A DNA stretch of 64,000 bases, taken from the NCBI GenBank assembly GCA_036262055.1, contig DATAJP010000003.1, forward strand, positions 1,101,001-1,165,000, given 5' to 3'. Below, piece by piece: positions 1-64,000 of the stretch. The DNA is from Ignavibacteria bacterium. GTDB taxonomy: Bacteria; Bacteroidota; Ignavibacteria; Tepidaquicellales; Tepidaquicellaceae. The translations under genes and the position numbers were made by a program. The notes below the pieces were generated by a model. It was not told the DNA's origin. It saw nothing but the letters and a program-made list of their open reading frames with translations, and made no database searches. Each line of letters opens with the position of its first letter. Position 1 is the first letter of the stretch.

Positions 1-1439
1 CACACTCTATAAGGCAACTTATGCATAGAATCAAATTCTTTTTTCAGTTTTTCAATTTCATATATTGAGCGGCGTTCACGCAATTCAAACAATTTTGTTA
101 CCCATTTACAAAGTTTTAATGTTCTTTCTGTTCTATCTTCTGAAACTTGTTCATTTTTAGGCTGAAACCTTTTATATGATTCATAAAGATACTTAAATTT
201 TTCATACTCATTTAATTCATAAAAACATTTAATATGCAAAACTTTAATCGGAACTTTTAATTTTGCAAACTCATCATTTATTTTTATTAGATGTTCCAAT
301 GATTTTTCAAATTTTCCTTTTAAGAAATTTAATTCAGCCATTGCATAATTAAAATAACTTTCTTGTCCTTTCTCATCCAGGTATTGTGAGTATTTATTTA
401 TAAATTGCTCAAGTTCATCGGTTTTCTTTAAATTTATTAATTGATAGACATAATTATCATAATTTATATGATGAATCAGATTTGTTTCCTCTAATAATAC
501 ATCGTTTTCATCCATAAATTTATAAATTTCATAGTGTTCATTTATTTTATTCACTTCAATTGGCATATTGTAGCATAAATTATGAAGCCCTATGCACAAA
601 ATTCTCAATTCTTTTCTGCTGAATAAATTTCTCTCCTCAGCTAATGTTTCTTTGGTTTTATAATATAACTTGATGTCGCTTAAGTTAGACATAGATAAAT
701 AAAACATATAATAGCAATTCAGGATTCTATAGTCTTTTTGAGAATTTTTTTTCAAATAATTTAGTATCTTATTTATCTTTTTTTCATCAAGTAATTGCAA
801 GCTTTGAATCATTGTCTCTTCTGAAGCAATCCCTCCTATATTCATTAAAGGCTTTATATTAAGAAAATTAATCATCGAAAGAATCAGTATGCTGATGGCA
901 CTGAAGTTTTCTGAAGTGGTAATTATTTCTCCCAATGATTCAATTTTTTTAAACGTTAAAGGGTCATGTGCTTTTGAAAGTATAATTTCAGAATAAAGCT
1001 CATAATATTTATTTGCAAATGTTGTTAGTCTTTTATTTGAATTTTTAAAATAATTATTTAAAACTTTATTGTACTTATGGTTGTAAAGCTTAAAATTTCG
1101 TTGCTCTAATAAAGCATAAATCAGATTTCTGATATATGTGAGCTCATCTTTTGCCGAATATTCCACCACGATAAATTGTTCAAGCAATTTTGTTAACTCA
1201 TGAATCAAATTCTTCATCACCCCGTAATTAAAATTTTTTCCCGGATAAATCTTTTTCCAGATATTTTCCTTTTTTAAGTTTTCACTTTCAAAAATTTTTG
1301 AATGTTTCTTTATTTCCGCATATAACTTGCGCACACTTTTATTCTTATTATAATAAGGGGAGTTTACAAAATCATTAAATCTAGTTAGTTCTTCTTCTGA
1401 AAAATGTTTTATTATTTCAATAACCGAGCTTTTGTGCAT
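1..1439 (-). CDS. Large helical protein of unknown function, paralogue of the gene at 55854 (C-terminus cut by window edge)
   Basis: Reading the minus strand from an ATG at 1439 gives 479 open codons without a stop, running off the left edge of the window. The protein begins MHKSSVIEIIKHFSEEEL and is rich in Lys, Asn, Ile and Leu. It aligns along its length with the product of 55854-57290: both have an F..F..SPY/QYFNK.K.V block near residues 20-35, a KKIYP block near residue 65, and an E..KLK...... segment close to the end. Comparison with that 478-residue paralogue suggests only about 5-10 residues are missing here. There is no signal peptide and no recognisable catalytic motif; a helical-repeat (TPR-like) fold is plausible but inferred. 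Function unknown. Confidence 0.8.
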   Translation of the reverse strand, partial: MHKSSVIEIIKHFSEEELTRFNDFVNSPYYNKNKSVRKLYAEIKKHSKIFESENLKKENIWKKIYPGKNFNYGVMKNLIHELTKLLEQFIVVEYSAKDELTYIRNLIYALLEQRNFKLYNHKYNKVLNNYFKNSNKRLTTFANKYYELYSEIILSKAHDPLTFKKIESLGEIITTSENFSAISILILSMINFLNIKPLMNIGGIASEETMIQSLQLLDEKKINKILNYLKKNSQKDYRILNCYYMFYLSMSNLSDIKLYYKTKETLAEERNLFSRKELRILCIGLHNLCYNMPIEVNKINEHYEIYKFMDENDVLLEETNLIHHINYDNYVYQLINLKKTDELEQFINKYSQYLDEKGQESYFNYAMAELNFLKGKFEKSLEHLIKINDEFAKLKVPIKVLHIKCFYELNEYEKFKYLYESYKRFQPKNEQVSEDRTERTLKLCKWVTKLFELRERRSIYEIEKLKKEFDSMHKLPYRV

Positions 1440-1537
1440 AGTAATATTTAATGAAAAATTTAATTAAAAAATGCAAGTTTTGAACTATTATTGCAGAAAA
1501 ATAAGAATTTCAAAAATGAAAATCGTTAAAAAGTTTC

Positions 1538-1569
1538 TTTTGCAAGAAAGAAAAAGTTACATATTTTTG
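1538..1569 (+). promoter_or_regulatory. Bacteroidota-type promoter of the small secreted protein gene
   Basis: TTTTG at 1538-1542 and TATTTTTG at 1562-1569 are separated by 19 nt, matching the Bacteroidota housekeeping promoter pattern (TTTG, 17-23 nt, TAnnTTTG). The start codon at 1604 lies about 35 nt downstream of the -7 box. The motif match is seen; promoter activity is inferred. Confidence 0.45.
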
Positions 1570-1603
1570 AATCAAGTAATTTAACTAAACAAAAAATATT
1601 AAA

Positions 1604-1987
1604 ATGAAAAAAATTATTATCAGCTTAGCTTTACTGCTTCTTGTGAGTGCCGCACAAATTAATGCGAATGATATTAATTTTGTGCAAAACAAAACAGAGC
1701 AATCTAAATATATAAATATAACTCCCGATAAGATAAACAATATATTTCTTATCAGGTTTGAATCAGTGAATGACGGTTATGTTATCCTCAAAGTAAAATG
1801 TGATGGGAAAGACATTCAGACACTCGTGGAAGGTGAAGTTTTTAAAGGCAATCACGGAGTCTATTTCAAACCCGCACAAGAAATCATCAACAAAAATTTT
1901 ACTTGTGAAATGAAAATTTACGATGCTAAACAAAATAACCTGCTCTTATCTGCAAACGAGCTCTTCAGCTTTAACAATTTAAAATAA
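1604..1987 (+). CDS. Small secreted protein, unknown function
   Basis: This 127-residue protein starts with a clear Sec signal peptide (MKK, a hydrophobic run, likely cleavage after AQINA near residue 21), so it should be periplasmic or outer-membrane associated. The mature part is about 106 residues with alternating hydrophobic/polar stretches suggesting beta structure, and two cysteines that could form a disulphide. No lipobox and no T9SS sorting domain are present. The gene stands alone between its own promoter motif and a hairpin terminator, so it is probably monocistronic. I do not recognise the family. Confidence 0.75.
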   Translation: MKKIIISLALLLLVSAAQINANDINFVQNKTEQSKYINITPDKINNIFLIRFESVNDGYVILKVKCDGKDIQTLVEGEVFKGNHGVYFKPAQEIINKNFTCEMKIYDAKQNNLLLSANELFSFNNLK

Positions 1988-2052
1988 GTTTCGCTGAATC
2001 ATAAGATTATTCTGCTGTTCGTCTCCTCCGCAATGGTTTCGACAGCGAACTG

Positions 2053-2087
2053 CAGCCCCTTGGACGTTCGGGGCTGTTTGTTATTTT
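2053..2087 (+). terminator. Rho-independent terminator after the small secreted protein
   Basis: CAGCCCC (2053-2059) pairs with GGGGCTG (2070-2076) across a 10-nt loop and is followed on the plus strand by a T-rich tract (TTTGTTATTTT). The minus strand lacks a T tract after the hairpin, so it should act on plus-strand transcripts. The tail overlaps the stop codon of the convergent gene. Confidence 0.65.
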
Positions 2088-3013
2088 AGTATAACCATTC
2101 TCTTTACATCTTTGAAGTCATTCGTCTCAAGTCTATAAAAATAAACTCCGCTCGGAAAATTTTTAGCATTCCACTGAACTTGATAAATACCCAGATTAAG
2201 GTTTTCATTTACCAGCGTTTCAAGTTCCTTACCAAGCATATCAAAAATTTTCAACTTAACAAATCCGAAATCCGCAATGCGAAATTCGAAATTTGTAGAG
2301 GGATTAAACGGATTTGGATAATTCTGCATCAACTCAAATTTATCAGGAACAGCACTTCCTATCTGCTGAACATGCGTCAAACTTGTATCTCCGTAAACAA
2401 TACCATTTATGACTGCACCTTTGGTATAATATGTAACACCGCCAAGCTCACACATTGAAAAACTTCTGAAGCCAATTCCTTCAACAAGATTATATTCTAA
2501 AAGTTGTGTAGGTGCGGATGCTCTTGCCGGATAATTTCTAAAAATTCTGTTTTGTCCGTATATAAAACCTGTATTTTGATTTTGAAATTTTGCCCAAGCC
2601 CAATGGGTTGTGGTAAATCGGTTACATTTGAATGTATCTCCTAATTGTGCTTTTAAACTGTCCATAAGTCTGTCAAGACTAACAGTCTCATCAAAAAAAT
2701 ATACATTCATAGTTGAAGAATCTATTCTTTGGTATCTCCAATTAGGAGTTGAAAGAATATTATTCCAACCTTCAAACACAAAATATTTTTTTCCATTATT
2801 TAATATAGTATCTCTCGTAATTTTGACTCTATAATTACCATATATTTGCATTGGAAGACATCCCAAGTCATGGAGCTGTTGCTTTACATATGTATATGAA
2901 TTTCCAATTGCCAGCGGATAAAATTTTGCTGCTGTTGTATCCCATGCAAAGCTTTGGGATGTCAGAGAAAAAAAGAAAATCTTAATTAAGAAAATTAGTA
3001 TTATCTTTTTCAT
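2081..3013 (-). CDS. Secreted protein with type IX secretion sorting domain
   Basis: This 310-residue protein has an N-terminal signal peptide (hydrophobic residues 3-20, cleavage near SFA-WD) and a C-terminal T9SS type A sorting domain from about residue 228, recognised by NYPNPFNPST, then LKIFDMLGKE and SGVYFYRLET. The domain directs export across the outer membrane and is normally removed on surface attachment or release. The central part begins FYPLAIGNSYTY, a pattern I associate with a family of secreted proteins in Ignavibacteria-like genomes of unknown function. The gene is monocistronic and convergent with the small gene to its left. The sorting-domain call is firm; the function of the mature domain is unknown. 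Confidence 0.85.
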   Translation of the reverse strand: MKKIILIFLIKIFFFSLTSQSFAWDTTAAKFYPLAIGNSYTYVKQQLHDLGCLPMQIYGNYRVKITRDTILNNGKKYFVFEGWNNILSTPNWRYQRIDSSTMNVYFFDETVSLDRLMDSLKAQLGDTFKCNRFTTTHWAWAKFQNQNTGFIYGQNRIFRNYPARASAPTQLLEYNLVEGIGFRSFSMCELGGVTYYTKGAVINGIVYGDTSLTHVQQIGSAVPDKFELMQNYPNPFNPSTNFEFRIADFGFVKLKIFDMLGKELETLVNENLNLGIYQVQWNAKNFPSGVYFYRLETNDFKDVKRMVILK

Positions 3014-3121
3014 ATTGAACGGGGTTATTTATTGAAACTTTATTAAAATATTTAGGAAAAGCAATAGAAAGAACAATATAGACTAAATATTGGTTATCCT
3101 TATATATTAAATCTTCATTTT

Positions 3122-3189
3122 GTCACCCTGAACTGGATTCAGGGTCAACGAAACGTTGCTGGATTCCTGCTTTCGCAGGAAAGACAAAG
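3122..3189. repeat. Composite intergenic palindromic repeat
   Basis: Two hairpins lie in tandem: CCCTGAA (3126-3132) with TTCAGGG (3138-3144), and TTCCTGC with GCAGGAA around 3163-3180. The 29 nt at 3161-3189 recur exactly, in inverted orientation, at 43869-43897. It lies in the 257-nt gap upstream of aceE, where nothing else was recognised. Confidence 0.8.
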
Positions 3190-3270
3190 AAAATTAGTCC
3201 CAAAAAGGTAAATTGATATGCTTATTTAGTTATGTTAATTTGTATATATTCCGATGAATTATAACATTTT

Positions 3271-5952
3271 ATGGCTGAAAATAAAGATAAAGAATTTGAC
3301 AAAGAATACATTGACCAGGAAAATAAGGAATGGCTAAGTTCTCTTGATTATGTATTTGAAACCGAAGGTCCTGAACGCGTCAGCGAGCTTCTCAAAAAAC
3401 TTCAATTACACGCGCAAAACATAGGGGTAAAAACGTTTTTCACTGCAAATACTCCTTACATTAATACCATACACGCCGGAGATCAGCCGCCATATCCCGG
3501 CAATCGCGAACTCGAACGCCGCATAAAAAGTATCATCCGGTGGAATGCTATGGCAATGGTTGTCAAAGCCAACCGTGAGCTTAGCGGTATCGGCGGACAT
3601 ATTTCGACCTATGCATCTGCAGCTACATTGTATGAAGTGGCATTTAATCATTTCTTCCGGGGCAAAGGCGACAAACATGATGGTGATTTAATTTATTTTC
3701 AGGGACACGCTACTCCTGGAATTTATGCACGAGCATTTCTCGAAGGACGCATCACAGAAAAAGAATTAGAAAATTTCAGGCGAGAGCTTCAAACAGACGG
3801 AAAAGGTCTTTCATCTTATCCGCATCCGTGGCTGATGCCGGGCTTCTGGGAATTCCCCACCGTATCTATGGGGCTTGCTCCTATAATGTCAATCTATCAG
3901 GCAAGATTTAATCATTACCTGATGGACAGAGGCATCAAAGATACCTCAAAACAAAAAGTCTGGGCTTTCCTTGGCGACGGTGAAACTGATGAACCTGAAT
4001 CACTCGGAGCAATTACACTTGCATCACGCGAAAAACTTGACAATCTGATTTTTGTAATTAACTGCAATCTTCAGCGTCTTGATGGACCTGTCCGTGGTAA
4101 CGGAAAAATCATTCAGGAGCTTGAAGCGGCATTCAGAGGCGCGGGATGGAACGTAATAAAAGTTATTTGGGGAAGCGATTGGGACCCGTTGTTGGCAAAA
4201 GATAAAGACGACCTGCTCGCAAAAAGAATGTTTGAAGTGCCTGACGGGCAGTTTCAAAAATATACGGTATCGAGCGGTGATTACATCCGCAAAGATTTCT
4301 TCGGAAAATATCCGGAGCTGTTAGAATTAGTAAAAAATTACTCAGATGAGCAATTGAGAAAACTCGGACGAGGCGGACATGACCCTGCAAAAGTTTTTGC
4401 TGCGTATAAAGCTGCCGTCGAGCATAAAGGCGCACCGACTGTAATTCTTGCACAGACAATAAAGGGGTACGGGCTCGGTGAATCAGGCGAAGGAAGAAAC
4501 ATTACTCACCAGCAGAAAAAACTCAACGAAGACGAATTAAAAGAATTCAGAAGCAGATTTTCTATTCCGGTTTCTGATGAAGATATTGCGGCTACTCCGT
4601 TTTATAAACCATCAGATGACAGTCAGGAAATTCAATACCTAAAAGAAAAACGCGAAAAGCTAAACGGGTTCGTTCCGAAAAGAATTGTCGAAGTAGCAGA
4701 AATGAAAATGCCCGATGAAAAGATATTTGAAGATTTCAAAGCCGGCTCAGGCGAGCGCACTGCCGCAACCACAATGGCTTTTGTTCAGCTTCTTGCAAAG
4801 CTTTTGAAAGATAAAAACATAGGTAAATATATCGTGCCGATTATTCCCGATGAAGCAAGAACGTTCGGTATGGAATCACTTTTCAGACAGGTCGGTATTT
4901 ATGCTCACGCAGGACAATTATATGAACCTGTTGATAAAGACAGCTTGCTGTATTATAAAGAAGCAAAGAACGGACAAATTCTTGAAGAAGGAATTACGGA
5001 AGCGGGCTCGATGTCGTCATTCATTGCTGCAGGAACTGCTTATGCCTCGCATGGCGTTAATATGATTCCATTCTTCATATATTACTCGATGTTTGGATTC
5101 CAGAGAATCGGTGATTTAATATGGGCAGCGGGTGATATGCGCACAAAAGGATTTTTACTTGGCGGAACAGCCGGCAGAACAACACTTGCAGGCGAAGGAC
5201 TTCAGCATCAGGATGGCAACAGCCACGTGCTTGCATTCCCTATCCCGAATTTAAAAGCATATGACCCTGCATTTGCATATGAAGTTGCAGTCATTATTAA
5301 AGACGGGATAAGAAGGATGTATCATAACAACGAAGATATTTTTTATTATCTTACTTTGATGAATGAAACTTACAAAATGCCAAAAATGCCTGAAGGTGTA
5401 GAAGAAGGTATCCTGAAAGGAATTTATAGATTCAAGAAATCAGACAACAAAAAGAAAAATAAGGTTCATTTATTCGGAAGCGGAACCATCTTGAACGAAG
5501 CAATTAAAGCGGCCGGAGTACTTGAAGAAAAATACAATGCTTCGGTTGACGTATGGAGCATTACAAGCTACAAGGAGCTTTACATGGATGCAACCGAAGT
5601 TGAAAGATGGAATATGCTTCATCCCGGCGAGAAACAAAAAGAAGCTTATGTCAAACAGGTGCTAAAGAATGAGACCGGCGTATTCGTTGCTGCATCAGAT
5701 TATTTAAAGATGCTTCCATCTTCTATTGACAATTGGTTCCCCGGCGATTTGTATATTTTAGGAACTGACGGATTCGGAAGAAGTGAAGGCCGTGCCGAAC
5801 TGCGCGATTTCTTTGAAGTTGACTGGAGATACATAACCGTTTCTGCGCTCAATGGTCTTGCTAAGGAAGACAAAATAAAAATTGATGTTGTGAAACAGGC
5901 GATAAAAGATTTTGGAATTAATCCGGAAAAACCAAATCCGGTAACAGTATAA
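3271..5952 (+). CDS. aceE: Pyruvate dehydrogenase E1 component (homodimeric, AceE type)
   Basis: The 893-residue product is the thiamine-diphosphate-dependent E1 that decarboxylates pyruvate and reductively acetylates the lipoyl group of E2. It is the single-chain AceE type of about 890 residues known best from Proteobacteria, not the alpha/beta E1 more usual in Bacteroidota. The ThDP/Mg motif is visible at about residues 235-270 (GDGETDEPES ... NCNLQRLDGPV), and the transketolase-like central and C-terminal domains follow in full length. It is the first gene of aceE-aceF-lpdA, with aceF 72 nt downstream. The ATG at 3271 gives the usual N-terminus and no upstream in-frame alternative is needed. 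The product acts in the cytoplasm, linking glycolysis to the TCA cycle. Confidence 0.97.
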   Translation: MAENKDKEFDKEYIDQENKEWLSSLDYVFETEGPERVSELLKKLQLHAQNIGVKTFFTANTPYINTIHAGDQPPYPGNRELERRIKSIIRWNAMAMVVKANRELSGIGGHISTYASAATLYEVAFNHFFRGKGDKHDGDLIYFQGHATPGIYARAFLEGRITEKELENFRRELQTDGKGLSSYPHPWLMPGFWEFPTVSMGLAPIMSIYQARFNHYLMDRGIKDTSKQKVWAFLGDGETDEPESLGAITLASREKLDNLIFVINCNLQRLDGPVRGNGKIIQELEAAFRGAGWNVIKVIWGSDWDPLLAKDKDDLLAKRMFEVPDGQFQKYTVSSGDYIRKDFFGKYPELLELVKNYSDEQLRKLGRGGHDPAKVFAAYKAAVEHKGAPTVILAQTIKGYGLGESGEGRNITHQQKKLNEDELKEFRSRFSIPVSDEDIAATPFYKPSDDSQEIQYLKEKREKLNGFVPKRIVEVAEMKMPDEKIFEDFKAGSGERTAATTMAFVQLLAKLLKDKNIGKYIVPIIPDEARTFGMESLFRQVGIYAHAGQLYEPVDKDSLLYYKEAKNGQILEEGITEAGSMSSFIAAGTAYASHGVNMIPFFIYYSMFGFQRIGDLIWAAGDMRTKGFLLGGTAGRTTLAGEGLQHQDGNSHVLAFPIPNLKAYDPAFAYEVAVIIKDGIRRMYHNNEDIFYYLTLMNETYKMPKMPEGVEEGILKGIYRFKKSDNKKKNKVHLFGSGTILNEAIKAAGVLEEKYNASVDVWSITSYKELYMDATEVERWNMLHPGEKQKEAYVKQVLKNETGVFVAASDYLKMLPSSIDNWFPGDLYILGTDGFGRSEGRAELRDFFEVDWRYITVSALNGLAKEDKIKIDVVKQAIKDFGINPEKPNPVTV

Positions 5953-5970
5953 AAAATTTAATGAGCAGGC

Positions 5971-6005
5971 ACCTGTCCCGACTTGTCGGGAATCTTGTCT
6001 GTCCC
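5971..6005. repeat. Short palindromic repeat between aceE and aceF
   Basis: TCCCGACTTGTCGGGA forms a near-perfect hairpin and is followed by a TGTCTGTCCC word. The same vocabulary (TGTCGGGA, TGTCTGTCC) appears in the pair at 14788-14838 and 38186-38235. It fills the aceE-aceF spacer and creates a false TTG-initiated extension of aceF. Confidence 0.6.
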
Positions 6006-6024
6006 AACTTATAAGATTATTACT

Positions 6025-7461
6025 ATGGCAAAAGAAGTAGTACTACCTGAAATATCCGAAAATATTGATTCGGGTGATGTAACCAAAGTTCTCGTTAAAA
6101 TAGGAGATACAATTGAAGTTGACCAGCCTGTGATTGAGGTAGAGACTGAGAAAGCATCTTTTGAAGTTCCTTCAACCGTTGCGGGAAAAGTAACGGAGAT
6201 TAATGTCAAAGAAGGCGACAAGATTAAAGTCGGCAGCGTGATTGTTAAGGTTGAAGAAAGCGGCGGCGGAAAATCTGATGAAAAATCGGATGAGAAATCT
6301 GAAAAGAAATCCGAAGATAAGAAAGAATCTAAAGAGGATTCTAAAGAAGAAAAGTCAAAGCCAAAAGAAGAAGACACTGACAACGAACAAAGCGAAGAGG
6401 AAAAAAATATAGAGGAAGAAGAAAAGGATGAAGCCGATGAGGATGAAATTGAAGAAGAATCAAAGAAAGAAATAAAAGCTTCTGAAGATAAAAAATCCGT
6501 AAAAAAAGAAGACAAAAAAGAAGAGAAACCAAAAGAAGAGTCCAAAGAAAAATCTGCTCCTTCAAAAGTAGTTCCTGCTTCGCCGTCCGTTAGACGTTTA
6601 GCGCGTGAGCTTGGTGTTGACTTATCCGACATACAAGGAAGCGGCGGAAGCGGCAGAATAACCGAAGATGATGTTAAGAAACATATAAAGACAACTATGT
6701 CTTCAGGCGGAGGCGGTAAGGTATCTCCTGCGACTGCAATCAAACTTCCTGATTTTTCCAAATGGGGGGATATTGAAATCGAAAAGATGTCTAACGTCCG
6801 CAAAAAAACTGCAGAGACAATGCTTAACTCATGGAACTCCGTTCCGCAGGTAACACAGTTCGATAAAGCCGACATCACTTCACTCGAGGAGTTCAGAAAG
6901 AAAAATGCTGATGAGGTAAAAAAGCAGGGCGGCAATCTTACGATGACTGCTATTCTTGTGAAGGTCATTACTCTTGCTTTGCAGAAATTCCCGAATTTTA
7001 ACACAAGCATTGATTTATCAAATCAAACGATTATAAACAAGAAGTATTATAACATAGGTATTGCGGTTGATACCGACAGAGGACTTCTTGTTCCTGTAAT
7101 TAAAAACACTGACAGCAAAGGGCTCACTGAAATTTCAATCGAGCTTACTCAGCTTGCCGAAAAAGCTCGCAGTAAAAAAATCACTCTCGATGAAATGGAC
7201 GGCGGAACGTTCACCATCTCAAATCTTGGCGGTATAGGCGGAACAAATTTTTCTCCGATTGTTTATTCACCGCAAGTTGCAATACTTGGAGTTTCAAGAG
7301 CAAGCAAAGAAGCAGTTTATGTTGATGATAAATTCGAACCGAGATTGATGCTTCCGTTATCGCTTTCGTATGACCATAGAATAATTGATGGCGCCGACGC
7401 AGCAAGATTCCTTCGTTGGGTCTGCGGCTCGCTGGAAAATTTATTTAATTTGTTTTTATAA
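6025..7461 (+). CDS. aceF: Dihydrolipoyl acetyltransferase, E2 of pyruvate dehydrogenase
   Basis: This E2 core subunit of 478 residues moves the acetyl group from lipoate to CoA. An N-terminal lipoyl domain carries the lipoyl lysine K43 in ETEKASF. A peripheral-subunit-binding domain lies near residues 183-220 (SPSVRRLAREL...GSGRITEDDV), and the catalytic domain ends with the HxxxDG motif DHRIIDG near residue 451. The linker at about 78-180 is unusual: it is almost entirely Glu, Lys, Asp and Ser rather than the common Ala/Pro-rich linker. The start is placed at ATG 6025 (MAKEVVLPEISENI), because the longer frame from TTG 5983 only translates the upstream palindromic repeat. There is a single lipoyl domain, whereas some AceF proteins have three. 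It lies between aceE and lpdA. Confidence 0.96.
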   Translation: MAKEVVLPEISENIDSGDVTKVLVKIGDTIEVDQPVIEVETEKASFEVPSTVAGKVTEINVKEGDKIKVGSVIVKVEESGGGKSDEKSDEKSEKKSEDKKESKEDSKEEKSKPKEEDTDNEQSEEEKNIEEEEKDEADEDEIEEESKKEIKASEDKKSVKKEDKKEEKPKEESKEKSAPSKVVPASPSVRRLARELGVDLSDIQGSGGSGRITEDDVKKHIKTTMSSGGGGKVSPATAIKLPDFSKWGDIEIEKMSNVRKKTAETMLNSWNSVPQVTQFDKADITSLEEFRKKNADEVKKQGGNLTMTAILVKVITLALQKFPNFNTSIDLSNQTIINKKYYNIGIAVDTDRGLLVPVIKNTDSKGLTEISIELTQLAEKARSKKITLDEMDGGTFTISNLGGIGGTNFSPIVYSPQVAILGVSRASKEAVYVDDKFEPRLMLPLSLSYDHRIIDGADAARFLRWVCGSLENLFNLFL

Positions 7462-7469
7462 AATGTGTT

Positions 7470-7499
7470 GGGATTCCCGCTTTCGCGGGAATGACTTCC
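7470..7499. repeat. Palindromic repeat, near-identical to the copy inside dnaE
   Basis: ATTCCCGC and GCGGGAAT form an 8-bp perfect stem with a 4-nt loop. The 30-nt unit differs at one base from 12078-12107, which lies in frame within dnaE. Here it lies just after the aceF stop codon. Confidence 0.85.
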
Positions 7500-7502
7500 T
7501 TC

Positions 7503-7549
7503 GTGTCATTCTGAGCGAAGCGAAGGGGTACCCTTTGGGTCATCCCATT
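7503..7549. repeat. Dispersed repeat, inverted copy of 36354-36400
   Basis: The 47 nt match the reverse complement of 36354-36400 at 43 of 47 positions by eye. They include the words TGTCATTCTGAGCGAAG and GGGTCATCCCATT. This repeat lies between two other repeat types in the 235-nt aceF-lpdA spacer. Confidence 0.75.
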
Positions 7550-7619
7550 ACCCTTTTCAAAAGAATTGTCTAAGAAACAGCGTATAATTTAAATTTGCTG
7601 TTAGGAATTATTTGATTTG

Positions 7620-7671
7620 CTGTCAGGAATTACTTCCTGACAGTCTTCCGTCAGGTCAGAAGACCTGACGG
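7620..7671. repeat. Two adjacent perfect 10-bp hairpins before lpdA
   Basis: CTGTCAGGAA/TTCCTGACAG (7620-7629 with 7634-7643, loop TTAC) and CCGTCAGGTC/GACCTGACGG (7648-7657 with 7662-7671, loop AGAA) sit 4 nt apart. They share the core GTCAGG/CCTGAC. Neither is followed by a T tract, so they look like repeat or RNA-structure elements rather than terminators. Confidence 0.75.
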
Positions 7672-7696
7672 CATCACTTTAACGATAAAATCTTTA

Positions 7697-9145
7697 ATGT
7701 CTAAGAAACAACTTATAGTTTTAGGTGCGGGTCCGGGTGGATATGCTGCTGCATTTCTTGCCGCTGACCTTGGAATGGATGTAACATTAATTGACAAAGA
7801 ATTAAATCCCGGCGGCGTGTGTCTTTACCGCGGGTGTATTCCTTCAAAAGCATTGCTTCATATTGCGAAACTCGTAAACGAAGCAAAGGAAGCCTCGAAA
7901 TGGGGCGTCGAGTTTTCTGAACCGAAGCTTTATCCCGAAAAAATCAACGAGTGGAAAAATAAAGTCGTCAAGAATTTAACAGGCGGACTCGGACAATTAA
8001 CAAAGCAAAGAAAAGTTCATTATATTCAGGGAACAGCAAAATTTTTAGACCCGCATACACTTGAAGTCGAAAAATCCGGCGGAGAAAAAGAAAAATTATC
8101 TTTTGAAAATATAATCATCGCAACAGGTTCATCACCTGCGCGCATCCCGAACTTTCCTGAATTCTCAGATAAAATCTGGGATTCAACAGGCGCACTCGAC
8201 ATCAAAAAAATTCCGAAGAAACTTTTAGTCATCGGAGGCGGATATATTGGACTCGAGCTTGGAACGGTTTATGCCTCGGTTGGTTCGGAAGTTACCGTTG
8301 TCGAAATGCTTCCCCATTTGCTAAACGGTGCTGACAGGGATTTGGTTGCCGTGTTTCAGAAAAGAATCAGCAAGCTATTCAAAGAAATCTTAGTCAGCAC
8401 AAAAGTTGCAGGTATTTCCGAAACAAAATCAGGAGTAAAAGTAACTTTCGAAACTTCCGATAAGAAAAAAGATGAACGCGAATTTGATGCCGTATTGATT
8501 TCGACAGGAAGAAAGCCAAATACAAAAGGATTTGATTTAGAAAAAACCGGAGTTAAGGTTGATGACAAAGGATTCATAATCGTCGACAAGCAATGCAAAA
8601 CTAACGTAACGGGTATTTATGCAATCGGCGACGTTGCAGGCGAGCCGATGCTTGCTCACAAAGCATCTCACGAAGGCAGAACTGCGGTTGAAGTCATCGC
8701 AGGACATAAAGTTGAGTTTGCTCCTAATGCAATTCCTGCAGTAGTATTCACTGACCCCGAAATAGCTTGGTGCGGTTACACCGAAGCTGAAGCAAAAGAA
8801 TCGGGCATAAAATACGAAGTCGCAAAATTCCCATGGGCGGCATCAGGAAGAGCAATGACCTTGGACAGAACAGACGGCTTAACCAAAATTATAATCGAAC
8901 AAGGAAGTCAGAGAATTTTAGGAATGGGAATCGCCGGAGCAGGTGCAGGAGAATTAATTGCAGAGGGAGTTCTTGCAGTAGAAATGGGTGCAAACGTTAC
9001 CGATTTAAAACTAACAATTCATCCGCACCCGACTTTATCCGAGACACTCATGGAAACCGCTGAAATATTTTTTGGACAAAGCACTCACATATACAGACCA
9101 AAAAAATCTGACAAGTCTGATGACAAACCGGATGCAAATAAGTAA
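7697..9145 (+). CDS. lpdA: Dihydrolipoyl dehydrogenase (E3)
   Basis: This 482-residue FAD flavoprotein reoxidises dihydrolipoate of E2 and reduces NAD+. An N-terminal FAD-binding GAGPGGYAAA motif is followed by the redox-active disulphide C42-LYRG-C47. The NAD-binding segment VIGGGYIGLELG appears in mid-protein, and the C-terminal dimerisation domain carries HPHPTLSE (about residues 441-448), whose His/Glu pair completes the active site. The length is normal for the family. It follows aceE-aceF and completes the pyruvate dehydrogenase set; it could also serve the second E2 at 34912 and a glycine cleavage system. The 235-nt spacer upstream is filled with palindromic repeats and an imperfect copy of this gene's own 5' end. 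Confidence 0.96.
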   Translation: MSKKQLIVLGAGPGGYAAAFLAADLGMDVTLIDKELNPGGVCLYRGCIPSKALLHIAKLVNEAKEASKWGVEFSEPKLYPEKINEWKNKVVKNLTGGLGQLTKQRKVHYIQGTAKFLDPHTLEVEKSGGEKEKLSFENIIIATGSSPARIPNFPEFSDKIWDSTGALDIKKIPKKLLVIGGGYIGLELGTVYASVGSEVTVVEMLPHLLNGADRDLVAVFQKRISKLFKEILVSTKVAGISETKSGVKVTFETSDKKKDEREFDAVLISTGRKPNTKGFDLEKTGVKVDDKGFIIVDKQCKTNVTGIYAIGDVAGEPMLAHKASHEGRTAVEVIAGHKVEFAPNAIPAVVFTDPEIAWCGYTEAEAKESGIKYEVAKFPWAASGRAMTLDRTDGLTKIIIEQGSQRILGMGIAGAGAGELIAEGVLAVEMGANVTDLKLTIHPHPTLSETLMETAEIFFGQSTHIYRPKKSDKSDDKPDANK

Positions 9146-9157
9146 TCAATTTAAGAA

Positions 9158-10195
9158 ATGCTTAGAGTTTTAACACCGTTATTAATAATTGTTTCTCTTG
9201 TTGTATATTCAACATACCTTTCTAAAACCGTCGATCCTGTTCCGGGTTACCCAATCTGGATGCAGGACAGCGATGGACATTACACAAATCAAACTTCCGG
9301 CATTTGCATAGTTTCCGACAGTGCTAATATAAAAAATTTTATCGTCGCAGATGATATTGGTGTGATAAGACGAGTTGTCATCAACGAAAATATTTTTCCT
9401 CATACGATTCGGATAGATTCAATCCATTTGAGTGCAGCAGCGCAATCTTTTCTGCAAAATTTCAGAAAAAAAGATTTTGAAGAAATTATTTTTAGAAAAT
9501 CTGATAATAAACTGCTTATATCAATCGAGGGCTACGTTAACGATAGTAACATTGTTTATGACTTCAAAAATTATGAAGGTGTTTTTGAATTGCAGACAAA
9601 TGGTAATTTAATTTCCTGCGACACAATTACCGCAATAAAAAAAATAAATGTCCCTTCAGAAGTGTTTGAATTTACCCGGGTTAATGTTGCCATTGAAGGA
9701 ATGACGAAAAGTCCGAATTTTTATTTTATGGGGCTTGAGAATGCAATGATTTCCGACATAATTTTCAGCGACAGCACATATATTTACATTCTTGATGATG
9801 ATTTAAAGCTTCTTAAAAAAATTAATACGCATGATTTGGGTATTATGACTATTTGCGGGCTTTATGCAGTCAATGACTATGAACTATACTGCATCGACCG
9901 TAATCAGAAAAAAATATTTTGCATAAAATTTAATCCTGATTTCAGTGTTGCCGATTACGGTGTTGCCGATATGAATTTAACCGTTCCAGGTTATCCTGAG
10001 ATAAACAAAATTATGGGCTTTTCTCCCGAATCAATCACGTTTGATAACGAAGGTTCAATTTATGTTGCGCTCGACCCGTGGAAAGAAGTTTACAATCCTG
10101 ATGTGTTCGATAAGAAAAAGCTTACTGCAAAGGACATGGAATATTTCGCAAATAAAGTTCCTGTTCTATATAAGTTCAAAAACCCGTTTAAATAA
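9158..10195 (+). CDS. Membrane-anchored beta-propeller-like protein, unknown function
   Basis: The 345-residue product has an N-terminal hydrophobic segment (about residues 5-20) that acts as signal peptide or anchor, so the rest is periplasmic. The soluble part shows repeated beta-strand patterns with blade-like phrases such as [23 protein letters not shown] and [18 protein letters not shown]. These resemble the SdiA-regulated or phytase-like propeller families, but that is a weak similarity judged by eye. The start follows the lpdA stop by 12 nt, so it is probably co-transcribed, though nothing in it points to pyruvate metabolism. Function unknown. Confidence 0.7.
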
Positions 10196-10205
10196 ATATT
10201 CTTTT

Positions 10206-10240
10206 AAGTCCTCCTTTGGAGGAGGATTTAGGAGGAGGAC
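10206..10240. repeat. 35-nt repeat that supplies the ribosome-binding site of yjbQ
   Basis: The 35 nt are identical, in inverted orientation, to 20684-20718. The arm TCCTCCTTTGGAGGA is palindromic. The last part (GGAGGAGGAC) ends 2 nt before the ATG at 10243 and gives an ideal Shine-Dalgarno sequence. Confidence 0.85.
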
Positions 10241-10242
10241 AA

Positions 10243-10659
10243 ATGAAATCTTACCGTAAAGAACTCTGGTTTAATACAAAAACCAGACGCGCATATATCA
10301 ACATCACGCCCGAGCTTGAAGACTGCTTGGCAGAAAGCGGAATCAAAGAAGGTCTCATGCTCTGCAATGCGATGCATATTTCTGCAAGCGTATTTATCAA
10401 CGATGATGAATCAGGTTTGCATCAGGATTTTGAAGTATGGCTCGAAAAGCTCGCTCCCGAAAAACCGCATTCTCAATACAAACATAACGGCTTTGAAGAT
10501 AACGCCGATGCTCACTTAAAACGCACGATCATGGGACGTGAAGCAGTCATTGCAATCACAAACGGCAAGATGGATTTTGGTCCGTGGGAACAAGTTTTCT
10601 ATGGTGAATACGATGGGAAGAGAGATAAAAGAGTTTTAGTAAAAATTATCGGGGAATAA
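10243..10659 (+). CDS. yjbQ: YjbQ / UPF0047 family protein (secondary thiamine-phosphate synthase-like)
   Basis: This 138-residue cytoplasmic protein matches the YjbQ family in length and in its conserved C-terminal blocks [14 protein letters not shown] and [13 protein letters not shown]. Members form trimers; the E. coli protein can substitute weakly for thiamine-phosphate synthase, but the physiological role is unsettled. I place the start at ATG 10243 ([10 protein letters not shown]), because it has an ideal AGGAGG spacing and agrees with the family N-terminus. The longer frame from 10216 only translates the repeat that provides that ribosome-binding site. It follows the propeller-like gene by 47 nt and is convergent with trxA. 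Confidence 0.88.
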
Positions 10660-10669
10660 AAAGAAGAGT

Positions 10670-10700
10670 AATCCTGTCCCGGTTTTTCCGGAACAGGATT
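10670..10700. terminator. Hairpin between convergent yjbQ and trxA
   Basis: AATCCTGT-CCGG (10670-10682) pairs with CCGG-ACAGGATT (10688-10700) around a TTTTT loop, with one internal mismatch. It separates convergent genes and probably ends transcription from either side, although the T tracts outside the stem are poor. Confidence 0.5.
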
Positions 10701-10710
10701 GTGAAATAAT

Positions 10711-11040
10711 TTATGCTGTCTGAAGTTGTGCTTCGAGCTTTGAAACGATTTGCGGCTTTGGAACTGCGCCTACTATCTGGTCAGCTACCTTACCGTCTTT
10801 GAAAATGAGTAATGTAGGTATGCTTCTTATACCGAATTTCATTGCTACGTTAGGATTGTTATCGACGTCAAGCTTTCCGATTTTAATTTTACCTTCATAC
10901 TCGCCCGCAAGCTCTTCAACAATCGGAGCAATCATCTTGCAAGGTCCGCACCATACAGCCCAGAAATCAATTAATACAGGAATAGTGGATTGTTCAACTT
11001 CGGCGGCAAAATTTGCATCTGTTATTTCTAATGCTTTCAT
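10711..11040 (-). CDS. trxA: Thioredoxin
   Basis: This 109-residue cytoplasmic disulphide reductase has the active site W-C31-G-P-C34-K in the context FWAVWCGPCKMIAP, plus the conserved cis-proline region (SIPTLLIFKDG). Length and motif order are those of classical thioredoxin-1. The gene starts 20 nt after the stop of dnaE on the same strand, so the two are probably co-transcribed. Confidence 0.96.
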   Translation of the reverse strand: MKALEITDANFAAEVEQSTIPVLIDFWAVWCGPCKMIAPIVEELAGEYEGKIKIGKLDVDNNPNVAMKFGIRSIPTLLIFKDGKVADQIVGAVPKPQIVSKLEAQLQTA

Positions 11041-11060
11041 TTATTTTTTCCTTTATATAT

Positions 11061-14000
11061 TTAATTTATAATTAAGTTAGTTTCACCAACAATATTTTTC
11101 AAGTTTGAAATTAGTTCTTGTTTGGGATTTACCCTCATTTCTCTCGATAAATATTTTTTTGTGCTGCCATTATTCACAATTGTGAAGAATAGTCTGCAGC
11201 TACCCCCTGGATGCCTGCTGATTTCCTCAAAAATCTTATCAAGCTTCTCAGGGTCGAACTGTTTATGCAAAATAATCTGCATGTTTGCTGCGTTTTTCTC
11301 GTGCAAAGCGTCTATCGAATAAATATTATCTAAGACTAATTTTATTTCATCCCCGTTTTCTTCGGCTTTTCCCTCTACTACTATAAGTGCATTTTCTCTG
11401 AATAAGTTCATTTTTTCCTCATAAGTCTGCGGAAACGCCACGCATTCGCCCTTTCCGAAGAAATCCACCAGCTTAAAAATAGCAAACTTTTTGCCGCGTT
11501 TGGAGATCTTTATCTGCAAATCATGAATAACTCCGCACATCTTAACAGGATTAATCTGATTCAAATTTATCTCGTTTAAGTCCGCATTGAAGCTTAATGT
11601 CGTAAAGCTTTTTATCTCTTTCTCATATTTATCAAGCGGATGACCTGTTAGATAAAACCCGACTACATCTTTTTCTCTTATGAACTTTTCGGTCTCGCTG
11701 AAATCTTCGCAGTTATCTAAAATATAATCTTCATTTTTTTGTTCTTCTTCTGCTCCGCCGAAAAGACCTTCCTGACCTTTTGATTCAGGTCGCTCTTTAT
11801 AATGAATCGCATAAGCAGTCGCGCGTTCCATGTGCGTGAATAATTTCTTTCTGTTCGGCTCGAGCTCATCGAACGCACCTCCGAGTATCATGCTTTCTAA
11901 AGCTTTCTTATTCACAAGACGCAAATCAACCCGCTTCATGAAATCGATAAAACCTTTGTACTTTCCGTTTGCTTCTCTTTCCAGTATAATATTCTGCGCT
12001 GCTTTTTCACCGACATTTTTCAATGCGCTTAGTCCGTAAATAATCTCACCGATTTGTTTCTTTTTAGAATCCTGACTGGGATTCCCGCCTTCGCGGGAAT
12101 GACTTCCAAAAGATGATTCATCATCAAAATAATTTATCTTAAAATCAATCTCCGCTTCGTTAATACTTGGTGGTCGCAGCCTGATTCCCATTTTTTTAGC
12201 TTCGACTGCAAGCTCCTGAATTTCAGTATCGCTGTCTTTTCTGCAAAGCATCGATACTGCAAGAAACTCAATCGGGTAATGCGTTTTAAGATACGCAGTA
12301 TAAAAAGCTAAAATCGAATAAGCAACTCCGTGAGATTTATTGAAGCCATAATCAGCAAAATCCAGAATCAAATTATAAATTTCTTCGGCAACTTTTTTCG
12401 GAACATTATTCTTAACCGCACCTGCAACAAACTCTTCTTTAATCTGCTGCATCTTTTCCTTAATCTTCTTCCCCATTGCCTTTCTCATATTGTCTGCCTG
12501 AGCCATAGAGAATCCTGCAAGGTCGCGCGCAATCTGCATCACCTGCTCCTGATATACAATAATTCCGTAAGTGCTTTTCAAGGAATTTTCAAGAAGTGGA
12601 TGTAAATATTTTATCGGTTTTCTTCCGAAACGTTTATCGATAAATTCAGGAATCAATTTCATTGGACCCGGGCGATATAAAGCGTTCATCGCAGAAAGGT
12701 CATTGATATTTTTCGGCTTCAGCTTTGCAAGAGACTCGCGCATCTTCCCTTTTGAAAACTGGAATATGCCGACAGTTGCACCTGCTGAAAATAAATCATA
12801 AGTCTTTTTATCATCAAGCGGAATTTTTTCCGTCGTTAAATCTAAATTATACTTTTTATTTACAAGCTCAAGCGTCTTGCCGATTACTTTCAACTCCTTC
12901 AATCCGAGAAAATCCATCTTAATCAACCCTGCATCTTCAAGCTGATTCATGTCATACTGCGTGCAGAAAAGATTATCTTCGCCTGTTACTTTTGAGAGCG
13001 GAACATAATCCGTTATATCCCCGGGTGCAATAACCACTCCCGATGCATGAAGAGATGAGTTTTTATTAAGATTTTCAAGAACGGTCGAGTAATCGAACAA
13101 TCTCTTTCGTGCTTTTTTTTCATCGGCATTCCCCCCTTTGAAATACACTCCAAAATCAGGAACTTCCTCAAGAGATTTCTTAAGAGAAGTAACCTTGCCG
13201 AACACAATCGGTATGTGCTTAGTGAGATTATTTATCTCATCGAAATTAAAATTCAAAACTCTGCCGACGTCTTTCAAAACACCGCGAGGAGCAAGCTTAT
13301 TGAACGTTATCACCTGCGCAACGGATTTCTCTCCGTATTTTTCTTTTGCATACTGAATCAATTCATCTCGTCTGTCATCCTGAAAATCCATGTCTATATC
13401 GGGCATTGATATTCTTGTCGGATTCAGAAATCTTTCAAAAAGCAAATCATACTCAAGCGGATTAACTTCAGTTATGCCAATGCAATATGAAACTAAGCTT
13501 CCCGCCGCGCTTCCCCGCCCCGGACCGACAAGTATGCCCTTCTCCTTTGCGGTTTTGATAATATCCATCACAATCAGGAAATATCCCGCAAAGTTCATTT
13601 TATTAATTACACCAAGCTCATACGCAAGACGGTCTTCAGCTTCTTTTGTAACTTCCTTAACTCGCTGTTTTAAACCTTCTCGTGATAATTTTTCAAGATA
13701 TTCTTCAAGAGTTTTTGCTTTCTTCTCTTCTCCCGGAATCTTAAAATTCGGCATGTGATTCTTCGAAAGGTCAAGCTCAAGATTGCATTTTTCAGTTACT
13801 TCAAGAGTTGACTGAATTGCTTCAGGAAAATCTTTAAACAATTCGGTCATCTCTTTTGCCGTCTTGAAATAAATCTGGTCGGTGCCGTAACGCAAATCAT
13901 TTATCACATCAACCGGAATACTGCTTTTGCTTTGCTTTGCGCTGATGTTTAAATAAATATTATGAGCAACGGCATGCTCGTGCTTTATGTAATGCACGTC

Positions 14001-14666
14001 ATTTGTTGCAATCAATTTTATGCCAAAATCTTTCGCAAGCTTCGGCATTTCTCTCAACACTTTTTTTTCTGCATCTATTGAGCCGTGGTCTTGTATCTCC
14101 AGATAAAAATCTTCACCATAAATATCTTTATATACTCCCGTCATTTTTCGAGCCATTTCAAGGTCATTTCGCGTAATATAGCACGAAATCACGCCTCCGG
14201 CACAGGCGGATGTTGCGACAAGCCCTTTGTTATACTGCCTAAGAATTTCCAGATCCACTCTTGGTTTATAATAATAACCTTCCATATGTCCGATGGAAAC
14301 AATCTTCATCAGGTTTTTATAACCAATTTCATCTTTGGCAAGAAGAATGAGATGCGCATAGTTTATGTTTGTTGAGGCAAGTCCGTCGGAACTTTCTGTG
14401 GAAGCATCAATATCGGTATCTTTTCTTCCGCGTTCGTGTCTTGTCCCAGACTGCGCAACATAAACCTCACAGCCGATGATTGGTTTTATTCCCTTAGCTT
14501 TTGCTTTTTTATAAAACTCCATCGCGCCGTACATAACTCCGTGATCGGTCAATGCAACAGCTTTCATGTTGTCTTCGACTGCTGCGTTTATCAGTCCGTC
14601 GATGGTAGAAATTGCATCTAAGAGAGAAAAATGAGAATGGTTATGTAAGTGAATAAATTCTTTCAA
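11061..14666 (-). CDS. dnaE: DNA polymerase III alpha subunit
   Basis: The 1201-residue replicative polymerase has an N-terminal PHP domain (H6, H8, H10, H12 in HLHNHSHFSLLDA). The C-family catalytic aspartates are in PDIDMDF near residue 420, followed by the palm and fingers, helix-hairpin-helix region (GLSALKNVGEKA near 880) and a C-terminal OB domain (about 1010-1090, VKMCGVIHDLQIKI). It is of DnaE1 type. Residues of about 854-863, in the segment GSHSREGGNPS, are encoded by a dispersed 30-nt palindromic repeat inserted in frame between the INEAEIDF block and the helix-hairpin-helix region, probably in a surface loop. The reading frame is intact on both sides. It is co-directional with trxA and divergent from rimO. 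Confidence 0.97.
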   Translation of the reverse strand: MKEFIHLHNHSHFSLLDAISTIDGLINAAVEDNMKAVALTDHGVMYGAMEFYKKAKAKGIKPIIGCEVYVAQSGTRHERGRKDTDIDASTESSDGLASTNINYAHLILLAKDEIGYKNLMKIVSIGHMEGYYYKPRVDLEILRQYNKGLVATSACAGGVISCYITRNDLEMARKMTGVYKDIYGEDFYLEIQDHGSIDAEKKVLREMPKLAKDFGIKLIATNDVHYIKHEHAVAHNIYLNISAKQSKSSIPVDVINDLRYGTDQIYFKTAKEMTELFKDFPEAIQSTLEVTEKCNLELDLSKNHMPNFKIPGEEKKAKTLEEYLEKLSREGLKQRVKEVTKEAEDRLAYELGVINKMNFAGYFLIVMDIIKTAKEKGILVGPGRGSAAGSLVSYCIGITEVNPLEYDLLFERFLNPTRISMPDIDMDFQDDRRDELIQYAKEKYGEKSVAQVITFNKLAPRGVLKDVGRVLNFNFDEINNLTKHIPIVFGKVTSLKKSLEEVPDFGVYFKGGNADEKKARKRLFDYSTVLENLNKNSSLHASGVVIAPGDITDYVPLSKVTGEDNLFCTQYDMNQLEDAGLIKMDFLGLKELKVIGKTLELVNKKYNLDLTTEKIPLDDKKTYDLFSAGATVGIFQFSKGKMRESLAKLKPKNINDLSAMNALYRPGPMKLIPEFIDKRFGRKPIKYLHPLLENSLKSTYGIIVYQEQVMQIARDLAGFSMAQADNMRKAMGKKIKEKMQQIKEEFVAGAVKNNVPKKVAEEIYNLILDFADYGFNKSHGVAYSILAFYTAYLKTHYPIEFLAVSMLCRKDSDTEIQELAVEAKKMGIRLRPPSINEAEIDFKINYFDDESSFGSHSREGGNPSQDSKKKQIGEIIYGLSALKNVGEKAAQNIILEREANGKYKGFIDFMKRVDLRLVNKKALESMILGGAFDELEPNRKKLFTHMERATAYAIHYKERPESKGQEGLFGGAEEEQKNEDYILDNCEDFSETEKFIREKDVVGFYLTGHPLDKYEKEIKSFTTLSFNADLNEINLNQINPVKMCGVIHDLQIKISKRGKKFAIFKLVDFFGKGECVAFPQTYEEKMNLFRENALIVVEGKAEENGDEIKLVLDNIYSIDALHEKNAANMQIILHKQFDPEKLDKIFEEISRHPGGSCRLFFTIVNNGSTKKYLSREMRVNPKQELISNLKNIVGETNLIIN
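12078..12107. repeat. Palindromic repeat inserted in frame in dnaE
   Basis: ATTCCCGC-CTTC-GCGGGAAT forms a perfect 8-bp stem. The 30-nt unit matches the intergenic copy at 7470-7499 at 29 of 30 positions. Read on the minus strand it encodes the SHSREGGNPS peptide of the polymerase. Confidence 0.9.
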
Positions 14667-14787
14667 TGAAGTGGTAATTCCCCTGATAAAAAGTTGTGTA
14701 ATTAATTTACAAAAATAGAAAATCTTTTGCTATGCTTTGATAATAGTCTTTACAAGTATTAATGCTTCCCCTACAAAAGAAACGTGG

Positions 14788-14838
14788 GTACGACAGGCAT
14801 TCCTGCTTGTCGGGATAGACAAGAATGTCTGTCCCACT
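14788..14838. repeat. Dispersed repeat between dnaE and rimO
   Basis: The 51 nt beginning GTACGACAGGCATTCCTG recur at 38186-38235 in the same orientation with three substitutions and one deleted base. The unit contains nested short inverted repeats (GACAGGCATTC and GAATGTCTGTC). It lies in the divergent dnaE-rimO promoter region. Confidence 0.85.
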
Positions 14839-14892
14839 AAAAGTAGAGTATTTCTGACTTAAAATTTACCCCTATATAAGTTATTTTAAAAT

Positions 14893-16200
14893 ATGAAAGT
14901 TAAGAAAGATAAATTTAAGCTTATAACGCTCGGATGCTCGAAAAATCTTGTAGATTCGGAGTTTATTTTAGCACAATTAAAATCAAATGACATCACAATC
15001 GTCGAAGACGAAAATGATGCCGAAAATCTCATCATAAATACATGCGGTTTCATTAAAGAAGCAAAAGAAGAATCAATCAATACCATATTGAGAGCAGTTC
15101 GCCGCAAAGAAGAAGGACATTTAAAAAGCGTTTATGTTGCCGGGTGCCTTTCAGACCGTTACAAACCGGAACTCGAAAAAGACATTCCTGAAGTTGACCA
15201 ATATTTCGGCGCAACCGATAAGCCGCAAACAATTATCGACATATTAAATGCCGCGTGCTGTAATTACAAATCCGAACTTCTCGGCGAACGCGAGCTTTCA
15301 ACTCCAAAACATTTTGCATACTTAAAAATCAGCGAGGGCTGTGATAATCCATGCTCATTCTGCGCGATTCCAATCATGCGCGGAAAACACAAATCAAAAC
15401 CTTTGCAGAATATTTTAATTGAAGCTCAGAAATTGGCTTCAAAGGGTGTAAAAGAACTAATCATCATCGGGCAGGACACAACTTACTGGGGCTTTGATAC
15501 CGATAGAAAGCGAAATCTTTCGCATGTTATAAATGCAATTTCGGAAATAAACGGAATTGAATGGATTCGTCTTATGTATGCATATCCATCACGTTTTCCT
15601 GATGACCTTTTGGAAACCTTTAGAACTAATGCTAAGTTAATAAAATATATAGATATACCTGTTCAGCATATATCCGACAACGTTCTGAAATCAATGCGCA
15701 GGGGAATAACCAAAAAGACACAGATGAATTTATTGGAATCGATACGGAAAAATGCCGATGGAATGGCTATCAGAACGACTTTAATTACAGGTTATCCGGA
15801 TGAAACAGAAGCAGATTTTGAGGAAATGCTCAATTTTGTGAAAGATTTTAAGTTTGACCGTCTTGGCGTTTTTACATACTCTCACGAGGATAATACTTAC
15901 GCCGCTAACTTGCCTGACAAAATTCCGTATAAAGAGAAGCTATTGAGGCAAAAACTGCTCCTGGAAGCACAGCGGGAAAATTCATTGGAATCTAACGAAA
16001 AAACCGTCGGAAGTGTCCTTAAAGTTTTGATTGATAGAAAGGAAAATGATTACTACATTGGTAGAAGCTATAAAGACGCACCCGAAATTGACCAGGAAAT
16101 TTTTGTGCATCCTGTTAACCCTCTCAAAGCAGGTGAATTTTATAATGTCAAAATTAATGACTTTGAAGAATTTGACCTCTTTGGCGAAGTAATAAATTAA
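14893..16200 (+). CDS. rimO: Ribosomal protein S12 methylthiotransferase RimO
   Basis: This 435-residue radical-SAM enzyme adds a methylthio group to an aspartate of ribosomal protein S12. The MTTase N-terminal domain has its cluster cysteines at C15 (LGCSKNLVDSE), C51 (NTCGFI) and C85 (AGC). The radical-SAM cluster is C150-DNP-C154-SF-C157, and a C-terminal TRAM domain is present. LGCSKNLVDSE distinguishes RimO from MiaB. The start at ATG 14893 gives the expected N-terminus. The next gene begins 18 nt downstream with its own good ribosome-binding site. Confidence 0.96.
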   Translation: MKVKKDKFKLITLGCSKNLVDSEFILAQLKSNDITIVEDENDAENLIINTCGFIKEAKEESINTILRAVRRKEEGHLKSVYVAGCLSDRYKPELEKDIPEVDQYFGATDKPQTIIDILNAACCNYKSELLGERELSTPKHFAYLKISEGCDNPCSFCAIPIMRGKHKSKPLQNILIEAQKLASKGVKELIIIGQDTTYWGFDTDRKRNLSHVINAISEINGIEWIRLMYAYPSRFPDDLLETFRTNAKLIKYIDIPVQHISDNVLKSMRRGITKKTQMNLLESIRKNADGMAIRTTLITGYPDETEADFEEMLNFVKDFKFDRLGVFTYSHEDNTYAANLPDKIPYKEKLLRQKLLLEAQRENSLESNEKTVGSVLKVLIDRKENDYYIGRSYKDAPEIDQEIFVHPVNPLKAGEFYNVKINDFEEFDLFGEVIN

Positions 16201-16218
16201 TCCGGAGGGACTTAAACT

Positions 16219-17529
16219 ATGAAATTTTTTAAAATTACAAAAACGTTTTTAATTGTTCTTGCATTATTTTTTGCAAGTAATGTATCCTATTCTCAGCTCG
16301 AGGAGAAATCGATAACTAATCTCAACTACGAGAAGGATTATTTTTACATAGACCCGATTGTTTTTTATACAGGTGATTCCTCCGCAAATTCAAGAGTTGA
16401 TATATACATAGAGATACCTCTGGAAAATATTCAATTTAAATTTATTTCCTCTCAGAATAAATATACTGCAAACATTGAATATTCTATTCTCATCGTTGAT
16501 GAAACAAATAAAGCATTTGTCAATGAAAAATTTTCGTCTGATATTTCATATACAAAAGACGACCGCCTGAAAAGCAAGTATAACTCTGAATATATAATCA
16601 AATCTTTCTCATTACCATCAGGCAAGTATTCAGTTGAAGTCGAAATAAGAGATAAAAATAACCAGAACCAATTTTCTGAATCGAGCATTATACACGTTAA
16701 TAACTTTCAAAGCTCCGATTTTACTCTGAGTGATATAATGTTTGTTTCAAACTATGAAGAAGGCAAAGACGGTAAGAAAATCATAACTCCGCTTGTTACA
16801 AAGAATGTCGGAGGCAATAAAACCTTTTATGTTTTTTTTGAAGTTAACAATCTCAGTGATGCAAACATAGAAAAAAAATTCGATTATAAAATTTCAAAAA
16901 TCGACAACAACAAGAAGAATATCGTCTCAGCTGGAACATTTGATTATATTTTGAAACCCGGCAAGAACCAAAAAATTGAAAAATTCTCTTCTGAGGATTT
17001 CCTGACGGGAAATTATTCAATCGAAATTTCCGATAAAGCTGAGAACAAAAATCTTGTTACAAAAGAATTTAATTTCAGATGGACTGATTTTCCCGTTACT
17101 ATAAAAGATTTGGATGTTGCAATTGCACAGTGTATATACTTTGCAAATGCAGATGAATTTGATAAACTGAGAAACGCAAAGACACGTCTTGAAAAAGAAA
17201 AAGCGTTTATAAACTTCTGGCGTAGCAAGGACCCGACGCCAAACACTGCAAAAAATGAGGTAATGCTGGATTATTACAACCGTGTGAGAATTGCAAACGA
17301 AAGATATTCAACTCATTTCCCCGGCTGGAAAACAGATATGGGAATGGTTTACATAATTTTCGGAGACCCGAGCAATATTGAAAGACACCCCTTCACGGAA
17401 GGCACAAAACCATATGAAATCTGGGATTATTATGACGTAAACAGAAGATTTATTTTTGTAGATAATACAGGATTTGGCGATTATCGTTTAACCGAACCAA
17501 TCTGGAACGAAAAAACACGCTCCTATTAA
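16219..17529 (+). CDS. GWxTD domain-containing secreted protein
   Basis: The 436-residue product has a signal peptide (MKFFKITKTFLIVLALFFAS, cleavage near SYS-QL). A beta-rich middle is followed by a C-terminal GWxTD domain around residues 330-430, with G-W-K-T-D near residue 369 followed by MGMVYIIFGDPSNIERHP. This domain is common in Chlorobi/Ignavibacteria, Acidobacteria and related phyla, and its biochemical role is not established. A clear GGAGG ribosome-binding site lies about 10 nt before the ATG. It follows rimO by 18 nt and its stop codon overlaps that of the convergent DUF58 gene (shared TTAA). Confidence 0.87.
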   Translation: MKFFKITKTFLIVLALFFASNVSYSQLEEKSITNLNYEKDYFYIDPIVFYTGDSSANSRVDIYIEIPLENIQFKFISSQNKYTANIEYSILIVDETNKAFVNEKFSSDISYTKDDRLKSKYNSEYIIKSFSLPSGKYSVEVEIRDKNNQNQFSESSIIHVNNFQSSDFTLSDIMFVSNYEEGKDGKKIITPLVTKNVGGNKTFYVFFEVNNLSDANIEKKFDYKISKIDNNKKNIVSAGTFDYILKPGKNQKIEKFSSEDFLTGNYSIEISDKAENKNLVTKEFNFRWTDFPVTIKDLDVAIAQCIYFANADEFDKLRNAKTRLEKEKAFINFWRSKDPTPNTAKNEVMLDYYNRVRIANERYSTHFPGWKTDMGMVYIIFGDPSNIERHPFTEGTKPYEIWDYYDVNRRFIFVDNTGFGDYRLTEPIWNEKTRSY

Positions 17530-18512
17530 TTTAGCTTGGTTCTTTTTGCGAGGTAAGTAAGCAGGGCTTTATCAAATGACGTTTCCGTCGAAAGCACCTG
17601 ATAATCAATGCCGTTATTTTTTAATTGGCTCTTATAATTTTCAAGAAATTCTTTTATCGTTTCCTTGTAAGCTTTTTGTATTGCAAACGGCTGCGAATAC
17701 ATTTCCTCTTTTGTTTCCATGTCGATTAAAGTTACAGGATTGCCCTCAAGAAAATTCATCTCAATCGGGTCTAAAATCTGGAATACAATCACCTCATTAT
17801 TCATAAATCTGAAGTGCTTCAATGATTTAACCACTTCTTCCGGTTCATCGAATAAATCACTCAAAACTATAACAAGCCCTCTGCGTTTTATACCGGAAGC
17901 AATTTCATTCAGTGAACTTGCAGTACCTGTTTGATTACTCGGCTTAATAGATGTCAGGGTGTTTAAAATTTGTCTTAAATTATTCGGAGTTGCGCGAGGA
18001 GGAATGTAACTTTGTCTTTTAACGTCATAAGTAGTTAGTGAAATAGCATCTCTTTGCATAAGCATTAAATATGCAAGTGATGCCGCAAGATAAGAAGCGT
18101 ATTCAAGTTTTGTAATTACGTCATCTGAATTTTTATCAGCCGCTTCAAAAGACTTATTCAAAACTTTCTTAAACAAACTTTTTGTTTTATTCTTAACTGT
18201 TTGTTCTTTTTGAGAAGAAAAATCCATTGACTTGCTGATATCGAGACATATATAAGATTTAAGATTTGTTTCTTCCTCAAATTGCTTTATGTAATATCTC
18301 TCTGTTCTTGCAAAAATTTTCCAATCGAGAAACTTTAAATCATCTCCCGGAATATATTGACGATGCTCGGCAAACTCAACGCTGAAGCCATGATACGGCG
18401 ACTTATGTAGCCCTGCCATAAATCCCTCAACAACAAGCTTAGCGCGAAGCTCCATATTTGAAAGCCGCGCAATAACATTAGGAATTAAATATTTTTGATA
18501 ATCATTCTGCAT
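17526..18512 (-). CDS. DUF58 domain-containing protein
   Basis: This 328-residue cytoplasmic protein carries the DUF58 core (GDDLKFLDWKIFARTERYYIKQFEEE) followed by a von Willebrand A-like fold with a MIDAS-type D91-x-S93-x-S95 motif (LDISKS). DUF58 proteins usually accompany MoxR AAA+ ATPases and VWA membrane proteins; none is seen next to this one, so it is an isolated copy. The start is set at ATG 18512, since the frame from TTG 18518 begins inside a hairpin. That hairpin (18517-18547) ends almost at the start codon, leaving no room for a normal ribosome-binding site. Function uncertain. Confidence 0.88.
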   Translation of the reverse strand: MQNDYQKYLIPNVIARLSNMELRAKLVVEGFMAGLHKSPYHGFSVEFAEHRQYIPGDDLKFLDWKIFARTERYYIKQFEEETNLKSYICLDISKSMDFSSQKEQTVKNKTKSLFKKVLNKSFEAADKNSDDVITKLEYASYLAASLAYLMLMQRDAISLTTYDVKRQSYIPPRATPNNLRQILNTLTSIKPSNQTGTASSLNEIASGIKRRGLVIVLSDLFDEPEEVVKSLKHFRFMNNEVIVFQILDPIEMNFLEGNPVTLIDMETKEEMYSQPFAIQKAYKETIKEFLENYKSQLKNNGIDYQVLSTETSFDKALLTYLAKRTKLN

Positions 18513-18516
18513 AAAC

Positions 18517-18547
18517 AAAAGCCGCTTATTTAAATAAAGCGGCTTTT
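18517..18547 (-). terminator. Terminator-like hairpin touching the DUF58 start codon
   Basis: AAAAGCCGCTT (18517-18527) pairs perfectly with AAGCGGCTTTT (18537-18547), with a 9-nt loop. Read on the minus strand it lies downstream of the TPR lipoprotein gene and ends in TTTTGTTT, four nt before the ATG at 18512. It may end the lipoprotein transcript, or act as an attenuator of DUF58. Confidence 0.6.
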
Positions 18548-18570
18548 TATTCTAAACTCTGTTTTAAAAA

Positions 18571-19224
18571 TTATTTTTTCTTTTCCAGTTCTTTTCTTTG
18601 GTCTAATAATTCCTGTTTCGGACTCTTGGTTGTGTTTTCCGGTTCTACTTTTTTTAACTGAACATCAGGGCTCACTTTAGTAGTCGTGTCTGTGCTTGGA
18701 GGATTCTGGCTTTCGATTTTCTTAATCATTTCTTCAATCGATGTTCCAGATTTCAGATTCTCAAGCATTACTCTTGCAGACTCGCTGAACTTTTCGTTCG
18801 GGTCTGTATCATTTGGATACTTTGCTAAAAACACTTCATAAGCTTTAATCGCATTGTCTTTATCCTTCAGAACTTCATCATAAGTAAACGCAACAAGGAA
18901 CAAAGAATTTTTTCCCTGTTTTGTATCAGGATATTTTTCAGCATGCTCTTTATATGCTTTTATTCCCTCGGGAGTATTTTTAAGTTCGGTTAAATAATAA
19001 CCTGCAATTTTATTGTAAGCATCATGCACACCCTCCGATTTAGGATAAGCTGTTATGTATTCCCTGTAAATAGCTATTGCTTCTTCGTACTGCTTAGCAT
19101 CGACTTTCGCCTGCGCTTCCTGCATATACTGCTGTTCTGACTTTGCAGCCTGTTTATTCCCGCATGATGAAATCACCACCGCCAAAATAATTAAAAATGA
19201 TAACTGAGATAGTTTTCTTAACAT
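18571..19224 (-). CDS. TPR-containing lipoprotein
   Basis: The 217-residue product has a lipoprotein signal with lipobox VISSC (Cys about residue 21), so it should be anchored in the outer membrane or periplasmic face. Tetratricopeptide repeats follow, of the kind A..KY..AI..Y..Y...YP.S......A (YEEAIAIYREYITAYPKS), resembling the TPR domains of BamD and CpoB/YbgF. A charged, proline-containing tail follows from about residue 170. The start is placed at ATG 19224 (MLRKLSQLSF), because the longer frame from 19281 adds a polar stretch in front of the signal peptide. It could serve as a BamD-like scaffold, but it is shorter and has extra tail sequence, so this is only a suggestion. Confidence 0.82.
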   Translation of the reverse strand: MLRKLSQLSFLIILAVVISSCGNKQAAKSEQQYMQEAQAKVDAKQYEEAIAIYREYITAYPKSEGVHDAYNKIAGYYLTELKNTPEGIKAYKEHAEKYPDTKQGKNSLFLVAFTYDEVLKDKDNAIKAYEVFLAKYPNDTDPNEKFSESARVMLENLKSGTSIEEMIKKIESQNPPSTDTTTKVSPDVQLKKVEPENTTKSPKQELLDQRKELEKKK

Positions 19225-19286
19225 AAATTTACTTTTTAATTTAATTATTAATTCGTTAAAATTATCAAATTTATCCCACAATTTTA

Positions 19287-20675
19287 ATGAAAAAACTTGA
19301 CCTAAACGAAAGCTTCATCTCACGGATATGGGAAAACGGGGAATATTATACTGATTTACACACCACCGAAGGACAAAAAGTTTCAATAATTAACTTTGGA
19401 ATAAAAAATTTTGACTCGGGAGCCGATTATAAGGAAGCCGTGGTTAAAATCGGCGAGACAGTTTTGAGAGGTGATGTTGAAATTCACCGCTCAATGACCG
19501 ACTGGGACAGCCACAAGCATTACAAAGATAAAAAATATAATCACGTTGTATTGCAAATCGTGATGTGGGAAACTTACGATGGTGAAATTCCAAAGATGTC
19601 GAAGTCAAGAAAAATTCCGACAGTAGTTTTGTCAAAATTTCTGAATACGTCCGTTCATAAAATCTGGCGTGACATAATAAACAATCCTTCCGAACAATTT
19701 AAAATCCCCTGCCACCCTGATAATCACGATGTTAATCCCGATTTAAAACGCGACTGGATTTTTGAGTTGAGCGAAATGCGTCTGAAGTATAAAGCTGAAA
19801 GAATAAAATACAAATTAATTTGTTCTGGAAAAAGTTTATCGAGCCGTGAAAACTGGGAGCAGGTATTCTTTGAGCTGATTGCAGAAGCGCTTGGGTACTC
19901 AAAAAACAAAGAACAGTTTTTAAAGCTTGCAAATTTCACTAAACTAAATAAGATAAAAAAACTAAATTTGAATTTAATTCAGATTGATTCCGTTCTTTAT
20001 GGCACCGCAGGTTTTCTGAAAGATTTGCGTTTTAAAGATGAATATATATCTCATTTAAAAGACAACTGGAAAGCATTAAACAAAAAATTTGATGAAGTGC
20101 TTAACAAAGCCGATTGGAATTTCTTCCGCTTAAGACCTGCAAACTTCCCGACAATACGCCTCGCATATTTATCAGGTTTAGTTTATAAAATTATTTATGA
20201 AGAATACTTTAAGAGAGTCATTTTATTATTTGAGAAAAGCAAAAACACCGAAAAAGATTTTATAAATTTATTTGAAGAAGTTGAAGTAAGCGATTACTGG
20301 CTGAATCATTATAACTTCGGCAAAGAAACAAAGAAAACCGCAGGTTCACTCATCGGCAAGCAAAGATTAACGGACATTTTCATAAACGTAGTCATACCAG
20401 TTATATATTTATATGCTAAACTATTTGAAAAACCTGAACTGACTTTAAAAATAAAAGAAGTTTATGCTAGAATGAAATCCGGAAACGACAATGAAATCAC
20501 CCGCAAGATGAATGCACAGCTAAACTTCAAAACAAAATATTTGCAGGATGAGCAGGGGTTGATTCACTTGCATAATTTTTACTGCATAAAAGGTAAATGT
20601 AGTGAGTGTGATATAGGAAAGTTTTTATATTACAACAACATGACCTTCGAACCAATGAAAATAATTATATACTAA
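19287..20675 (+). CDS. DUF2851 family protein
   Basis: This 462-residue protein matches DUF2851, a family found mainly in Bacteroidota, Chlorobi and relatives. It has the characteristic N-terminal block LRGDVEIHRSMTDWDSH followed by YNHVVLQIVMW. The C-terminal region has a cysteine cluster C-IKGK-C-SE-C (KGKCSECDIG), which could bind metal. No signal peptide or membrane span is visible, so it is probably cytoplasmic. The GDVEIH pattern recalls nuclease-type acidic motifs, but no activity is established for the family. The gene diverges from the TPR lipoprotein. Confidence 0.85.
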   Translation: MKKLDLNESFISRIWENGEYYTDLHTTEGQKVSIINFGIKNFDSGADYKEAVVKIGETVLRGDVEIHRSMTDWDSHKHYKDKKYNHVVLQIVMWETYDGEIPKMSKSRKIPTVVLSKFLNTSVHKIWRDIINNPSEQFKIPCHPDNHDVNPDLKRDWIFELSEMRLKYKAERIKYKLICSGKSLSSRENWEQVFFELIAEALGYSKNKEQFLKLANFTKLNKIKKLNLNLIQIDSVLYGTAGFLKDLRFKDEYISHLKDNWKALNKKFDEVLNKADWNFFRLRPANFPTIRLAYLSGLVYKIIYEEYFKRVILLFEKSKNTEKDFINLFEEVEVSDYWLNHYNFGKETKKTAGSLIGKQRLTDIFINVVIPVIYLYAKLFEKPELTLKIKEVYARMKSGNDNEITRKMNAQLNFKTKYLQDEQGLIHLHNFYCIKGKCSECDIGKFLYYNNMTFEPMKIIIY

Positions 20676-20683
20676 TATCTAAA

Positions 20684-20752
20684 GTCCTCCTCCTAAATCC
20701 TCCTCCAAAGGAGGACTTTAGCAATGCCCCCTTTGGAGGGGGTTGGGGGAGG
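20684..20752. repeat. Two adjacent CCTCC/GGAGG-type repeats
   Basis: The first 35 nt (20684-20718) are an exact inverted copy of the repeat before yjbQ at 10206-10240. They are followed by a related element, CCCCCTTTGGAGGGGG with a GTTGGGGGAGG tail. Together they fill the gap between convergent genes and may help terminate transcription. Confidence 0.8.
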
Positions 20753-20756
20753 ATAA

Positions 20757-22517
20757 CTAAAAATCCGTAATCAAACCAAAATTTATCTTCCCGTCAAGCG
20801 GACTGTCGCCTTTGCCGAGCGCGTAACTGACACCGATTAATCCGAGATTTGTCTCAAGGCGCAAGCCGATGCCATACCCGAACAAAAATCCTTCCTGCGC
20901 GGGAATTTTATTAATCTCATCTGCAACTCTCTGATAATATCCCGCATCATAAAATCCATAGAAAAAACTTCGACGCGAAATTGCAAAGCGCATTTCAAGA
21001 TTTCCATAAAACAATCTCGAGGCAAGGAACTGTTCTTCGCGGTATCCGCGGATGCTTTTGTTTCCACCTATTCTGAAAAGCTCCGATTCTTCAATCCGTT
21101 CGCCTCTTACTTCACCCCCGAATAATTTTAATAAAGTAGAAGTTCTTTTAAAGAAAGAATAAAAAATATCAAGCTCGCCGGTATATCTTTGTATCGTATA
21201 ATTTTCCTTAAACCCAAGCGTGTCCAGCTCAGCAATGTTAAAAATCTTTTTATCACCGTATGTATATGAAGTCTTAATCAAATTTCCGCTTGTCGGGAAA
21301 TAAATATTATCGCGCGTATCATACCGCAGTTCTATTCCGGTTGAAAAAATTCTTGAGTCAGCAATTATAAAACTGTTCCTGTTTTCTTCCGCAGGAATTA
21401 TTCTATCATAACCCCCAAGCGCCGAAATAGAAAACCTTTGAGTAACAGGAAGCCCGGCAACAACGTCAACTCTTCTGCGAGTGTAAGTTGTATCTTGAAT
21501 TCTCTGCAGAAAACCCAGGTCAACACTCACAGGACTTGAAAGCAAATATGGTTCGCCTATCTGAAACTCAAGTTCCTGAGTCTCCCTGACTTCCTGCTGC
21601 CAGCGAAGATGAAGACGGCGCGCTGTGCCGAACAAATTCCTGAAAGAAACATTTACAAGTCCCGTAAAATAACCATCCTCATTTTCACTCGGCGGCGGAA
21701 CATATCCGATAATTCCATCAAATGTATTGTTGTTCCCTTCTCTGACCTGAATCAGCAGACCGGTTTTATTTTGCTTTTTGTTAATATAAATTTTGGGATT
21801 CTCAACATAATCAAAAACATTCAGTTTCTCCAGCCGAAGCTTTATGTCTTCAAGCATTTCGGAAGTTACATAATCGCTTGTGTCGAGTTGAATCTCACGC
21901 AGAATCACGTCTCGGCTTGTAACATCGTTGCCGGTGATTTTTATTTCCTGAATTTTTATCTGCGAGTTCTCTTCAATTTGTAGATTTATTTTTAAATATG
22001 TTTTACCATTACCTTCATAAATCGAAACATCATCGATACTTGCCTTTACAAACGGTAGTCCTTTTTTTTGATAATAATCGAGAAGATTTATAATGTCATC
22101 ATCAAGAACTCTTTCATCTAAAATCTCACCTGATTTCGTTTCAAGCTGAGATAGAATCTCGGTATCGGTAATGACATGATTTCCGCTTAGTTCAATCTTC
22201 CCGACTTTAACCTGCTCACCTTCACTTATGAAAATAGATAAATCAACAAACGAGCTGTCATAGTTATAACGTATCGCAGAGCTGTCGATTTTTGCAAACA
22301 AAAACCCGTTTGCTTTGTATCTGCTTCTTATTGCTTTTAAATCGGCGTCGAACTGAAAAGAGTTAAAGTCCCGGTCTCTTTTCAGCACCATATAGTCCTG
22401 GAGAGTCCTGCTGCTGAAAAAATCATTTCCTCTGAAATCTATTGAGGCAATCTTTGCCTGCGCAAACGTCAGTGCAGGAATTACAAATAAAAAAAATATT
22501 AAAAAAACTTTTTTCAA
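20757..22517 (-). CDS. BamA/TamA-family outer-membrane protein (POTRA plus barrel)
   Basis: The 586-residue product has a signal peptide (MKKVFLIFFLFVIPALTFAQA). Periplasmic POTRA-like repeats follow up to about residue 265 (VKVGKIELSGNHVITDTEILSQL, IKIQEIKITGNDVTSRDVILREI), then a 16-strand barrel of the surface-antigen D15 type. Barrel features include RIGGNKSIRGYREEQF (the RGY-like motif) and a C-terminal FGLITDF strand ending in Phe. With two to three POTRA domains it is closer in size to TamA than to the main BamA, which is usually larger. It starts with TTG inside the stop codon of the upstream lipoprotein gene (TTGA overlap), indicating translational coupling. It probably inserts or exports outer-membrane proteins together with that lipoprotein. 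Confidence 0.9.
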   Translation of the reverse strand: MKKVFLIFFLFVIPALTFAQAKIASIDFRGNDFFSSRTLQDYMVLKRDRDFNSFQFDADLKAIRSRYKANGFLFAKIDSSAIRYNYDSSFVDLSIFISEGEQVKVGKIELSGNHVITDTEILSQLETKSGEILDERVLDDDIINLLDYYQKKGLPFVKASIDDVSIYEGNGKTYLKINLQIEENSQIKIQEIKITGNDVTSRDVILREIQLDTSDYVTSEMLEDIKLRLEKLNVFDYVENPKIYINKKQNKTGLLIQVREGNNNTFDGIIGYVPPPSENEDGYFTGLVNVSFRNLFGTARRLHLRWQQEVRETQELEFQIGEPYLLSSPVSVDLGFLQRIQDTTYTRRRVDVVAGLPVTQRFSISALGGYDRIIPAEENRNSFIIADSRIFSTGIELRYDTRDNIYFPTSGNLIKTSYTYGDKKIFNIAELDTLGFKENYTIQRYTGELDIFYSFFKRTSTLLKLFGGEVRGERIEESELFRIGGNKSIRGYREEQFLASRLFYGNLEMRFAISRRSFFYGFYDAGYYQRVADEINKIPAQEGFLFGYGIGLRLETNLGLIGVSYALGKGDSPLDGKINFGLITDF

Positions 22518-23758
22518 TTACTGCTTGTAGTGAAATTATAAATTTCCGAACGTGTTATTCCGTCAAAATCCGCTTGGTTAATTTCCCTCATCCTCAGCCA
22601 CTCATCCACATTGTTAATATCAATTAATTTATAAACTTGCCACGTAAAACTTTCATCATTTATAATTTTAAGCAGGTCATCATAAGGAAAATTGGGAATC
22701 CTGAATGATGTCGCCCTCGTATAAATAATAAATTGTTTGCTGGTGCCTGTCAGGTAAATTTTATAAATTCCGTCTCCTCCTCCGTCGGTAAAGGTAAAAT
22801 ATTTATCATAATTTATTCCTGTTGTATTATTAGCCGGCTCAAGTTGCTGAGACGGAGCATATAAAGGAAGGTCAGCATTCGGAAACTCGGGAGTATATGT
22901 GATTGTATTATATATAGCAGATACCGAAGAATTTGTTGCCGAAGCACTAACAATATATTTTGCATTCACAGGTAAATTGTCCGGAATAAAAAAACTATAA
23001 TTCGAAGTTGATGAACCGATTTGTGCCGGCATACTTCCATATAATCCGGGACCTTCATTAAATCGAAATGACAAAGCCGAACCACTTGCTGTAAACCCGC
23101 TGGCTGTATTTATATTACCGGAAATTGGTGTGTCAGATGGATCAAAATCAAAATCTCCCGAAGTAAATGTTATATTTATATTCTCGTTATTTGTCAAAAC
23201 AAAAGGTTTAGATGCATAATTATCGTATTGCTGAGTAACTAAATTCTGAATAAGTACCATTACTCTGGCATTTATGTTTACTGAATCTAACCAGTTAATA
23301 ATCAATGATGACACACTTCCTGTAGTTGAATTAGAATATGTAAAATTTCTAAAGTCGCTGATAAAAAACAGATACCTTGAGTTTGAAGGAATATCAGGTA
23401 AAGTTAATGATATATTTGCCGAAAAAGGAGATGATGCTACATAATCTTCGAGCTGTAATATTACTTTTTCATTAAACAAAGAAGTATAATGGATTCCGAC
23501 ACGTTTTCCCGCTGCATTCGTATAAGCTAATTGTAAATCATATGGATCTTGAATAGCGTTAAACTGAAATTGTCCGTCAGCATTTGATGTTAATCTATAG
23601 TTCCCGATATAAGCATTAACACCGGGTATTGCTTTACCATATTTATCAATTACCGTTCCCTGAACGGTATGAAAAAGAGCTGAATATTCCGGATTGTCAC
23701 TGCAGCCATTTGTGAGAAAAATTCCTGACACAGCAATTAAAAGTAATATTTTTTTCAT
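22514..23758 (-). CDS. Lipoprotein with carboxypeptidase-regulatory-like domain
   Basis: This 414-residue product has a lipoprotein signal ending FLTNGC (Cys about residue 19). A carboxypeptidase-regulatory-like beta-sandwich follows at about residues 30-80 (VQGTVIDKYGKAIPGVNAYIG ... ADGQFQF), and the remainder is long, beta-rich and Ser/Thr/Asn-rich. No catalytic motif is visible, which suggests a structural or binding role at the outer membrane. It overlaps the BamA/TamA-like gene by 4 nt, so the two are almost certainly co-expressed and may form one assembly or surface complex. No close family is recognised for the C-terminal 330 residues. Confidence 0.82.
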   Translation of the reverse strand: MKKILLLIAVSGIFLTNGCSDNPEYSALFHTVQGTVIDKYGKAIPGVNAYIGNYRLTSNADGQFQFNAIQDPYDLQLAYTNAAGKRVGIHYTSLFNEKVILQLEDYVASSPFSANISLTLPDIPSNSRYLFFISDFRNFTYSNSTTGSVSSLIINWLDSVNINARVMVLIQNLVTQQYDNYASKPFVLTNNENINITFTSGDFDFDPSDTPISGNINTASGFTASGSALSFRFNEGPGLYGSMPAQIGSSTSNYSFFIPDNLPVNAKYIVSASATNSSVSAIYNTITYTPEFPNADLPLYAPSQQLEPANNTTGINYDKYFTFTDGGGDGIYKIYLTGTSKQFIIYTRATSFRIPNFPYDDLLKIINDESFTWQVYKLIDINNVDEWLRMREINQADFDGITRSEIYNFTTSSN

Positions 23759-23893
23759 TATAGAAATTTATTTTTAGTAACTTATATGTTTAAAATCAAA
23801 GCAAAAACCCAATATTTTATATAACTCCTCTTTCATTTTTTATCGTTTTTATTTTACTTAGTTTCATTTTTTAATCAAAAATCTCAACTTTTC

Positions 23894-25021
23894 TTGAAAA
23901 AAATCCTGTCCGTAGTGGGTGCCAGACCTAATTTTATGAAAATGGCGCCTGTTCATAGAGAGCTCCAAAAATATAAAAAACAGGTAACTCATAAAATAGT
24001 CCATACGGGACAGCATTATGACCGTAAAATGTCGGGTATTTTCTTTAAAGAACTTGAATTACCTGAACCGCATATCTATCTGAATGCCGGCTCAAAATCT
24101 CACGCTGAACAGGTTGCCGATATAATGGTTAAGTTCGAGAAAATTGTCGCGAAAGAAAAACCTGATTTAGTTTTGGTTTACGGGGATGTTAATTCAACGA
24201 CTGCCGCAGCGCTTGTCTGCGCAAAGATGTATGGAAAAAACGGTCAGCCGGTTCCGGTTGCTCATATAGAATCCGGCTTGAGAAGCTTTGACTTATTAAT
24301 GCCCGAAGAAATAAACAGGAAAGTAACCGATGTTGTTGCAAATTATCTGTTTGTTACCGAGCCAAGCGGAATAAAAAATCTTACAAAAGAAGGATACGAC
24401 AAGAAAAAGATTTTTTATGCCGGCAATACAATGATTGACTCATTAAATTTTTATCTGAAAAAAATCAAAAAGAATAAAATATTACAAGAGCTTGCCGTTT
24501 CAGAAAAAAATTATGTGCTTGTAACCCTGCACAGACCTTCAAATGTCGACAGCAAAAAAAATCTTAGCAAAATTCTGGATGTCTTTAAGAAAATAAACAA
24601 AATAAATCCTTTGCTTGATATTGTTTTCCCGGTTCATCCCAGAACTTATAAAATGATTGAAAAATTTGGTTTAGATAAAACCATAAGCTCAATAAAAAAT
24701 CTTATCATAACCGAACCGCTTGGTTATCTTGATTTTCTTAACCTGACATATAATGCAAAGTTTATTATGACTGACTCGGGCGGGATACAGGAAGAAACGA
24801 CGTTTCTCAAAATTCCCTGTTTAACCCTTCGTGAAAATACAGAACGCCCCGTAACGTCGGATATCGGCACAAATACAATATGCGGACTTGACGAAAACTT
24901 AATCATTAAGAAAATAAAAGAAATTGAAAACGGTAAATATAAAAAAGGAAAAGTTCCAGAATACTGGGACGGCAAAACAGCAGGCAGAATCGTAAAAATT
25001 TTATTGAAGAAGATTAGCTGA
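23894..25021 (+). CDS. wecB: UDP-N-acetylglucosamine 2-epimerase (non-hydrolysing)
   Basis: This 375-residue enzyme interconverts UDP-GlcNAc and UDP-ManNAc for surface polysaccharide synthesis. The N-terminus VVGARPNFMKMAPV, HTGQHYD, the SGLRSFD..MPEEINR block, the TLHRPSN block and DSGGIQEE near the end are all present, giving the full-length GT-B-like fold. The start is TTG at 23894: the conserved sequence begins immediately after it and no ATG lies upstream in frame. It heads a long plus-strand gene run that includes three GT9 glycosyltransferases and a sugar aminotransferase. Confidence 0.95.
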   Translation: MKKILSVVGARPNFMKMAPVHRELQKYKKQVTHKIVHTGQHYDRKMSGIFFKELELPEPHIYLNAGSKSHAEQVADIMVKFEKIVAKEKPDLVLVYGDVNSTTAAALVCAKMYGKNGQPVPVAHIESGLRSFDLLMPEEINRKVTDVVANYLFVTEPSGIKNLTKEGYDKKKIFYAGNTMIDSLNFYLKKIKKNKILQELAVSEKNYVLVTLHRPSNVDSKKNLSKILDVFKKINKINPLLDIVFPVHPRTYKMIEKFGLDKTISSIKNLIITEPLGYLDFLNLTYNAKFIMTDSGGIQEETTFLKIPCLTLRENTERPVTSDIGTNTICGLDENLIIKKIKEIENGKYKKGKVPEYWDGKTAGRIVKILLKKIS

Positions 25022-25043
25022 TATACATATTAATTGATATAAA

Positions 25044-25769
25044 TTGAAAAGCAAAGAAACCTTATTAAAAATCATTGATGCATTACACAAGCTTTACGGC
25101 AGTCAGGGAAGTTATCCGAAAAGAGATGATTTGCTGGACTTGCTGATAGCCGCAAAACTTACCCAGAACACAACCGATAAATCCGCTTATATCGCTTTTG
25201 AAAATCTGAAGAAAAAATATCAGAATTGGAATGAAGCACTTGAAGCATCTCATAAGGAATTAGCCGATGAGATAAGAGTTTGCGGACTTGCAAATACGAA
25301 AGCAAAAGAAATTCAGGAAATGCTCCGGCAAATGAAAGAAAAATACGGAAATTTTAATTTATCGTTTCTACATAAAATGAAGGATGACGAAATATACAGG
25401 GAACTTTTGCAATATCGAGGATTTGGTGTGAAAATAATTTCATGTTTGCTCACGTTTGGCTTGAACAGACCGAGCTTCGTTGTTGACAGACACGTTCACC
25501 GTGTCTTGAACCGCATAGGAATTACAAAAGCCAATACTCCTGATAAAACATTCGAGCAGGCAAATAAAATTATTCCCGATAAATACAAAGTATCGTTTCA
25601 TGCAGACGTAATAAAATTCGGAAGGAACATCTGCCGCGCTCAGAACCCTTTATGCGGCATCTGTCCCGTTTATCGCTATTGCGAATTCGAACTTAAAAAA
25701 TTCTTTAAAGAAAAAACTTTTAACGTTCCCGGAACGGAAAATAATTTTATAATTTTCGAGCATATATAA
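25044..25769 (+). CDS. nth: Endonuclease III-type DNA glycosylase
   Basis: This 241-residue base-excision-repair enzyme removes oxidised pyrimidines and nicks the abasic site. The helix-hairpin-helix-GPD core has catalytic Lys130 (RGFGVKIIS) and Asp148 (VVDRHVHRV). The iron-sulphur cluster loop C197-x6-C204-x2-C207-x5-C213 is intact. The helix-hairpin-helix reads YRGFGVK instead of LPGVGRK, so it is a diverged member, perhaps with altered substrate preference. It starts with TTG at 25044, 22 nt after wecB, an unusual position for a repair gene within a glycan cluster. Confidence 0.93.
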   Translation: MKSKETLLKIIDALHKLYGSQGSYPKRDDLLDLLIAAKLTQNTTDKSAYIAFENLKKKYQNWNEALEASHKELADEIRVCGLANTKAKEIQEMLRQMKEKYGNFNLSFLHKMKDDEIYRELLQYRGFGVKIISCLLTFGLNRPSFVVDRHVHRVLNRIGITKANTPDKTFEQANKIIPDKYKVSFHADVIKFGRNICRAQNPLCGICPVYRYCEFELKKFFKEKTFNVPGTENNFIIFEHI

Positions 25770-25778
25770 GCTAGATAA

Positions 25779-26813
25779 TTGGCATTAGATAAAAATAAAA
25801 TAAAGAAAATTCTTGTAATAAAATTCGGCGGCATAGGAGATATTTTGCTCACGACACCTGTGCTTCCGAACCTGCGCGCATATTTCCCAAATGCCGTAAT
25901 AAATTTTTTATCATTAAGCCATTCCCGCGACATACTCGATGAAAATCCTTATATCTCCCGGGTTCTTACTTATGATCCTAAAGAAGACAGCTCATGGTGT
26001 CTCATAAAAAATATCCGCAAGCAAAAATATGATTTAATCATTGACCTCTATGGAAACCCGAGGACTGCACTAATAACTTATTTAAGCGGTGCAAAATACA
26101 GGTTCGGATTTAATTTCAGGGGAAGACAATATGCTTATAATATTACACGTGAAGGACGCGGCGGAATTGTCCACAATGTTCAGTTCAATCTTGATGCTCT
26201 TGAAACTCTTGGAATTCCCGTCATCAGCAAAGAGTTATATATCCCCATTAATGTAGTTCACAGAGATTTTGCTGATGAATTTTTCAGAGAAAATAATTTA
26301 TATGCAAAATCTGCAATCGGCTTAACGTTTACCGGCGGATGGGAAGCAAAAAAATATAAGCAGGATGATTATGTTGAACTTATAAAAATGCTCAACGCGT
26401 TATACGATTTAAACTTTATTTTAATATGGGGAAACGCAAACGAAAAGGAAGAAGCGGAATATATTCATTCCAAAGTTCCGCATAATACTTTCATTATACC
26501 TGATAGCCCAATAAGATATCTCGGAGCTTTAATAGAAAAGTGCGCATTAATAATCGGCAATGATTCAGGACCATTGCATCTTGCCGTTGCAGTCGGCACC
26601 CCCGTTCTTGGAATCTATGGTCCTACAAATCCAAAACTTCAGGGACCTTTCGGCGAGAAAAATTTGACCATAGTAAAAGAAGAACTCGATTGTCTCTATT
26701 GCAATCTGCTTGATTGCCCTATAGGCAATATATGCATGACTCAATTATCTAAAGATTTAATTATTGATAAAATAAATCAATTGATAGATATTAATAAATT
26801 ACAGTTTAATTAA
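25779..26813 (+). CDS. Glycosyltransferase family 9 (heptosyltransferase-like), first copy
   Basis: This 344-residue GT9 protein is of the LPS heptosyltransferase type. The N-terminal KILVIKFGGIGDILLTTPVLP carries the nucleotide-sugar enzyme signature, and the C-terminal GNDSGPLHLAVAVGTPVLGIYGPT holds the conserved donor-binding D-S-GP-HLA motif. It ends with a cysteine group (CLYCNLLDCPIGNIC) often seen in GT9 proteins. It should add a sugar, probably a heptose, to the LPS core on the cytoplasmic side of the inner membrane. The start is TTG 25779, 9 nt after nth; no other start fits. Confidence 0.92.
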   Translation: MALDKNKIKKILVIKFGGIGDILLTTPVLPNLRAYFPNAVINFLSLSHSRDILDENPYISRVLTYDPKEDSSWCLIKNIRKQKYDLIIDLYGNPRTALITYLSGAKYRFGFNFRGRQYAYNITREGRGGIVHNVQFNLDALETLGIPVISKELYIPINVVHRDFADEFFRENNLYAKSAIGLTFTGGWEAKKYKQDDYVELIKMLNALYDLNFILIWGNANEKEEAEYIHSKVPHNTFIIPDSPIRYLGALIEKCALIIGNDSGPLHLAVAVGTPVLGIYGPTNPKLQGPFGEKNLTIVKEELDCLYCNLLDCPIGNICMTQLSKDLIIDKINQLIDINKLQFN

Positions 26814-26856
26814 TAAATCAGATAAGTAAGACTGATTAAAATTCATAGCAATTAAT

Positions 26857-28221
26857 ATGGCAGAAAAGAGCAATAAAATGCCGAAAGGCATACCGTACAT
26901 TATCGGTAACGAACTTGCCGAACGGTTCAGCTATTACGGAATGAAGGCAATTCTCGTTGTCTTTATGACTCAATACATAATGAACAGCGAGGGAGTAGTT
27001 ACACCGATGTCTGACAATGAAGCAACAGCATGGTTTCATTATTTCAGCATGGCAAATTATTTTTTCCCCATATTAGGAGCAATAATAGCAGATGTTTACT
27101 GGGGCAAATACAAAACAATAATTCTATTATCCATTGTTTACTGCTTCGGACATCTTGCGCTTGCTATTGATGATACGCGTTTGGGATTATCAATCGGGCT
27201 GACTCTAATTGCAATCGGTTCGGGAGGTATAAAGCCTTGTGTATCGGCTCACGTCGGCGACCAATTCGAAGAAAAAAACAAAAACCTTTTAGAAAAAATC
27301 TTCAGTATATTTTATTTTTCAATAAATACCGGAGCTATGCTTTCCACTTTGCTCATTCCGGTTCTTCTGGATAAATTCGGTCCTCACGTCGCTTTTGGTG
27401 TGCCGGGACTTTTAATGCTCGTTGCTACAATAGTCTTTTATATGGGACATAAAGTCTTTATTGCGATACCACCAGTCGGATGGAAACAATACAAGAAAGA
27501 CGTATTCAGTCCTCAGGGCAAGAAAGCAATTTTTAATCTTAGTATAATGTATTTGTTCATCGCGGTTTTTTGGTCGTTGTTTGACCAGACCGGTTCTTCG
27601 TGGGTATTGCAATCGGAAAACATGGACAGATGGGTAAATCTTGGTTTTGTCAGATTTGAACTGCTTGCATCGCAGATACAGGCAATTAATCCGTTTCTGA
27701 TAATAATATTTATTCCTTTATTTACATATCTGGTCTATCCTTTCATTAATAAATTCTGGACGTTAACTGCTCTTAGAAAAATTTCCATTGGAATGTTCAT
27801 AACGGCATTTTCATTTGCCGTAATAGCAATAGCTCAGATGCAGATTGACGGTGGAGCAACTCCGAGTATTTTATATCAGTTTTTTGCTTATGTGATTCTC
27901 ACAGCAGCAGAAGTAATGGTTTCTATTACAGGTCTTGAGTTTTCATATACACAAGCTCCGAACAGCATGAAGTCATTTATAATGGGGCTCTGGCTCTTGT
28001 CAGTTTCAGTTGGTAATTTATTTACCGGGCTCGTCAATTCATTCATCAGTGTTCCTGCCATTGCAGAAGCGCTGACAGGTGCAAATTATTTCTGGTTCTT
28101 CGCGGGATTTATGATGGTTACAGCAATTTGTTTCATACTATATGCGAGAAATTACAAAGTTGAAAGCTATATGCAGACAAGAACAATTTTGGGAACACCG
28201 CCGATTTTGACTGAAAACTAA
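26857..28221 (+). CDS. POT/PTR family peptide transporter
   Basis: This 454-residue inner-membrane protein of the major facilitator superfamily has the POT signature near the N-terminus (NELAERFSYYGMKAILVVFMTQYI, the ExxER-like and FSYYG elements). A second signature is in the middle of the first half (FSIFYFSINTGAMLSTLLIP). It imports di- and tripeptides driven by protons; about 12-14 membrane spans are visible. It sits between GT9 genes, an unusual neighbour for a peptide transporter. It may simply share the operon, or export or import an amino-acid-linked precursor; the sequence does not decide. Confidence 0.92.
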   Translation: MAEKSNKMPKGIPYIIGNELAERFSYYGMKAILVVFMTQYIMNSEGVVTPMSDNEATAWFHYFSMANYFFPILGAIIADVYWGKYKTIILLSIVYCFGHLALAIDDTRLGLSIGLTLIAIGSGGIKPCVSAHVGDQFEEKNKNLLEKIFSIFYFSINTGAMLSTLLIPVLLDKFGPHVAFGVPGLLMLVATIVFYMGHKVFIAIPPVGWKQYKKDVFSPQGKKAIFNLSIMYLFIAVFWSLFDQTGSSWVLQSENMDRWVNLGFVRFELLASQIQAINPFLIIIFIPLFTYLVYPFINKFWTLTALRKISIGMFITAFSFAVIAIAQMQIDGGATPSILYQFFAYVILTAAEVMVSITGLEFSYTQAPNSMKSFIMGLWLLSVSVGNLFTGLVNSFISVPAIAEALTGANYFWFFAGFMMVTAICFILYARNYKVESYMQTRTILGTPPILTEN

Positions 28222-28230
28222 TAAGCGTAG

Positions 28231-29253
28231 ATGAAACGCATATTAATTGTCAGAACCGATAGAATCGGAGATGTTATTATGATTACACCTATGATACGAG
28301 AAATAAAAAAAGCTTTTCCTGATTCATACATTGCTGCGCTTGTGCGCAAAAGCTCTGCTGATGTTTTAATCAATAATCCGCATCTGGATGAAATTATAAC
28401 TGATGACCTTCAAAAAGATTCTTTTTGGAAAATCGTCAGGCAGTTACGGTCAAGAAAATTCATGCATGGTCTGCTCGTAATGCCGACCGAGCGCGCTGCT
28501 TATCAAATGTTTCTTGCAGGAGTAAAGAAACGCATCGGTGTCGGTAAAAAGCTTTACGAAGTTATCACGTTAATGGAAAGTGTTTCGAGAAACAAATACA
28601 TTCCATTACGTCACGAAGCTGATTACTGCATGGACCTGGCAAGAAAAATCGGTGTAAAAACAAATAATATCTCACCGGAGATTTTTCTAACTAAGGAAGA
28701 GCTGACTAAAGGTGAAAAATTTCTTGAAGAAGTCGGTGCTGACCCTGAAGCGGTAAAAATTATCGTTCATTCCGGTTCATTAAACTCTTCACCGAACTGG
28801 AGCGAAGATAAATATTTTGAGCTTATAACAAGATTGCTTACAGAAATTAAAAATGTTAAGACAAACATTTTTTTAACTGCGCGCGAAATGTCACCTGAGT
28901 TTTTGGAAAAAATCATTAAGCTCAACGATAAAAGAATTTTTAATATTGCTCAGAAGCTTGATTCGTTAAGAGACCTGATAATTTTTATAAATGCAGTCGA
29001 TTTGATAATGGTTTCTTCGACAGGACCTGCGCACATTGCGGATGCGTTAAAGAAAAAAGCAGTTGTAATTCACTGTCACCGTCCGATGAATTGCGCAAAA
29101 CACTGGGGAATTATAAATGACCCTTCAAGCAACATCGAAGTTACTGCATCTTATTGCGATTCGCATTGCAGTCCGGACAAGGAAAGATGTATGATTGAAA
29201 ACGGGATTACCGTTGAAACAGTATTTGATGCGATTAAGAAAAAAATAAACTAA
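28231..29253 (+). CDS. Glycosyltransferase family 9, second copy
   Basis: This 340-residue GT9 protein begins KRILIVRTDRIGDVIMITPMIREIK, with the conserved donor-binding region VSSTGPAHIADALKKKAVVIHC near residue 255. A C-terminal cysteine group (YCDSHCSPDKERC) is again present. An NSSPNWSEDKYFELI block corresponds to the usual NPGASWPTK..P acceptor/donor loop. It is 10 nt downstream of the peptide transporter and 13 nt before the third GT9 gene, so co-transcription is likely. It is expected to act in LPS core assembly. Confidence 0.92.
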   Translation: MKRILIVRTDRIGDVIMITPMIREIKKAFPDSYIAALVRKSSADVLINNPHLDEIITDDLQKDSFWKIVRQLRSRKFMHGLLVMPTERAAYQMFLAGVKKRIGVGKKLYEVITLMESVSRNKYIPLRHEADYCMDLARKIGVKTNNISPEIFLTKEELTKGEKFLEEVGADPEAVKIIVHSGSLNSSPNWSEDKYFELITRLLTEIKNVKTNIFLTAREMSPEFLEKIIKLNDKRIFNIAQKLDSLRDLIIFINAVDLIMVSSTGPAHIADALKKKAVVIHCHRPMNCAKHWGIINDPSSNIEVTASYCDSHCSPDKERCMIENGITVETVFDAIKKKIN

Positions 29254-29266
29254 TAAAAAAATAATT

Positions 29267-30424
29267 TTGGATTTAAAACTTCCACGCTGCAAAAATTTTT
29301 CGGGTTATAAGCCCTGTGTTTCTTATGTCGATTGCCTCACTAACGGCTGTCAATATGACACGCCTGAAAACAGAACCGGTGTTAAGATACTTATCATTTC
29401 ACTGGATGCGCTTGGAAATGTTCTTGATAATACCCCTATACTGAAAGCGATTAAAAGAAAATTTCCCGAAAGTACTATATACTGGATAACTTTGCAGAAT
29501 GCGCAAAAATTATTACAAAATAATCCTCTCATCGATAAAATATTTGTCTGGACTGATGAAGATAAAATGATTTTGCGGAATATGGAATTTGATTACCTGA
29601 TGAATGCCGATAAATCTGTTTATGCCTGCGCATTTGCAAATGAAGTAAAAGCAAAAAACAAATTCGGGTTTCTGCTTAATGAAGACGGAAAAATTATTCC
29701 TGCAAATGAAAATGCTTATTACAGCTATCGTCTCGGTAATGATGACCAGCTAAAATTCCGGGAGAATGAAAGGACAGGAATTGAAATTCTGCATGAGGTA
29801 TTCGATTTAAAATATGAAGCTGATGAATATATCTATGAATTTACAGAAGAAGAACTGAAATTCATCGAAGATTATAAAGCCGAAATTGAATATGACAACA
29901 GATTTACTTATGTCGGATTTAACACGGGATGCTCGGAGCTTTTTCCTAATAAAAAAATGACCATCGAACAGCATATACAGCTCATAAGCGAACTAATGTT
30001 TTATGATAATCTCAAGATTGTCCTGCTTGGCGGACGTGAAGACACCGAACGGAACAAGCTTATTTACGAAAGCTTTCCTGATTTTCACGGTGAGAAAATA
30101 ATAAACACTCCAACCGGCGAGGGCATCCGCAAAGGCGCATGCTATATGAATGTCTGCGACCTGGTTATCACTGGCGACAGCTTCGGAATGCATCTTGCAA
30201 TTGCTTTAAAAAAATATGTCATAGCTTGGTTTGGACTTTCATGCGCATCCGAAATAGAGCTTTATGGACGCGGAATTAAGCTTGTCCCTGAAGGACTCGA
30301 GTGCTCGCCTTGCTGGAAGCGTGTCTGCCCGTATAATCTTGAATGTATCGCGATGATTGACTTAAAAAAAATCAAAGAAGGTGTAATAAACTTCAGTTTG
30401 AACAAGCCTTCCTTTAATAACTGA
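29267..30424 (+). CDS. Glycosyltransferase family 9, third copy with N-terminal cysteine extension
   Basis: This 385-residue GT9-like protein has the first Rossmann block displaced to about residue 40 (VKILIISLDALGNVLDNTPILKAIK) by an N-terminal extension containing four cysteines (RCKNFSGYKPC..YVDCLTNGC) that may bind metal or iron-sulphur. The donor motif is GDSFGMHLAIALKKYVIAWFG, and the C-terminus has C-SPCWKRVCPYNLEC. GNVLDNTP replaces the usual GD(I/V)xLTTP, so the acceptor may differ from those of the first two copies. The start is TTG 29267, 13 nt after the preceding gene. Confidence 0.88.
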   Translation: MDLKLPRCKNFSGYKPCVSYVDCLTNGCQYDTPENRTGVKILIISLDALGNVLDNTPILKAIKRKFPESTIYWITLQNAQKLLQNNPLIDKIFVWTDEDKMILRNMEFDYLMNADKSVYACAFANEVKAKNKFGFLLNEDGKIIPANENAYYSYRLGNDDQLKFRENERTGIEILHEVFDLKYEADEYIYEFTEEELKFIEDYKAEIEYDNRFTYVGFNTGCSELFPNKKMTIEQHIQLISELMFYDNLKIVLLGGREDTERNKLIYESFPDFHGEKIINTPTGEGIRKGACYMNVCDLVITGDSFGMHLAIALKKYVIAWFGLSCASEIELYGRGIKLVPEGLECSPCWKRVCPYNLECIAMIDLKKIKEGVINFSLNKPSFNN

Positions 30425-30442
30425 GTTACAAAATTTTTAAAA

Positions 30443-31537
30443 ATGGATTATAAAATTCCTGTATATAAGCCCTCGCTCGACGGCAACGAAAAAAAATTCG
30501 TCAATGAATGTCTTGATACAAATTGGATTTCTTCCAAAGGAAAATTTGTAAAAGCATTTGAAGATAATTTCGCAGGCTACATTAATGTAAACCATGCAAC
30601 TTCGGTTTGCAATGGAACCGTTGCGCTTCACCTTGCGCTTGTAACTTTAGGTATAGGACCCGGAGATGAAGTAATCGTTCCTTCCTTCACTTACATTGCG
30701 TCCGTAAGCTCTATTACGTTTTCAGGCGCAAAGCCGGTATTTGTAGACTCGCTTGAAAACACATGGCAAATGGACCCTGCCGATGTTCAAAAAAAGATTA
30801 CCGATAAGACAAAAGCAATAATGGCAGTTCATATCTATGGATATCCGTGCGATATGGAAGCAATTGGCAATATTGCAAAGAAACATGACATTTTCGTCAT
30901 AGAGGATTGCGCCGAGGCTTTCGGGTCAAAGTTTAAGAATAAATATGTAGGAACTTTTGGTGATATATCCACTTTCAGTTTTTACGGCAATAAAACCATT
31001 ACAACAGGCGAGGGTGGTATGGTTGTCACAAACGATGAGACGTTATATGACAGGGCGTATCATTTTAAAATGCATGGTCTTGCAAAATACAGAGAGTACT
31101 GGCATGATGTTGTCGGATTTAATTACCGTATGACTAACATTTGCGCTGCTATAGGAACCGCGCAGCTTGAAAAAGCCGGTGAGAAAATAAAACTTAAGCG
31201 CGAGCTTGCTTTTAAATACATGGAATTACTCGAAGGTCTTCCCTTAGATTACCAGCGCGAAACAAAAGACATTTTTAGTACATACTGGATGTTCACAATT
31301 ATGGTTAAAGACATAAATCTTCGTGACAGCTTAAGAGAGCATCTGAAACAAAAAGGAATTGAAACAAGACCGTCATTTTATCCCGTGCATACAATGCCAA
31401 TGTATTCAGGTAAATATCAGAAGCTTCCCGTTGCAGAAAACTTAGGATGGACAGGAATCAACTTGCCGAGCTTTCCTTCGCTTACCGGCAGTGAAACAGA
31501 ATTTATCTGTAATTCCATAAGAGAATTTTTGCTCTAA
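30443..31537 (+). CDS. DegT/DnrJ/EryC1/StrS family sugar aminotransferase
   Basis: This 364-residue PLP enzyme aminates keto-sugar nucleotides. The schiff-base lysine is in FSFYGNKTITTGEGGM (about residue 183), and the phosphate-binding and DCAEAFG motifs (VIEDCAEAFGSKF) are present. The protein has the usual length of the family. Candidate roles are perosamine or 4-amino-sugar synthesis for O-antigen; the exact substrate cannot be read from the sequence. It is 18 nt after the third GT9 gene and ends the glycan part of the run. Confidence 0.92.
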   Translation: MDYKIPVYKPSLDGNEKKFVNECLDTNWISSKGKFVKAFEDNFAGYINVNHATSVCNGTVALHLALVTLGIGPGDEVIVPSFTYIASVSSITFSGAKPVFVDSLENTWQMDPADVQKKITDKTKAIMAVHIYGYPCDMEAIGNIAKKHDIFVIEDCAEAFGSKFKNKYVGTFGDISTFSFYGNKTITTGEGGMVVTNDETLYDRAYHFKMHGLAKYREYWHDVVGFNYRMTNICAAIGTAQLEKAGEKIKLKRELAFKYMELLEGLPLDYQRETKDIFSTYWMFTIMVKDINLRDSLREHLKQKGIETRPSFYPVHTMPMYSGKYQKLPVAENLGWTGINLPSFPSLTGSETEFICNSIREFLL

Positions 31538-31631
31538 TTGTTTTACGTTTTATGTTTTACATTTTACAAAATTAAGTTATTTTACAATTCTATTTACTTC
31601 TTATCTCAACACAAACATCATTTATTCTTAA

Positions 31632-32570
31632 ATGTCAGATTTAAAAATCTTTGCAGGCAGGTCATCTAACCAATTCGGAGCATCCGTTGCAAAACATCTG
31701 AAAACCAGGCTGGGTAAATGCGAGTTCAAAACTTTTTCTGACGGTGAAATATGGATGAAATATAACGAGAATATCCGCGGCGCGGATTTATATCTCGTTC
31801 AATCAACCAATCCGCCGTTTGAAAACATAATGGAGCTTCTCATTATGATTGATGCTGCGCGCCGCGCATCTGCAAGAAGAATAAATGCGGTAATCCCCTA
31901 TTTCGGATATGCCCGTCAGGACAGAAAAGACCAGCCGCGCGTTTCAATCACTGCAAAGCTTGTTGCAAACCTGATTTCAGCCGCAGGCGCTGACAGAATC
32001 ATCACAATGGACTTGCACGCTCCGCAAATTCAGGGTTTTTTCGACATCCCCGTTGACCATCTTTATGCATCAAGTGTTTTCACTGCAGAGGTGAAAAAAT
32101 TAAATCTGAAAAATATTGCAATCGCTACTCCCGATGTCGGCGGAATAAAAATGGCTCGCGCTTACGCAAAGCGTCTTCACGGCGACCTTATTGTAATCGA
32201 TAAACGCCGTCCTAAGCCGAACGTAGCCGAAGTAATGAACATCATAGGAGATGCCGATGGAAAAGATGTCATCATAGTTGATGACCTTATCGATACCGGA
32301 GGAACGTTCGTGAATGCCGTTAATGCGCTTCTGAATAAAGGCGCAAGAAGTGTTTATGGATTCTGCACGCATGCAATACTTTCAGGTCCGGCAACTAGCA
32401 GAATAAATGATTCAAGAATTAAAAAGCTTATCGTCTCCGATACGCTTCCATTAGCAAAAAAATCTCCCAAGATTCAGGTTGTTTCCGTTTCAAAAATCTT
32501 TGCAGAAGCAATCAGCCGCACAAACAAAAACCGCTCCGTCAGCTCCCTGTTTGATATAAACAAGGGATGA
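31632..32570 (+). CDS. prs: Ribose-phosphate pyrophosphokinase
   Basis: This 312-residue PRPP synthase is class I. It has the N-terminal IFAGRSSNQF..., the metal/ATP loop MDLHAPQIQGFFDIPVDHLYA, and the PRPP-binding loop VIIVDDLIDTGGT at about residues 211-223. It makes PRPP for purine, pyrimidine, NAD and histidine synthesis. It is 94 nt after the aminotransferase across an AT-rich spacer with repeated TTTTAC words, so it may have its own promoter. It converges with the orphan gene at 32576. Confidence 0.96.
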   Translation: MSDLKIFAGRSSNQFGASVAKHLKTRLGKCEFKTFSDGEIWMKYNENIRGADLYLVQSTNPPFENIMELLIMIDAARRASARRINAVIPYFGYARQDRKDQPRVSITAKLVANLISAAGADRIITMDLHAPQIQGFFDIPVDHLYASSVFTAEVKKLNLKNIAIATPDVGGIKMARAYAKRLHGDLIVIDKRRPKPNVAEVMNIIGDADGKDVIIVDDLIDTGGTFVNAVNALLNKGARSVYGFCTHAILSGPATSRINDSRIKKLIVSDTLPLAKKSPKIQVVSVSKIFAEAISRTNKNRSVSSLFDINKG

Positions 32571-32575
32571 GATAA

Positions 32576-33343
32576 TTAATTTAATCTCCAAATAATTAAA
32601 CTTATTAAATGTTTTAGTGAAAATATCATATTATTAATTTGATTGTGATAATATAATATATGTTTATTCTGAAACAAAATAAAATCTATTGTAATTTTTG
32701 AAGTTATAGAATCAACACTATTTACTTCGTCAATAAAACCTATATTATCTTTATCCTTTTCCGTGTATATTTGCATCCCATGCTTTAATTTGTTATACAT
32801 CCTATAAAAAGGTATTATATCTGTATCTCCTATTTTTATTCTATTTTGTGCAAGTGCTTCTAAGGTTTTCTTTAAATTTGAATACTCTATATATAGTTGT
32901 GTTTTAATTTCTTCTTCATTTCCAAATAGTTGTTTGGCTTCATTTTGTTTTTCTTTAGAAACACTACTGTAAAATTCATCATAAGATGGTAAATTAAAAT
33001 ATTTTATAAAATCTTCTACATTTAAATTCATAATCGTTTCAAGAATTTTTTCAGTACTCATTTTTGAATTTTCAGACTCACTTATCTTTATTGATTTATA
33101 TATAGATAAAAATGATTTTCCATTATATTGATATTTTCTAATTGCATATAAAACCATTAGAACAGTTTCAGTTATAATAACGTAGATTTCTATTAATTGT
33201 ATCACAATACTTTTTATACTTTCTATATCTGAATATTTTTTTGAACTTTCAAACAATATATCATTTATAATTTTTTTATATTCTAGATTGTTCTTGATAA
33301 ATGCTTCTAGAAAATCTTTATCACTCAATTTAATTTCACTCAT
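32576..33343 (-). CDS. Orphan helical protein with a HEPN-like R-x6-H motif
   Basis: The 255-residue product is very rich in Ile, Lys, Ser and Asn and visibly more AT-rich than its neighbours, which suggests recent acquisition. It looks all-helical, with one strongly hydrophobic helix at about residues 45-68 that may be buried or membrane-embedded. Near residue 181 it has R-MYNKLK-H-G, an R-x6-H pattern of the sort found in HEPN domains, many of which are RNases in toxin and defence systems. No partner antitoxin, nucleotidyltransferase or phage gene is adjacent. The motif is seen; the HEPN assignment is inference and could be wrong. Confidence 0.7.
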   Translation of the reverse strand: MSEIKLSDKDFLEAFIKNNLEYKKIINDILFESSKKYSDIESIKSIVIQLIEIYVIITETVLMVLYAIRKYQYNGKSFLSIYKSIKISESENSKMSTEKILETIMNLNVEDFIKYFNLPSYDEFYSSVSKEKQNEAKQLFGNEEEIKTQLYIEYSNLKKTLEALAQNRIKIGDTDIIPFYRMYNKLKHGMQIYTEKDKDNIGFIDEVNSVDSITSKITIDFILFQNKHILYYHNQINNMIFSLKHLISLIIWRLN

Positions 33344-33529
33344 TTCCGTATAGTTAAGTTAATCAAATATAATTTTTTTATTAAAATCCTGCAATAATTA
33401 ATCAAAATCCTAAATCCTTATTAAACTAAAACCTATAAATGTTAACTCCCTCTTTCCTCTTTACTTTTAAAAAAGAAATATTTAGTTTGCTGGTAATTGG
33501 AGACCCCGCACAACCAAAAATAAAATTTT

Positions 33530-33585
33530 AAAAGCTTAATGTGCATGCTTGCATGCATGTATTTTGCAAGCGGGTTGAAGCTTTT
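33530..33585 (+). promoter_or_regulatory. Nested inverted repeat before the GT-C-like gene
   Basis: AAAAGCTT (33530-33537) pairs with AAGCTTTT (33578-33585). Inside it CTTGCA (33548-33553) pairs with TGCAAG (33565-33570), with a TGCATGCA palindrome adjoining. The structure ends 23 nt before the ATG at 33609, so it would lie in the leader RNA. It could be a leader element or an operator. The rest of the 265-nt gap shows nothing recognisable. Confidence 0.4.
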
Positions 33586-33608
33586 ATAAACCCTCAAATA
33601 ATACTAAT

Positions 33609-34775
33609 ATGAAAACCGCCAATATCATATTTAGTTTTGTTTTATTGTTTGTTTTTGTTATTGCATTATCCTTTCCAAGATTTAACCAGCAAAATCTCTT
33701 CGGTTTAAACAAAATTGCAGGGCAGTATGATGAGTATAATATTGTCCGCGGATATCATTTATCCGGTGACGCAGTCGATTACCTGCTTTGCGTCAAATAT
33801 TACCGGGGTGAAACAGACCGCGGCAAACTAAACACACCTTTTGTTTATCGTTTCCTTGTTCCGTATCTCGCTTCGCTTTTGCCTGTCAACGATGCCCTGA
33901 CTTCATTAAACGTAATGAACATAATACTTTTTTTATGTTCAATAGTTCTTTTTTATTTTACTCTAAAAGCATTAAATTTTTCAAAAAGTTTTTCGGTTAT
34001 CGGTTGCTATATGCTGGGAATATCTTTTTTTACTTTTTATTATCTGACAATGGGATTAATAGAGTCAGGTTTTATATTTTTCTATGTGGTGGGACTATAT
34101 TCCATTTTCAAACGAAACGATTTTTTATTCTTAATAGCTTTAACTCTCGGAGCTCTGGCTAAAGAATTTACTTTGATTTTAATCCCGACATATTTTATTT
34201 ATAATTACATATTCAAACAATATAAACCAAACAAATTAATTTTTTACTCAGCGATTTTTATTCTCCCCTTAACAGCTATTGCAATAGTTAGAATTCAGTT
34301 TAATGATTTGCCATCATATATCTGGACTCCTGCATTCGATTTGTTTTTTACAAATTTATTCAGAACGAGAGCTTATATTGCTCCCCTTCTGGTATTGGGT
34401 ATTCCCGGTTTGATTAGCATAATGTTTGTGTATTTATACTTTGTCAAAAAATATAAAATGGAATATGACATTAATCTTTCTGTTACGGAGCAATATAATT
34501 ATCAAAAATTTTTTGTGGCTATTTTTTTCTTTTCAATGTTTTTATGGGTATATGGTTTTATGTCCGCTGTCGCAGACGGAAGAAGCTTTATGCCGTCTTT
34601 CATAACATCTATATTTATCACCTTAATGGTAGCAAAGTATCTTTATACAAGGTATCAATTAAGAGATTTAACTATTGAAAATAATCCTATATTAATTCCA
34701 GTTTCAAAAGAAGTTATAAAAGAAAATACTCATTTTATAATTACTGAAATTGAAAAACCTCCAATTCGGAAATGA
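33609..34775 (+). CDS. Polytopic membrane protein, possibly a GT-C glycosyltransferase
   Basis: The 388-residue product has about nine hydrophobic segments. After the first span there is a periplasmic loop with GDAVDYLLCVKYYRGE and TPFVYRFLVPYLASLLP. The same layout (an acidic residue in loop 1, then a YR..vP.la motif) is seen in GT-C-fold polyprenyl-phosphate-sugar transferases and related DUF families. The tail of about 45 residues is hydrophilic and cytoplasmic. It may modify lipid A or glycan. The assignment rests on topology and one loop, so it is tentative. It has no co-directional neighbour within 100 nt. Confidence 0.68.
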   Translation: MKTANIIFSFVLLFVFVIALSFPRFNQQNLFGLNKIAGQYDEYNIVRGYHLSGDAVDYLLCVKYYRGETDRGKLNTPFVYRFLVPYLASLLPVNDALTSLNVMNIILFLCSIVLFYFTLKALNFSKSFSVIGCYMLGISFFTFYYLTMGLIESGFIFFYVVGLYSIFKRNDFLFLIALTLGALAKEFTLILIPTYFIYNYIFKQYKPNKLIFYSAIFILPLTAIAIVRIQFNDLPSYIWTPAFDLFFTNLFRTRAYIAPLLVLGIPGLISIMFVYLYFVKKYKMEYDINLSVTEQYNYQKFFVAIFFFSMFLWVYGFMSAVADGRSFMPSFITSIFITLMVAKYLYTRYQLRDLTIENNPILIPVSKEVIKENTHFIITEIEKPPIRK

Positions 34776-34858
34776 TATAAAAATTTATTTATAATTCTCC
34801 TTAATCTTTGAATTGAATACCTCAATCTATATAGGTATTTTATGGAATGTTGGATTAT

Positions 34859-34878
34859 GGGCTAAAGCCCGTATTTTT
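34859..34878 (+). promoter_or_regulatory. GGGCT-AAAGCCC hairpin with T tract ahead of the second E2 gene
   Basis: GGGCT (34859-34863) pairs with AGCCC (34866-34870) over a 2-nt loop and is followed by GTATTTTT. It could terminate read-through from the membrane-protein gene. The phrase also occurs as a dispersed short repeat in other genomes, by memory only. The E2 gene has its own AGGAG site at 34901-34905. Confidence 0.35.
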
Positions 34879-34911
34879 CCGCACAAATTTTAAAAATTAC
34901 AGGAGAATTAT

Positions 34912-36300
34912 ATGGTTGTTGATTTAGTGATGCCGAAAATGGGCGAGTCCATTATGGAAGGCACGATATTGAAATGGCATAAAAAGCCAGGCGATAAAGT
35001 CGAGCGCGATGAAACCGTTCTTGAAATTTCCACTGATAAAGTTGATACCGAAGTGCCGTCTCCCGAAAGCGGAGTTATCTCGGAAATTATGTTCAATGAA
35101 GGCGACGTCGTTCAGGTCGGCAATGTAATCGCAAAGATAAACACAAACGGTTCTGCTTCAGCCACAGAGGTCATAGAGAAAAAATCTGAACCTAAAGAAG
35201 AAGCACCGAAAGAAACTCCTAAAGAAACACCTCAGCAAGCTTCAAAAGAAGTTGATACATTAGTCGAAGAACCTGAATCTGCAAAGTTATCGGGAACAAG
35301 CGACAGATTTTATTCTCCGCTCGTGATGAACATTGCAAGAAAAGAAGGAATCGGATTCGAAGAGCTTGAAAGAATTCCCGGCACAGGCGCAGGCGGAAGA
35401 GTTTCCAAAAAAGATATTCTCGCTTATTTAGAAAATAGAAAATCAGGTAAAACACAAGCAACACAACCGGTTCAAGCTCAGAAACCGGCAACTCAACCTG
35501 TTCAGACAACTTCACAACCCGCTGCAAAACCACAGGCAACACAGGTCAGAAAACCTGAGCTTCCGAAATACGAAGTTGACTACAACGAAGAAGGTTTGTC
35601 GGTTATGGAATTCGACAACATACGCCAAAAGATGGCAGAGCACATGGTTGTCTCGATGGCTATTTCACCTCACGTAAATGCAATCGCAGAGTGCGACCTC
35701 AGCGCTGTTGACAAAGCACGCAAAGAAATGAACAAAGACTTCCCTGAAAAAGAAGGTTTCAAAATGACATATATGCCTTTCATTGCCGAAGCTACCGTGA
35801 AAGCATTGAAAGATTTTCCTCTTATAAATTCGATTATAGACGATACATCAGCTCCGTTCAAAGCCATCATGAGAAACAAAATCAATCTCGGAATGGCAGT
35901 AGCAATGGATAACGGCGGACTTATAGTTCCGATTATAAAAAACGCCGATGGAAAAAATCTTGTCGGTCTTGCCCGCGACATAAGCGACCTCGGCAAGCGT
36001 GCAAAAGTAAAAAAACTTACGCTTGATGAAATTCAAGGCGGAACGTTCACGATTTCAAACTACGGAGTGTTCGGAAACATTATCGGCACAATGATTATCA
36101 ATCAGCCGCAGGTAGCAATTCTCGGAGTCGGCGCAGTTAAAAAACGTCCTGCAGTTCTTGAAACCGAGCAGGGTGATTTTGTCGTGATAAAACCGATGGT
36201 ATATCTTTCGCTTTCATTCGACCATAGATTGATTGACGGTGCGCTCGGCGGACAGTTCTTGATGAGAATCGTTCATTATCTCGAAAATTATAATTCATAA
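34912..36300 (+). CDS. 2-oxo acid dehydrogenase E2 acyltransferase (orphan)
   Basis: This 462-residue lipoyl-dependent acyltransferase has a lipoyl domain with Lys43 in EISTDKVDTEVPSP, a Thr/Pro/Gln-rich linker, a subunit-binding domain at about 125-165 (PLVMNIARKEGIGFEEL...GAGGRVSKKDIL), a second Gln/Ala/Pro-rich linker, and a catalytic domain ending FDHRLIDG (His about residue 439). STDKVDTEVPSP is typical of E2 from 2-oxoglutarate or branched-chain complexes rather than pyruvate. No E1 lies nearby, so its complex cannot be named; lpdA at 7697 may supply E3. A good AGGAG site precedes the ATG. Confidence 0.93.
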   Translation: MVVDLVMPKMGESIMEGTILKWHKKPGDKVERDETVLEISTDKVDTEVPSPESGVISEIMFNEGDVVQVGNVIAKINTNGSASATEVIEKKSEPKEEAPKETPKETPQQASKEVDTLVEEPESAKLSGTSDRFYSPLVMNIARKEGIGFEELERIPGTGAGGRVSKKDILAYLENRKSGKTQATQPVQAQKPATQPVQTTSQPAAKPQATQVRKPELPKYEVDYNEEGLSVMEFDNIRQKMAEHMVVSMAISPHVNAIAECDLSAVDKARKEMNKDFPEKEGFKMTYMPFIAEATVKALKDFPLINSIIDDTSAPFKAIMRNKINLGMAVAMDNGGLIVPIIKNADGKNLVGLARDISDLGKRAKVKKLTLDEIQGGTFTISNYGVFGNIIGTMIINQPQVAILGVGAVKKRPAVLETEQGDFVVIKPMVYLSLSFDHRLIDGALGGQFLMRIVHYLENYNS

Positions 36301-36353
36301 AAATATTTGTCATTCTGAGGAATGAAATGACGAAGAATCCCCTTACTTGAAAG

Positions 36354-36400
36354 AATGGGATGACCCGATGGGTTCCCCTTCGCTCCGCTCAGAATGACAC
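36354..36400. repeat. Dispersed repeat abutting the subtilase gene
   Basis: This is an inverted, 43-of-47 copy of 7503-7549, ending 16 nt before the ATG at 36417. A partly related, imperfect segment (TGTCATTCTGAGGAATG) lies just upstream at 36308-36326. Translation through the repeat produces a false 19-residue extension of the protease. Confidence 0.75.
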
Positions 36401-36416
36401 ACTTGTTCCCCTTTAT

Positions 36417-38171
36417 ATGAAAAAAATACTTTTACTCGTATTATTCTTTTCTTTCGGATTTACTCCGCAGATTTACTCACAACAAAAAAACTTCACTAAG
36501 TACTGGATAGTCTTTAAAGATAAAGGTGAGTTTAAGCCAACCACTGTCATCAAACTCGGCTCAAAGGCATATAATGTAGGACTCTCGCTTCTGACCGAAC
36601 GCGCTGTCAATCGCCGTCTCAAAGTATTGCCGGAGAATAAGCTGATTGATTATATGGACTTACCTGTTAATCAAAAATACATCAATGAAATAAAATCCGA
36701 AAAAGTTCAGATAATTGCTGTTTCAAGATGGCTGAACGGTGTAAGTGCATATCTTACAGCAGAGCAGGTTGAAGAAATTTTAGACCTTGATTATGTAATG
36801 GGGTTAAGGGTTGTTGATAAATTAATAAAACAATCAGTTGAATCACAACAAGCTGAACTTGAAACGGAACTGCAAAAGAAAGATTCCATAAAATATAAAT
36901 ATGATTATGGTCGTTCGCTTAAGCAAATGGAAATGGTAAACGTTCCTTTGCTCCATCAGATGGGATTCACAGGCAAGGGCGTTATGATTGCAAGCTTCGA
37001 TGATGGATTTGACTGGAGAAATCATGAATCATTGCAGGATTTGAACATCACAATGGAATATGATTTCATAAATGAGGACAGCGCAACCTATATGCAGAAG
37101 AATCAGAAATATGAGGACAAAAACAATCAGGGTTCGCATGGAACTGCAACGCTTTCGACAATGAGCGGATTTAAAAACGGCAAGCTTGTAAGTCCGGCGT
37201 TTGGTTCGGAAATTATTCTCGCAAAAACAGAATATGTCCCGACTGAAACTCCGATGGAAGAAGATTTCTGGCTTGAAGCCGCCGAATGGGCTGAAGCTCT
37301 TGGTGTCGACATCATCACGAGCTCGCTGATTTACAGAAATTATGACGATGCATACAGCAATAATACTTATTTATATAAACATTTGAACGGTGACGCTCCT
37401 ATTACTTCATTCGCAGGCGACAGATGTACATATTTAGGTGTTGCGGTATTTCAGGCAATGGGAAATTATGACCAGACAACCGAACCATCACTGGGCTCTG
37501 CCGCAGATGGTGATTCGGTGATTTCAGTCGGTGCTGTTATGTATAATGGCAAACCTGCAAACTTCACATCAAACGGTCCCACAGGCGACGGTCAAATGAA
37601 ACCTGATGTTTCTGCTCCCGGTGTGTTTGTTTATTTTGCGACGATGAAAGAAAAATCAGGTGACAATATATCTTATGAATACGGTGATGGAACCTCTTTC
37701 TCGACTCCTATCACTGCAGGGGTTGCAGCATTGCTGCTTGAAGCAAACCCAAGTTTAACTCCAATGCAGCTTCGTGAAGCGCTGAGAATGACAGCAAATC
37801 AATCGGATAAACCCGACAACGTTCTTGGATGGGGAGTTGTGAATGCTTACAATGCCGCATTATACAGCGGAATAATTTGGAGCCCATATCCTGAAATTCA
37901 GACGAATACAAACGGCATAAACATTTCAACATACATAGCTTCAAATACAAAACTTGATGAATCGAGCATAAAAGTTTTTTATAACACTGACGGTGCAAGT
38001 AATTACGATGAAGCTCCGCTTACATTAAGCACGGAAGTTTTTGATGCAAACGGTTCCGGAAGATACACCGCAAGCATTCCCTCATCAAGTGGATTCACCG
38101 AATTTAATTATTATTTTTACGCAAAGGATATAACTGGCAAGGAATCTTTCTTTTATCCAAAGAAAGATTAA
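36417..38171 (+). CDS. Secreted S8 family (subtilisin-like) serine peptidase
   Basis: The 584-residue product has a signal peptide (MKKILLLVLFFSFGFTPQIYSQ) and a propeptide-like region. The subtilase domain has its triad at about Asp195 (MIASFDDGFDW), His241 (GSHGTATLSTMSG) and Ser427 (GTSFSTPITAGVAALL). A beta-rich C-terminal domain of about 100 residues follows. Unlike the T9SS cargo proteins in this window it lacks the PNPFNPST sorting domain, so it may stay periplasmic. The start is at ATG 36417, just after the dispersed repeat; the frame open from 36360 only reads through that repeat. The gene is followed by a repeat and a convergent waaA. Confidence 0.93.
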   Translation: MKKILLLVLFFSFGFTPQIYSQQKNFTKYWIVFKDKGEFKPTTVIKLGSKAYNVGLSLLTERAVNRRLKVLPENKLIDYMDLPVNQKYINEIKSEKVQIIAVSRWLNGVSAYLTAEQVEEILDLDYVMGLRVVDKLIKQSVESQQAELETELQKKDSIKYKYDYGRSLKQMEMVNVPLLHQMGFTGKGVMIASFDDGFDWRNHESLQDLNITMEYDFINEDSATYMQKNQKYEDKNNQGSHGTATLSTMSGFKNGKLVSPAFGSEIILAKTEYVPTETPMEEDFWLEAAEWAEALGVDIITSSLIYRNYDDAYSNNTYLYKHLNGDAPITSFAGDRCTYLGVAVFQAMGNYDQTTEPSLGSAADGDSVISVGAVMYNGKPANFTSNGPTGDGQMKPDVSAPGVFVYFATMKEKSGDNISYEYGDGTSFSTPITAGVAALLLEANPSLTPMQLREALRMTANQSDKPDNVLGWGVVNAYNAALYSGIIWSPYPEIQTNTNGINISTYIASNTKLDESSIKVFYNTDGASNYDEAPLTLSTEVFDANGSGRYTASIPSSSGFTEFNYYFYAKDITGKESFFYPKKD

Positions 38172-38185
38172 TAAACAAACTTTAG

Positions 38186-38235
38186 TACGACAGGCATTCC
38201 TGCCTGTCGGGACAGACAGAATGTCTGTCCTACTT
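38186..38235. repeat. Dispersed repeat between the subtilase gene and waaA
   Basis: This is the same-orientation copy of 14788-14838, with three substitutions and one missing base. It occupies nearly the whole convergent gap and may fold into a hairpin (GACAGGCATTC with GAATGTCTGTC), possibly acting as a terminator. Confidence 0.85.
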
Positions 38236-38243
38236 TCATAATT

Positions 38244-39512
38244 TCATATATTCGAGATTATTTTCTTTGCAATTCCCAGGGAGTTCTCAAAAACTCGTTC
38301 GCATTTCCCGCCGGTTTCATTTCTCAACTCAGGTTTATATAAAAGCTCACTCAATTCTTTATAAAATTTCCTCTGGTCTTCAGCTATGTATGCGCAGCCT
38401 GCAGAAACTAAAATTTCATGCTCGTCGGAATTAACAGCTTTGTTTGAATAAAATATCGGCATATTATAAATTGCCGGCTCAAGTATGTTATGAAGCCCCG
38501 TTCTGAATCCACCGCCGACATAGCTAAGATAAGCAACCGAGTAAAGCTTCATCAACAAACCGACCCTGTCAACAATTATCATGTTATGTTTTGAAAACTT
38601 ATGAAGCTCTGAATATCTTAACGGTTTTATGTTCTCAAATTCATTCGTAATTCGTGTTTCAATTTGTTCAAGCTTCTTTTCCTTCGGTTCGTGCGGAACA
38701 AGAATCGTGAGCAAGTCAGGATGGAATCTGTTAATTTTATTTAACACCGGAAAAATAAAATCTTCATCATCTTTCCATGAGCTTCCGATTACAAAAATTT
38801 TCTTATTAGCAATAACCTGCGCAGGCAAAATATCTTTTGATTCGATTTTCTTTGACGCCTGAATTACCCTCTCAAATTTTGAATCACCTGCAAGATTAAT
38901 TTCAGATTTAACCACTTTCTTGAAATTAACTTCATCTTCTTTGTTGATGACAAAAATTTTATCAATCATGTTATAAAGTGCAACCTTGAATGACTTTGTT
39001 ACGGGAAGCTTCCAGAAAATGTCTTTTTCATCAAAACGCGCATTTGCAAGAATTGTTTGCAGACTTCTTTTTTTGCATTCATACAAAAAATTGTACCACA
39101 AATCATAACGCATTAAAATCACTTTATCGGGATTAATCAAATCAAGCAATTCTCTCGCATTTGATGCAGTATCAAACGGAAGATATGTCTTGATTGTATT
39201 TTTTAAATTAATGCGGGCGTTTGTATATCCCGAAGGTGAGAAAAAGCTCAGGACAATGTTAAATTTTGTATGGTCGAGTTCGTTAATGAGAGGCAGCGCC
39301 TGCTGAAATTCACCGAGCGATGATGAATGAATGAGAATTGTTTTTTTGTTTACGTCAAGATATCCGAGTGACATTTTAAGACGCGGGAATAAATTTCGTC
39401 TCTCGTTAAGCCCCTGCCTGATTTTCGGACTAAAAAAATATCCGAAACGGAAAAAGAACCACATCAGGGGCACAAAAAAAATGTTATATGCGATGAACCA
39501 GAATTTTCGCAT
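38244..39512 (-). CDS. waaA: 3-deoxy-D-manno-octulosonic acid (Kdo) transferase
   Basis: This 422-residue GT30 enzyme transfers Kdo to lipid A precursors at the inner membrane, starting the LPS core. An N-terminal membrane anchor precedes IHSSSLGEFQQALPLI, which holds the conserved catalytic glutamate. A nucleotide-sugar binding C-terminal half follows (VGGGFRTGLHNILEPAIYNMPIFY). The N-terminal GLNERR is typical. The gene starts 13 nt after the frr stop codon, so it is the last gene of the translation cluster on the minus strand. Confidence 0.94.
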   Translation of the reverse strand: MRKFWFIAYNIFFVPLMWFFFRFGYFFSPKIRQGLNERRNLFPRLKMSLGYLDVNKKTILIHSSSLGEFQQALPLINELDHTKFNIVLSFFSPSGYTNARINLKNTIKTYLPFDTASNARELLDLINPDKVILMRYDLWYNFLYECKKRSLQTILANARFDEKDIFWKLPVTKSFKVALYNMIDKIFVINKEDEVNFKKVVKSEINLAGDSKFERVIQASKKIESKDILPAQVIANKKIFVIGSSWKDDEDFIFPVLNKINRFHPDLLTILVPHEPKEKKLEQIETRITNEFENIKPLRYSELHKFSKHNMIIVDRVGLLMKLYSVAYLSYVGGGFRTGLHNILEPAIYNMPIFYSNKAVNSDEHEILVSAGCAYIAEDQRKFYKELSELLYKPELRNETGGKCERVFENSLGIAKKIISNI

Positions 39513-39525
39513 TTTGTTAAGGTCT

Positions 39526-40083
39526 TTAGACCTCCATTATTTCTTTTTCTTTGACCGACAGAAGCTCATCGATTTCTTTTACATATTTATCAGTCAATTT
39601 CTGAATATCATTCTCGCCTTGCTTTCTTTCGTCTTCAGAAATATGTTCTTCTTTTTCAGTCTTTTTTAATTTCTCAAGCTCGTCTCTTCTTATGTTTCTG
39701 ATGGAAACTCTTCCATCTTCAGCAAACTTGCGGACAAGCTTAACAATTTCTTTTCTTCTTTCTTCATTAAGAGCAGGAATCGGAACGCGGATTAAATTTC
39801 CGTCATTTGCAGGATTTAATCCTAAGTCAGAAGATAAAATTGCTTTTTCGATTGAGCTGATAACAGTCTTATCCCAAGGCTGAATCGTAATTGTATGAAA
39901 ATCAGGAGTGCTGATATTTCCAACCTGATTCAGCGGCGTTGGTGTCCCGTAATAATCAATCTTTATTCCGTCTAACAAATTCGTTGTAGCTTTACCTGTT
40001 CTGATTTTTATAAGTTCAAGGCGAACGTGTTCAACTGCTTTCGCCATTCTGTCCTGTGTCTGTTTTAAAATATCTTTTACCAT
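39526..40083 (-). CDS. frr: Ribosome recycling factor
   Basis: This 185-residue protein releases ribosomes from mRNA after termination together with EF-G. It shows the family's features: ELIKIRTGKATTNLLDGIKIDYYGTPTPLNQVG near the N-terminus and LTEERRKEIVKL-type NEERRKEIVKLVRKFAEDGRVSIRNIRRD in the middle. The length is standard. It is downstream of pyrH by 62 nt on the same strand, in the conserved bacterial order rpsB-tsf-pyrH-frr. Confidence 0.97.
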   Translation of the reverse strand: MVKDILKQTQDRMAKAVEHVRLELIKIRTGKATTNLLDGIKIDYYGTPTPLNQVGNISTPDFHTITIQPWDKTVISSIEKAILSSDLGLNPANDGNLIRVPIPALNEERRKEIVKLVRKFAEDGRVSIRNIRRDELEKLKKTEKEEHISEDERKQGENDIQKLTDKYVKEIDELLSVKEKEIMEV

Positions 40084-40145
40084 CTTTAATAATTTTACTT
40101 TTTTAAATTTAAATAGTTTCGAATCCCTGCATTAAATTATCAACC

Positions 40146-40856
40146 TCAGCTTATAAGCGTTCCGACATCTTCACCTGATACGATTTTCAGCAGATTGTCT
40201 TTTAAATTCATATTAAAAACTTTAATCGGCAAGTTATTTTCCTGGCATAAAGTAATGGCAGTTAAGTCCATAACCTGCAAATTTTTCTCCAAAACCTCAG
40301 AATATGTCAGTTTTTTGAACATTTTTGCATTAGGGTTTTTCTCCGGGTCACAATCATAAACACCGTCAACTCTTGTTCCCTTCAATACAAAATCAGCTTT
40401 TATTTCAATAGCTCTGAGTGCTGCCGCAGTATCAGTAGTGAAAAACGGATTTCCCGTTCCGGCTGCAAATATAACAACCCTGCTTTTTTCAAGATGCCTG
40501 ATTGCCTTTCTTAAAATCAACGGCTCGGCAATTTCATCCATCTGAATTGCAGTCTGGACGCGCGAAGGAGTTCCCATTTTTTCGATTGCGTTTTGAAGCG
40601 CAAGAGAGTTTATCACCGTTGCAAGCATACCCATATGGTCGCCTGTAACTCTGTCAACTCCCTGCTTGCTTGCAGAAAGTCCGCGGTATATATTTCCGCC
40701 CCCTATAACTATGCCAATCTGAACTTTTGGTGAAATTATTTTCTGAACTTCCGTTGCGAGATGCTCAAGCACGTCTGAATCAATTCCGAAGTTTTGGTTT
40801 CCCATCAGGGATTCACCGCTGAGCTTTAAGAGGATTCTTTTGTAAGGTGTCTTCAT
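40146..40856 (-). CDS. pyrH: UMP kinase
   Basis: This 236-residue bacterial-type UMP kinase belongs to the amino-acid-kinase fold. It has the N-terminal [14 protein letters not shown], the GGGNIYRG phosphate loop and a [17 protein letters not shown] substrate motif. It phosphorylates UMP to UDP in pyrimidine synthesis and is normally regulated by GTP/UTP. It follows tsf, but a strong hairpin terminator lies in the 44-nt gap, so pyrH-frr-waaA may depend on read-through or its own promoter. Confidence 0.97.
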
Positions 40857-40863
40857 TTTTTAA

Positions 40864-40893
40864 TATAAAAAAAGTCCGCATAAAGCGGACTTT
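40864..40893 (-). terminator. Intrinsic terminator between tsf and pyrH
   Basis: AAAGTCCGC (40871-40879) pairs perfectly with GCGGACTTT (40885-40893) around a 5-nt loop. Read on the minus strand it is followed by a T tract (seven Ts including the stem base), directly after the tsf stop codon. Confidence 0.8.
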
Positions 40894-40900
40894 AAAAAAA

Positions 40901-41749
40901 TTACCCTAACTGAAATCTTACAATTTCAAGGATTTCGAGGTTATCCCCTGTCTTCTTATTGTAATCTTTTATAAGGTCACCGATTGATTTCTTTTCATCC
41001 TGAATGAATGACTGTTCCATCAATACGTTTTCCTGATAAAACTTCTCGATTTTGTTTCCGATGATTTTATCTAAGATATTTTCTTTCTTTCCTTCGTTCA
41101 ACAACTGCGTCTTGTAAATATCTTTTTCTTTTTCTATTACATCAGCACCAATATCTTCTCTTTTTATAGAAATAGGATTCATTGCAACTAACTGCATCGC
41201 AATCTTCTTTCCAAGGTCAAGCGACTCTTCATTCTTGTTTCCTTTGAAAGCAACAAGTCCGCCGAGCTTGCTTCCGAAGTGAATGTAATCAGCAATGAAT
41301 CCGTCTTTTGAATTCACATTCTTCACTCTCTTCACTTCGATTTTCTCGCCGACTTTTCCCATTAATGCATCAAGATGCTCCTGAACAGTCAATCCGTTTA
41401 CTTTTGCTTTCAAAACAGCATCAACGTCAGAGCTGTTAGCAGACAAAGCAGCATCAGCAACTGATTTTGAAAAGTTCTGAAAGTCATCGCCTTTGGCAAC
41501 GAAATCAGTTTCGCAGTTTACTTCTACGATTGCACCCGCAGTTCTGTCTTCACTAAACGCATCTTTTATCGCGCCTTCGTTTGTTATTTTATCGGCTCTC
41601 TTTGTGGCAAGCATAGCGCCTTTTTTTCTTAAAATCTCAATCGATTTTTCTAAATCACCGCCTGCTTCCTCAAGAGCTTTTTTACAATCAGCCATTCCGG
41701 CACCCGTCTTGGCTCTTAATTCTTTTATTTGATCTAAAGTTATTGCCAT
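40901..41749 (-). CDS. tsf: Elongation factor Ts
   Basis: This 282-residue guanine-nucleotide exchange factor acts on EF-Tu. The N-terminal UBA-like domain (IKELRAKTGAGMADCKKALEEAGGDLEKSIE) and the core signature VNCETDFVAK are both intact, and the C-terminal module is full length. It follows rpsB by 113 nt across a gap containing two short repeats. The usual rpsB-tsf operon ends here at a hairpin terminator. Confidence 0.97.
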   Translation of the reverse strand: MAITLDQIKELRAKTGAGMADCKKALEEAGGDLEKSIEILRKKGAMLATKRADKITNEGAIKDAFSEDRTAGAIVEVNCETDFVAKGDDFQNFSKSVADAALSANSSDVDAVLKAKVNGLTVQEHLDALMGKVGEKIEVKRVKNVNSKDGFIADYIHFGSKLGGLVAFKGNKNEESLDLGKKIAMQLVAMNPISIKREDIGADVIEKEKDIYKTQLLNEGKKENILDKIIGNKIEKFYQENVLMEQSFIQDEKKSIGDLIKDYNKKTGDNLEILEIVRFQLG

Positions 41750-41782
41750 CGTTTATTATGTTATTTAATTTTTCTGTTATCT

Positions 41783-41851
41783 GGATTCCTGCCCTCGCAG
41801 GAATGACATTTTGAAATTCCCCTTTAGCAAAGGGGGACAAAGGGGGTTGTA
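41783..41851. repeat. Short palindromic repeats in the rpsB-tsf spacer
   Basis: TTCCTGC-CCTC-GCAGGAA (within 41783-41807) belongs to the same family as 3161-3189. It is followed by CCCCTTT-AGC-AAAGGGG and an AAAGGGGG word (41819-41847). They lie within a normally conserved operon spacer, between two highly expressed genes. Confidence 0.7.
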
Positions 41852-41862
41852 ATAAATTCCCC

Positions 41863-42603
41863 TTACGCTGTTTCCATTTTTTCTTTCATCTCTTCTGACT
41901 CATCCTCAGCTTTTTGCTTTGCAAGCGATTGACCGTCAATCACCGCATCTGCAATGGCTCTTGTAATCACCTCGATAGATTTCACCGCATCATCATTTGC
42001 AGGAATTGCATAGTCAATCAAGTCTGGGTCGCAGTTCGTATCCACTATTGCATAAACCGGGATATTCAACTTTCTTGCTTCCTCGATTGCAATGTGCTCT
42101 TTCTTAACGTCAACTAAAAATATTGCGCCCGGAAGCTTTGTCATGTTCACAATCCCGCTCAATACTTTGTCGAGCTTATCTTTTTCTCTTCCCATGATAA
42201 GTCTTTCTTTCTTCACAAATCTGTCAATCGTTCCGTCCTCTTCCATCTTCTGCAAAGTCGTAAGCTTTTTTATGCTCTTTCTTACAGTGTTGAAGTTGGT
42301 TAACATACCGCCAAGCCATCTTTCTGAAACATAAAACGCTCCGCATCTTTCTGCTTCATCCCTGATGATTTGCTTTGCTTGTTTTTTCGTTCCGACAAAA
42401 AGCAATTTCTTTCCGTCAGAAGTAATTTTCGATACCGAGTTGCAAGCATCCTGAAGCATCTCGCGTGTCTTTTTTAAATCAATGATGTGAATTCCATTTC
42501 GCTCCATGAAGATATATTTCTTCATCTTAGGATTCCATCTTCTGGTCAGGTGACCAAAATGTGAACCTGCGAGCAAAAGGTCTTCTACTTGAACATTAAA
42601 CAT
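41863..42603 (-). CDS. rpsB: 30S ribosomal protein S2
   Basis: This 246-residue ribosomal protein has the family blocks [28 protein letters not shown] and [10 protein letters not shown], and a charged Glu/Lys tail. An AGGAG site precedes the ATG at 42603. It is separated from rpsI by 306 nt that hold a structured element. It begins the rpsB-tsf unit. Confidence 0.98.
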
Positions 42604-42839
42604 TTAATGATTCTCCTTTTCTTGTTCTGTTTATGTAAACAAAGCCATCTCATTAAGTCTGCGCTCGTGATTTGAATTAAGCGCTCAAAAGAAAAGTAAA
42701 AATGGTTGGCTTTTGTTATTCAACTACCGCTCTCATCTTCTTACAAACATCTTGCTGCAAACATCTCTGTTACACAAGACACCCGTCTGCAAAAATCAAG
42801 CGGTATGATTTTTTATTAAAAAACTTATATTTGAAACAT

Positions 42840-42900
42840 CACACGCCGTTGTTGGTGTTTTTCCCGAAGGGACGGCTTTGCCGCACCAACAACCACACGC
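42840..42900. repeat. Structured insertion-like element between rpsI and rpsB
   Basis: A 46-nt unit (42848-42893) has a 10-bp terminal inverted repeat, GTTGTTGGTG with CACCAACAAC. It encloses two small hairpins, CCC-GAA-GGG and CGGC-TTT-GCCG. A 7-nt direct repeat CACACGC flanks it (42840-42846 and 42894-42900), like a target-site duplication. In RNA it would make a three-way junction. The remaining 236 nt of this gap hold the rpsB leader and no gene; no clear promoter was identified there. Confidence 0.7.
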
Positions 42901-42909
42901 ATTGTAAAA

Positions 42910-43296
42910 TTATCTCTTAGAGAACTGGAATTTCTTTCTTGCTTTTGGCTGACCGTATTTCTTACGCTCCACCATTCTCGGGTCTCTTGTCATCAACCCT
43001 TTAGCTTTCAAAGCTGTCTTAAACTCCGCGTTTTCTCTTACCAAAGCTCTTGAAATCGCAAGCTGAACTGCGCCAATCTGTCCTGTGAAACCGCCGCCGT
43101 GAACGTTAATCACTGCATCATATTTTCCAAGCGTATCCGTTACCTTAAAAGGCAATATTGCTAAGTCATACTGGCTCGGGATGAAAAATACTTTTCCCTC
43201 TTTCTTATTAATCGTAATCTTGCCGTTGCCTGATGTCAATAAACATCTTGCGCTCGCTGTTTTTCTTCTTCCTACTGTTATTGGTTTTGCTGGCAT
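42910..43296 (-). CDS. rpsI: 30S ribosomal protein S9
   Basis: This 128-residue ribosomal protein has VGRRKTASARCLL near the start, HGGGFTGQIGAVQLAISRAL in the middle and the C-terminal KKFQFSKR that reaches the P-site tRNA. It is 41 nt downstream of rplM on the same strand, the conserved L13-S9 pair. Confidence 0.98.
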   Translation of the reverse strand: MPAKPITVGRRKTASARCLLTSGNGKITINKKEGKVFFIPSQYDLAILPFKVTDTLGKYDAVINVHGGGFTGQIGAVQLAISRALVRENAEFKTALKAKGLMTRDPRMVERKKYGQPKARKKFQFSKR

Positions 43297-43337
43297 ACTT
43301 TTTTATGTCTCGAAATTATCTGATTTATATATCCGAT

Positions 43338-43793
43338 TTATATATCTAATGATTTTGGATTCTGAGCAAAATGCGGATGTTCACTTCCTTTATAAACTTT
43401 TAACTTATGAATCAATCTGTTACCAAGTCTTGTTTTCGGAAGCATTCTTTTAACTGCAAGCTGAATGATTCTTTCCGGATGCTTCTTCATCATCTCGTTA
43501 TATGAAATAACTTTCTGACCGCCCGGATAACCCGAGTAATGTCTGTATTCTTTCTGTTCGGTTCTCTTGCCGAGCATTTTCACTTTTTCGGCATTGATAA
43601 CAACTACCCAGTCGCCCAAGTCGGCATTTGGTGTATATTGCGGGTTCATTTTGCCTCTTATTCTCTTTGCGATTTCGGAAGCAAGACGCCCCAGAACTTT
43701 GCCCTCGGCATCAACTAAATGCCATTTCTTTGGATTTTGCTCCGGTTTTGCAAATTCTGTCGTCCTTATGGATTTTCTAATAGCGGTTTTCAT
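43338..43793 (-). CDS. rplM: 50S ribosomal protein L13
   Basis: This 151-residue ribosomal protein shows WHLVDAEGKVLGRLASEIAKRIRGK, GDWVVVINAEKV and the C-terminal RMLPKTRLGNRLIHKLKVYKGSEHPH. The length and order are standard. It is the first gene of the translation cluster, with a repeat and an unrelated J-domain gene upstream. Confidence 0.98.
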   Translation of the reverse strand: MKTAIRKSIRTTEFAKPEQNPKKWHLVDAEGKVLGRLASEIAKRIRGKMNPQYTPNADLGDWVVVINAEKVKMLGKRTEQKEYRHYSGYPGGQKVISYNEMMKKHPERIIQLAVKRMLPKTRLGNRLIHKLKVYKGSEHPHFAQNPKSLDI

Positions 43794-43868
43794 CGTAAAT
43801 ATATCAAAATTAAAATAGCATTAAAGATACCCATTTTAAACCATAAATTCAAGGAAAGGAAAGACACT

Positions 43869-43897
43869 CTTTGTCTTTCCTGCGAAAGCAGGAATCC
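43869..43897. repeat. Palindromic repeat, exact inverted copy of 3161-3189
   Basis: TTCCTGC-GAAA-GCAGGAA is a 7-bp stem with a GAAA loop, within 29 nt identical to the reverse complement of 3161-3189. It lies between the J-domain gene and rplM, in the rplM promoter region. Confidence 0.85.
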
Positions 43898-43918
43898 AAG
43901 CAAAAATTTCTTTAAAAT

Positions 43919-45850
43919 CTATTTGTTTAATTCCTTTAAACATTTTTCGTATCTCTTTAAAATAGAATTTTTTTCAGTATTATTTGATCTTTCCCAGTAT
44001 TTTTCTGATAACAAAAAAGCTTTTTCAAATAAATTAACTGCATTTTTAAAATCTTTTAGCCTAACCATATTTATAGTTAGTTTATCAATCCAAAACATTA
44101 CTTGTAATTCTTGAACATTTGTAATTTTTTCTCCTAATAGTAATAAATCATTAACATAGGGCTCAAGTTTTTCAATAACGACTGATGGATTTTCTTTACC
44201 TATATCTAAAACTTTAAATAATTCCATTTCTCCATGCTTGCTCCTAATTGACTCAATTAATGATAATTCATCATTCCAAATTTCGTTATTCTTTTTTTCT
44301 TCTTCGCAAGTAATAATTCCTTCACTTAAAATCTTCTTAAATTTTTCTGTGGGAAGTTTTGCAAATTCATAGTATGAAGGATTTAATTTTATAGTCAGCT
44401 TTGAACTTAATCTATTCCAAAATACTATTACACTATTTTTATCTATCTCTAATTCTGCTGCATTTGAATCCAATTTATTTAGTAAATTCATTCTTTCTTT
44501 GAAATCAGATTCGGATAATTCTGAGAAAAAAAACAATAAAGACAACAAACTGTCACACTCACTGTCTAATGAACTTCTATGTGCTTTAATTTCTTTAAAA
44601 AATTTAACTTCTTTAATTACTTCTTTAATAATTTTTTGGTTTTCAAAGGAAATTATTGATTTTAAGATACTAAAAAGTCTTACATACACATATTTTCTAA
44701 TCAATTTAATATTAGTACTTTTTGAAAATGCTTCTTTGTATTCACATTTTTGTTCATCTGTTAACTCATTAAAATAATAATCAAAATAATCAGGTTCATT
44801 TATTAATTTTCCAGTAATATTCACCTGAACAGTTAAAATATCTAAAGGTAAATTTTGAAATTCATTTTCTAATAAAAAAATTTTTAATATATCTTCTTTA
44901 CTTTCATCATCATTTTTTCGAATATTAAATCTTTTCATAGCATCATTATACTTTTTCTCATCAATAATGTTATAATAAAGTAAATTATTAGCTTGTTTAA
45001 TGTGAGTAATTACTATTCTAGGTTTTTTGAGCTCATTAATTATTTCATGCGCACTTTTAACATAATTATCATAAAACAATCCCTCTTTTTGGGCAATTGC
45101 AAGACATTCTTCTGCTTTAGTAAAGCAATATTGCGATTCAGTCGTTAATTTAATTAAGTGAAGATTTTTTGCTAAATTACTTAGCATAGGGATTGAACTA
45201 GTTAATAAGCCTTTACCGTATTTAGTATTAGCAATATTTCTTTCATAAAACAACTTTAACCATTTATATGATTCCTCAATTTGCCAATCATCTAGTGTAA
45301 TTTCTATTAAACTAGTATATATTAAATAGATAAAATCCTTTGCTGTCATTTCATCATTGAGAAAATCTGAATTACAATCTTCATCATTATTAAATGTTTT
45401 AATACATAGAATATTATGGAATTTATCAAATGCACTATTCACTGTTTGCATTTCTTCGTTTGTGCCTCCAATATCTGGATGATACTTTTTTGCCGCAATA
45501 CGATATTTATCCTTTAAAGAATCTATCGAAACTGGTTCACTAAGATTTAACAAATGAAATCCTTTGGGATCAATGGAGGATAATGGTACCTTAAAAGTAT
45601 TTTCATCTATAATTGTTTTAATATGATTAAATGCTATGGAGTTTAATAAAGAAATATCTTTATCCGAATTAATACACGAAATAAATTTGGTTATGGAATT
45701 TTTATATGTATCATAAAATTCTCTACGAGTACCTACATGTTTTAAAGAATCAAAATAATATTTTCTTTCTTTTAGAATAAAAAATGATTCTATTAACGGT
45801 GTTTCTAAATAGTTATAACTTTTATTTATTATTGAAGTTGTATTTTCCAT
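43919..45850 (-). CDS. Orphan J-domain protein with large helical C-terminal region
   Basis: The 643-residue product has an internal J domain at about residues 100-145, with the HPD tripeptide at 124-126 in KKYHPDIGGT and a following VNSAFDKFHN helix. J domains stimulate the ATPase of DnaK. Neither the Gly/Phe linker nor zinc-finger region of classical DnaJ is present. Instead about 100 residues precede the J domain and nearly 500 residues of Lys/Asn/Ile-rich helices follow, without recognisable motifs. The start is taken as ATG 45850 (MENTTSIINK); the longer frame adds 36 atypical residues. The gene is more AT-rich than the ribosomal genes beside it and may be acquired. It is probably a client-specific co-chaperone; client unknown. 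Confidence 0.8.
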   Translation of the reverse strand: MENTTSIINKSYNYLETPLIESFFILKERKYYFDSLKHVGTRREFYDTYKNSITKFISCINSDKDISLLNSIAFNHIKTIIDENTFKVPLSSIDPKGFHLLNLSEPVSIDSLKDKYRIAAKKYHPDIGGTNEEMQTVNSAFDKFHNILCIKTFNNDEDCNSDFLNDEMTAKDFIYLIYTSLIEITLDDWQIEESYKWLKLFYERNIANTKYGKGLLTSSIPMLSNLAKNLHLIKLTTESQYCFTKAEECLAIAQKEGLFYDNYVKSAHEIINELKKPRIVITHIKQANNLLYYNIIDEKKYNDAMKRFNIRKNDDESKEDILKIFLLENEFQNLPLDILTVQVNITGKLINEPDYFDYYFNELTDEQKCEYKEAFSKSTNIKLIRKYVYVRLFSILKSIISFENQKIIKEVIKEVKFFKEIKAHRSSLDSECDSLLSLLFFFSELSESDFKERMNLLNKLDSNAAELEIDKNSVIVFWNRLSSKLTIKLNPSYYEFAKLPTEKFKKILSEGIITCEEEKKNNEIWNDELSLIESIRSKHGEMELFKVLDIGKENPSVVIEKLEPYVNDLLLLGEKITNVQELQVMFWIDKLTINMVRLKDFKNAVNLFEKAFLLSEKYWERSNNTEKNSILKRYEKCLKELNK

Positions 45851-45989
45851 TTTTCGGCTAAAAACAAAAATAACCATTTCTCCACAAACCCTCCACAACC
45901 AAAATTTCCTCGCACCCTCCCCATCCCAACCCGATTTCCTCAATATCCAAAACAACAATTCTTTATCTTTTCATGCCTTTTCTCTCGCT

Positions 45990-46275
45990 CCCCTTTTTGT
46001 GCTTTTGTGCCTTAGTGTTTAAAAAATTTTTTCTCTGTGCTCTCTGTGGCTAAATAAATAGAATAAAAAAATAGAATGAAAAAACCTCTAATTCCGCTGG
46101 CAATCGAACTTTTCATTCTATAATAGAATAAATTCCCCAAAATCATTTAATTCCCGCGCACAACTCCACGATTTCACAAAAAATAGAATGATTAGCATAA
46201 ACATTAGAATGCGGAGCAAAGCGACGTCCCGACTTGGCGGGAGATTTCGATACCCCCACGAAACCTCTACCCCTT
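45990..46275. repeat. Mosaic of short repeated words, no gene
   Basis: The 462-nt gap 45851-46312 has a pyrimidine-rich start, then TGTGCTCTCTGTGGCTAA-like words (about 46033-46052). Iterated ATAGAAT words follow, including the palindrome ATTCTATAATAGAAT, and GTCCCGACTTGGCGGGAG. The same word families recur at 46735-46985. I see no coding sequence here. Confidence 0.6.
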
Positions 46276-46312
46276 TACCTATGTTTAAATAAATAGAGAA
46301 AAATTGACTACT

Positions 46313-46723
46313 ATGAAAACTTTATTAAATGACTTAGCCTTAATTCCCCTATTTTTAATCATATTTGCGGTGGTTTCGCCGATGTTCACTTCCTGCTCAC
46401 AAAAAGGTGAAAACATGAGTAACGAAAACGCAAACTATGACACGAAGACACAGGAGCAAAGAACAATCGAAAGCGTTCATAAGGATTTAAGCAGCATTCC
46501 TCAATATGCGCATCCGGCTATTCTGATAAATAACAACACAAGCTCCGGCGTAAAAGAAAATGTGAATAGGAAAAAAGACGATGCAAAAAAAGTGACTGAA
46601 GATAAAAATGAAAAGAAACCTGAAGTAAAAACCGAAGATACGAAAACAAAAGACCCGCGAATGGCAGATGACACCGAAATGGACCCGAAAAATAAATTTC
46701 CCGAAAACTACAACGGGAAATAA
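46313..46723 (+). CDS. Small lipoprotein with Lys/Asp/Glu-rich tail
   Basis: The 136-residue product starts MKTLLNDLALIPLFLIIFAVV and has the lipobox MFTSC, so it is a probable lipoprotein. The mature part is low-complexity and highly charged (KKDDAKKVTEDKNEKKPEVK), likely disordered. The start is put at ATG 46313 rather than the TTG three codons earlier. It lies between two repeat mosaics and has no partner gene. It may be a genuine but unconserved protein. Confidence 0.6.
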   Translation: MKTLLNDLALIPLFLIIFAVVSPMFTSCSQKGENMSNENANYDTKTQEQRTIESVHKDLSSIPQYAHPAILINNNTSSGVKENVNRKKDDAKKVTEDKNEKKPEVKTEDTKTKDPRMADDTEMDPKNKFPENYNGK

Positions 46724-46734
46724 AAACTTTTCTT

Positions 46735-46985
46735 GCACTAAGTCGCAAAGCTTTTTTCCACAGAGGACAGAGAAAAACTCTGCCACGAATTAGCACGAAT
46801 TGACATAAATATTTTTGCATTAACAAATGCCACAAAGAAACACAAAGAAACACAAAGAAAAAAATTTCTTTGGCTTAAAGACGAGACGACACGAAGTTCA
46901 AATAATTTTGCCAGAGAAGACACAGAGCGAAAGAATCGCAAATAATTTGATTTAATTGATATCTCTGTTAACTCTGTGGCTTTCT
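46735..46985. repeat. Mosaic of CACAAAGAAA / CACGAATT / CACAGAG words
   Basis: The 263-nt gap contains CACAAAGAAA in tandem (about 46830-46858), CACGAATTAGCACGAATT, TCCACAGAGGACAGAG and ACTCTGTGGC. I recognise this vocabulary from intergenic regions of many unrelated bacteria. Open frames across it, on either strand, translate to Phe/Cys/Leu-rich text and are not genes. Confidence 0.7.
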
Positions 46986-46986
46986 A

Positions 46987-48021
46987 TTAATACGATTCAA
47001 GAACTGCCGAGCCCTTGATAGAATATTTATCAGCATTTGGAGCAATCGAAGGATTGGCAGCATTTAATTTTATTTCGGTATAAATCTCTTTATAAAAGTA
47101 ACTCGAATCAACTCCCTCTCTCACGAAATTATCCCAAAAAGGTCTTAAAGTGGGGAATATTACATCACCGGTCTGTTCATCTAACAATATTCCAAAATCA
47201 AATTTTCCATCAGGCGGAGGTTCTCCTGTTACTCCCGTATACCGGTCTATGTCAAGCATTGTTGAAAGTGATTTCTGAAACCCCGGAAGTTTATTTTGAT
47301 AAGTTCCGTCTTTAAGATAAACAACATCCAATGTTAAATAATAAGGTATGATATTATTATAAGGAAGCCGGTAAACATTTTTCATTTTCAATTCCCACGC
47401 AGTAGGCATTGTAGCGGGATTTATATTCGGACATTTTATCATTTTTAAAATTAACGTGTCGTTTCCGTTAACAGCAGAACTTGGAGTTCCATATAAACTG
47501 TCATTTACCGTTTTGTATGTTACAGCAACTGCGTAATTTTCAAAAACATTTATTTTTAATGAAATAAATCCAGCATAAGGATAGGAAACATATTCGCTTT
47601 GATGTAATTTTCTAAAGTAACCGTTAAAAATTTTTCCTTCAGTTTGCGGTAAGGTTTTATATGAACTATCGTAGCCGGAACCCGGCTGCGAGTGAAGCAT
47701 CGTAATTGCAGCCGCATATCTTTTATTTATTGTAGTTATATCGGTTTGCACCCAAACTTCGAAAGTGTTCCAATCTTCAGACAAAACTCTATTGGCTTCG
47801 GTCTCTGGTCTTAAAACTCCGGTAGTATTGTTAAAATAATCAAGAAAGCTTGCTTTGTAAATCGTATCAAAAAAATAATGCGAATCTGAATAGTTATAAG
47901 CTCTTAAAATAAATTCAGAAGGTACAACTGACACCGGGTCGGAACATGATGAAATAAAAAGGGCGGATACTAAAAACGCAACCATTGCAGAAATGACATT
48001 TTTTAGTTTTTTCATTTTCAA
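46987..48021 (-). CDS. Lipoprotein with SprA-like motif, copy 1
   Basis: This 344-residue product is a lipoprotein (lipobox LFISSC, Cys about 26). A beta-rich middle leads to a C-terminal block at about residues 247-303 (LSTMLDIDRYTG, EPPPDGKFDF, VIFPTLRPFWD). That order matches the repeated module of SprA, the very large T9SS outer-membrane translocon protein, where similar DIDRLN / PDGVFD / IIFPVLEPFG strings occur. It is far too small to be SprA and has no barrel repeats. It is a paralogue of the next gene on the minus strand, 80 nt upstream. Role inferred as a periplasmic or outer-membrane accessory; not established. Confidence 0.78.
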   Translation of the reverse strand: MKMKKLKNVISAMVAFLVSALFISSCSDPVSVVPSEFILRAYNYSDSHYFFDTIYKASFLDYFNNTTGVLRPETEANRVLSEDWNTFEVWVQTDITTINKRYAAAITMLHSQPGSGYDSSYKTLPQTEGKIFNGYFRKLHQSEYVSYPYAGFISLKINVFENYAVAVTYKTVNDSLYGTPSSAVNGNDTLILKMIKCPNINPATMPTAWELKMKNVYRLPYNNIIPYYLTLDVVYLKDGTYQNKLPGFQKSLSTMLDIDRYTGVTGEPPPDGKFDFGILLDEQTGDVIFPTLRPFWDNFVREGVDSSYFYKEIYTEIKLNAANPSIAPNADKYSIKGSAVLESY

Positions 48022-48101
48022 TTTATTTAGTTAGCGGAGTAAATTTTTAATTCAACCTCAGTATTTGAAAAAAGTTCTGTTTACTTTCAATATAGTTTGC
48101 A

Positions 48102-49118
48102 TTAAGGATAATACCTGTATTTCCCTAGTATTCTGTAGTCATAAGCATTTTCTACATTCATAGCTTCTGATTTTGACTTCGTATAAAGCTCAGGGTACCA
48201 ATAAATCGAACCCGCACCTTCGCGAATAAGATTATCATAGAAAGGTCTTAACGTCGGAAAAATCAATTCGTTCGTTCCAAAATCAATTGTATATCCTTCA
48301 AGCAAATCAAACTTTCCGTCCGGGGGCGGTTCACGTGTCGTTCCTGTATACCTGTCTATGTCAAGCATTGTTGAAATCGATTTACTGAAGCCGGGGAGAT
48401 GAGTTTGATATCCGTTAGAATAATATTTCACATTAAGTTCAAATCCGTCAGTTGTAACGGCATACGGGAGAACGTAAACATTTTTTAGTTTCAGTTCCCA
48501 TGCAAGAGGCGTATCAATGGGGTGAAGATATGCCCATTGAACAAGCTTTAAAATCAATGTATCGTTGGGTGCAGCCGAACTAACCGGTGTTCCGAATAAT
48601 TTTCCGCTGCTTGTTTTATAAGTAACGGCAACAACATCATCTTCGCCGGTATATTTTAAATAAATAAATCCCGGCTTAGAGTGCATTGCATATTCATATG
48701 GGTGCATTCTTCTGAATCTGCCGTACATTTTTTTTCCCAAAACAGGATTGCCGGTTTTGAGTGTGTCGGAATATCCGCCTACCGGTTGTTCGTACAGCAT
48801 CGTATGAGCATATGCAAACACACCTGCCGAATCAGTAATACTGATTTTAATCCAGACTTCAAACGTTGCCGTATCGTTTACTAAAACTTCATTCTGAATT
48901 GTATGCTCTGTTAATGTTCCTGTTGTGTTATTATAATAATCGAGAAAGCTTGCTTTATAAAGCGTATCAAAAAAATAATGACCATCGGAATATTCATAAG
49001 GATAAAAATCAAAATTTACATCGTGAGGTGGAACAACGATATCTTCGTTGCATGATAAAACAAAAAAGGCGGATACTAAAATAACCATGACCGGTAAAAT
49101 ATTTTTTAGTTTTTTCAT
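48102..49118 (-). CDS. Lipoprotein with SprA-like motif, copy 2
   Basis: This 338-residue lipoprotein (lipobox FFVLSC, Cys about 23) is clearly paralogous to the gene at 46987. They share YSDGHYFFDTLYKASFLDYYNNTTGTL near the start, an AWELKLKNVYVLPY block and the C-terminal STMLDIDRYTG / EPPPDGKFDLLEGYTID / ELIFPTLRPF block at about 243-300. The GYTID...IFPTLRPF arrangement is the closest match in the window to SprA_N-type modules. The two are tandem in the same orientation and probably co-transcribed, with this copy first. Identity is moderate, so the duplication is not recent. Function unknown. Confidence 0.78.
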   Translation of the reverse strand: MKKLKNILPVMVILVSAFFVLSCNEDIVVPPHDVNFDFYPYEYSDGHYFFDTLYKASFLDYYNNTTGTLTEHTIQNEVLVNDTATFEVWIKISITDSAGVFAYAHTMLYEQPVGGYSDTLKTGNPVLGKKMYGRFRRMHPYEYAMHSKPGFIYLKYTGEDDVVAVTYKTSSGKLFGTPVSSAAPNDTLILKLVQWAYLHPIDTPLAWELKLKNVYVLPYAVTTDGFELNVKYYSNGYQTHLPGFSKSISTMLDIDRYTGTTREPPPDGKFDLLEGYTIDFGTNELIFPTLRPFYDNLIREGAGSIYWYPELYTKSKSEAMNVENAYDYRILGKYRYYP

Positions 49119-49246
49119 TTTATTGTTGAAGTTTATGGAGTAAAATTTTTAATTCAACTCTTTTTGAATAAAAATTCAATGCTTTGTTTTTTGGGAATAC
49201 GGTGCAACTCATTTTAATTTACATTTTTATAAATAAAATGTATAAG

Positions 49247-49254
49247 TATTTTTG
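49247..49254 (+). promoter_or_regulatory. TAnnTTTG -7 element of cydA
   Basis: TATTTTTG matches the Bacteroidota -7 consensus and lies 22 nt before the cydA ATG at 49277, giving a short leader. A convincing -33 TTTG was not found at the usual distance. It supports the downstream start of cydA. Confidence 0.35.
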
Positions 49255-49276
49255 TGTATCTAATCTTTCAACGGAT

Positions 49277-50611
49277 ATGGAAGATGTACTCTTCGCACGG
49301 CTGCAAATGGCGGTCTCTCTTGGCTTCCACATTATCTTCGCCTGCATAGGCATGACAATGCCGTTCCTTATGGCAACGGCGGAATATAAATACAACAAAA
49401 CAGGTCAGCCCGTTTATCTCGAGCTTGCAAAAGCATGGTCAAAAGGCGTTGCAATTTTTTTTGCAGTCGGCGCTGTCTCGGGAACGGTGCTTTCGTTTGA
49501 GCTCGGACTTCTGTTCCCGACTTTCATGGAGCACGCAGGACCGATTTTTGGAATGCCATTCTCATGGGAAGGAACAGCGTTCTTTCTCGAAGCAATAGCT
49601 CTCGGATTGTTTTTATACGGATGGAAACGTCTCAACAAATGGCTTCACTGGTTCGTCGGAATTGTAGTCGGAATCAGCGGAGTTGCATCGGGAATTTTTG
49701 TCGTCGCTGCAAATGCATGGATGAACTCACCTGCAGGTTTTGACTGGGACCCTATTACTCAACAAGCATCTAACATCGACCCGTGGGCAGCGATGTTCAA
49801 CGATGCATGGTTTTCACAAGCGTTGCACATGGCGCTCGCCGCGTTCGTCGCAACGGGATTTGCAGTCGCAGGCATTCACGCAATTTTACTCCTAAAAGAT
49901 AAAACAAATGTTTTTCATCAGAAAGCTTTCAAGATTGCCGCGGTATGGGGAGGAATCTTTGCCATAATGATGCCGCTCAGCGGCGATTACTCTGCGAAAG
50001 ATGTTGCTAAACGCCAGCCGGTAAAACTCGCTGCAATGGAAGCGCATTTTCATACCGAAGCTCCCGCAGATTTAATCATCGGCGGAATTCCAAATGAACA
50101 AACAGAGACGGTTGACTTTGCAATAAGAATCCCGAGAGCATTAAGTTTTCTTGCTTACGGAAATTTTGATGCTGAGGTAAAAGGTCTGAATGAATTCCCC
50201 CGTGAGAACTGGCCTCCTGTTGCAATCACTCACTATGCTTTTCAGATTATGGTTGGGATAGGTTCTCTTTTAATGATAATAGCATTAATTTATTTTTATT
50301 TGCTCTGGCGTAAGCGTGATAAGATTTACAACAATAAATTTTTGAAATTGTTTGCAATTGCAACACCGCTTGGTTTCATTGCGGTTGAAGCGGGCTGGAC
50401 TGTAACCGAAGTCGGCAGACAGCCGTGGATAATCTACGGCATCATGCGGACAGCTGATTCCGTTACCCCGATGCCGGGGCTTATAGTGCCGTTTATTTTA
50501 TTCACTGTGCTTTATTTGTTTTTATCAGTTGTTGTCATTTGGTTGTTAAAAAGACAAATAAAAGCTGTTGAAATTAAGTTTAAAAATAATCCTAAAGGAA
50601 TAACAACATAA
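49277..50611 (+). CDS. cydA: Cytochrome bd-type quinol oxidase subunit I
   Basis: This 444-residue inner-membrane haem subunit reduces oxygen to water using quinol. It starts MEDVLFARLQMAVSLGFHIIFA, where the His in GFHIIF is a haem ligand. The GRQPW signature follows in the C-terminal half (EVGRQPWIIYGIMRTADSVTP). The Q-loop is short, as in the cyanide-insensitive subgroup. The ATG at 49277 is chosen because it gives the family N-terminus; the longer frame from TTG 49184 adds 31 non-family residues spanning a promoter-like motif. It is immediately followed by cydB. Confidence 0.95.
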   Translation: MEDVLFARLQMAVSLGFHIIFACIGMTMPFLMATAEYKYNKTGQPVYLELAKAWSKGVAIFFAVGAVSGTVLSFELGLLFPTFMEHAGPIFGMPFSWEGTAFFLEAIALGLFLYGWKRLNKWLHWFVGIVVGISGVASGIFVVAANAWMNSPAGFDWDPITQQASNIDPWAAMFNDAWFSQALHMALAAFVATGFAVAGIHAILLLKDKTNVFHQKAFKIAAVWGGIFAIMMPLSGDYSAKDVAKRQPVKLAAMEAHFHTEAPADLIIGGIPNEQTETVDFAIRIPRALSFLAYGNFDAEVKGLNEFPRENWPPVAITHYAFQIMVGIGSLLMIIALIYFYLLWRKRDKIYNNKFLKLFAIATPLGFIAVEAGWTVTEVGRQPWIIYGIMRTADSVTPMPGLIVPFILFTVLYLFLSVVVIWLLKRQIKAVEIKFKNNPKGITT

Positions 50612-51631
50612 ATGCTTGAAGTTGTAATTATATTTTTATTTTTATCTCTTGTGCTGTACGTTCTTCTCGGCGGCGCAGATTTCGGTGCTGGCATTGTTGA
50701 ATTTTTCTTAAAGAAAAATAAAAGCGCAGCTCAAAGAGAGATTATCGGCAAAGCAATAGGACCAATCTGGGAAGCAAATCACATGTGGCTCATCATCATC
50801 GTTGTGATTTTATTCATGGGATTTCCTGATGTTTACTCACAAGTTTCAATTTTTTTGCATATACCTTTGACTTGTTTACTTGTCGGCATTGTTCTGCGGG
50901 GAACTGCTTTCACGTTCAGGCATTATGATGCAATCAAAGACGAATCACAAAAATACTATAACCTTATTTTTAAATATTCAAGTTTGTGGACATCATTTTT
51001 CTTTGGAGTTGTTGCAGGCGCATTAACCTCGCAAAGAATAAATCCTCAAGCAATAAATTTTTTGGATTTATATGTATTGGATTGGTTCAATCTCTTTTCC
51101 ATAATGACAGGATTATTCACTGTATGCATATTCGGATTCCTTGCATCGGTTTATCTAATCGGTGAAACGAATGACGAAGACACAAAAAAATATTTCATCA
51201 GAGTTGGAAGAAAATTACTGATAGCAATGGTTGTTTCAGGCGGATTGGTTTTTCTAACTTCTGAAATCACAAGCGCAGGATTAACACAAAGATTCCTCGA
51301 CCATCCTTTTGCAATCATAACAATAATTCTCACTACAATTTCCTTACCGGTTTTATGGCGCGCATTAAAAAAAGAAAAAGTTCTTTTATCAAGATTAACT
51401 GCGGGCTTTCAGGTAACAATGGTTGTGCTTACCTGGGTTATGGTTTACTCACCTTATATGTTGATTTACAAAAACGGAACAGGATTGAATTTATACCAGG
51501 CTGCTGCTCCAACTGCAACAATAACCAATCTTGCATGGGCGCTCTTAATCGGCTCGTGCTTCATACTTCCTTCTTTATTTTATCTTTACAAAGTTTTTAA
51601 ATCCCGACCTACATCCGAAACAAATCTTTAA
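50612..51631 (+). CDS. cydB: Cytochrome bd-type quinol oxidase subunit II
   Basis: This 339-residue partner of CydA has about eight to nine membrane spans. It begins FLFLSLVLYVLLGGADFGAGIVEFF, with the conserved GGADFGAG, then GPIWEANHMWLII and FRHYD. Its ATG directly follows the cydA stop codon, indicating one operon. No small CydX-like gene is seen in the 181 nt after it. The pair suggests the organism meets low oxygen or must protect itself from it. Confidence 0.95.
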   Translation: MLEVVIIFLFLSLVLYVLLGGADFGAGIVEFFLKKNKSAAQREIIGKAIGPIWEANHMWLIIIVVILFMGFPDVYSQVSIFLHIPLTCLLVGIVLRGTAFTFRHYDAIKDESQKYYNLIFKYSSLWTSFFFGVVAGALTSQRINPQAINFLDLYVLDWFNLFSIMTGLFTVCIFGFLASVYLIGETNDEDTKKYFIRVGRKLLIAMVVSGGLVFLTSEITSAGLTQRFLDHPFAIITIILTTISLPVLWRALKKEKVLLSRLTAGFQVTMVVLTWVMVYSPYMLIYKNGTGLNLYQAAAPTATITNLAWALLIGSCFILPSLFYLYKVFKSRPTSETNL

Positions 51632-51812
51632 TTTTATTTCAACAAAATCATTTTCTTTATCTCGATAAATTTATCAATAGTTTGCATATAAAAAAATATT
51701 TTTAATGAAAAAATTGATAATAAGCGTTAATATTGGGTTAAATGAATTGAAAACCTGCTTTTAAATTTAATGTAAATTCTCTATTTTTTATTAACTAAAT
51801 TTAATTTTTAAA

Positions 51813-53405
51813 ATGAAATATTTAATTACTTTTATTGCATTATCGTGTGTTCTGCTTTCAAATAACATTTCAAAGTCACAACCAAGAGGATGGGAGTTTG
51901 GCGATATAGTATGGGAAATTACCGTCCCAAATAATCCGGGAACAACGGTTCAGGATAAACAAATCAAAAGCTTAAAACAAATTCCTGATGTTAACGGAGA
52001 TGGTGTTAATGACGTTGTTGTTGCAACGGGAAATTACTGGACGCTTTGTTACAGCGGACTAAATGGGAATTTACTCTGGCAATACAGTACACACTTTGGG
52101 TCAATAAATACCGGTTCCGTTGAGTGGGAAGATGCAATGGAAATTGCTGACGTTAACAACAATGGCGTTTATGATGTTGTAATAGGATGCGGCGGCGGAA
52201 ATGAAATGGTATATGCTCTTAACGGGAACAACGGAGCAGTATTATGGTCTTACGGAAATCCTACTACAACAAATGACGGTGACATTGAAGCCATCAGCAT
52301 AAAATATGATTTCAATAGCGATGGAATAAAAGACGTAATTGTGTCTGCAAGCGGCGTAACAAGCGGCGGCAGACATGCAGCAATTTGCCTCAATGCAGTT
52401 AACGGGCAGCAAATTTTTTATTCTACCATGTCCCAGCCGTTTACTGATGACGCAATTGCAATTGAAACCGGCGCAGCAATCGGAGTTAATAACAACGGTG
52501 CGCCATATGGTGTTGTAGGTCTTAACACTGCAGGAAGCATTGTCTGGAACTATACCGCTCCCGGAAATATATGGACTTTAAAAGAAATTCCTGATATCAA
52601 TAATAACGGCGGAAAAGATATCATCGGTCTCGGTGGTTTCAATAGTTCAATTTTTGCGATTTCAGGAAACTCAGGTACGCAAATCTGGGCATCAAACTTG
52701 GGTTCAGGCAATAACGGCAAAATTTGTTTGCTCGATGATGCAAACGGAAACGGCTCAATAGATTTTTCGGCATCGGCTCCGCAGGTTGCCTGCAGGGTTG
52801 ACTCAAAAACAGGAACAATCATCTGGCAAAATCCTCTGGGTTCTTCTTATTTGAGAGGCATCGATAATCTTGATGATATTACAGGTGATGGGATTGATGA
52901 CATAGTTATTGCTACGCAGCTTCAGCCGCGTCTGGTTGTTCTCAATGGCAACAGCGGAGCAATATTGTTTGACTATAGTTTCGGGACAACTTTAAACCAG
53001 AGAGGCGATAGAGCTGCCGTTTTAAAAGATATCGATACAAATGGAGTAAATGAATTTCTTGGAGGCAATCGCGAAGGAAGAGTGATTTGTTTTTATGGAG
53101 GTGACGGAACCATAACAAACATTGAGCCCGAAACCCATCCTGTTAATTTTAGCTTACACCAAAATTTCCCGAATCCGTTTAATCCTTCAACAAGCATTAA
53201 ATTTGAATTACCGACAAAAACATTTGCGACTTTGAAAGTTTATAATGTATTAGGAAAAGAAGTAGCTGTACTTTTGAACGGCGAGATTAACGGAGGAACT
53301 CATGAATTTTCTTTTGATGCAACAGGGCTTTCATCGGGAGTTTATTTTTATACTTTACAAACTCTTGACTATAAAGAAACAAAAAAAATGCTACTTACAA
53401 AATAA
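51813..53405 (+). CDS. Secreted FG-GAP/VCBS-repeat protein with T9SS sorting domain
   Basis: The 530-residue product has a signal peptide (cleavage near KSQ-PR) and about seven blade-like repeats, each with a D-x-N-x-D/N-G-x-x-D calcium-binding loop, such as DVNGDGVNDVVVATG, DFNSDGIKDVIV and DITGDGIDDIVIAT. This predicts a calcium-stabilised beta-propeller, alternating with PQQ-like NGNLLWQYS blades. The C-terminal 85 residues are a T9SS type A sorting domain (NFPNPFNPSTSIKFEL ... LSSGVYFYTLQ). It should be exported to the cell surface. Function is likely adhesion or binding; not established. Confidence 0.9.
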   Translation: MKYLITFIALSCVLLSNNISKSQPRGWEFGDIVWEITVPNNPGTTVQDKQIKSLKQIPDVNGDGVNDVVVATGNYWTLCYSGLNGNLLWQYSTHFGSINTGSVEWEDAMEIADVNNNGVYDVVIGCGGGNEMVYALNGNNGAVLWSYGNPTTTNDGDIEAISIKYDFNSDGIKDVIVSASGVTSGGRHAAICLNAVNGQQIFYSTMSQPFTDDAIAIETGAAIGVNNNGAPYGVVGLNTAGSIVWNYTAPGNIWTLKEIPDINNNGGKDIIGLGGFNSSIFAISGNSGTQIWASNLGSGNNGKICLLDDANGNGSIDFSASAPQVACRVDSKTGTIIWQNPLGSSYLRGIDNLDDITGDGIDDIVIATQLQPRLVVLNGNSGAILFDYSFGTTLNQRGDRAAVLKDIDTNGVNEFLGGNREGRVICFYGGDGTITNIEPETHPVNFSLHQNFPNPFNPSTSIKFELPTKTFATLKVYNVLGKEVAVLLNGEINGGTHEFSFDATGLSSGVYFYTLQTLDYKETKKMLLTK

Positions 53406-53427
53406 TACATTTTTTTTAAGCAATTTT

Positions 53428-53456
53428 AGCCGTGCCTGTTAAGACACGGCTTTTTT
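53428..53456. terminator. Terminator after the propeller gene
   Basis: AGCCGTG (53428-53434) pairs with CACGGCT (53445-53451), and a run of six Ts follows on the plus strand. It lies in the 57-nt gap between two convergent T9SS cargo genes and probably ends the plus-strand transcript. Confidence 0.75.
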
Positions 53457-53462
53457 ATGTCA

Positions 53463-55604
53463 TTATTTTACTAACATCATTCTTTTGGTTTCAATAAATG
53501 TACCTGCTTCCATCCTGTAAAAATATACTCCGCTTGTATAATTAATTGCATTCCATTCTACTTCATAAGTCGAAGCATTTAGATATTCATTAACAATTGT
53601 CGAAATTTCCTTCCCAAGTATGTTATATATCTTTATGGATACAAAAGATGATTTCGGAACTTCAAATTTTATTTTTGTCGATGGATTAAAAGGATTCGGA
53701 TAATTTTGAGAAAGCAAGTGAGTCTTGGGAATTTCATTTGAAATAGTTTGTATTCCGACTGCACCTCCATTTGTTGTTTTAAGTATGGTTCCCCCTTCCC
53801 CAACGGCATACACTGTATTATTATCAATGCCATAAAGAGCATTTAAAAGTTTATTTGTACCTGTATTTTGTCTTGTCCATGTTAACCCTCCGTCTGTAGT
53901 TTTTATAACCGAGCAATCATTTCCTAAATTTGAACCGCATGCATATGCAGTCTGACCAATTGTAAAAGTAATATCTTTTAAAGTATTTTGCGTAATAAGC
54001 GGCAGCCGAACCCAGTTAAGACCACCATCGGTAGTTCTATACATTGATCCGGCTGAACCGACTGAAATACCGGTGTTTGCATCAAAAAAATCCACCCCAA
54101 ACTGTGTATCCAAAAAACCTCCAACATTCACCTGTGTCCAATTCAGGCCTGTATTCGTTGTTCTGAATATTCTTCCTCCTTCACCCACAGCAATGCCTGT
54201 TGTATTATCATTAAGAAACATTATATCATACATAGTCCACGTGACACCTGAAATGCTTACCCAGTTATTTCCGCCATTAGTGGTTCGCAAAATCGCACCG
54301 AAATTTCCAACTGCAACCCCTGTGGATGCATTTACAAATTCAACATCATGAAGCATTCCGGAATTTGCCGTATGCTGTGTTGTCCAGGTCAGACCGCCGT
54401 TTACAGTGTTAAGAATGATGCGCTGTTGAGGACTGTCTTTTCCACCAACAGCCCACCCCGTTGACGAATTAATAAAATAACACGAATTCAAATCAAGAGT
54501 TGTTCCACTTGATGCACTTAGCCAATTTGTACCATTGTTTGATGTTGTGGAAATGCGGCCTGCATTTCCAACACAAACTCCGTTTTCTCCAAATATATCA
54601 AAGAAAAATACTTTATTTATTTCTCTTAAATCATTTATATCGGGGTTATACCAGGTTAACCCTCCATCAGTTGTTACTATTTGTCCCGACCATCCCCAAG
54701 CATATCCGTTATTAGGTTCTTCAGGGAAAAACTCAATGTAGTAAATAGTCTCTCCATATGGATCAGTGTAAACCACTGACCAGTTATTTCCGCCGTTTGA
54801 AGTGCGATAAATTTTACCGTTTGCACCTACTGCCAATGCTTCGGAAGCACTTTTCATAAATATTTCATTAAGAGGCAGACCGGGACCTCCCAGTATTTCA
54901 AACCAGGTGCTTCCTCCATTTGTAGTTTTTAATATCTGATTAAATGCACCTACAATCATTCCCGTATTTGCATCACAAAATGAAACTCCAAGCAAGCTTG
55001 CACCTCCCGAAGGATTTGTTACATCAAGCCAGTTTGCACCACCATCCAAGCTTCTGTATATCTTTCCGTTAGTACCAATTGCTATAGCACGAGGATCAGC
55101 TCCCGGAAGAAAATTTATTTTTTGTATGTCCGAAGCAGGATTATTAAATGCCAGAGTAAATATATTTCCATGGTCTACAGAAAGAAGAATTTTCCCGTTA
55201 TTACCCGCTACGAGAATATTTGGTCCTTTTGAATCAACTGTATTTAAATTTGCATATCCCTGTGCAAGAGTTGCCCAGCTGCCTCCTGCATTTGTTGTAA
55301 TCTTTGCTCCATCTCTTCCAACCACAACTATTTTTTGAGTATTTTCAATAACCTCTATATCTTTTAAATCTCCTTCACCAACAGGATTCATGGTGATATA
55401 AGTTGAATCATTAATTCTTTTCAATAATGTACCGTGCTCACCGCATATGTAAATGGTTCCATCAGGAGCCCTTGCAATACTGAATATTCCATTTCCCATA
55501 GGCATCGGTTCCTGCCAAATCCAGCCCGAACCTGAAACACTGATTTGAGAAAATACATCGGTAAAAAAAATAGTCATTAAAATAATTAATATTAATTTTT
55601 TCAT
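53463..55604 (-). CDS. Secreted YCF48/BNR-repeat protein with T9SS sorting domain
   Basis: The 713-residue product has a signal peptide (MKKLILIILMTIFFTDVFSQ). About a dozen beta-propeller repeats follow with phrases like TTNGGSTWFEI, TSNGGNNWSVV and TTDGGLTWTRQ, separated by GxAVGxxG strings as in YCF48/sialidase BNR-type propellers. The final 90 residues form a T9SS sorting domain (NYPNPFNPSTKIKFEV ... TSGVYFYRMEAG). The start is ATG 55604, which has an AAGGAG site six nt upstream; the longer frame to 55652 is not supported. The upstream leader carries mutually exclusive inverted repeats. It is probably an exported surface or secreted protein of unknown ligand. Confidence 0.9.
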   Translation of the reverse strand: MKKLILIILMTIFFTDVFSQISVSGSGWIWQEPMPMGNGIFSIARAPDGTIYICGEHGTLLKRINDSTYITMNPVGEGDLKDIEVIENTQKIVVVGRDGAKITTNAGGSWATLAQGYANLNTVDSKGPNILVAGNNGKILLSVDHGNIFTLAFNNPASDIQKINFLPGADPRAIAIGTNGKIYRSLDGGANWLDVTNPSGGASLLGVSFCDANTGMIVGAFNQILKTTNGGSTWFEILGGPGLPLNEIFMKSASEALAVGANGKIYRTSNGGNNWSVVYTDPYGETIYYIEFFPEEPNNGYAWGWSGQIVTTDGGLTWYNPDINDLREINKVFFFDIFGENGVCVGNAGRISTTSNNGTNWLSASSGTTLDLNSCYFINSSTGWAVGGKDSPQQRIILNTVNGGLTWTTQHTANSGMLHDVEFVNASTGVAVGNFGAILRTTNGGNNWVSISGVTWTMYDIMFLNDNTTGIAVGEGGRIFRTTNTGLNWTQVNVGGFLDTQFGVDFFDANTGISVGSAGSMYRTTDGGLNWVRLPLITQNTLKDITFTIGQTAYACGSNLGNDCSVIKTTDGGLTWTRQNTGTNKLLNALYGIDNNTVYAVGEGGTILKTTNGGAVGIQTISNEIPKTHLLSQNYPNPFNPSTKIKFEVPKSSFVSIKIYNILGKEISTIVNEYLNASTYEVEWNAINYTSGVYFYRMEAGTFIETKRMMLVK

Positions 55605-55640
55605 TTTAAACTCCTTAATAAATGAACAGGCGAATCTGCT

Positions 55641-55726
55641 ATTTCGAGGCAATCGAAATGTATCTGTGATATTGCTGACCCGCCCGTAATTTGAAATTTT
55701 AAATTTGAATTTTTCATTGCCTCGAA
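55641..55726 (-). promoter_or_regulatory. Leader with alternative pairings before the YCF48-repeat gene
   Basis: An 11-nt arm TTCGAGGCAAT (55643-55653) matches ATTGCCTCGAA (55716-55726), and the same sequence can instead form the local hairpin ATTTCGA-GGCAA-TCGAAAT (55641-55659). The two pairings exclude each other. The site lies 37-120 nt upstream of the ATG on the minus strand. Confidence 0.4.
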
Positions 55727-55853
55727 TTTTTTATCAAGCTAAGCTAATTCAAATATTTAGGCAAAGAAAATTATAACAATATGCACCTTAAAGAATATGA
55801 AAAAAATATGATTTTTGTATTATTTTCAAATATTTATAACTATTTTGCATCTT

Positions 55854-57290
55854 ATGATAAGTATAAATTTAATTTCCACCTTAAAAGGATTCAATAAAAA
55901 CGAATTTTTTAAATTTGATGAATTCATCAAATCGCAGTATTTCAATAAAGAAAAAAAAGTAATTTTATTATGGGAATGTTTAAAAAAATATTATCCTGAC
56001 TTTAACGTTGAAAATTTGCCAAAAGAGGAAATTTTTAAAAAAATTTACCCTGATGAAAAATTTGTTGAAAGCAGAATAAGAAATTTATGCTCAGACCTAA
56101 AATTGCTTGCAGAGAAATTTCTGATGCAAGAAGCTTTTATGAACGATGAGCAGGGGAAAAATTTATACAAACTTGGAGCTTTCATAGAAAAAAGAGATTA
56201 TAAGTTGTTTGTAAAAAGATATAATGAAATGTTAAGCAGGCAGTCGGTGGTTTTGCTTGATGACAGCACAATTGGAAATAATCTCAAACTTTACGGTTTA
56301 AAATTTGCTTATCTAAATGCAGTGAATGCCAAAGCATCAGACATGGAAGAAATATTTAAAATTATTAACAATGAGACTATTAAATCTTTTTTAACCGGAT
56401 ATTTTAAGAATTGCGAACGCATTTTAAATAAAAAACGAAATTTTTTTAATTATGGATATGCACCGAAGTATTTTGAAACAGCACAAAGCATTATTGAGAA
56501 CGACCCTGATGAATTTAAAAATGATTCATTTCTTTTGTTGAATTATTATTTAGTAATGTTATACATTCACTATGATAATAAAAATTTCAGCAAGCTTTAT
56601 GATTTTCTTTTAATGAACTTTAAGAAGATTAATCGGGGATATGCAACCGATGCGTTTGTTGCTTTAATAAATTATTGCAGAACCCAATCCCTCGGTGGAG
56701 TTAGAGAGTATGATTATAAAGCGTTTGAATTGTATAAAACAATGAGTGATAACAAAATATGGAACAAAGAAAACCGTTTGCGTCCTACAGTATACAGAGG
56801 CGCTGTAAGTGTTGCAGGAAACTGCGGTGAATTTGAATGGGCACAGAATTTCATAAATGAATTTAAAGATTTACAGCCAAAAGAGCATATTGAAAGCAAT
56901 TATTTCCTAAGTTGCGGCAGATTATATTTTGATATGAAGCAATACGATAAAGCCATAATAAATCTTTCAAAAGTCAGGAACATTGACTCTTTGTACAAAT
57001 ACGAAAGCGATACATTATTGATGCGGATTTATTATGAAACAAATGCGGCTGAATCTTTGTTTTCAAAAATTGATGCATTCAAACATTGGATTAATAATAA
57101 TGAAACGGAAATCTCAGAACGCTATAGACAAATATTCAAAAAAATGATAGAATGTTTTGATGCGCTTTCAAAGTTACGATTAAAACCTGACCGGTTTAAA
57201 CTGAAAAAATTAAAAGATAAAATTATAGAAGAAAAGGAATTAGTTAACCGAAATTGGATTTTAGAAAAAATTGAAGAGTTGAATTGTTAA
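55854..57290 (+). CDS. Large helical protein of unknown function, paralogue of the left-edge gene
   Basis: The 478-residue protein shares with the gene at 1-1439 the N-terminal F..FDEFIKSQYFNKEKKV block, KKIYPDEKF, ERK...F-type segments and a C-terminal KLKDKIIEEKELVNRNWILEKI. The start is set at ATG 55854 (MISINLISTLKGFNKNEF), which matches the paralogue's start spacing; the TTG-initiated longer frame adds 13 hydrophobic residues. It has no signal peptide, few Gly/Pro, and repeated helical segments with A....Y/F spacing near residues 340-400 (SCGRLYFDMKQYDKAIINLSKV) that resemble a TPR. It is probably a cytoplasmic scaffold protein. Function unknown. Confidence 0.8.
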   Translation: MISINLISTLKGFNKNEFFKFDEFIKSQYFNKEKKVILLWECLKKYYPDFNVENLPKEEIFKKIYPDEKFVESRIRNLCSDLKLLAEKFLMQEAFMNDEQGKNLYKLGAFIEKRDYKLFVKRYNEMLSRQSVVLLDDSTIGNNLKLYGLKFAYLNAVNAKASDMEEIFKIINNETIKSFLTGYFKNCERILNKKRNFFNYGYAPKYFETAQSIIENDPDEFKNDSFLLLNYYLVMLYIHYDNKNFSKLYDFLLMNFKKINRGYATDAFVALINYCRTQSLGGVREYDYKAFELYKTMSDNKIWNKENRLRPTVYRGAVSVAGNCGEFEWAQNFINEFKDLQPKEHIESNYFLSCGRLYFDMKQYDKAIINLSKVRNIDSLYKYESDTLLMRIYYETNAAESLFSKIDAFKHWINNNETEISERYRQIFKKMIECFDALSKLRLKPDRFKLKKLKDKIIEEKELVNRNWILEKIEELNC

Positions 57291-57309
57291 TAAAGATAAA
57301 ACTAAAATT

Positions 57310-57912
57310 TTATTTTAAAAAATATTCGATACCAAGATTGTACTCAAATCCTGTCATCATGGCATCGTCCTGATAAAAGTGAGAGTTAACATTTACCGAT
57401 AAATCAAGTTTTAAGTTTTTATATAGATTAACATATGTTCCCACACCTGTCTGCCAGTAATATTTAACGAGAGTCTTTTCCTCTTTTTCCCCGTTCAAAT
57501 TAACTTTCTGAGAAATAATATTTATTCCATTATTGAAAGAAATATAGGGCTGTGCAATTTTTAAATCAAATAAATATTTTCCGCCGATTACAACAGGGAT
57601 TATGGTTGAACCTGAGTTCTCAGGAAAGTTGATGTCCTTTTTGTTATGCAGAGTTAAATATCCTGTTTTAAAATTTAAAACATAATTAGACGGATAATTT
57701 ATTCCGTAAATCCCATAAATTCCCGTAGTATGCGACCAGACATTTCCGAAATTTCCCAGATGCCTGACATATGTTCCCTGCAAAGAAAAAAATGAACTTG
57801 TCTCGGATTTCTTATCTGTTTTTTTGAGAGAATCCTGTCCGAAGGAATATTGAAAATTCAACGTTATAATTAATATAAAAAATAAAATTATTTTATATAA
57901 ACTATTCATCAT
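57310..57912 (-). CDS. Outer-membrane beta-barrel-like protein
   Basis: The 200-residue product has a signal peptide (MMNSLYKIILFFILIITLNFQYSFGQ). The rest alternates hydrophobic and polar residues and ends YNLGIEYFLK, typical of small OmpW/porin-like barrels, though the last residue is Lys rather than Phe. The start is at ATG 57912 or 57909, a few nt after the stop codon of the DUF3943 gene; the longer frame to 57936 overlaps that gene. Co-transcription with it is likely. Function unknown. Confidence 0.72.
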   Translation of the reverse strand: MMNSLYKIILFFILIITLNFQYSFGQDSLKKTDKKSETSSFFSLQGTYVRHLGNFGNVWSHTTGIYGIYGINYPSNYVLNFKTGYLTLHNKKDINFPENSGSTIIPVVIGGKYLFDLKIAQPYISFNNGINIISQKVNLNGEKEEKTLVKYYWQTGVGTYVNLYKNLKLDLSVNVNSHFYQDDAMMTGFEYNLGIEYFLK

Positions 57913-57916
57913 ATAT

Positions 57917-59518
57917 TTAAAATTTAAATATGGCAAATATTCTTGCGATAGGGCTTGTTCTTCTTATCTCACCCTGTATAGGGTATCTGCTTGTTCTCCA
58001 ATAAGTACCTAAAGACCCGCCGATTGCAAAATATGCATTAATCGGCAATGTTCCTGTAGCATTAAAATTATAAACATGGTGTTTTGAACCGGGAGTGCCC
58101 GATTGTGTCCAAAACCAAAACGTAGTGTAACTTAAGCTTGCATACTGCCAACCGGGTCCGTTGAATGAAGCGTATGCTCTTGCAATCAATCCTGTTCCCA
58201 GGTCATAGTTTCTACCTTCAGCTCCGTTATAAAAATCATCCGGAGTTCCTCCCATAAGCAATGTTCCGACATTTACATTTCCAATTACATTGAATTTTTT
58301 ATTAAATTCATATTTTGAACCGAGATTTGCTGAAAGAGACGGACCGCCGAACTCATACGCTGAATTACTTGCAAAGTCATATGATAATAATATTGAAAAA
58401 CTGTGTTTTACTTTTTCATCATCCCTCAATTTCCATCCTGTTAAGATGCCATAAGAACGTAAATCGGAAACTCTGTAACTGCTTTTATTGGATATTGAAG
58501 CCGTAACAAAGAAAATTGAGAACGGAATTTTTAAATCACTTTCAAATTGGTCGCCGTAATTAACATCAAAACCAAACAGTCCTTCCAAAAAAGTATTTCT
58601 TGTAATATCCGAACCTTGATTAATTATTCTTCTTATGCCTCCGTTAACAGAAAATGAAAAGTATTTAGGTTTTCTAAAAGGTGTATTGGCATAAACCCTG
58701 CTTGCTTCACCCGTAATTAAACGATTAACTCCTCTCACCGGATTTACAAGTCCTCCAAGAATTTCTCTCCAAACTCTTTCAAAACCTCTGGCTCTATTAT
58801 CTGTTATCATATTTGAAATCCTATAAGTCATTTCACCTAAATTAACTCCTGATACACTTGTGTTTATCCAATCATTAATGGATGGCCGGAATGTTTCTGC
58901 AAAGTATTCCCAGACAGCACTTCCCAAAAATGCAAACGGAGCAGATTCCCAGAATCCATAACCGTTTGTTCTTGCAGCATTGAAATAGAGATTACCATGA
59001 TAAGGATGAGAGAAATGATTGGTTAAAAAATTGTCAGTGTCATAAGTAAACCCGTGTTTAATATTTTCCCACCATGACCTAAAAGATATTTCTTCCCAGC
59101 CGGGCTTTGTAATAAATTTAGCAATACCTAATGGTATGAGCTGAAGAAGCATCATTTCTGTTGATAAAGCTATAACATTTTTTTTCCGGATTAACTCTAT
59201 GTTATCTTTATCATCATTTAAACGAAGGTTTATGTTTGCAGTATCATTTGATTTTTTTACAAACTTACTGCTGTCAGTCATATTGCTGTCAAGAAAAAAA
59301 GTGTTTTGTTTAATTGTATCGGATAGGTTTAATGAATCAGCCTGGGAACGCTTTTTTTTATGTATATTTTCCTCAGAAAACCTTTTTAAATCCTGCAGTG
59401 TTTTAATTTCACAATTAATGCTCTTAATATTTTCCTGTACAGATAAAATATCATTTGCTTTTACTTTACAATTTAGAACCAAAAAAATTATAAATAAAAA
59501 TAGTGATTTTAATATCAT
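57917..59518 (-). CDS. DUF3943 domain-containing outer-membrane protein
   Basis: The 533-residue product has a signal peptide (cleavage near VKA-ND), a Ser/Asn-rich stretch to about residue 120, and the DUF3943 core at about 150-270. The core is recognised by DTDNFLTNHFSHPYHGNLYFNAARTNGYGFWESAPFAFLG (key residues H-P-Y-H-G, N-G-Y, W-E) and GEMTYRISNMITDNRARG. The C-terminal half is a beta-barrel-like region with repeated aromatic strands ending in F. The family is common in Bacteroidota and Proteobacteria; role unknown, probably in the outer membrane. The following barrel gene starts about 5 nt after its stop codon. Confidence 0.85.
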   Translation of the reverse strand: MILKSLFLFIIFLVLNCKVKANDILSVQENIKSINCEIKTLQDLKRFSEENIHKKKRSQADSLNLSDTIKQNTFFLDSNMTDSSKFVKKSNDTANINLRLNDDKDNIELIRKKNVIALSTEMMLLQLIPLGIAKFITKPGWEEISFRSWWENIKHGFTYDTDNFLTNHFSHPYHGNLYFNAARTNGYGFWESAPFAFLGSAVWEYFAETFRPSINDWINTSVSGVNLGEMTYRISNMITDNRARGFERVWREILGGLVNPVRGVNRLITGEASRVYANTPFRKPKYFSFSVNGGIRRIINQGSDITRNTFLEGLFGFDVNYGDQFESDLKIPFSIFFVTASISNKSSYRVSDLRSYGILTGWKLRDDEKVKHSFSILLSYDFASNSAYEFGGPSLSANLGSKYEFNKKFNVIGNVNVGTLLMGGTPDDFYNGAEGRNYDLGTGLIARAYASFNGPGWQYASLSYTTFWFWTQSGTPGSKHHVYNFNATGTLPINAYFAIGGSLGTYWRTSRYPIQGEIRRTSPIARIFAIFKF

Positions 59519-59712
59519 GAATAATTATGCAAGTAAATAAAATAAACTATTAATTTAAGGTAACTGAGCTGAATGGTTTGCTAAAATAGTGATTTTGGCA
59601 CGATTAATAAAGTTTATTCAGCTAAATAAATACTAATATAAGAAACTTAAACAAAGCTAAAAAAGTTTAATATATTATGGAGATTTATTTTATATTTTAA
59701 AAATAGAGCTAT

Positions 59713-60753
59713 ATGAAATCATTATTTGCGAAATGTATAATTATTTTATTTATTCCTGTTTTTTTTAGCTGCGCCGCTATTAATGAAGTTCTTAACGGAA
59801 TACCGGATGTCTTTGGCGGAAAACCCGAAAGGGTTAAATATAAAATGAAGTACCCCATAAGCGATTCGGTGAGATTTTCAGCTTTATGGATTGGACATGC
59901 AAGCGTATTGCTTCAGATTGAAGATAAGGTAATACTCATTGACCCTGTTTTCGATGATGTAATCGGTGAGTTAATGTTAAGAAAAGTTGAAGCCGGGCTT
60001 GATATAAAAAACATTCCGAAACTTGATATGATTTTAATTTCACATGCGCACATGGATCATCTCAGCTTGACAAGCTTGAGAGAGCTTGACACCAGATTTC
60101 CCGATGCAGCTCTCGTTTATCCTTATGGTGTTGAAGAATATTTGCAGCATTATAATATGCAGACTTACAGCATGAGAACTGGAAACAGCGCTGAAGATTT
60201 TTATTTTGGAGAAACCATGGAAATAAAAGATGTTAAAGTTACAACAGTGTTTGCTGACCATTCCGGAGGAAGGTTTTATGTTGACCAGTATACAGGATAT
60301 GGATTTACAGGTTATATGATTGAGTACAAAGATATAACAGTATTTTTTGCAGGTGATACAGAATATAACAGAGAAGCATATAAAGCTTTAGGGAACAGGT
60401 TTACTGTCGATTTAGCTTTAATTCCGATTGGTCCCTGTGCTGATTGTGAAAAAATAAATTTTGGAAATCACGTTGCAACATTCGGAGCTCTGCTTATATT
60501 TGATGACATAAAAGCAAAATATATGATTCCGGTTCATTATGGTTCTAGCGTTTATGGCTCAAATACCGACCAGCCGGCAGTAACTTTAAAAAAACTCATT
60601 GAAAAATATACAACTCACAATGTTTATGGAGAAAAAGTTTTAATTCCTTATAAAGATAAGATAAAAATTCTTGATGAAGGTGAACAGGTGGTTTTTGAAT
60701 ACAAAAAAGACACTACCGGAATTCCACTGCAGACTATAAATGAAAACGAGTAA
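59713..60753 (+). CDS. Metallo-beta-lactamase-fold hydrolase lipoprotein
   Basis: This 346-residue enzyme has a lipoprotein signal (lipobox VFFSC, Cys20). The metallo-beta-lactamase fold carries H111-x-H113-x-D115-H116 in SHAHMDH, then VFADHSGG, FFAGDTEYN and PVHYGSS (further metal-binding His/Asp). Sequence order and IGHASVLLQI resemble the UlaG / NAPE-PLD-like subfamily of hydrolases. A membrane-anchored phosphodiesterase or lactonase acting on lipid substrates is possible. It is convergent with the usher-like gene, five nt apart, and stands alone on its strand. Confidence 0.9.
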   Translation: MKSLFAKCIIILFIPVFFSCAAINEVLNGIPDVFGGKPERVKYKMKYPISDSVRFSALWIGHASVLLQIEDKVILIDPVFDDVIGELMLRKVEAGLDIKNIPKLDMILISHAHMDHLSLTSLRELDTRFPDAALVYPYGVEEYLQHYNMQTYSMRTGNSAEDFYFGETMEIKDVKVTTVFADHSGGRFYVDQYTGYGFTGYMIEYKDITVFFAGDTEYNREAYKALGNRFTVDLALIPIGPCADCEKINFGNHVATFGALLIFDDIKAKYMIPVHYGSSVYGSNTDQPAVTLKKLIEKYTTHNVYGEKVLIPYKDKIKILDEGEQVVFEYKKDTTGIPLQTINENE

Positions 60754-60758
60754 TAAAA

Positions 60759-63605
60759 TTATTTTTGAATTTCGAGTGTGAAATCAAGTTCCGGTGCTGA
60801 ACCATTTTCTTTGGTTCCGGGTATTGTAAAAGTAATTTTTTCAGGATATGACACAGCATTAAGATTTTTTAGAAGACTTGGTTTTACATAAGCCACATAA
60901 TTTCCCGGCATAAATTGAAGCGCATAAATACCCCCGTCAAAAAAGCTGGAAAGAGTTGTTAGTTCATTAGTTTCCAAATTTTTCACTATAACCTCAATTC
61001 CTCCGAATCTTAATTCCTGCTCCCCGTTTTTTACTGTAATCGAACCATATACCTCTTGCGACATATTAAAAGGTATGTCTATCGGTTTGTAAATATTGGC
61101 GGATGGAATAAATGAGAATCTTCTGTATTTCGGTATAAGAAGCGGGTTTGTAAGAAAAGATTCATTTACTTCAACAACACACTCTTGATTTGGCACTAAT
61201 TCGGTTACGCGCAAAATATCCTCATCGGAATTATCCAATGCCGCTGATTGTTTAAAATTAAGCTTACCATTCTTTAATATCTCTTCTCCAGTATCATATT
61301 TTCCATTATTATTCTCATCATAAAACATTCTGAAAGATACTGCGCTTGTGCCAACTTGATTTCTGTTATATAACAAGACCTTTTTATAATTAAGGTCCAT
61401 GCCCACACTTCCCTGAACTGAAGTGGACATTGAGTTCTGACCGACAGTTACAAAGTTTCTTACAAAAGGAAGGTCAAAAACAAACTGTGCACTTATATCA
61501 TTGCTGCCGGGTTTAAAGTTTGTCTGATACTTAAGCTGAACTTTGAAGTTATTTGTAATATTTGTAGTAAGCGTAGTCTGAAAATTTTCAAATTCCTTAT
61601 TTGACACGTTATAATTAACATTCAAATTAAGCATATTTCTTTTTAAAAATCCGAAGCTTGGAAGCATGTAATCCGTTCCAAGAAATATTTTATTTGCTAT
61701 AATGCTTGATTTCTCACTTTCAAGGTTCTCTCCAATTGAAGAAATGTTAGTTCTGGTATGGCTGAATCTCAACGATGTGCGGAAATCTGCGAAATTAAAA
61801 CTTTGTTCTAAATCTGCTTTTAAAACAGCAGTGTTATTATAATAATTGGTATTCTTAACCTGAAATTGTGTTACAAAATTATCTCCGGCAAATTCAAAAG
61901 GCACTATTCCTCTAAAGTGAGATTCTGCTGAAATTCCGGCTTTATTGTATATTTTATTATCTTCAAACTTTGTATATCCCGCCTCAAAATATAAATTAGA
62001 TAGAAAAGAAGCATTTAAGACTGCGCGATTATAAATCTTTGGAGCAACAGTAACATTAAATATGTATTGTGAAAATAATCTTGCTGAAACTGAATTAAAA
62101 AAAGTGAGTTTTTCATCAGCGCTTGTAATTTTTTCAAAACCTGCGCTGTTGGTAAGCCAATTAGTTATACCGACTGAAACATCGCCGGAAAGAAGCTTTT
62201 CTTTCGTATCATATAATTCACCATAAGAAACATTGTAGTCAATCGATCCCTGAGGTAAAAATCCTGTCGGTATCTGTATCTTTTTTTCATTTTCTATTAT
62301 TTCTCCCGTCGGACTGAATATCTTCAGGTAAATATAATTTGAACCGAAGTTCAGAGGAATTTCAAAAAATACGTTTCCAAGAGCATCAGCTTTTTGATAA
62401 TCATACAACTGATTGTTAATATATAATTCAACATCAGAATTAGGAATGGTTCTTTCGGTGAATGTATATTTATCAAAGGACACGCGTGCTTCAACAGGCG
62501 TATTGGTTATCTGAATTCCATTTACTATCCCATTATATCTGCCTGTATAGTTCAACTGACCTACAAAAATTTGATTTAAAAACGAATTTTTATTAAAAGC
62601 ATACTTCCATAAAAAATTACCTGTCGTGTTTTTAAACTTATTTTCTTCAAAACTTCCGCTAATTGAAGTCTTAAGGTCTCCGCCAAGAAGCTCGGTTCCA
62701 AGATCGAGATTATAGTTATATGCCGGATCTGAATTTTTCATAAAATTAGATGAAATGGAATAATCCAGAAATCCTGCATTTAAATAGTTTCTTTCCTTTT
62801 TATATACTAAAGGCACCGTAATATGCTCTTCATTTTTTTTAAGCTCAGTTCTTCCAACTTCTCTCTCATGATAAATCATGGCAGGCAATTTATCCGGACT
62901 TTTTACTTCAACTACAAGCTTATTAAAATTAACCTCAATTGTTACATTGAATAAATTTTCAAAAATAGCAGGGTGGATATAATATATATCGTTCAGTAAC
63001 ATAAAATCAGTCTCACTGAACTGAATATATTTTTCACCAATTTTTACGCTTTTGTGCTCGAAGTCTATAGTATAATTCTGATTGCTCGATATAAAAAGTC
63101 CTTGTATCAGCTTCTTTGAATTTTTAACCTCATAATTGATTTTCAATCCTTTTAAAAATTCAACTACAGGTAAATAAATCTTATCTTCCGAAAGAACTGC
63201 AGAAAGAGGATATGCAAAAAGCTTTTCATAACTTAGGTTTAAAAAAACTTCTTCAGATAGTCCGCTTTTTACAAAGTAGTTGCTTCCTGAAGGAACATCT
63301 TTTGGGGTTTTCTCAAAGGGGTTATAAAACGCAGTAGGGTCGTTAGAGGTGTTGTTTGGGTTATTGTTTGGGTTATTAGTTGGGTTATTAGTTGGGTTAT
63401 TATTTAAATTCTCGGGATTACCGGCAGAAATTGATGGGTTATTATTGTTTGAACCAGGGTTACTTGAATAAGGGAAATCTGAATTGGGATCGTTTGCAAA
63501 AACGTAATTCAGTGGTAAGTTGTTTGAATACAAAGCAGAAATGCCTGTAAACAAAACTAAAAAACTAAATAAAACTGTAAAAAAGAAAAAATTTTTTACT
63601 CCCAA
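60759..63605 (-). CDS. Large usher-like outer-membrane protein
   Basis: The 948-residue product has a signal peptide. It then has an Asn/Pro-rich low-complexity stretch (about residues 50-92, 4-residue repeats such as NNPT), and a domain at about 125-250 resembling a copper-amine-oxidase N-terminal or stalk domain. A long beta-rich region follows. The segment NSDVELYINNQLYDYQKADALG and FSPTGEIIENEKKIQIPTGFLPQGSIDYNV resembles the plug and barrel of fimbrial ushers. Near the end is YDENNNGKYDTGEE, a calcium-binding SdrD-B-like motif. No chaperone or pilin gene lies in the window. The start is TTG with a GGGGG-rich site nearby. The usher relation is judged by eye. Confidence 0.75.
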   Translation of the reverse strand: MGVKNFFFFTVLFSFLVLFTGISALYSNNLPLNYVFANDPNSDFPYSSNPGSNNNNPSISAGNPENLNNNPTNNPTNNPNNNPNNTSNDPTAFYNPFEKTPKDVPSGSNYFVKSGLSEEVFLNLSYEKLFAYPLSAVLSEDKIYLPVVEFLKGLKINYEVKNSKKLIQGLFISSNQNYTIDFEHKSVKIGEKYIQFSETDFMLLNDIYYIHPAIFENLFNVTIEVNFNKLVVEVKSPDKLPAMIYHEREVGRTELKKNEEHITVPLVYKKERNYLNAGFLDYSISSNFMKNSDPAYNYNLDLGTELLGGDLKTSISGSFEENKFKNTTGNFLWKYAFNKNSFLNQIFVGQLNYTGRYNGIVNGIQITNTPVEARVSFDKYTFTERTIPNSDVELYINNQLYDYQKADALGNVFFEIPLNFGSNYIYLKIFSPTGEIIENEKKIQIPTGFLPQGSIDYNVSYGELYDTKEKLLSGDVSVGITNWLTNSAGFEKITSADEKLTFFNSVSARLFSQYIFNVTVAPKIYNRAVLNASFLSNLYFEAGYTKFEDNKIYNKAGISAESHFRGIVPFEFAGDNFVTQFQVKNTNYYNNTAVLKADLEQSFNFADFRTSLRFSHTRTNISSIGENLESEKSSIIANKIFLGTDYMLPSFGFLKRNMLNLNVNYNVSNKEFENFQTTLTTNITNNFKVQLKYQTNFKPGSNDISAQFVFDLPFVRNFVTVGQNSMSTSVQGSVGMDLNYKKVLLYNRNQVGTSAVSFRMFYDENNNGKYDTGEEILKNGKLNFKQSAALDNSDEDILRVTELVPNQECVVEVNESFLTNPLLIPKYRRFSFIPSANIYKPIDIPFNMSQEVYGSITVKNGEQELRFGGIEVIVKNLETNELTTLSSFFDGGIYALQFMPGNYVAYVKPSLLKNLNAVSYPEKITFTIPGTKENGSAPELDFTLEIQK
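63358..63402. repeat. 12-nt tandem repeat in the usher-like gene
   Basis: GGGTTATTAGTT is repeated about 3.75 times, the first unit being a variant (GGGTTATTGTTT). Twelve nt equal four codons, so changes in copy number would not shift the reading frame; they encode the NNPT-type residues near the N-terminus. Confidence 0.85.
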
Positions 63606-64000
63606 AAATCCCCCTAATAATGTTATAATTATCGTTGTGTAATCAATTAAACTAACTTACAAATGCTATCAAAAAGGGATTTTAAGAATTGTTGTTTTCG
63701 GTGTGTTGTTAGAGCAAGTAACCGTGATAACCCCCTTTTTGTAATAACCCCCGATCATAATACAAATAATTATTTATATTATAATCGTATTCAAATTATC
63801 TTTATTGTCAAAGGTTTGCAATATAATTTTCAGCTTTTTAAAATGGCTTTTGAAGTCATTCGACTTATTTTGTGAATATAAGAATGTCTTAAAAATACAC
63901 AGAATTAGACGATTTGAAAATTATTTAATATTACTACTAACTTTTTAGGTTTTTTAGCTTCCGAAGTGTTGAAATTTTGGATAAAATTGAGGTTTGTTTT
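63606..64000. other. Intergenic right end, no supported feature
   Basis: This 395-nt stretch has no convincing gene. A 70-residue open frame at 63663-63875 lacks a ribosome-binding site and has random-looking composition. ATAACCCCC occurs twice (about 63734-63760). It is probably the promoter region of the usher-like gene. Confidence 0.5.

Follow-up and report, generated by a model that had tools for sequence, protein, structure and literature searches.

Why should a bacterium carry, twice in tandem, a piece of SprA, the outer-membrane translocon of its type IX secretion system (T9SS), in the form of small lipoproteins? The question is raised by a genomic window of an Ignavibacteria bacterium (the window being the whole 64,000-nucleotide stretch of DNA analyzed here), in which two co-directional genes on the minus strand encode lipoprotein 1 (48102-49118, 338 aa) and lipoprotein 2 (46987-48015, 342 aa from the ATG at 48015), separated with that start by a gap of 86 bases. 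A preliminary description of this DNA had proposed two tandem lipoproteins of ~340 residues with a DIDRYTG/PPPDGKFD/IFPTLRPF block, and both open reading frames, each with the block, are indeed present at these coordinates. The open reading frame list starts lipoprotein 2 at a TTG (48021); we prefer the ATG because the resulting signal peptide, MKKLKNVISAMVAFLVSALFISSC (47944-48015, minus strand), parallels MKKLKNILPVMVILVSAFFVLSC of lipoprotein 1 (49050-49118, minus strand). Each signal peptide ends in a lipobox-type Cys (residue 23 in lipoprotein 1), beyond which about 300 more residues make up one SprA-homologous domain, delimited by alignment with SprA at 48111-49016 (residues about 35-336) in lipoprotein 1 and at 46999-47910 in lipoprotein 2, both on the minus strand. 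The Cys is kept in 15/15 stand-alone rows of the alignment, as are the core motif residues, and the two proteins are predicted lipoproteins on the basis of sequence. Acidic residues after the Cys, a signal for export, did not separate the stand-alone copies from other lipoproteins; a Pfam search detected no T9SS C-terminal sorting domain (PF18962/PF13585) in either protein, and a promoter and terminator scan performed no better than chance.

Homology to SprA, as had been proposed, is upheld by both profile and predicted fold. The NCBIfam model TIGR04189 (SprA), which has 2319 positions, matches each lipoprotein over about 373-590 with 85 bits (E 1.5e-24 for lipoprotein 1 and 1.9e-24 for lipoprotein 2). 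Its equivalog cut-off, 200 bits, is set for the full-length protein, and a lower score is expected since only one domain of SprA is present. Lipoprotein 1 is 49% identical to the SprA of its own genome over residues 26-334, while lipoprotein 2 shares 61% identity with the own SprA domain vs 52% with lipoprotein 1, its tandem neighbor. The block had been taken for a repeated module of SprA, a view that has to be given up: the own-genome SprA, 2206 residues long, has it once, and a search for a second copy there found none. The profile check that had been suggested, against Pfam SprA_N (PF14349), gave no match for either lipoprotein, nor did any other Pfam model at E up to 1. That check alone would have failed for the wrong reason, because SprA_N covers a different part of the own-genome SprA. 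Single-sequence queries were similarly uninformative, with no match from phmmer against PDB using a single lipoprotein or from a first scan of the genome contigs using a single sequence; phmmer with full-length SprA matches 6h3i/6h3j. The fold core is kept in the stand-alone copies: among 69 SprA-invariant columns, 47 keep their letter in at least 80% of them, and several of those lost (30, 34, 334, 336) sit at the junctions to the barrel.

Mature lipoprotein 1 was modeled by AlphaFold2 from 35 aligned sequences with high confidence (pLDDT 93.6, pTM 0.90). Foldseek with this model returned only SprA chains at E below 0.001, and VIA-align superposed it on residues 276-683 of F. johnsoniae SprA (6h3j) at Z 16.7, with 292 residues aligned at 2.6 A, whereas the best unrelated chain reached only Z 3.3; no other known fold relative of the domain was found by either program. 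The two outcomes named beforehand as fatal to the SprA assignment, a missing profile match and structures that do not superpose, were thus not what was observed. Given the confident model and its match to SprA 276-683, the prediction is that the domain can fold independently of the barrel. An AlphaFold model of a truncated SprA segment was poor outside the domain (pLDDT 57.8) and leaves the barrel topology unconfirmed; its domain part still matches SprA 276-683. Compared with SprA/Sov (TIGR04189; PDB 6h3i, 6h3j, 8gl6, 8gl8), the whole mature lipoprotein corresponds in sequence and predicted fold to residues about 276-683, but it has neither the barrel, the periplasmic N-terminus nor the second half, forming a single globular domain in the model with a predicted lipid anchor instead and about one seventh of the SprA length.

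The position of this domain within SprA bears on what its free form might do. A tight turn precedes the strand that leads into the domain, and the strands that come after the domain pair in a tight-turn hairpin; under the common rule for outer-membrane barrels, this strand topology most likely places the domain on the outer face of SprA. More than 150 kDa of SprA lies on the outer side (PMC12611786). Within the aligned SprA segment the domain is the variable part, with a mean column identity of 0.48 vs 0.70-0.71 in the flanks. The preliminary description had suggested that such proteins could cap or plug the translocon; with the domain most probably exposed on the outside of SprA, a cap fits as far as this topology goes, and we found no support for a plug.

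When 99 genomes (that of the window and those of relatives) were searched at the protein level, SprA was detected in nearly all of them, and the window's family proved to have stand-alone copies, as open frames 335-370 residues long. Within this family, copies were found in 11/29 genomes, sometimes two per genome and in one case only as a contig-edge fragment. Further copies belong to groups f10, f13, f18 and f22 (G078, G219, G055, G140, G184), so that no fewer than five families of the class have them; none outside the class was among the best matches listed. Where records with copies are named, they are metagenome assemblies of Ignavibacteria/Ignavibacteriota, in a few cases labelled Bacteroidetes. 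Whether full-length SprA is encoded in the same genome and whether small paralogs co-occur with it had been posed as checks, and by genome search both hold; most SprA-bearing genomes are without a copy. One relative (G002; L049, L051) has two full-length SprA genes (2215 and 2182 residues) plus two stand-alone copies on other contigs. In G184, an IS110-type transposase (L143:7073-7609) adjoins the stand-alone copy, a possible mobile context. A literature search found no report of such stand-alone SprA-domain proteins, an absence that is not proof; what is new here is a known SprA domain in free-standing, lipid-anchored form.

In a tree of 45 domains, the 13 copies from the window's family cannot be accounted for by fewer than seven changes between the stand-alone and the SprA form, and a single origin, with the copies as one clade, is rejected by the AU test (p 6.5e-5). 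By identity, the SprA of the own genome ranks first of 32 for 9/13 family copies and that of a near relative comes first for the remaining 4/13, so that the own-lineage SprA is nearest in 13/13; in other families the own SprA is nearest in 5/5 copies for which it is known. Together, for 18/18 testable copies the most similar SprA is that of the same genome or of the closest relatives, which, with the rejection of one clade, fits either repeated release of the domain, each time in lipoprotein form and with identical boundaries, or ongoing gene conversion by SprA. Sliding-window ranks gave no clean answer between repeated duplication and gene conversion; within the window itself, recent gene conversion is unlikely, DNA identity being only 57-64%. 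Two species share one syntenic copy. In the copies dN is well below dS (e.g. 0.47 v 1.5 and 0.41 v 2.7), most substitutions are synonymous and selection is purifying overall; the copies evolve faster than the SprA domain (51% vs 89% identity between the same two species).

The host genome (2.87 Mb, 95% complete) encodes one SprA, PorV, the PorU sortase and at least 150 C-terminal sorting domain matches, so a working T9SS is very likely. GldM was not found in it by TIGR03517, a search that gave no match in the controls either and thus had no positive control. Besides the PorU adjoining PorV there is a second PorU-like frame (G000 C2:128964-133709; 1633 residues) scoring 280 bits, below the cut-off. 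Three T9SS cargo proteins had been described in the window, and three Por_Secre_tail C-terminal signals (PF18962) are present: at 51813-53405 (plus strand, 1.1e-9), the third gene away from the pair and on the other strand; at 53463-55652 (minus strand, 4.7e-9); and, far from the pair, at 2081-3013 (minus strand, 1.4e-8). The tandem pair itself is flanked by cydAB and a short unrelated frame, with no adjoining cargo gene. Also in the vicinity are a short predicted lipoprotein with a charged low-complexity tail (46304-46723, plus strand), convergent with the pair, and a 679-residue frame (43919-45958, minus strand) that adjoins ribosomal protein genes and has a weak DnaJ domain, narrowly missing the cut-off at 1.5e-5.

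The functional link to the T9SS that had been suggested from the window's cargo genes is supported by the relatives and not by the window, whose pair is the exception. In the window's family, 7/12 loci have a directly adjoining same-strand T9SS cargo gene, compared with 8.5-12% of control genes from the same genomes (Fisher 4e-5 to 2.5e-4), and with the syntenic pair removed the count is 6/11 (Fisher 2e-4 to 1e-3); these values are to be read as those of an adjacency test devised after seeing the same data. The cargo genes beside the copies are of mixed type, several loci have neighbors unrelated to the T9SS, and none of the copies from other families directly adjoins a same-strand cargo gene. 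Genes for PorP/SprF-like shuttle proteins likewise often adjoin T9SS cargo genes, as in F. johnsoniae, where 9/12 type B cargo genes have such a neighbor (PMC12618676). Those proteins are outer-membrane barrels, whereas the copies are soluble-domain lipoproteins, and in contrast to type B cargo the tested cargo near the copies matches Por_Secre_tail. SusD and BamH, Bacteroidota surface lipoproteins working with outer-membrane barrels (PMC12611786), offer another parallel as predicted lipid-anchored partners of a large outer-membrane machine, but the fold search found no relation to them, and the copies have their source in the very barrel protein concerned.

We tentatively propose, as the preferred reading though at somewhat less than even odds, that these proteins are outer-membrane lipoproteins acting as accessories of T9SS export or cargo handling. 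Their domain most likely goes back to several independent copying events from the SprA of the host, with lipoprotein form and identical boundaries on every occasion. The product, probably facing outward, would use the binding surface of the SprA domain apart from the channel and may hold, hand over or retain cargo, or the PorV carrier, just after exit from SprA; alternatively, it might dock beside SprA and alter the outer face of the channel. In F. johnsoniae, PorV loops and SprA bind the cargo CTD between them, about 1,000 A2 being buried against SprA, and the CTD is assisted by the SprA cap, whose contacts form part of the published model (PMC10994853). By analogy with these contacts, a free lipid-anchored SprA domain could bind released cargo or PorV, or dock on SprA, and the strand topology suggests that the domain may contact cargo or PorV. 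An accessory role is consistent with the homology to SprA, the presence of a T9SS, the co-occurrence of the copies with SprA, the cargo neighbors in the family, the kept fold core, the purifying selection and the recurrent origin; against it stand the window's pair, without an adjoining cargo gene, and the copies outside the family, none with a directly adjoining same-strand one.

It is unlikely that the domain serves instead as a general surface binding protein for a polymer or small ligand, unrelated to secretion, with the copy in SprA an outer decoration. The lipoprotein form, the absence of other known fold relatives in our searches and the T9SS-unrelated neighbors of several loci would suit such a protein, but the enrichment beside cargo genes would not. 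Distinctly unlikely, in our judgment, is a decoy or shield, in which the lipoprotein mimics the exposed SprA domain and soaks up phages, bacteriocins or other SprA binders, or masks SprA. This would need likeness to the host's own SprA, which is seen in all 18 testable copies, and it agrees with the variability of the domain relative to its flanks (48% vs 70-71%), with the faster change of the copies and with their patchy distribution. However, the cargo neighbors and the overall purifying selection argue otherwise, and defense-island context is scarce, with 1/10 scanned neighbors matching a defense model (SIR2-TPR, L050). No phage or toxin is known to us to exploit SprA, a point that weighs weakly against a decoy. 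The SIR2-TPR protein (L050:9207-11252) lies directly downstream of a stand-alone copy and resembles the SIR2 parts of Argonaute defense systems.

That the free domain is an assembly factor, aiding the folding of the outer SprA part or exchanging with it during channel biogenesis, we consider very unlikely: resemblance to the same-genome SprA and the predicted independent folding accord with it, but it is not generally needed, as most SprA-bearing genomes have no copy, and it leaves the cargo neighbors unexplained. Chance leftovers of duplicated SprA genes, an idea to which the patchy occurrence and repeated origin would lend themselves, are scarcely credible, being already contradicted at the sequence level by complete domain boundaries, a signal peptide with lipobox-type Cys in every aligned copy, dN well below dS and syntenic retention in two species.

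How the T9SS translocon works is being elucidated through structures from a single species, and our literature search found no separate account of what the outer SprA domain does. Release of one and the same domain time and again, in many cases next to cargo genes, points to a binding role of its own apart from the channel. Its natural, soluble versions, predicted to be well folded and corresponding to exactly this part of SprA, are a tool for finding its ligand. More speculatively, and rather improbably, the class may keep generating lipid-anchored copies of the exposed domain of its own channel as self-matched partners or decoys. Such copies would serve either as an exchangeable outer face by which the choice of cargo kept at the surface is tuned, or as a decoy against SprA-binding agents.
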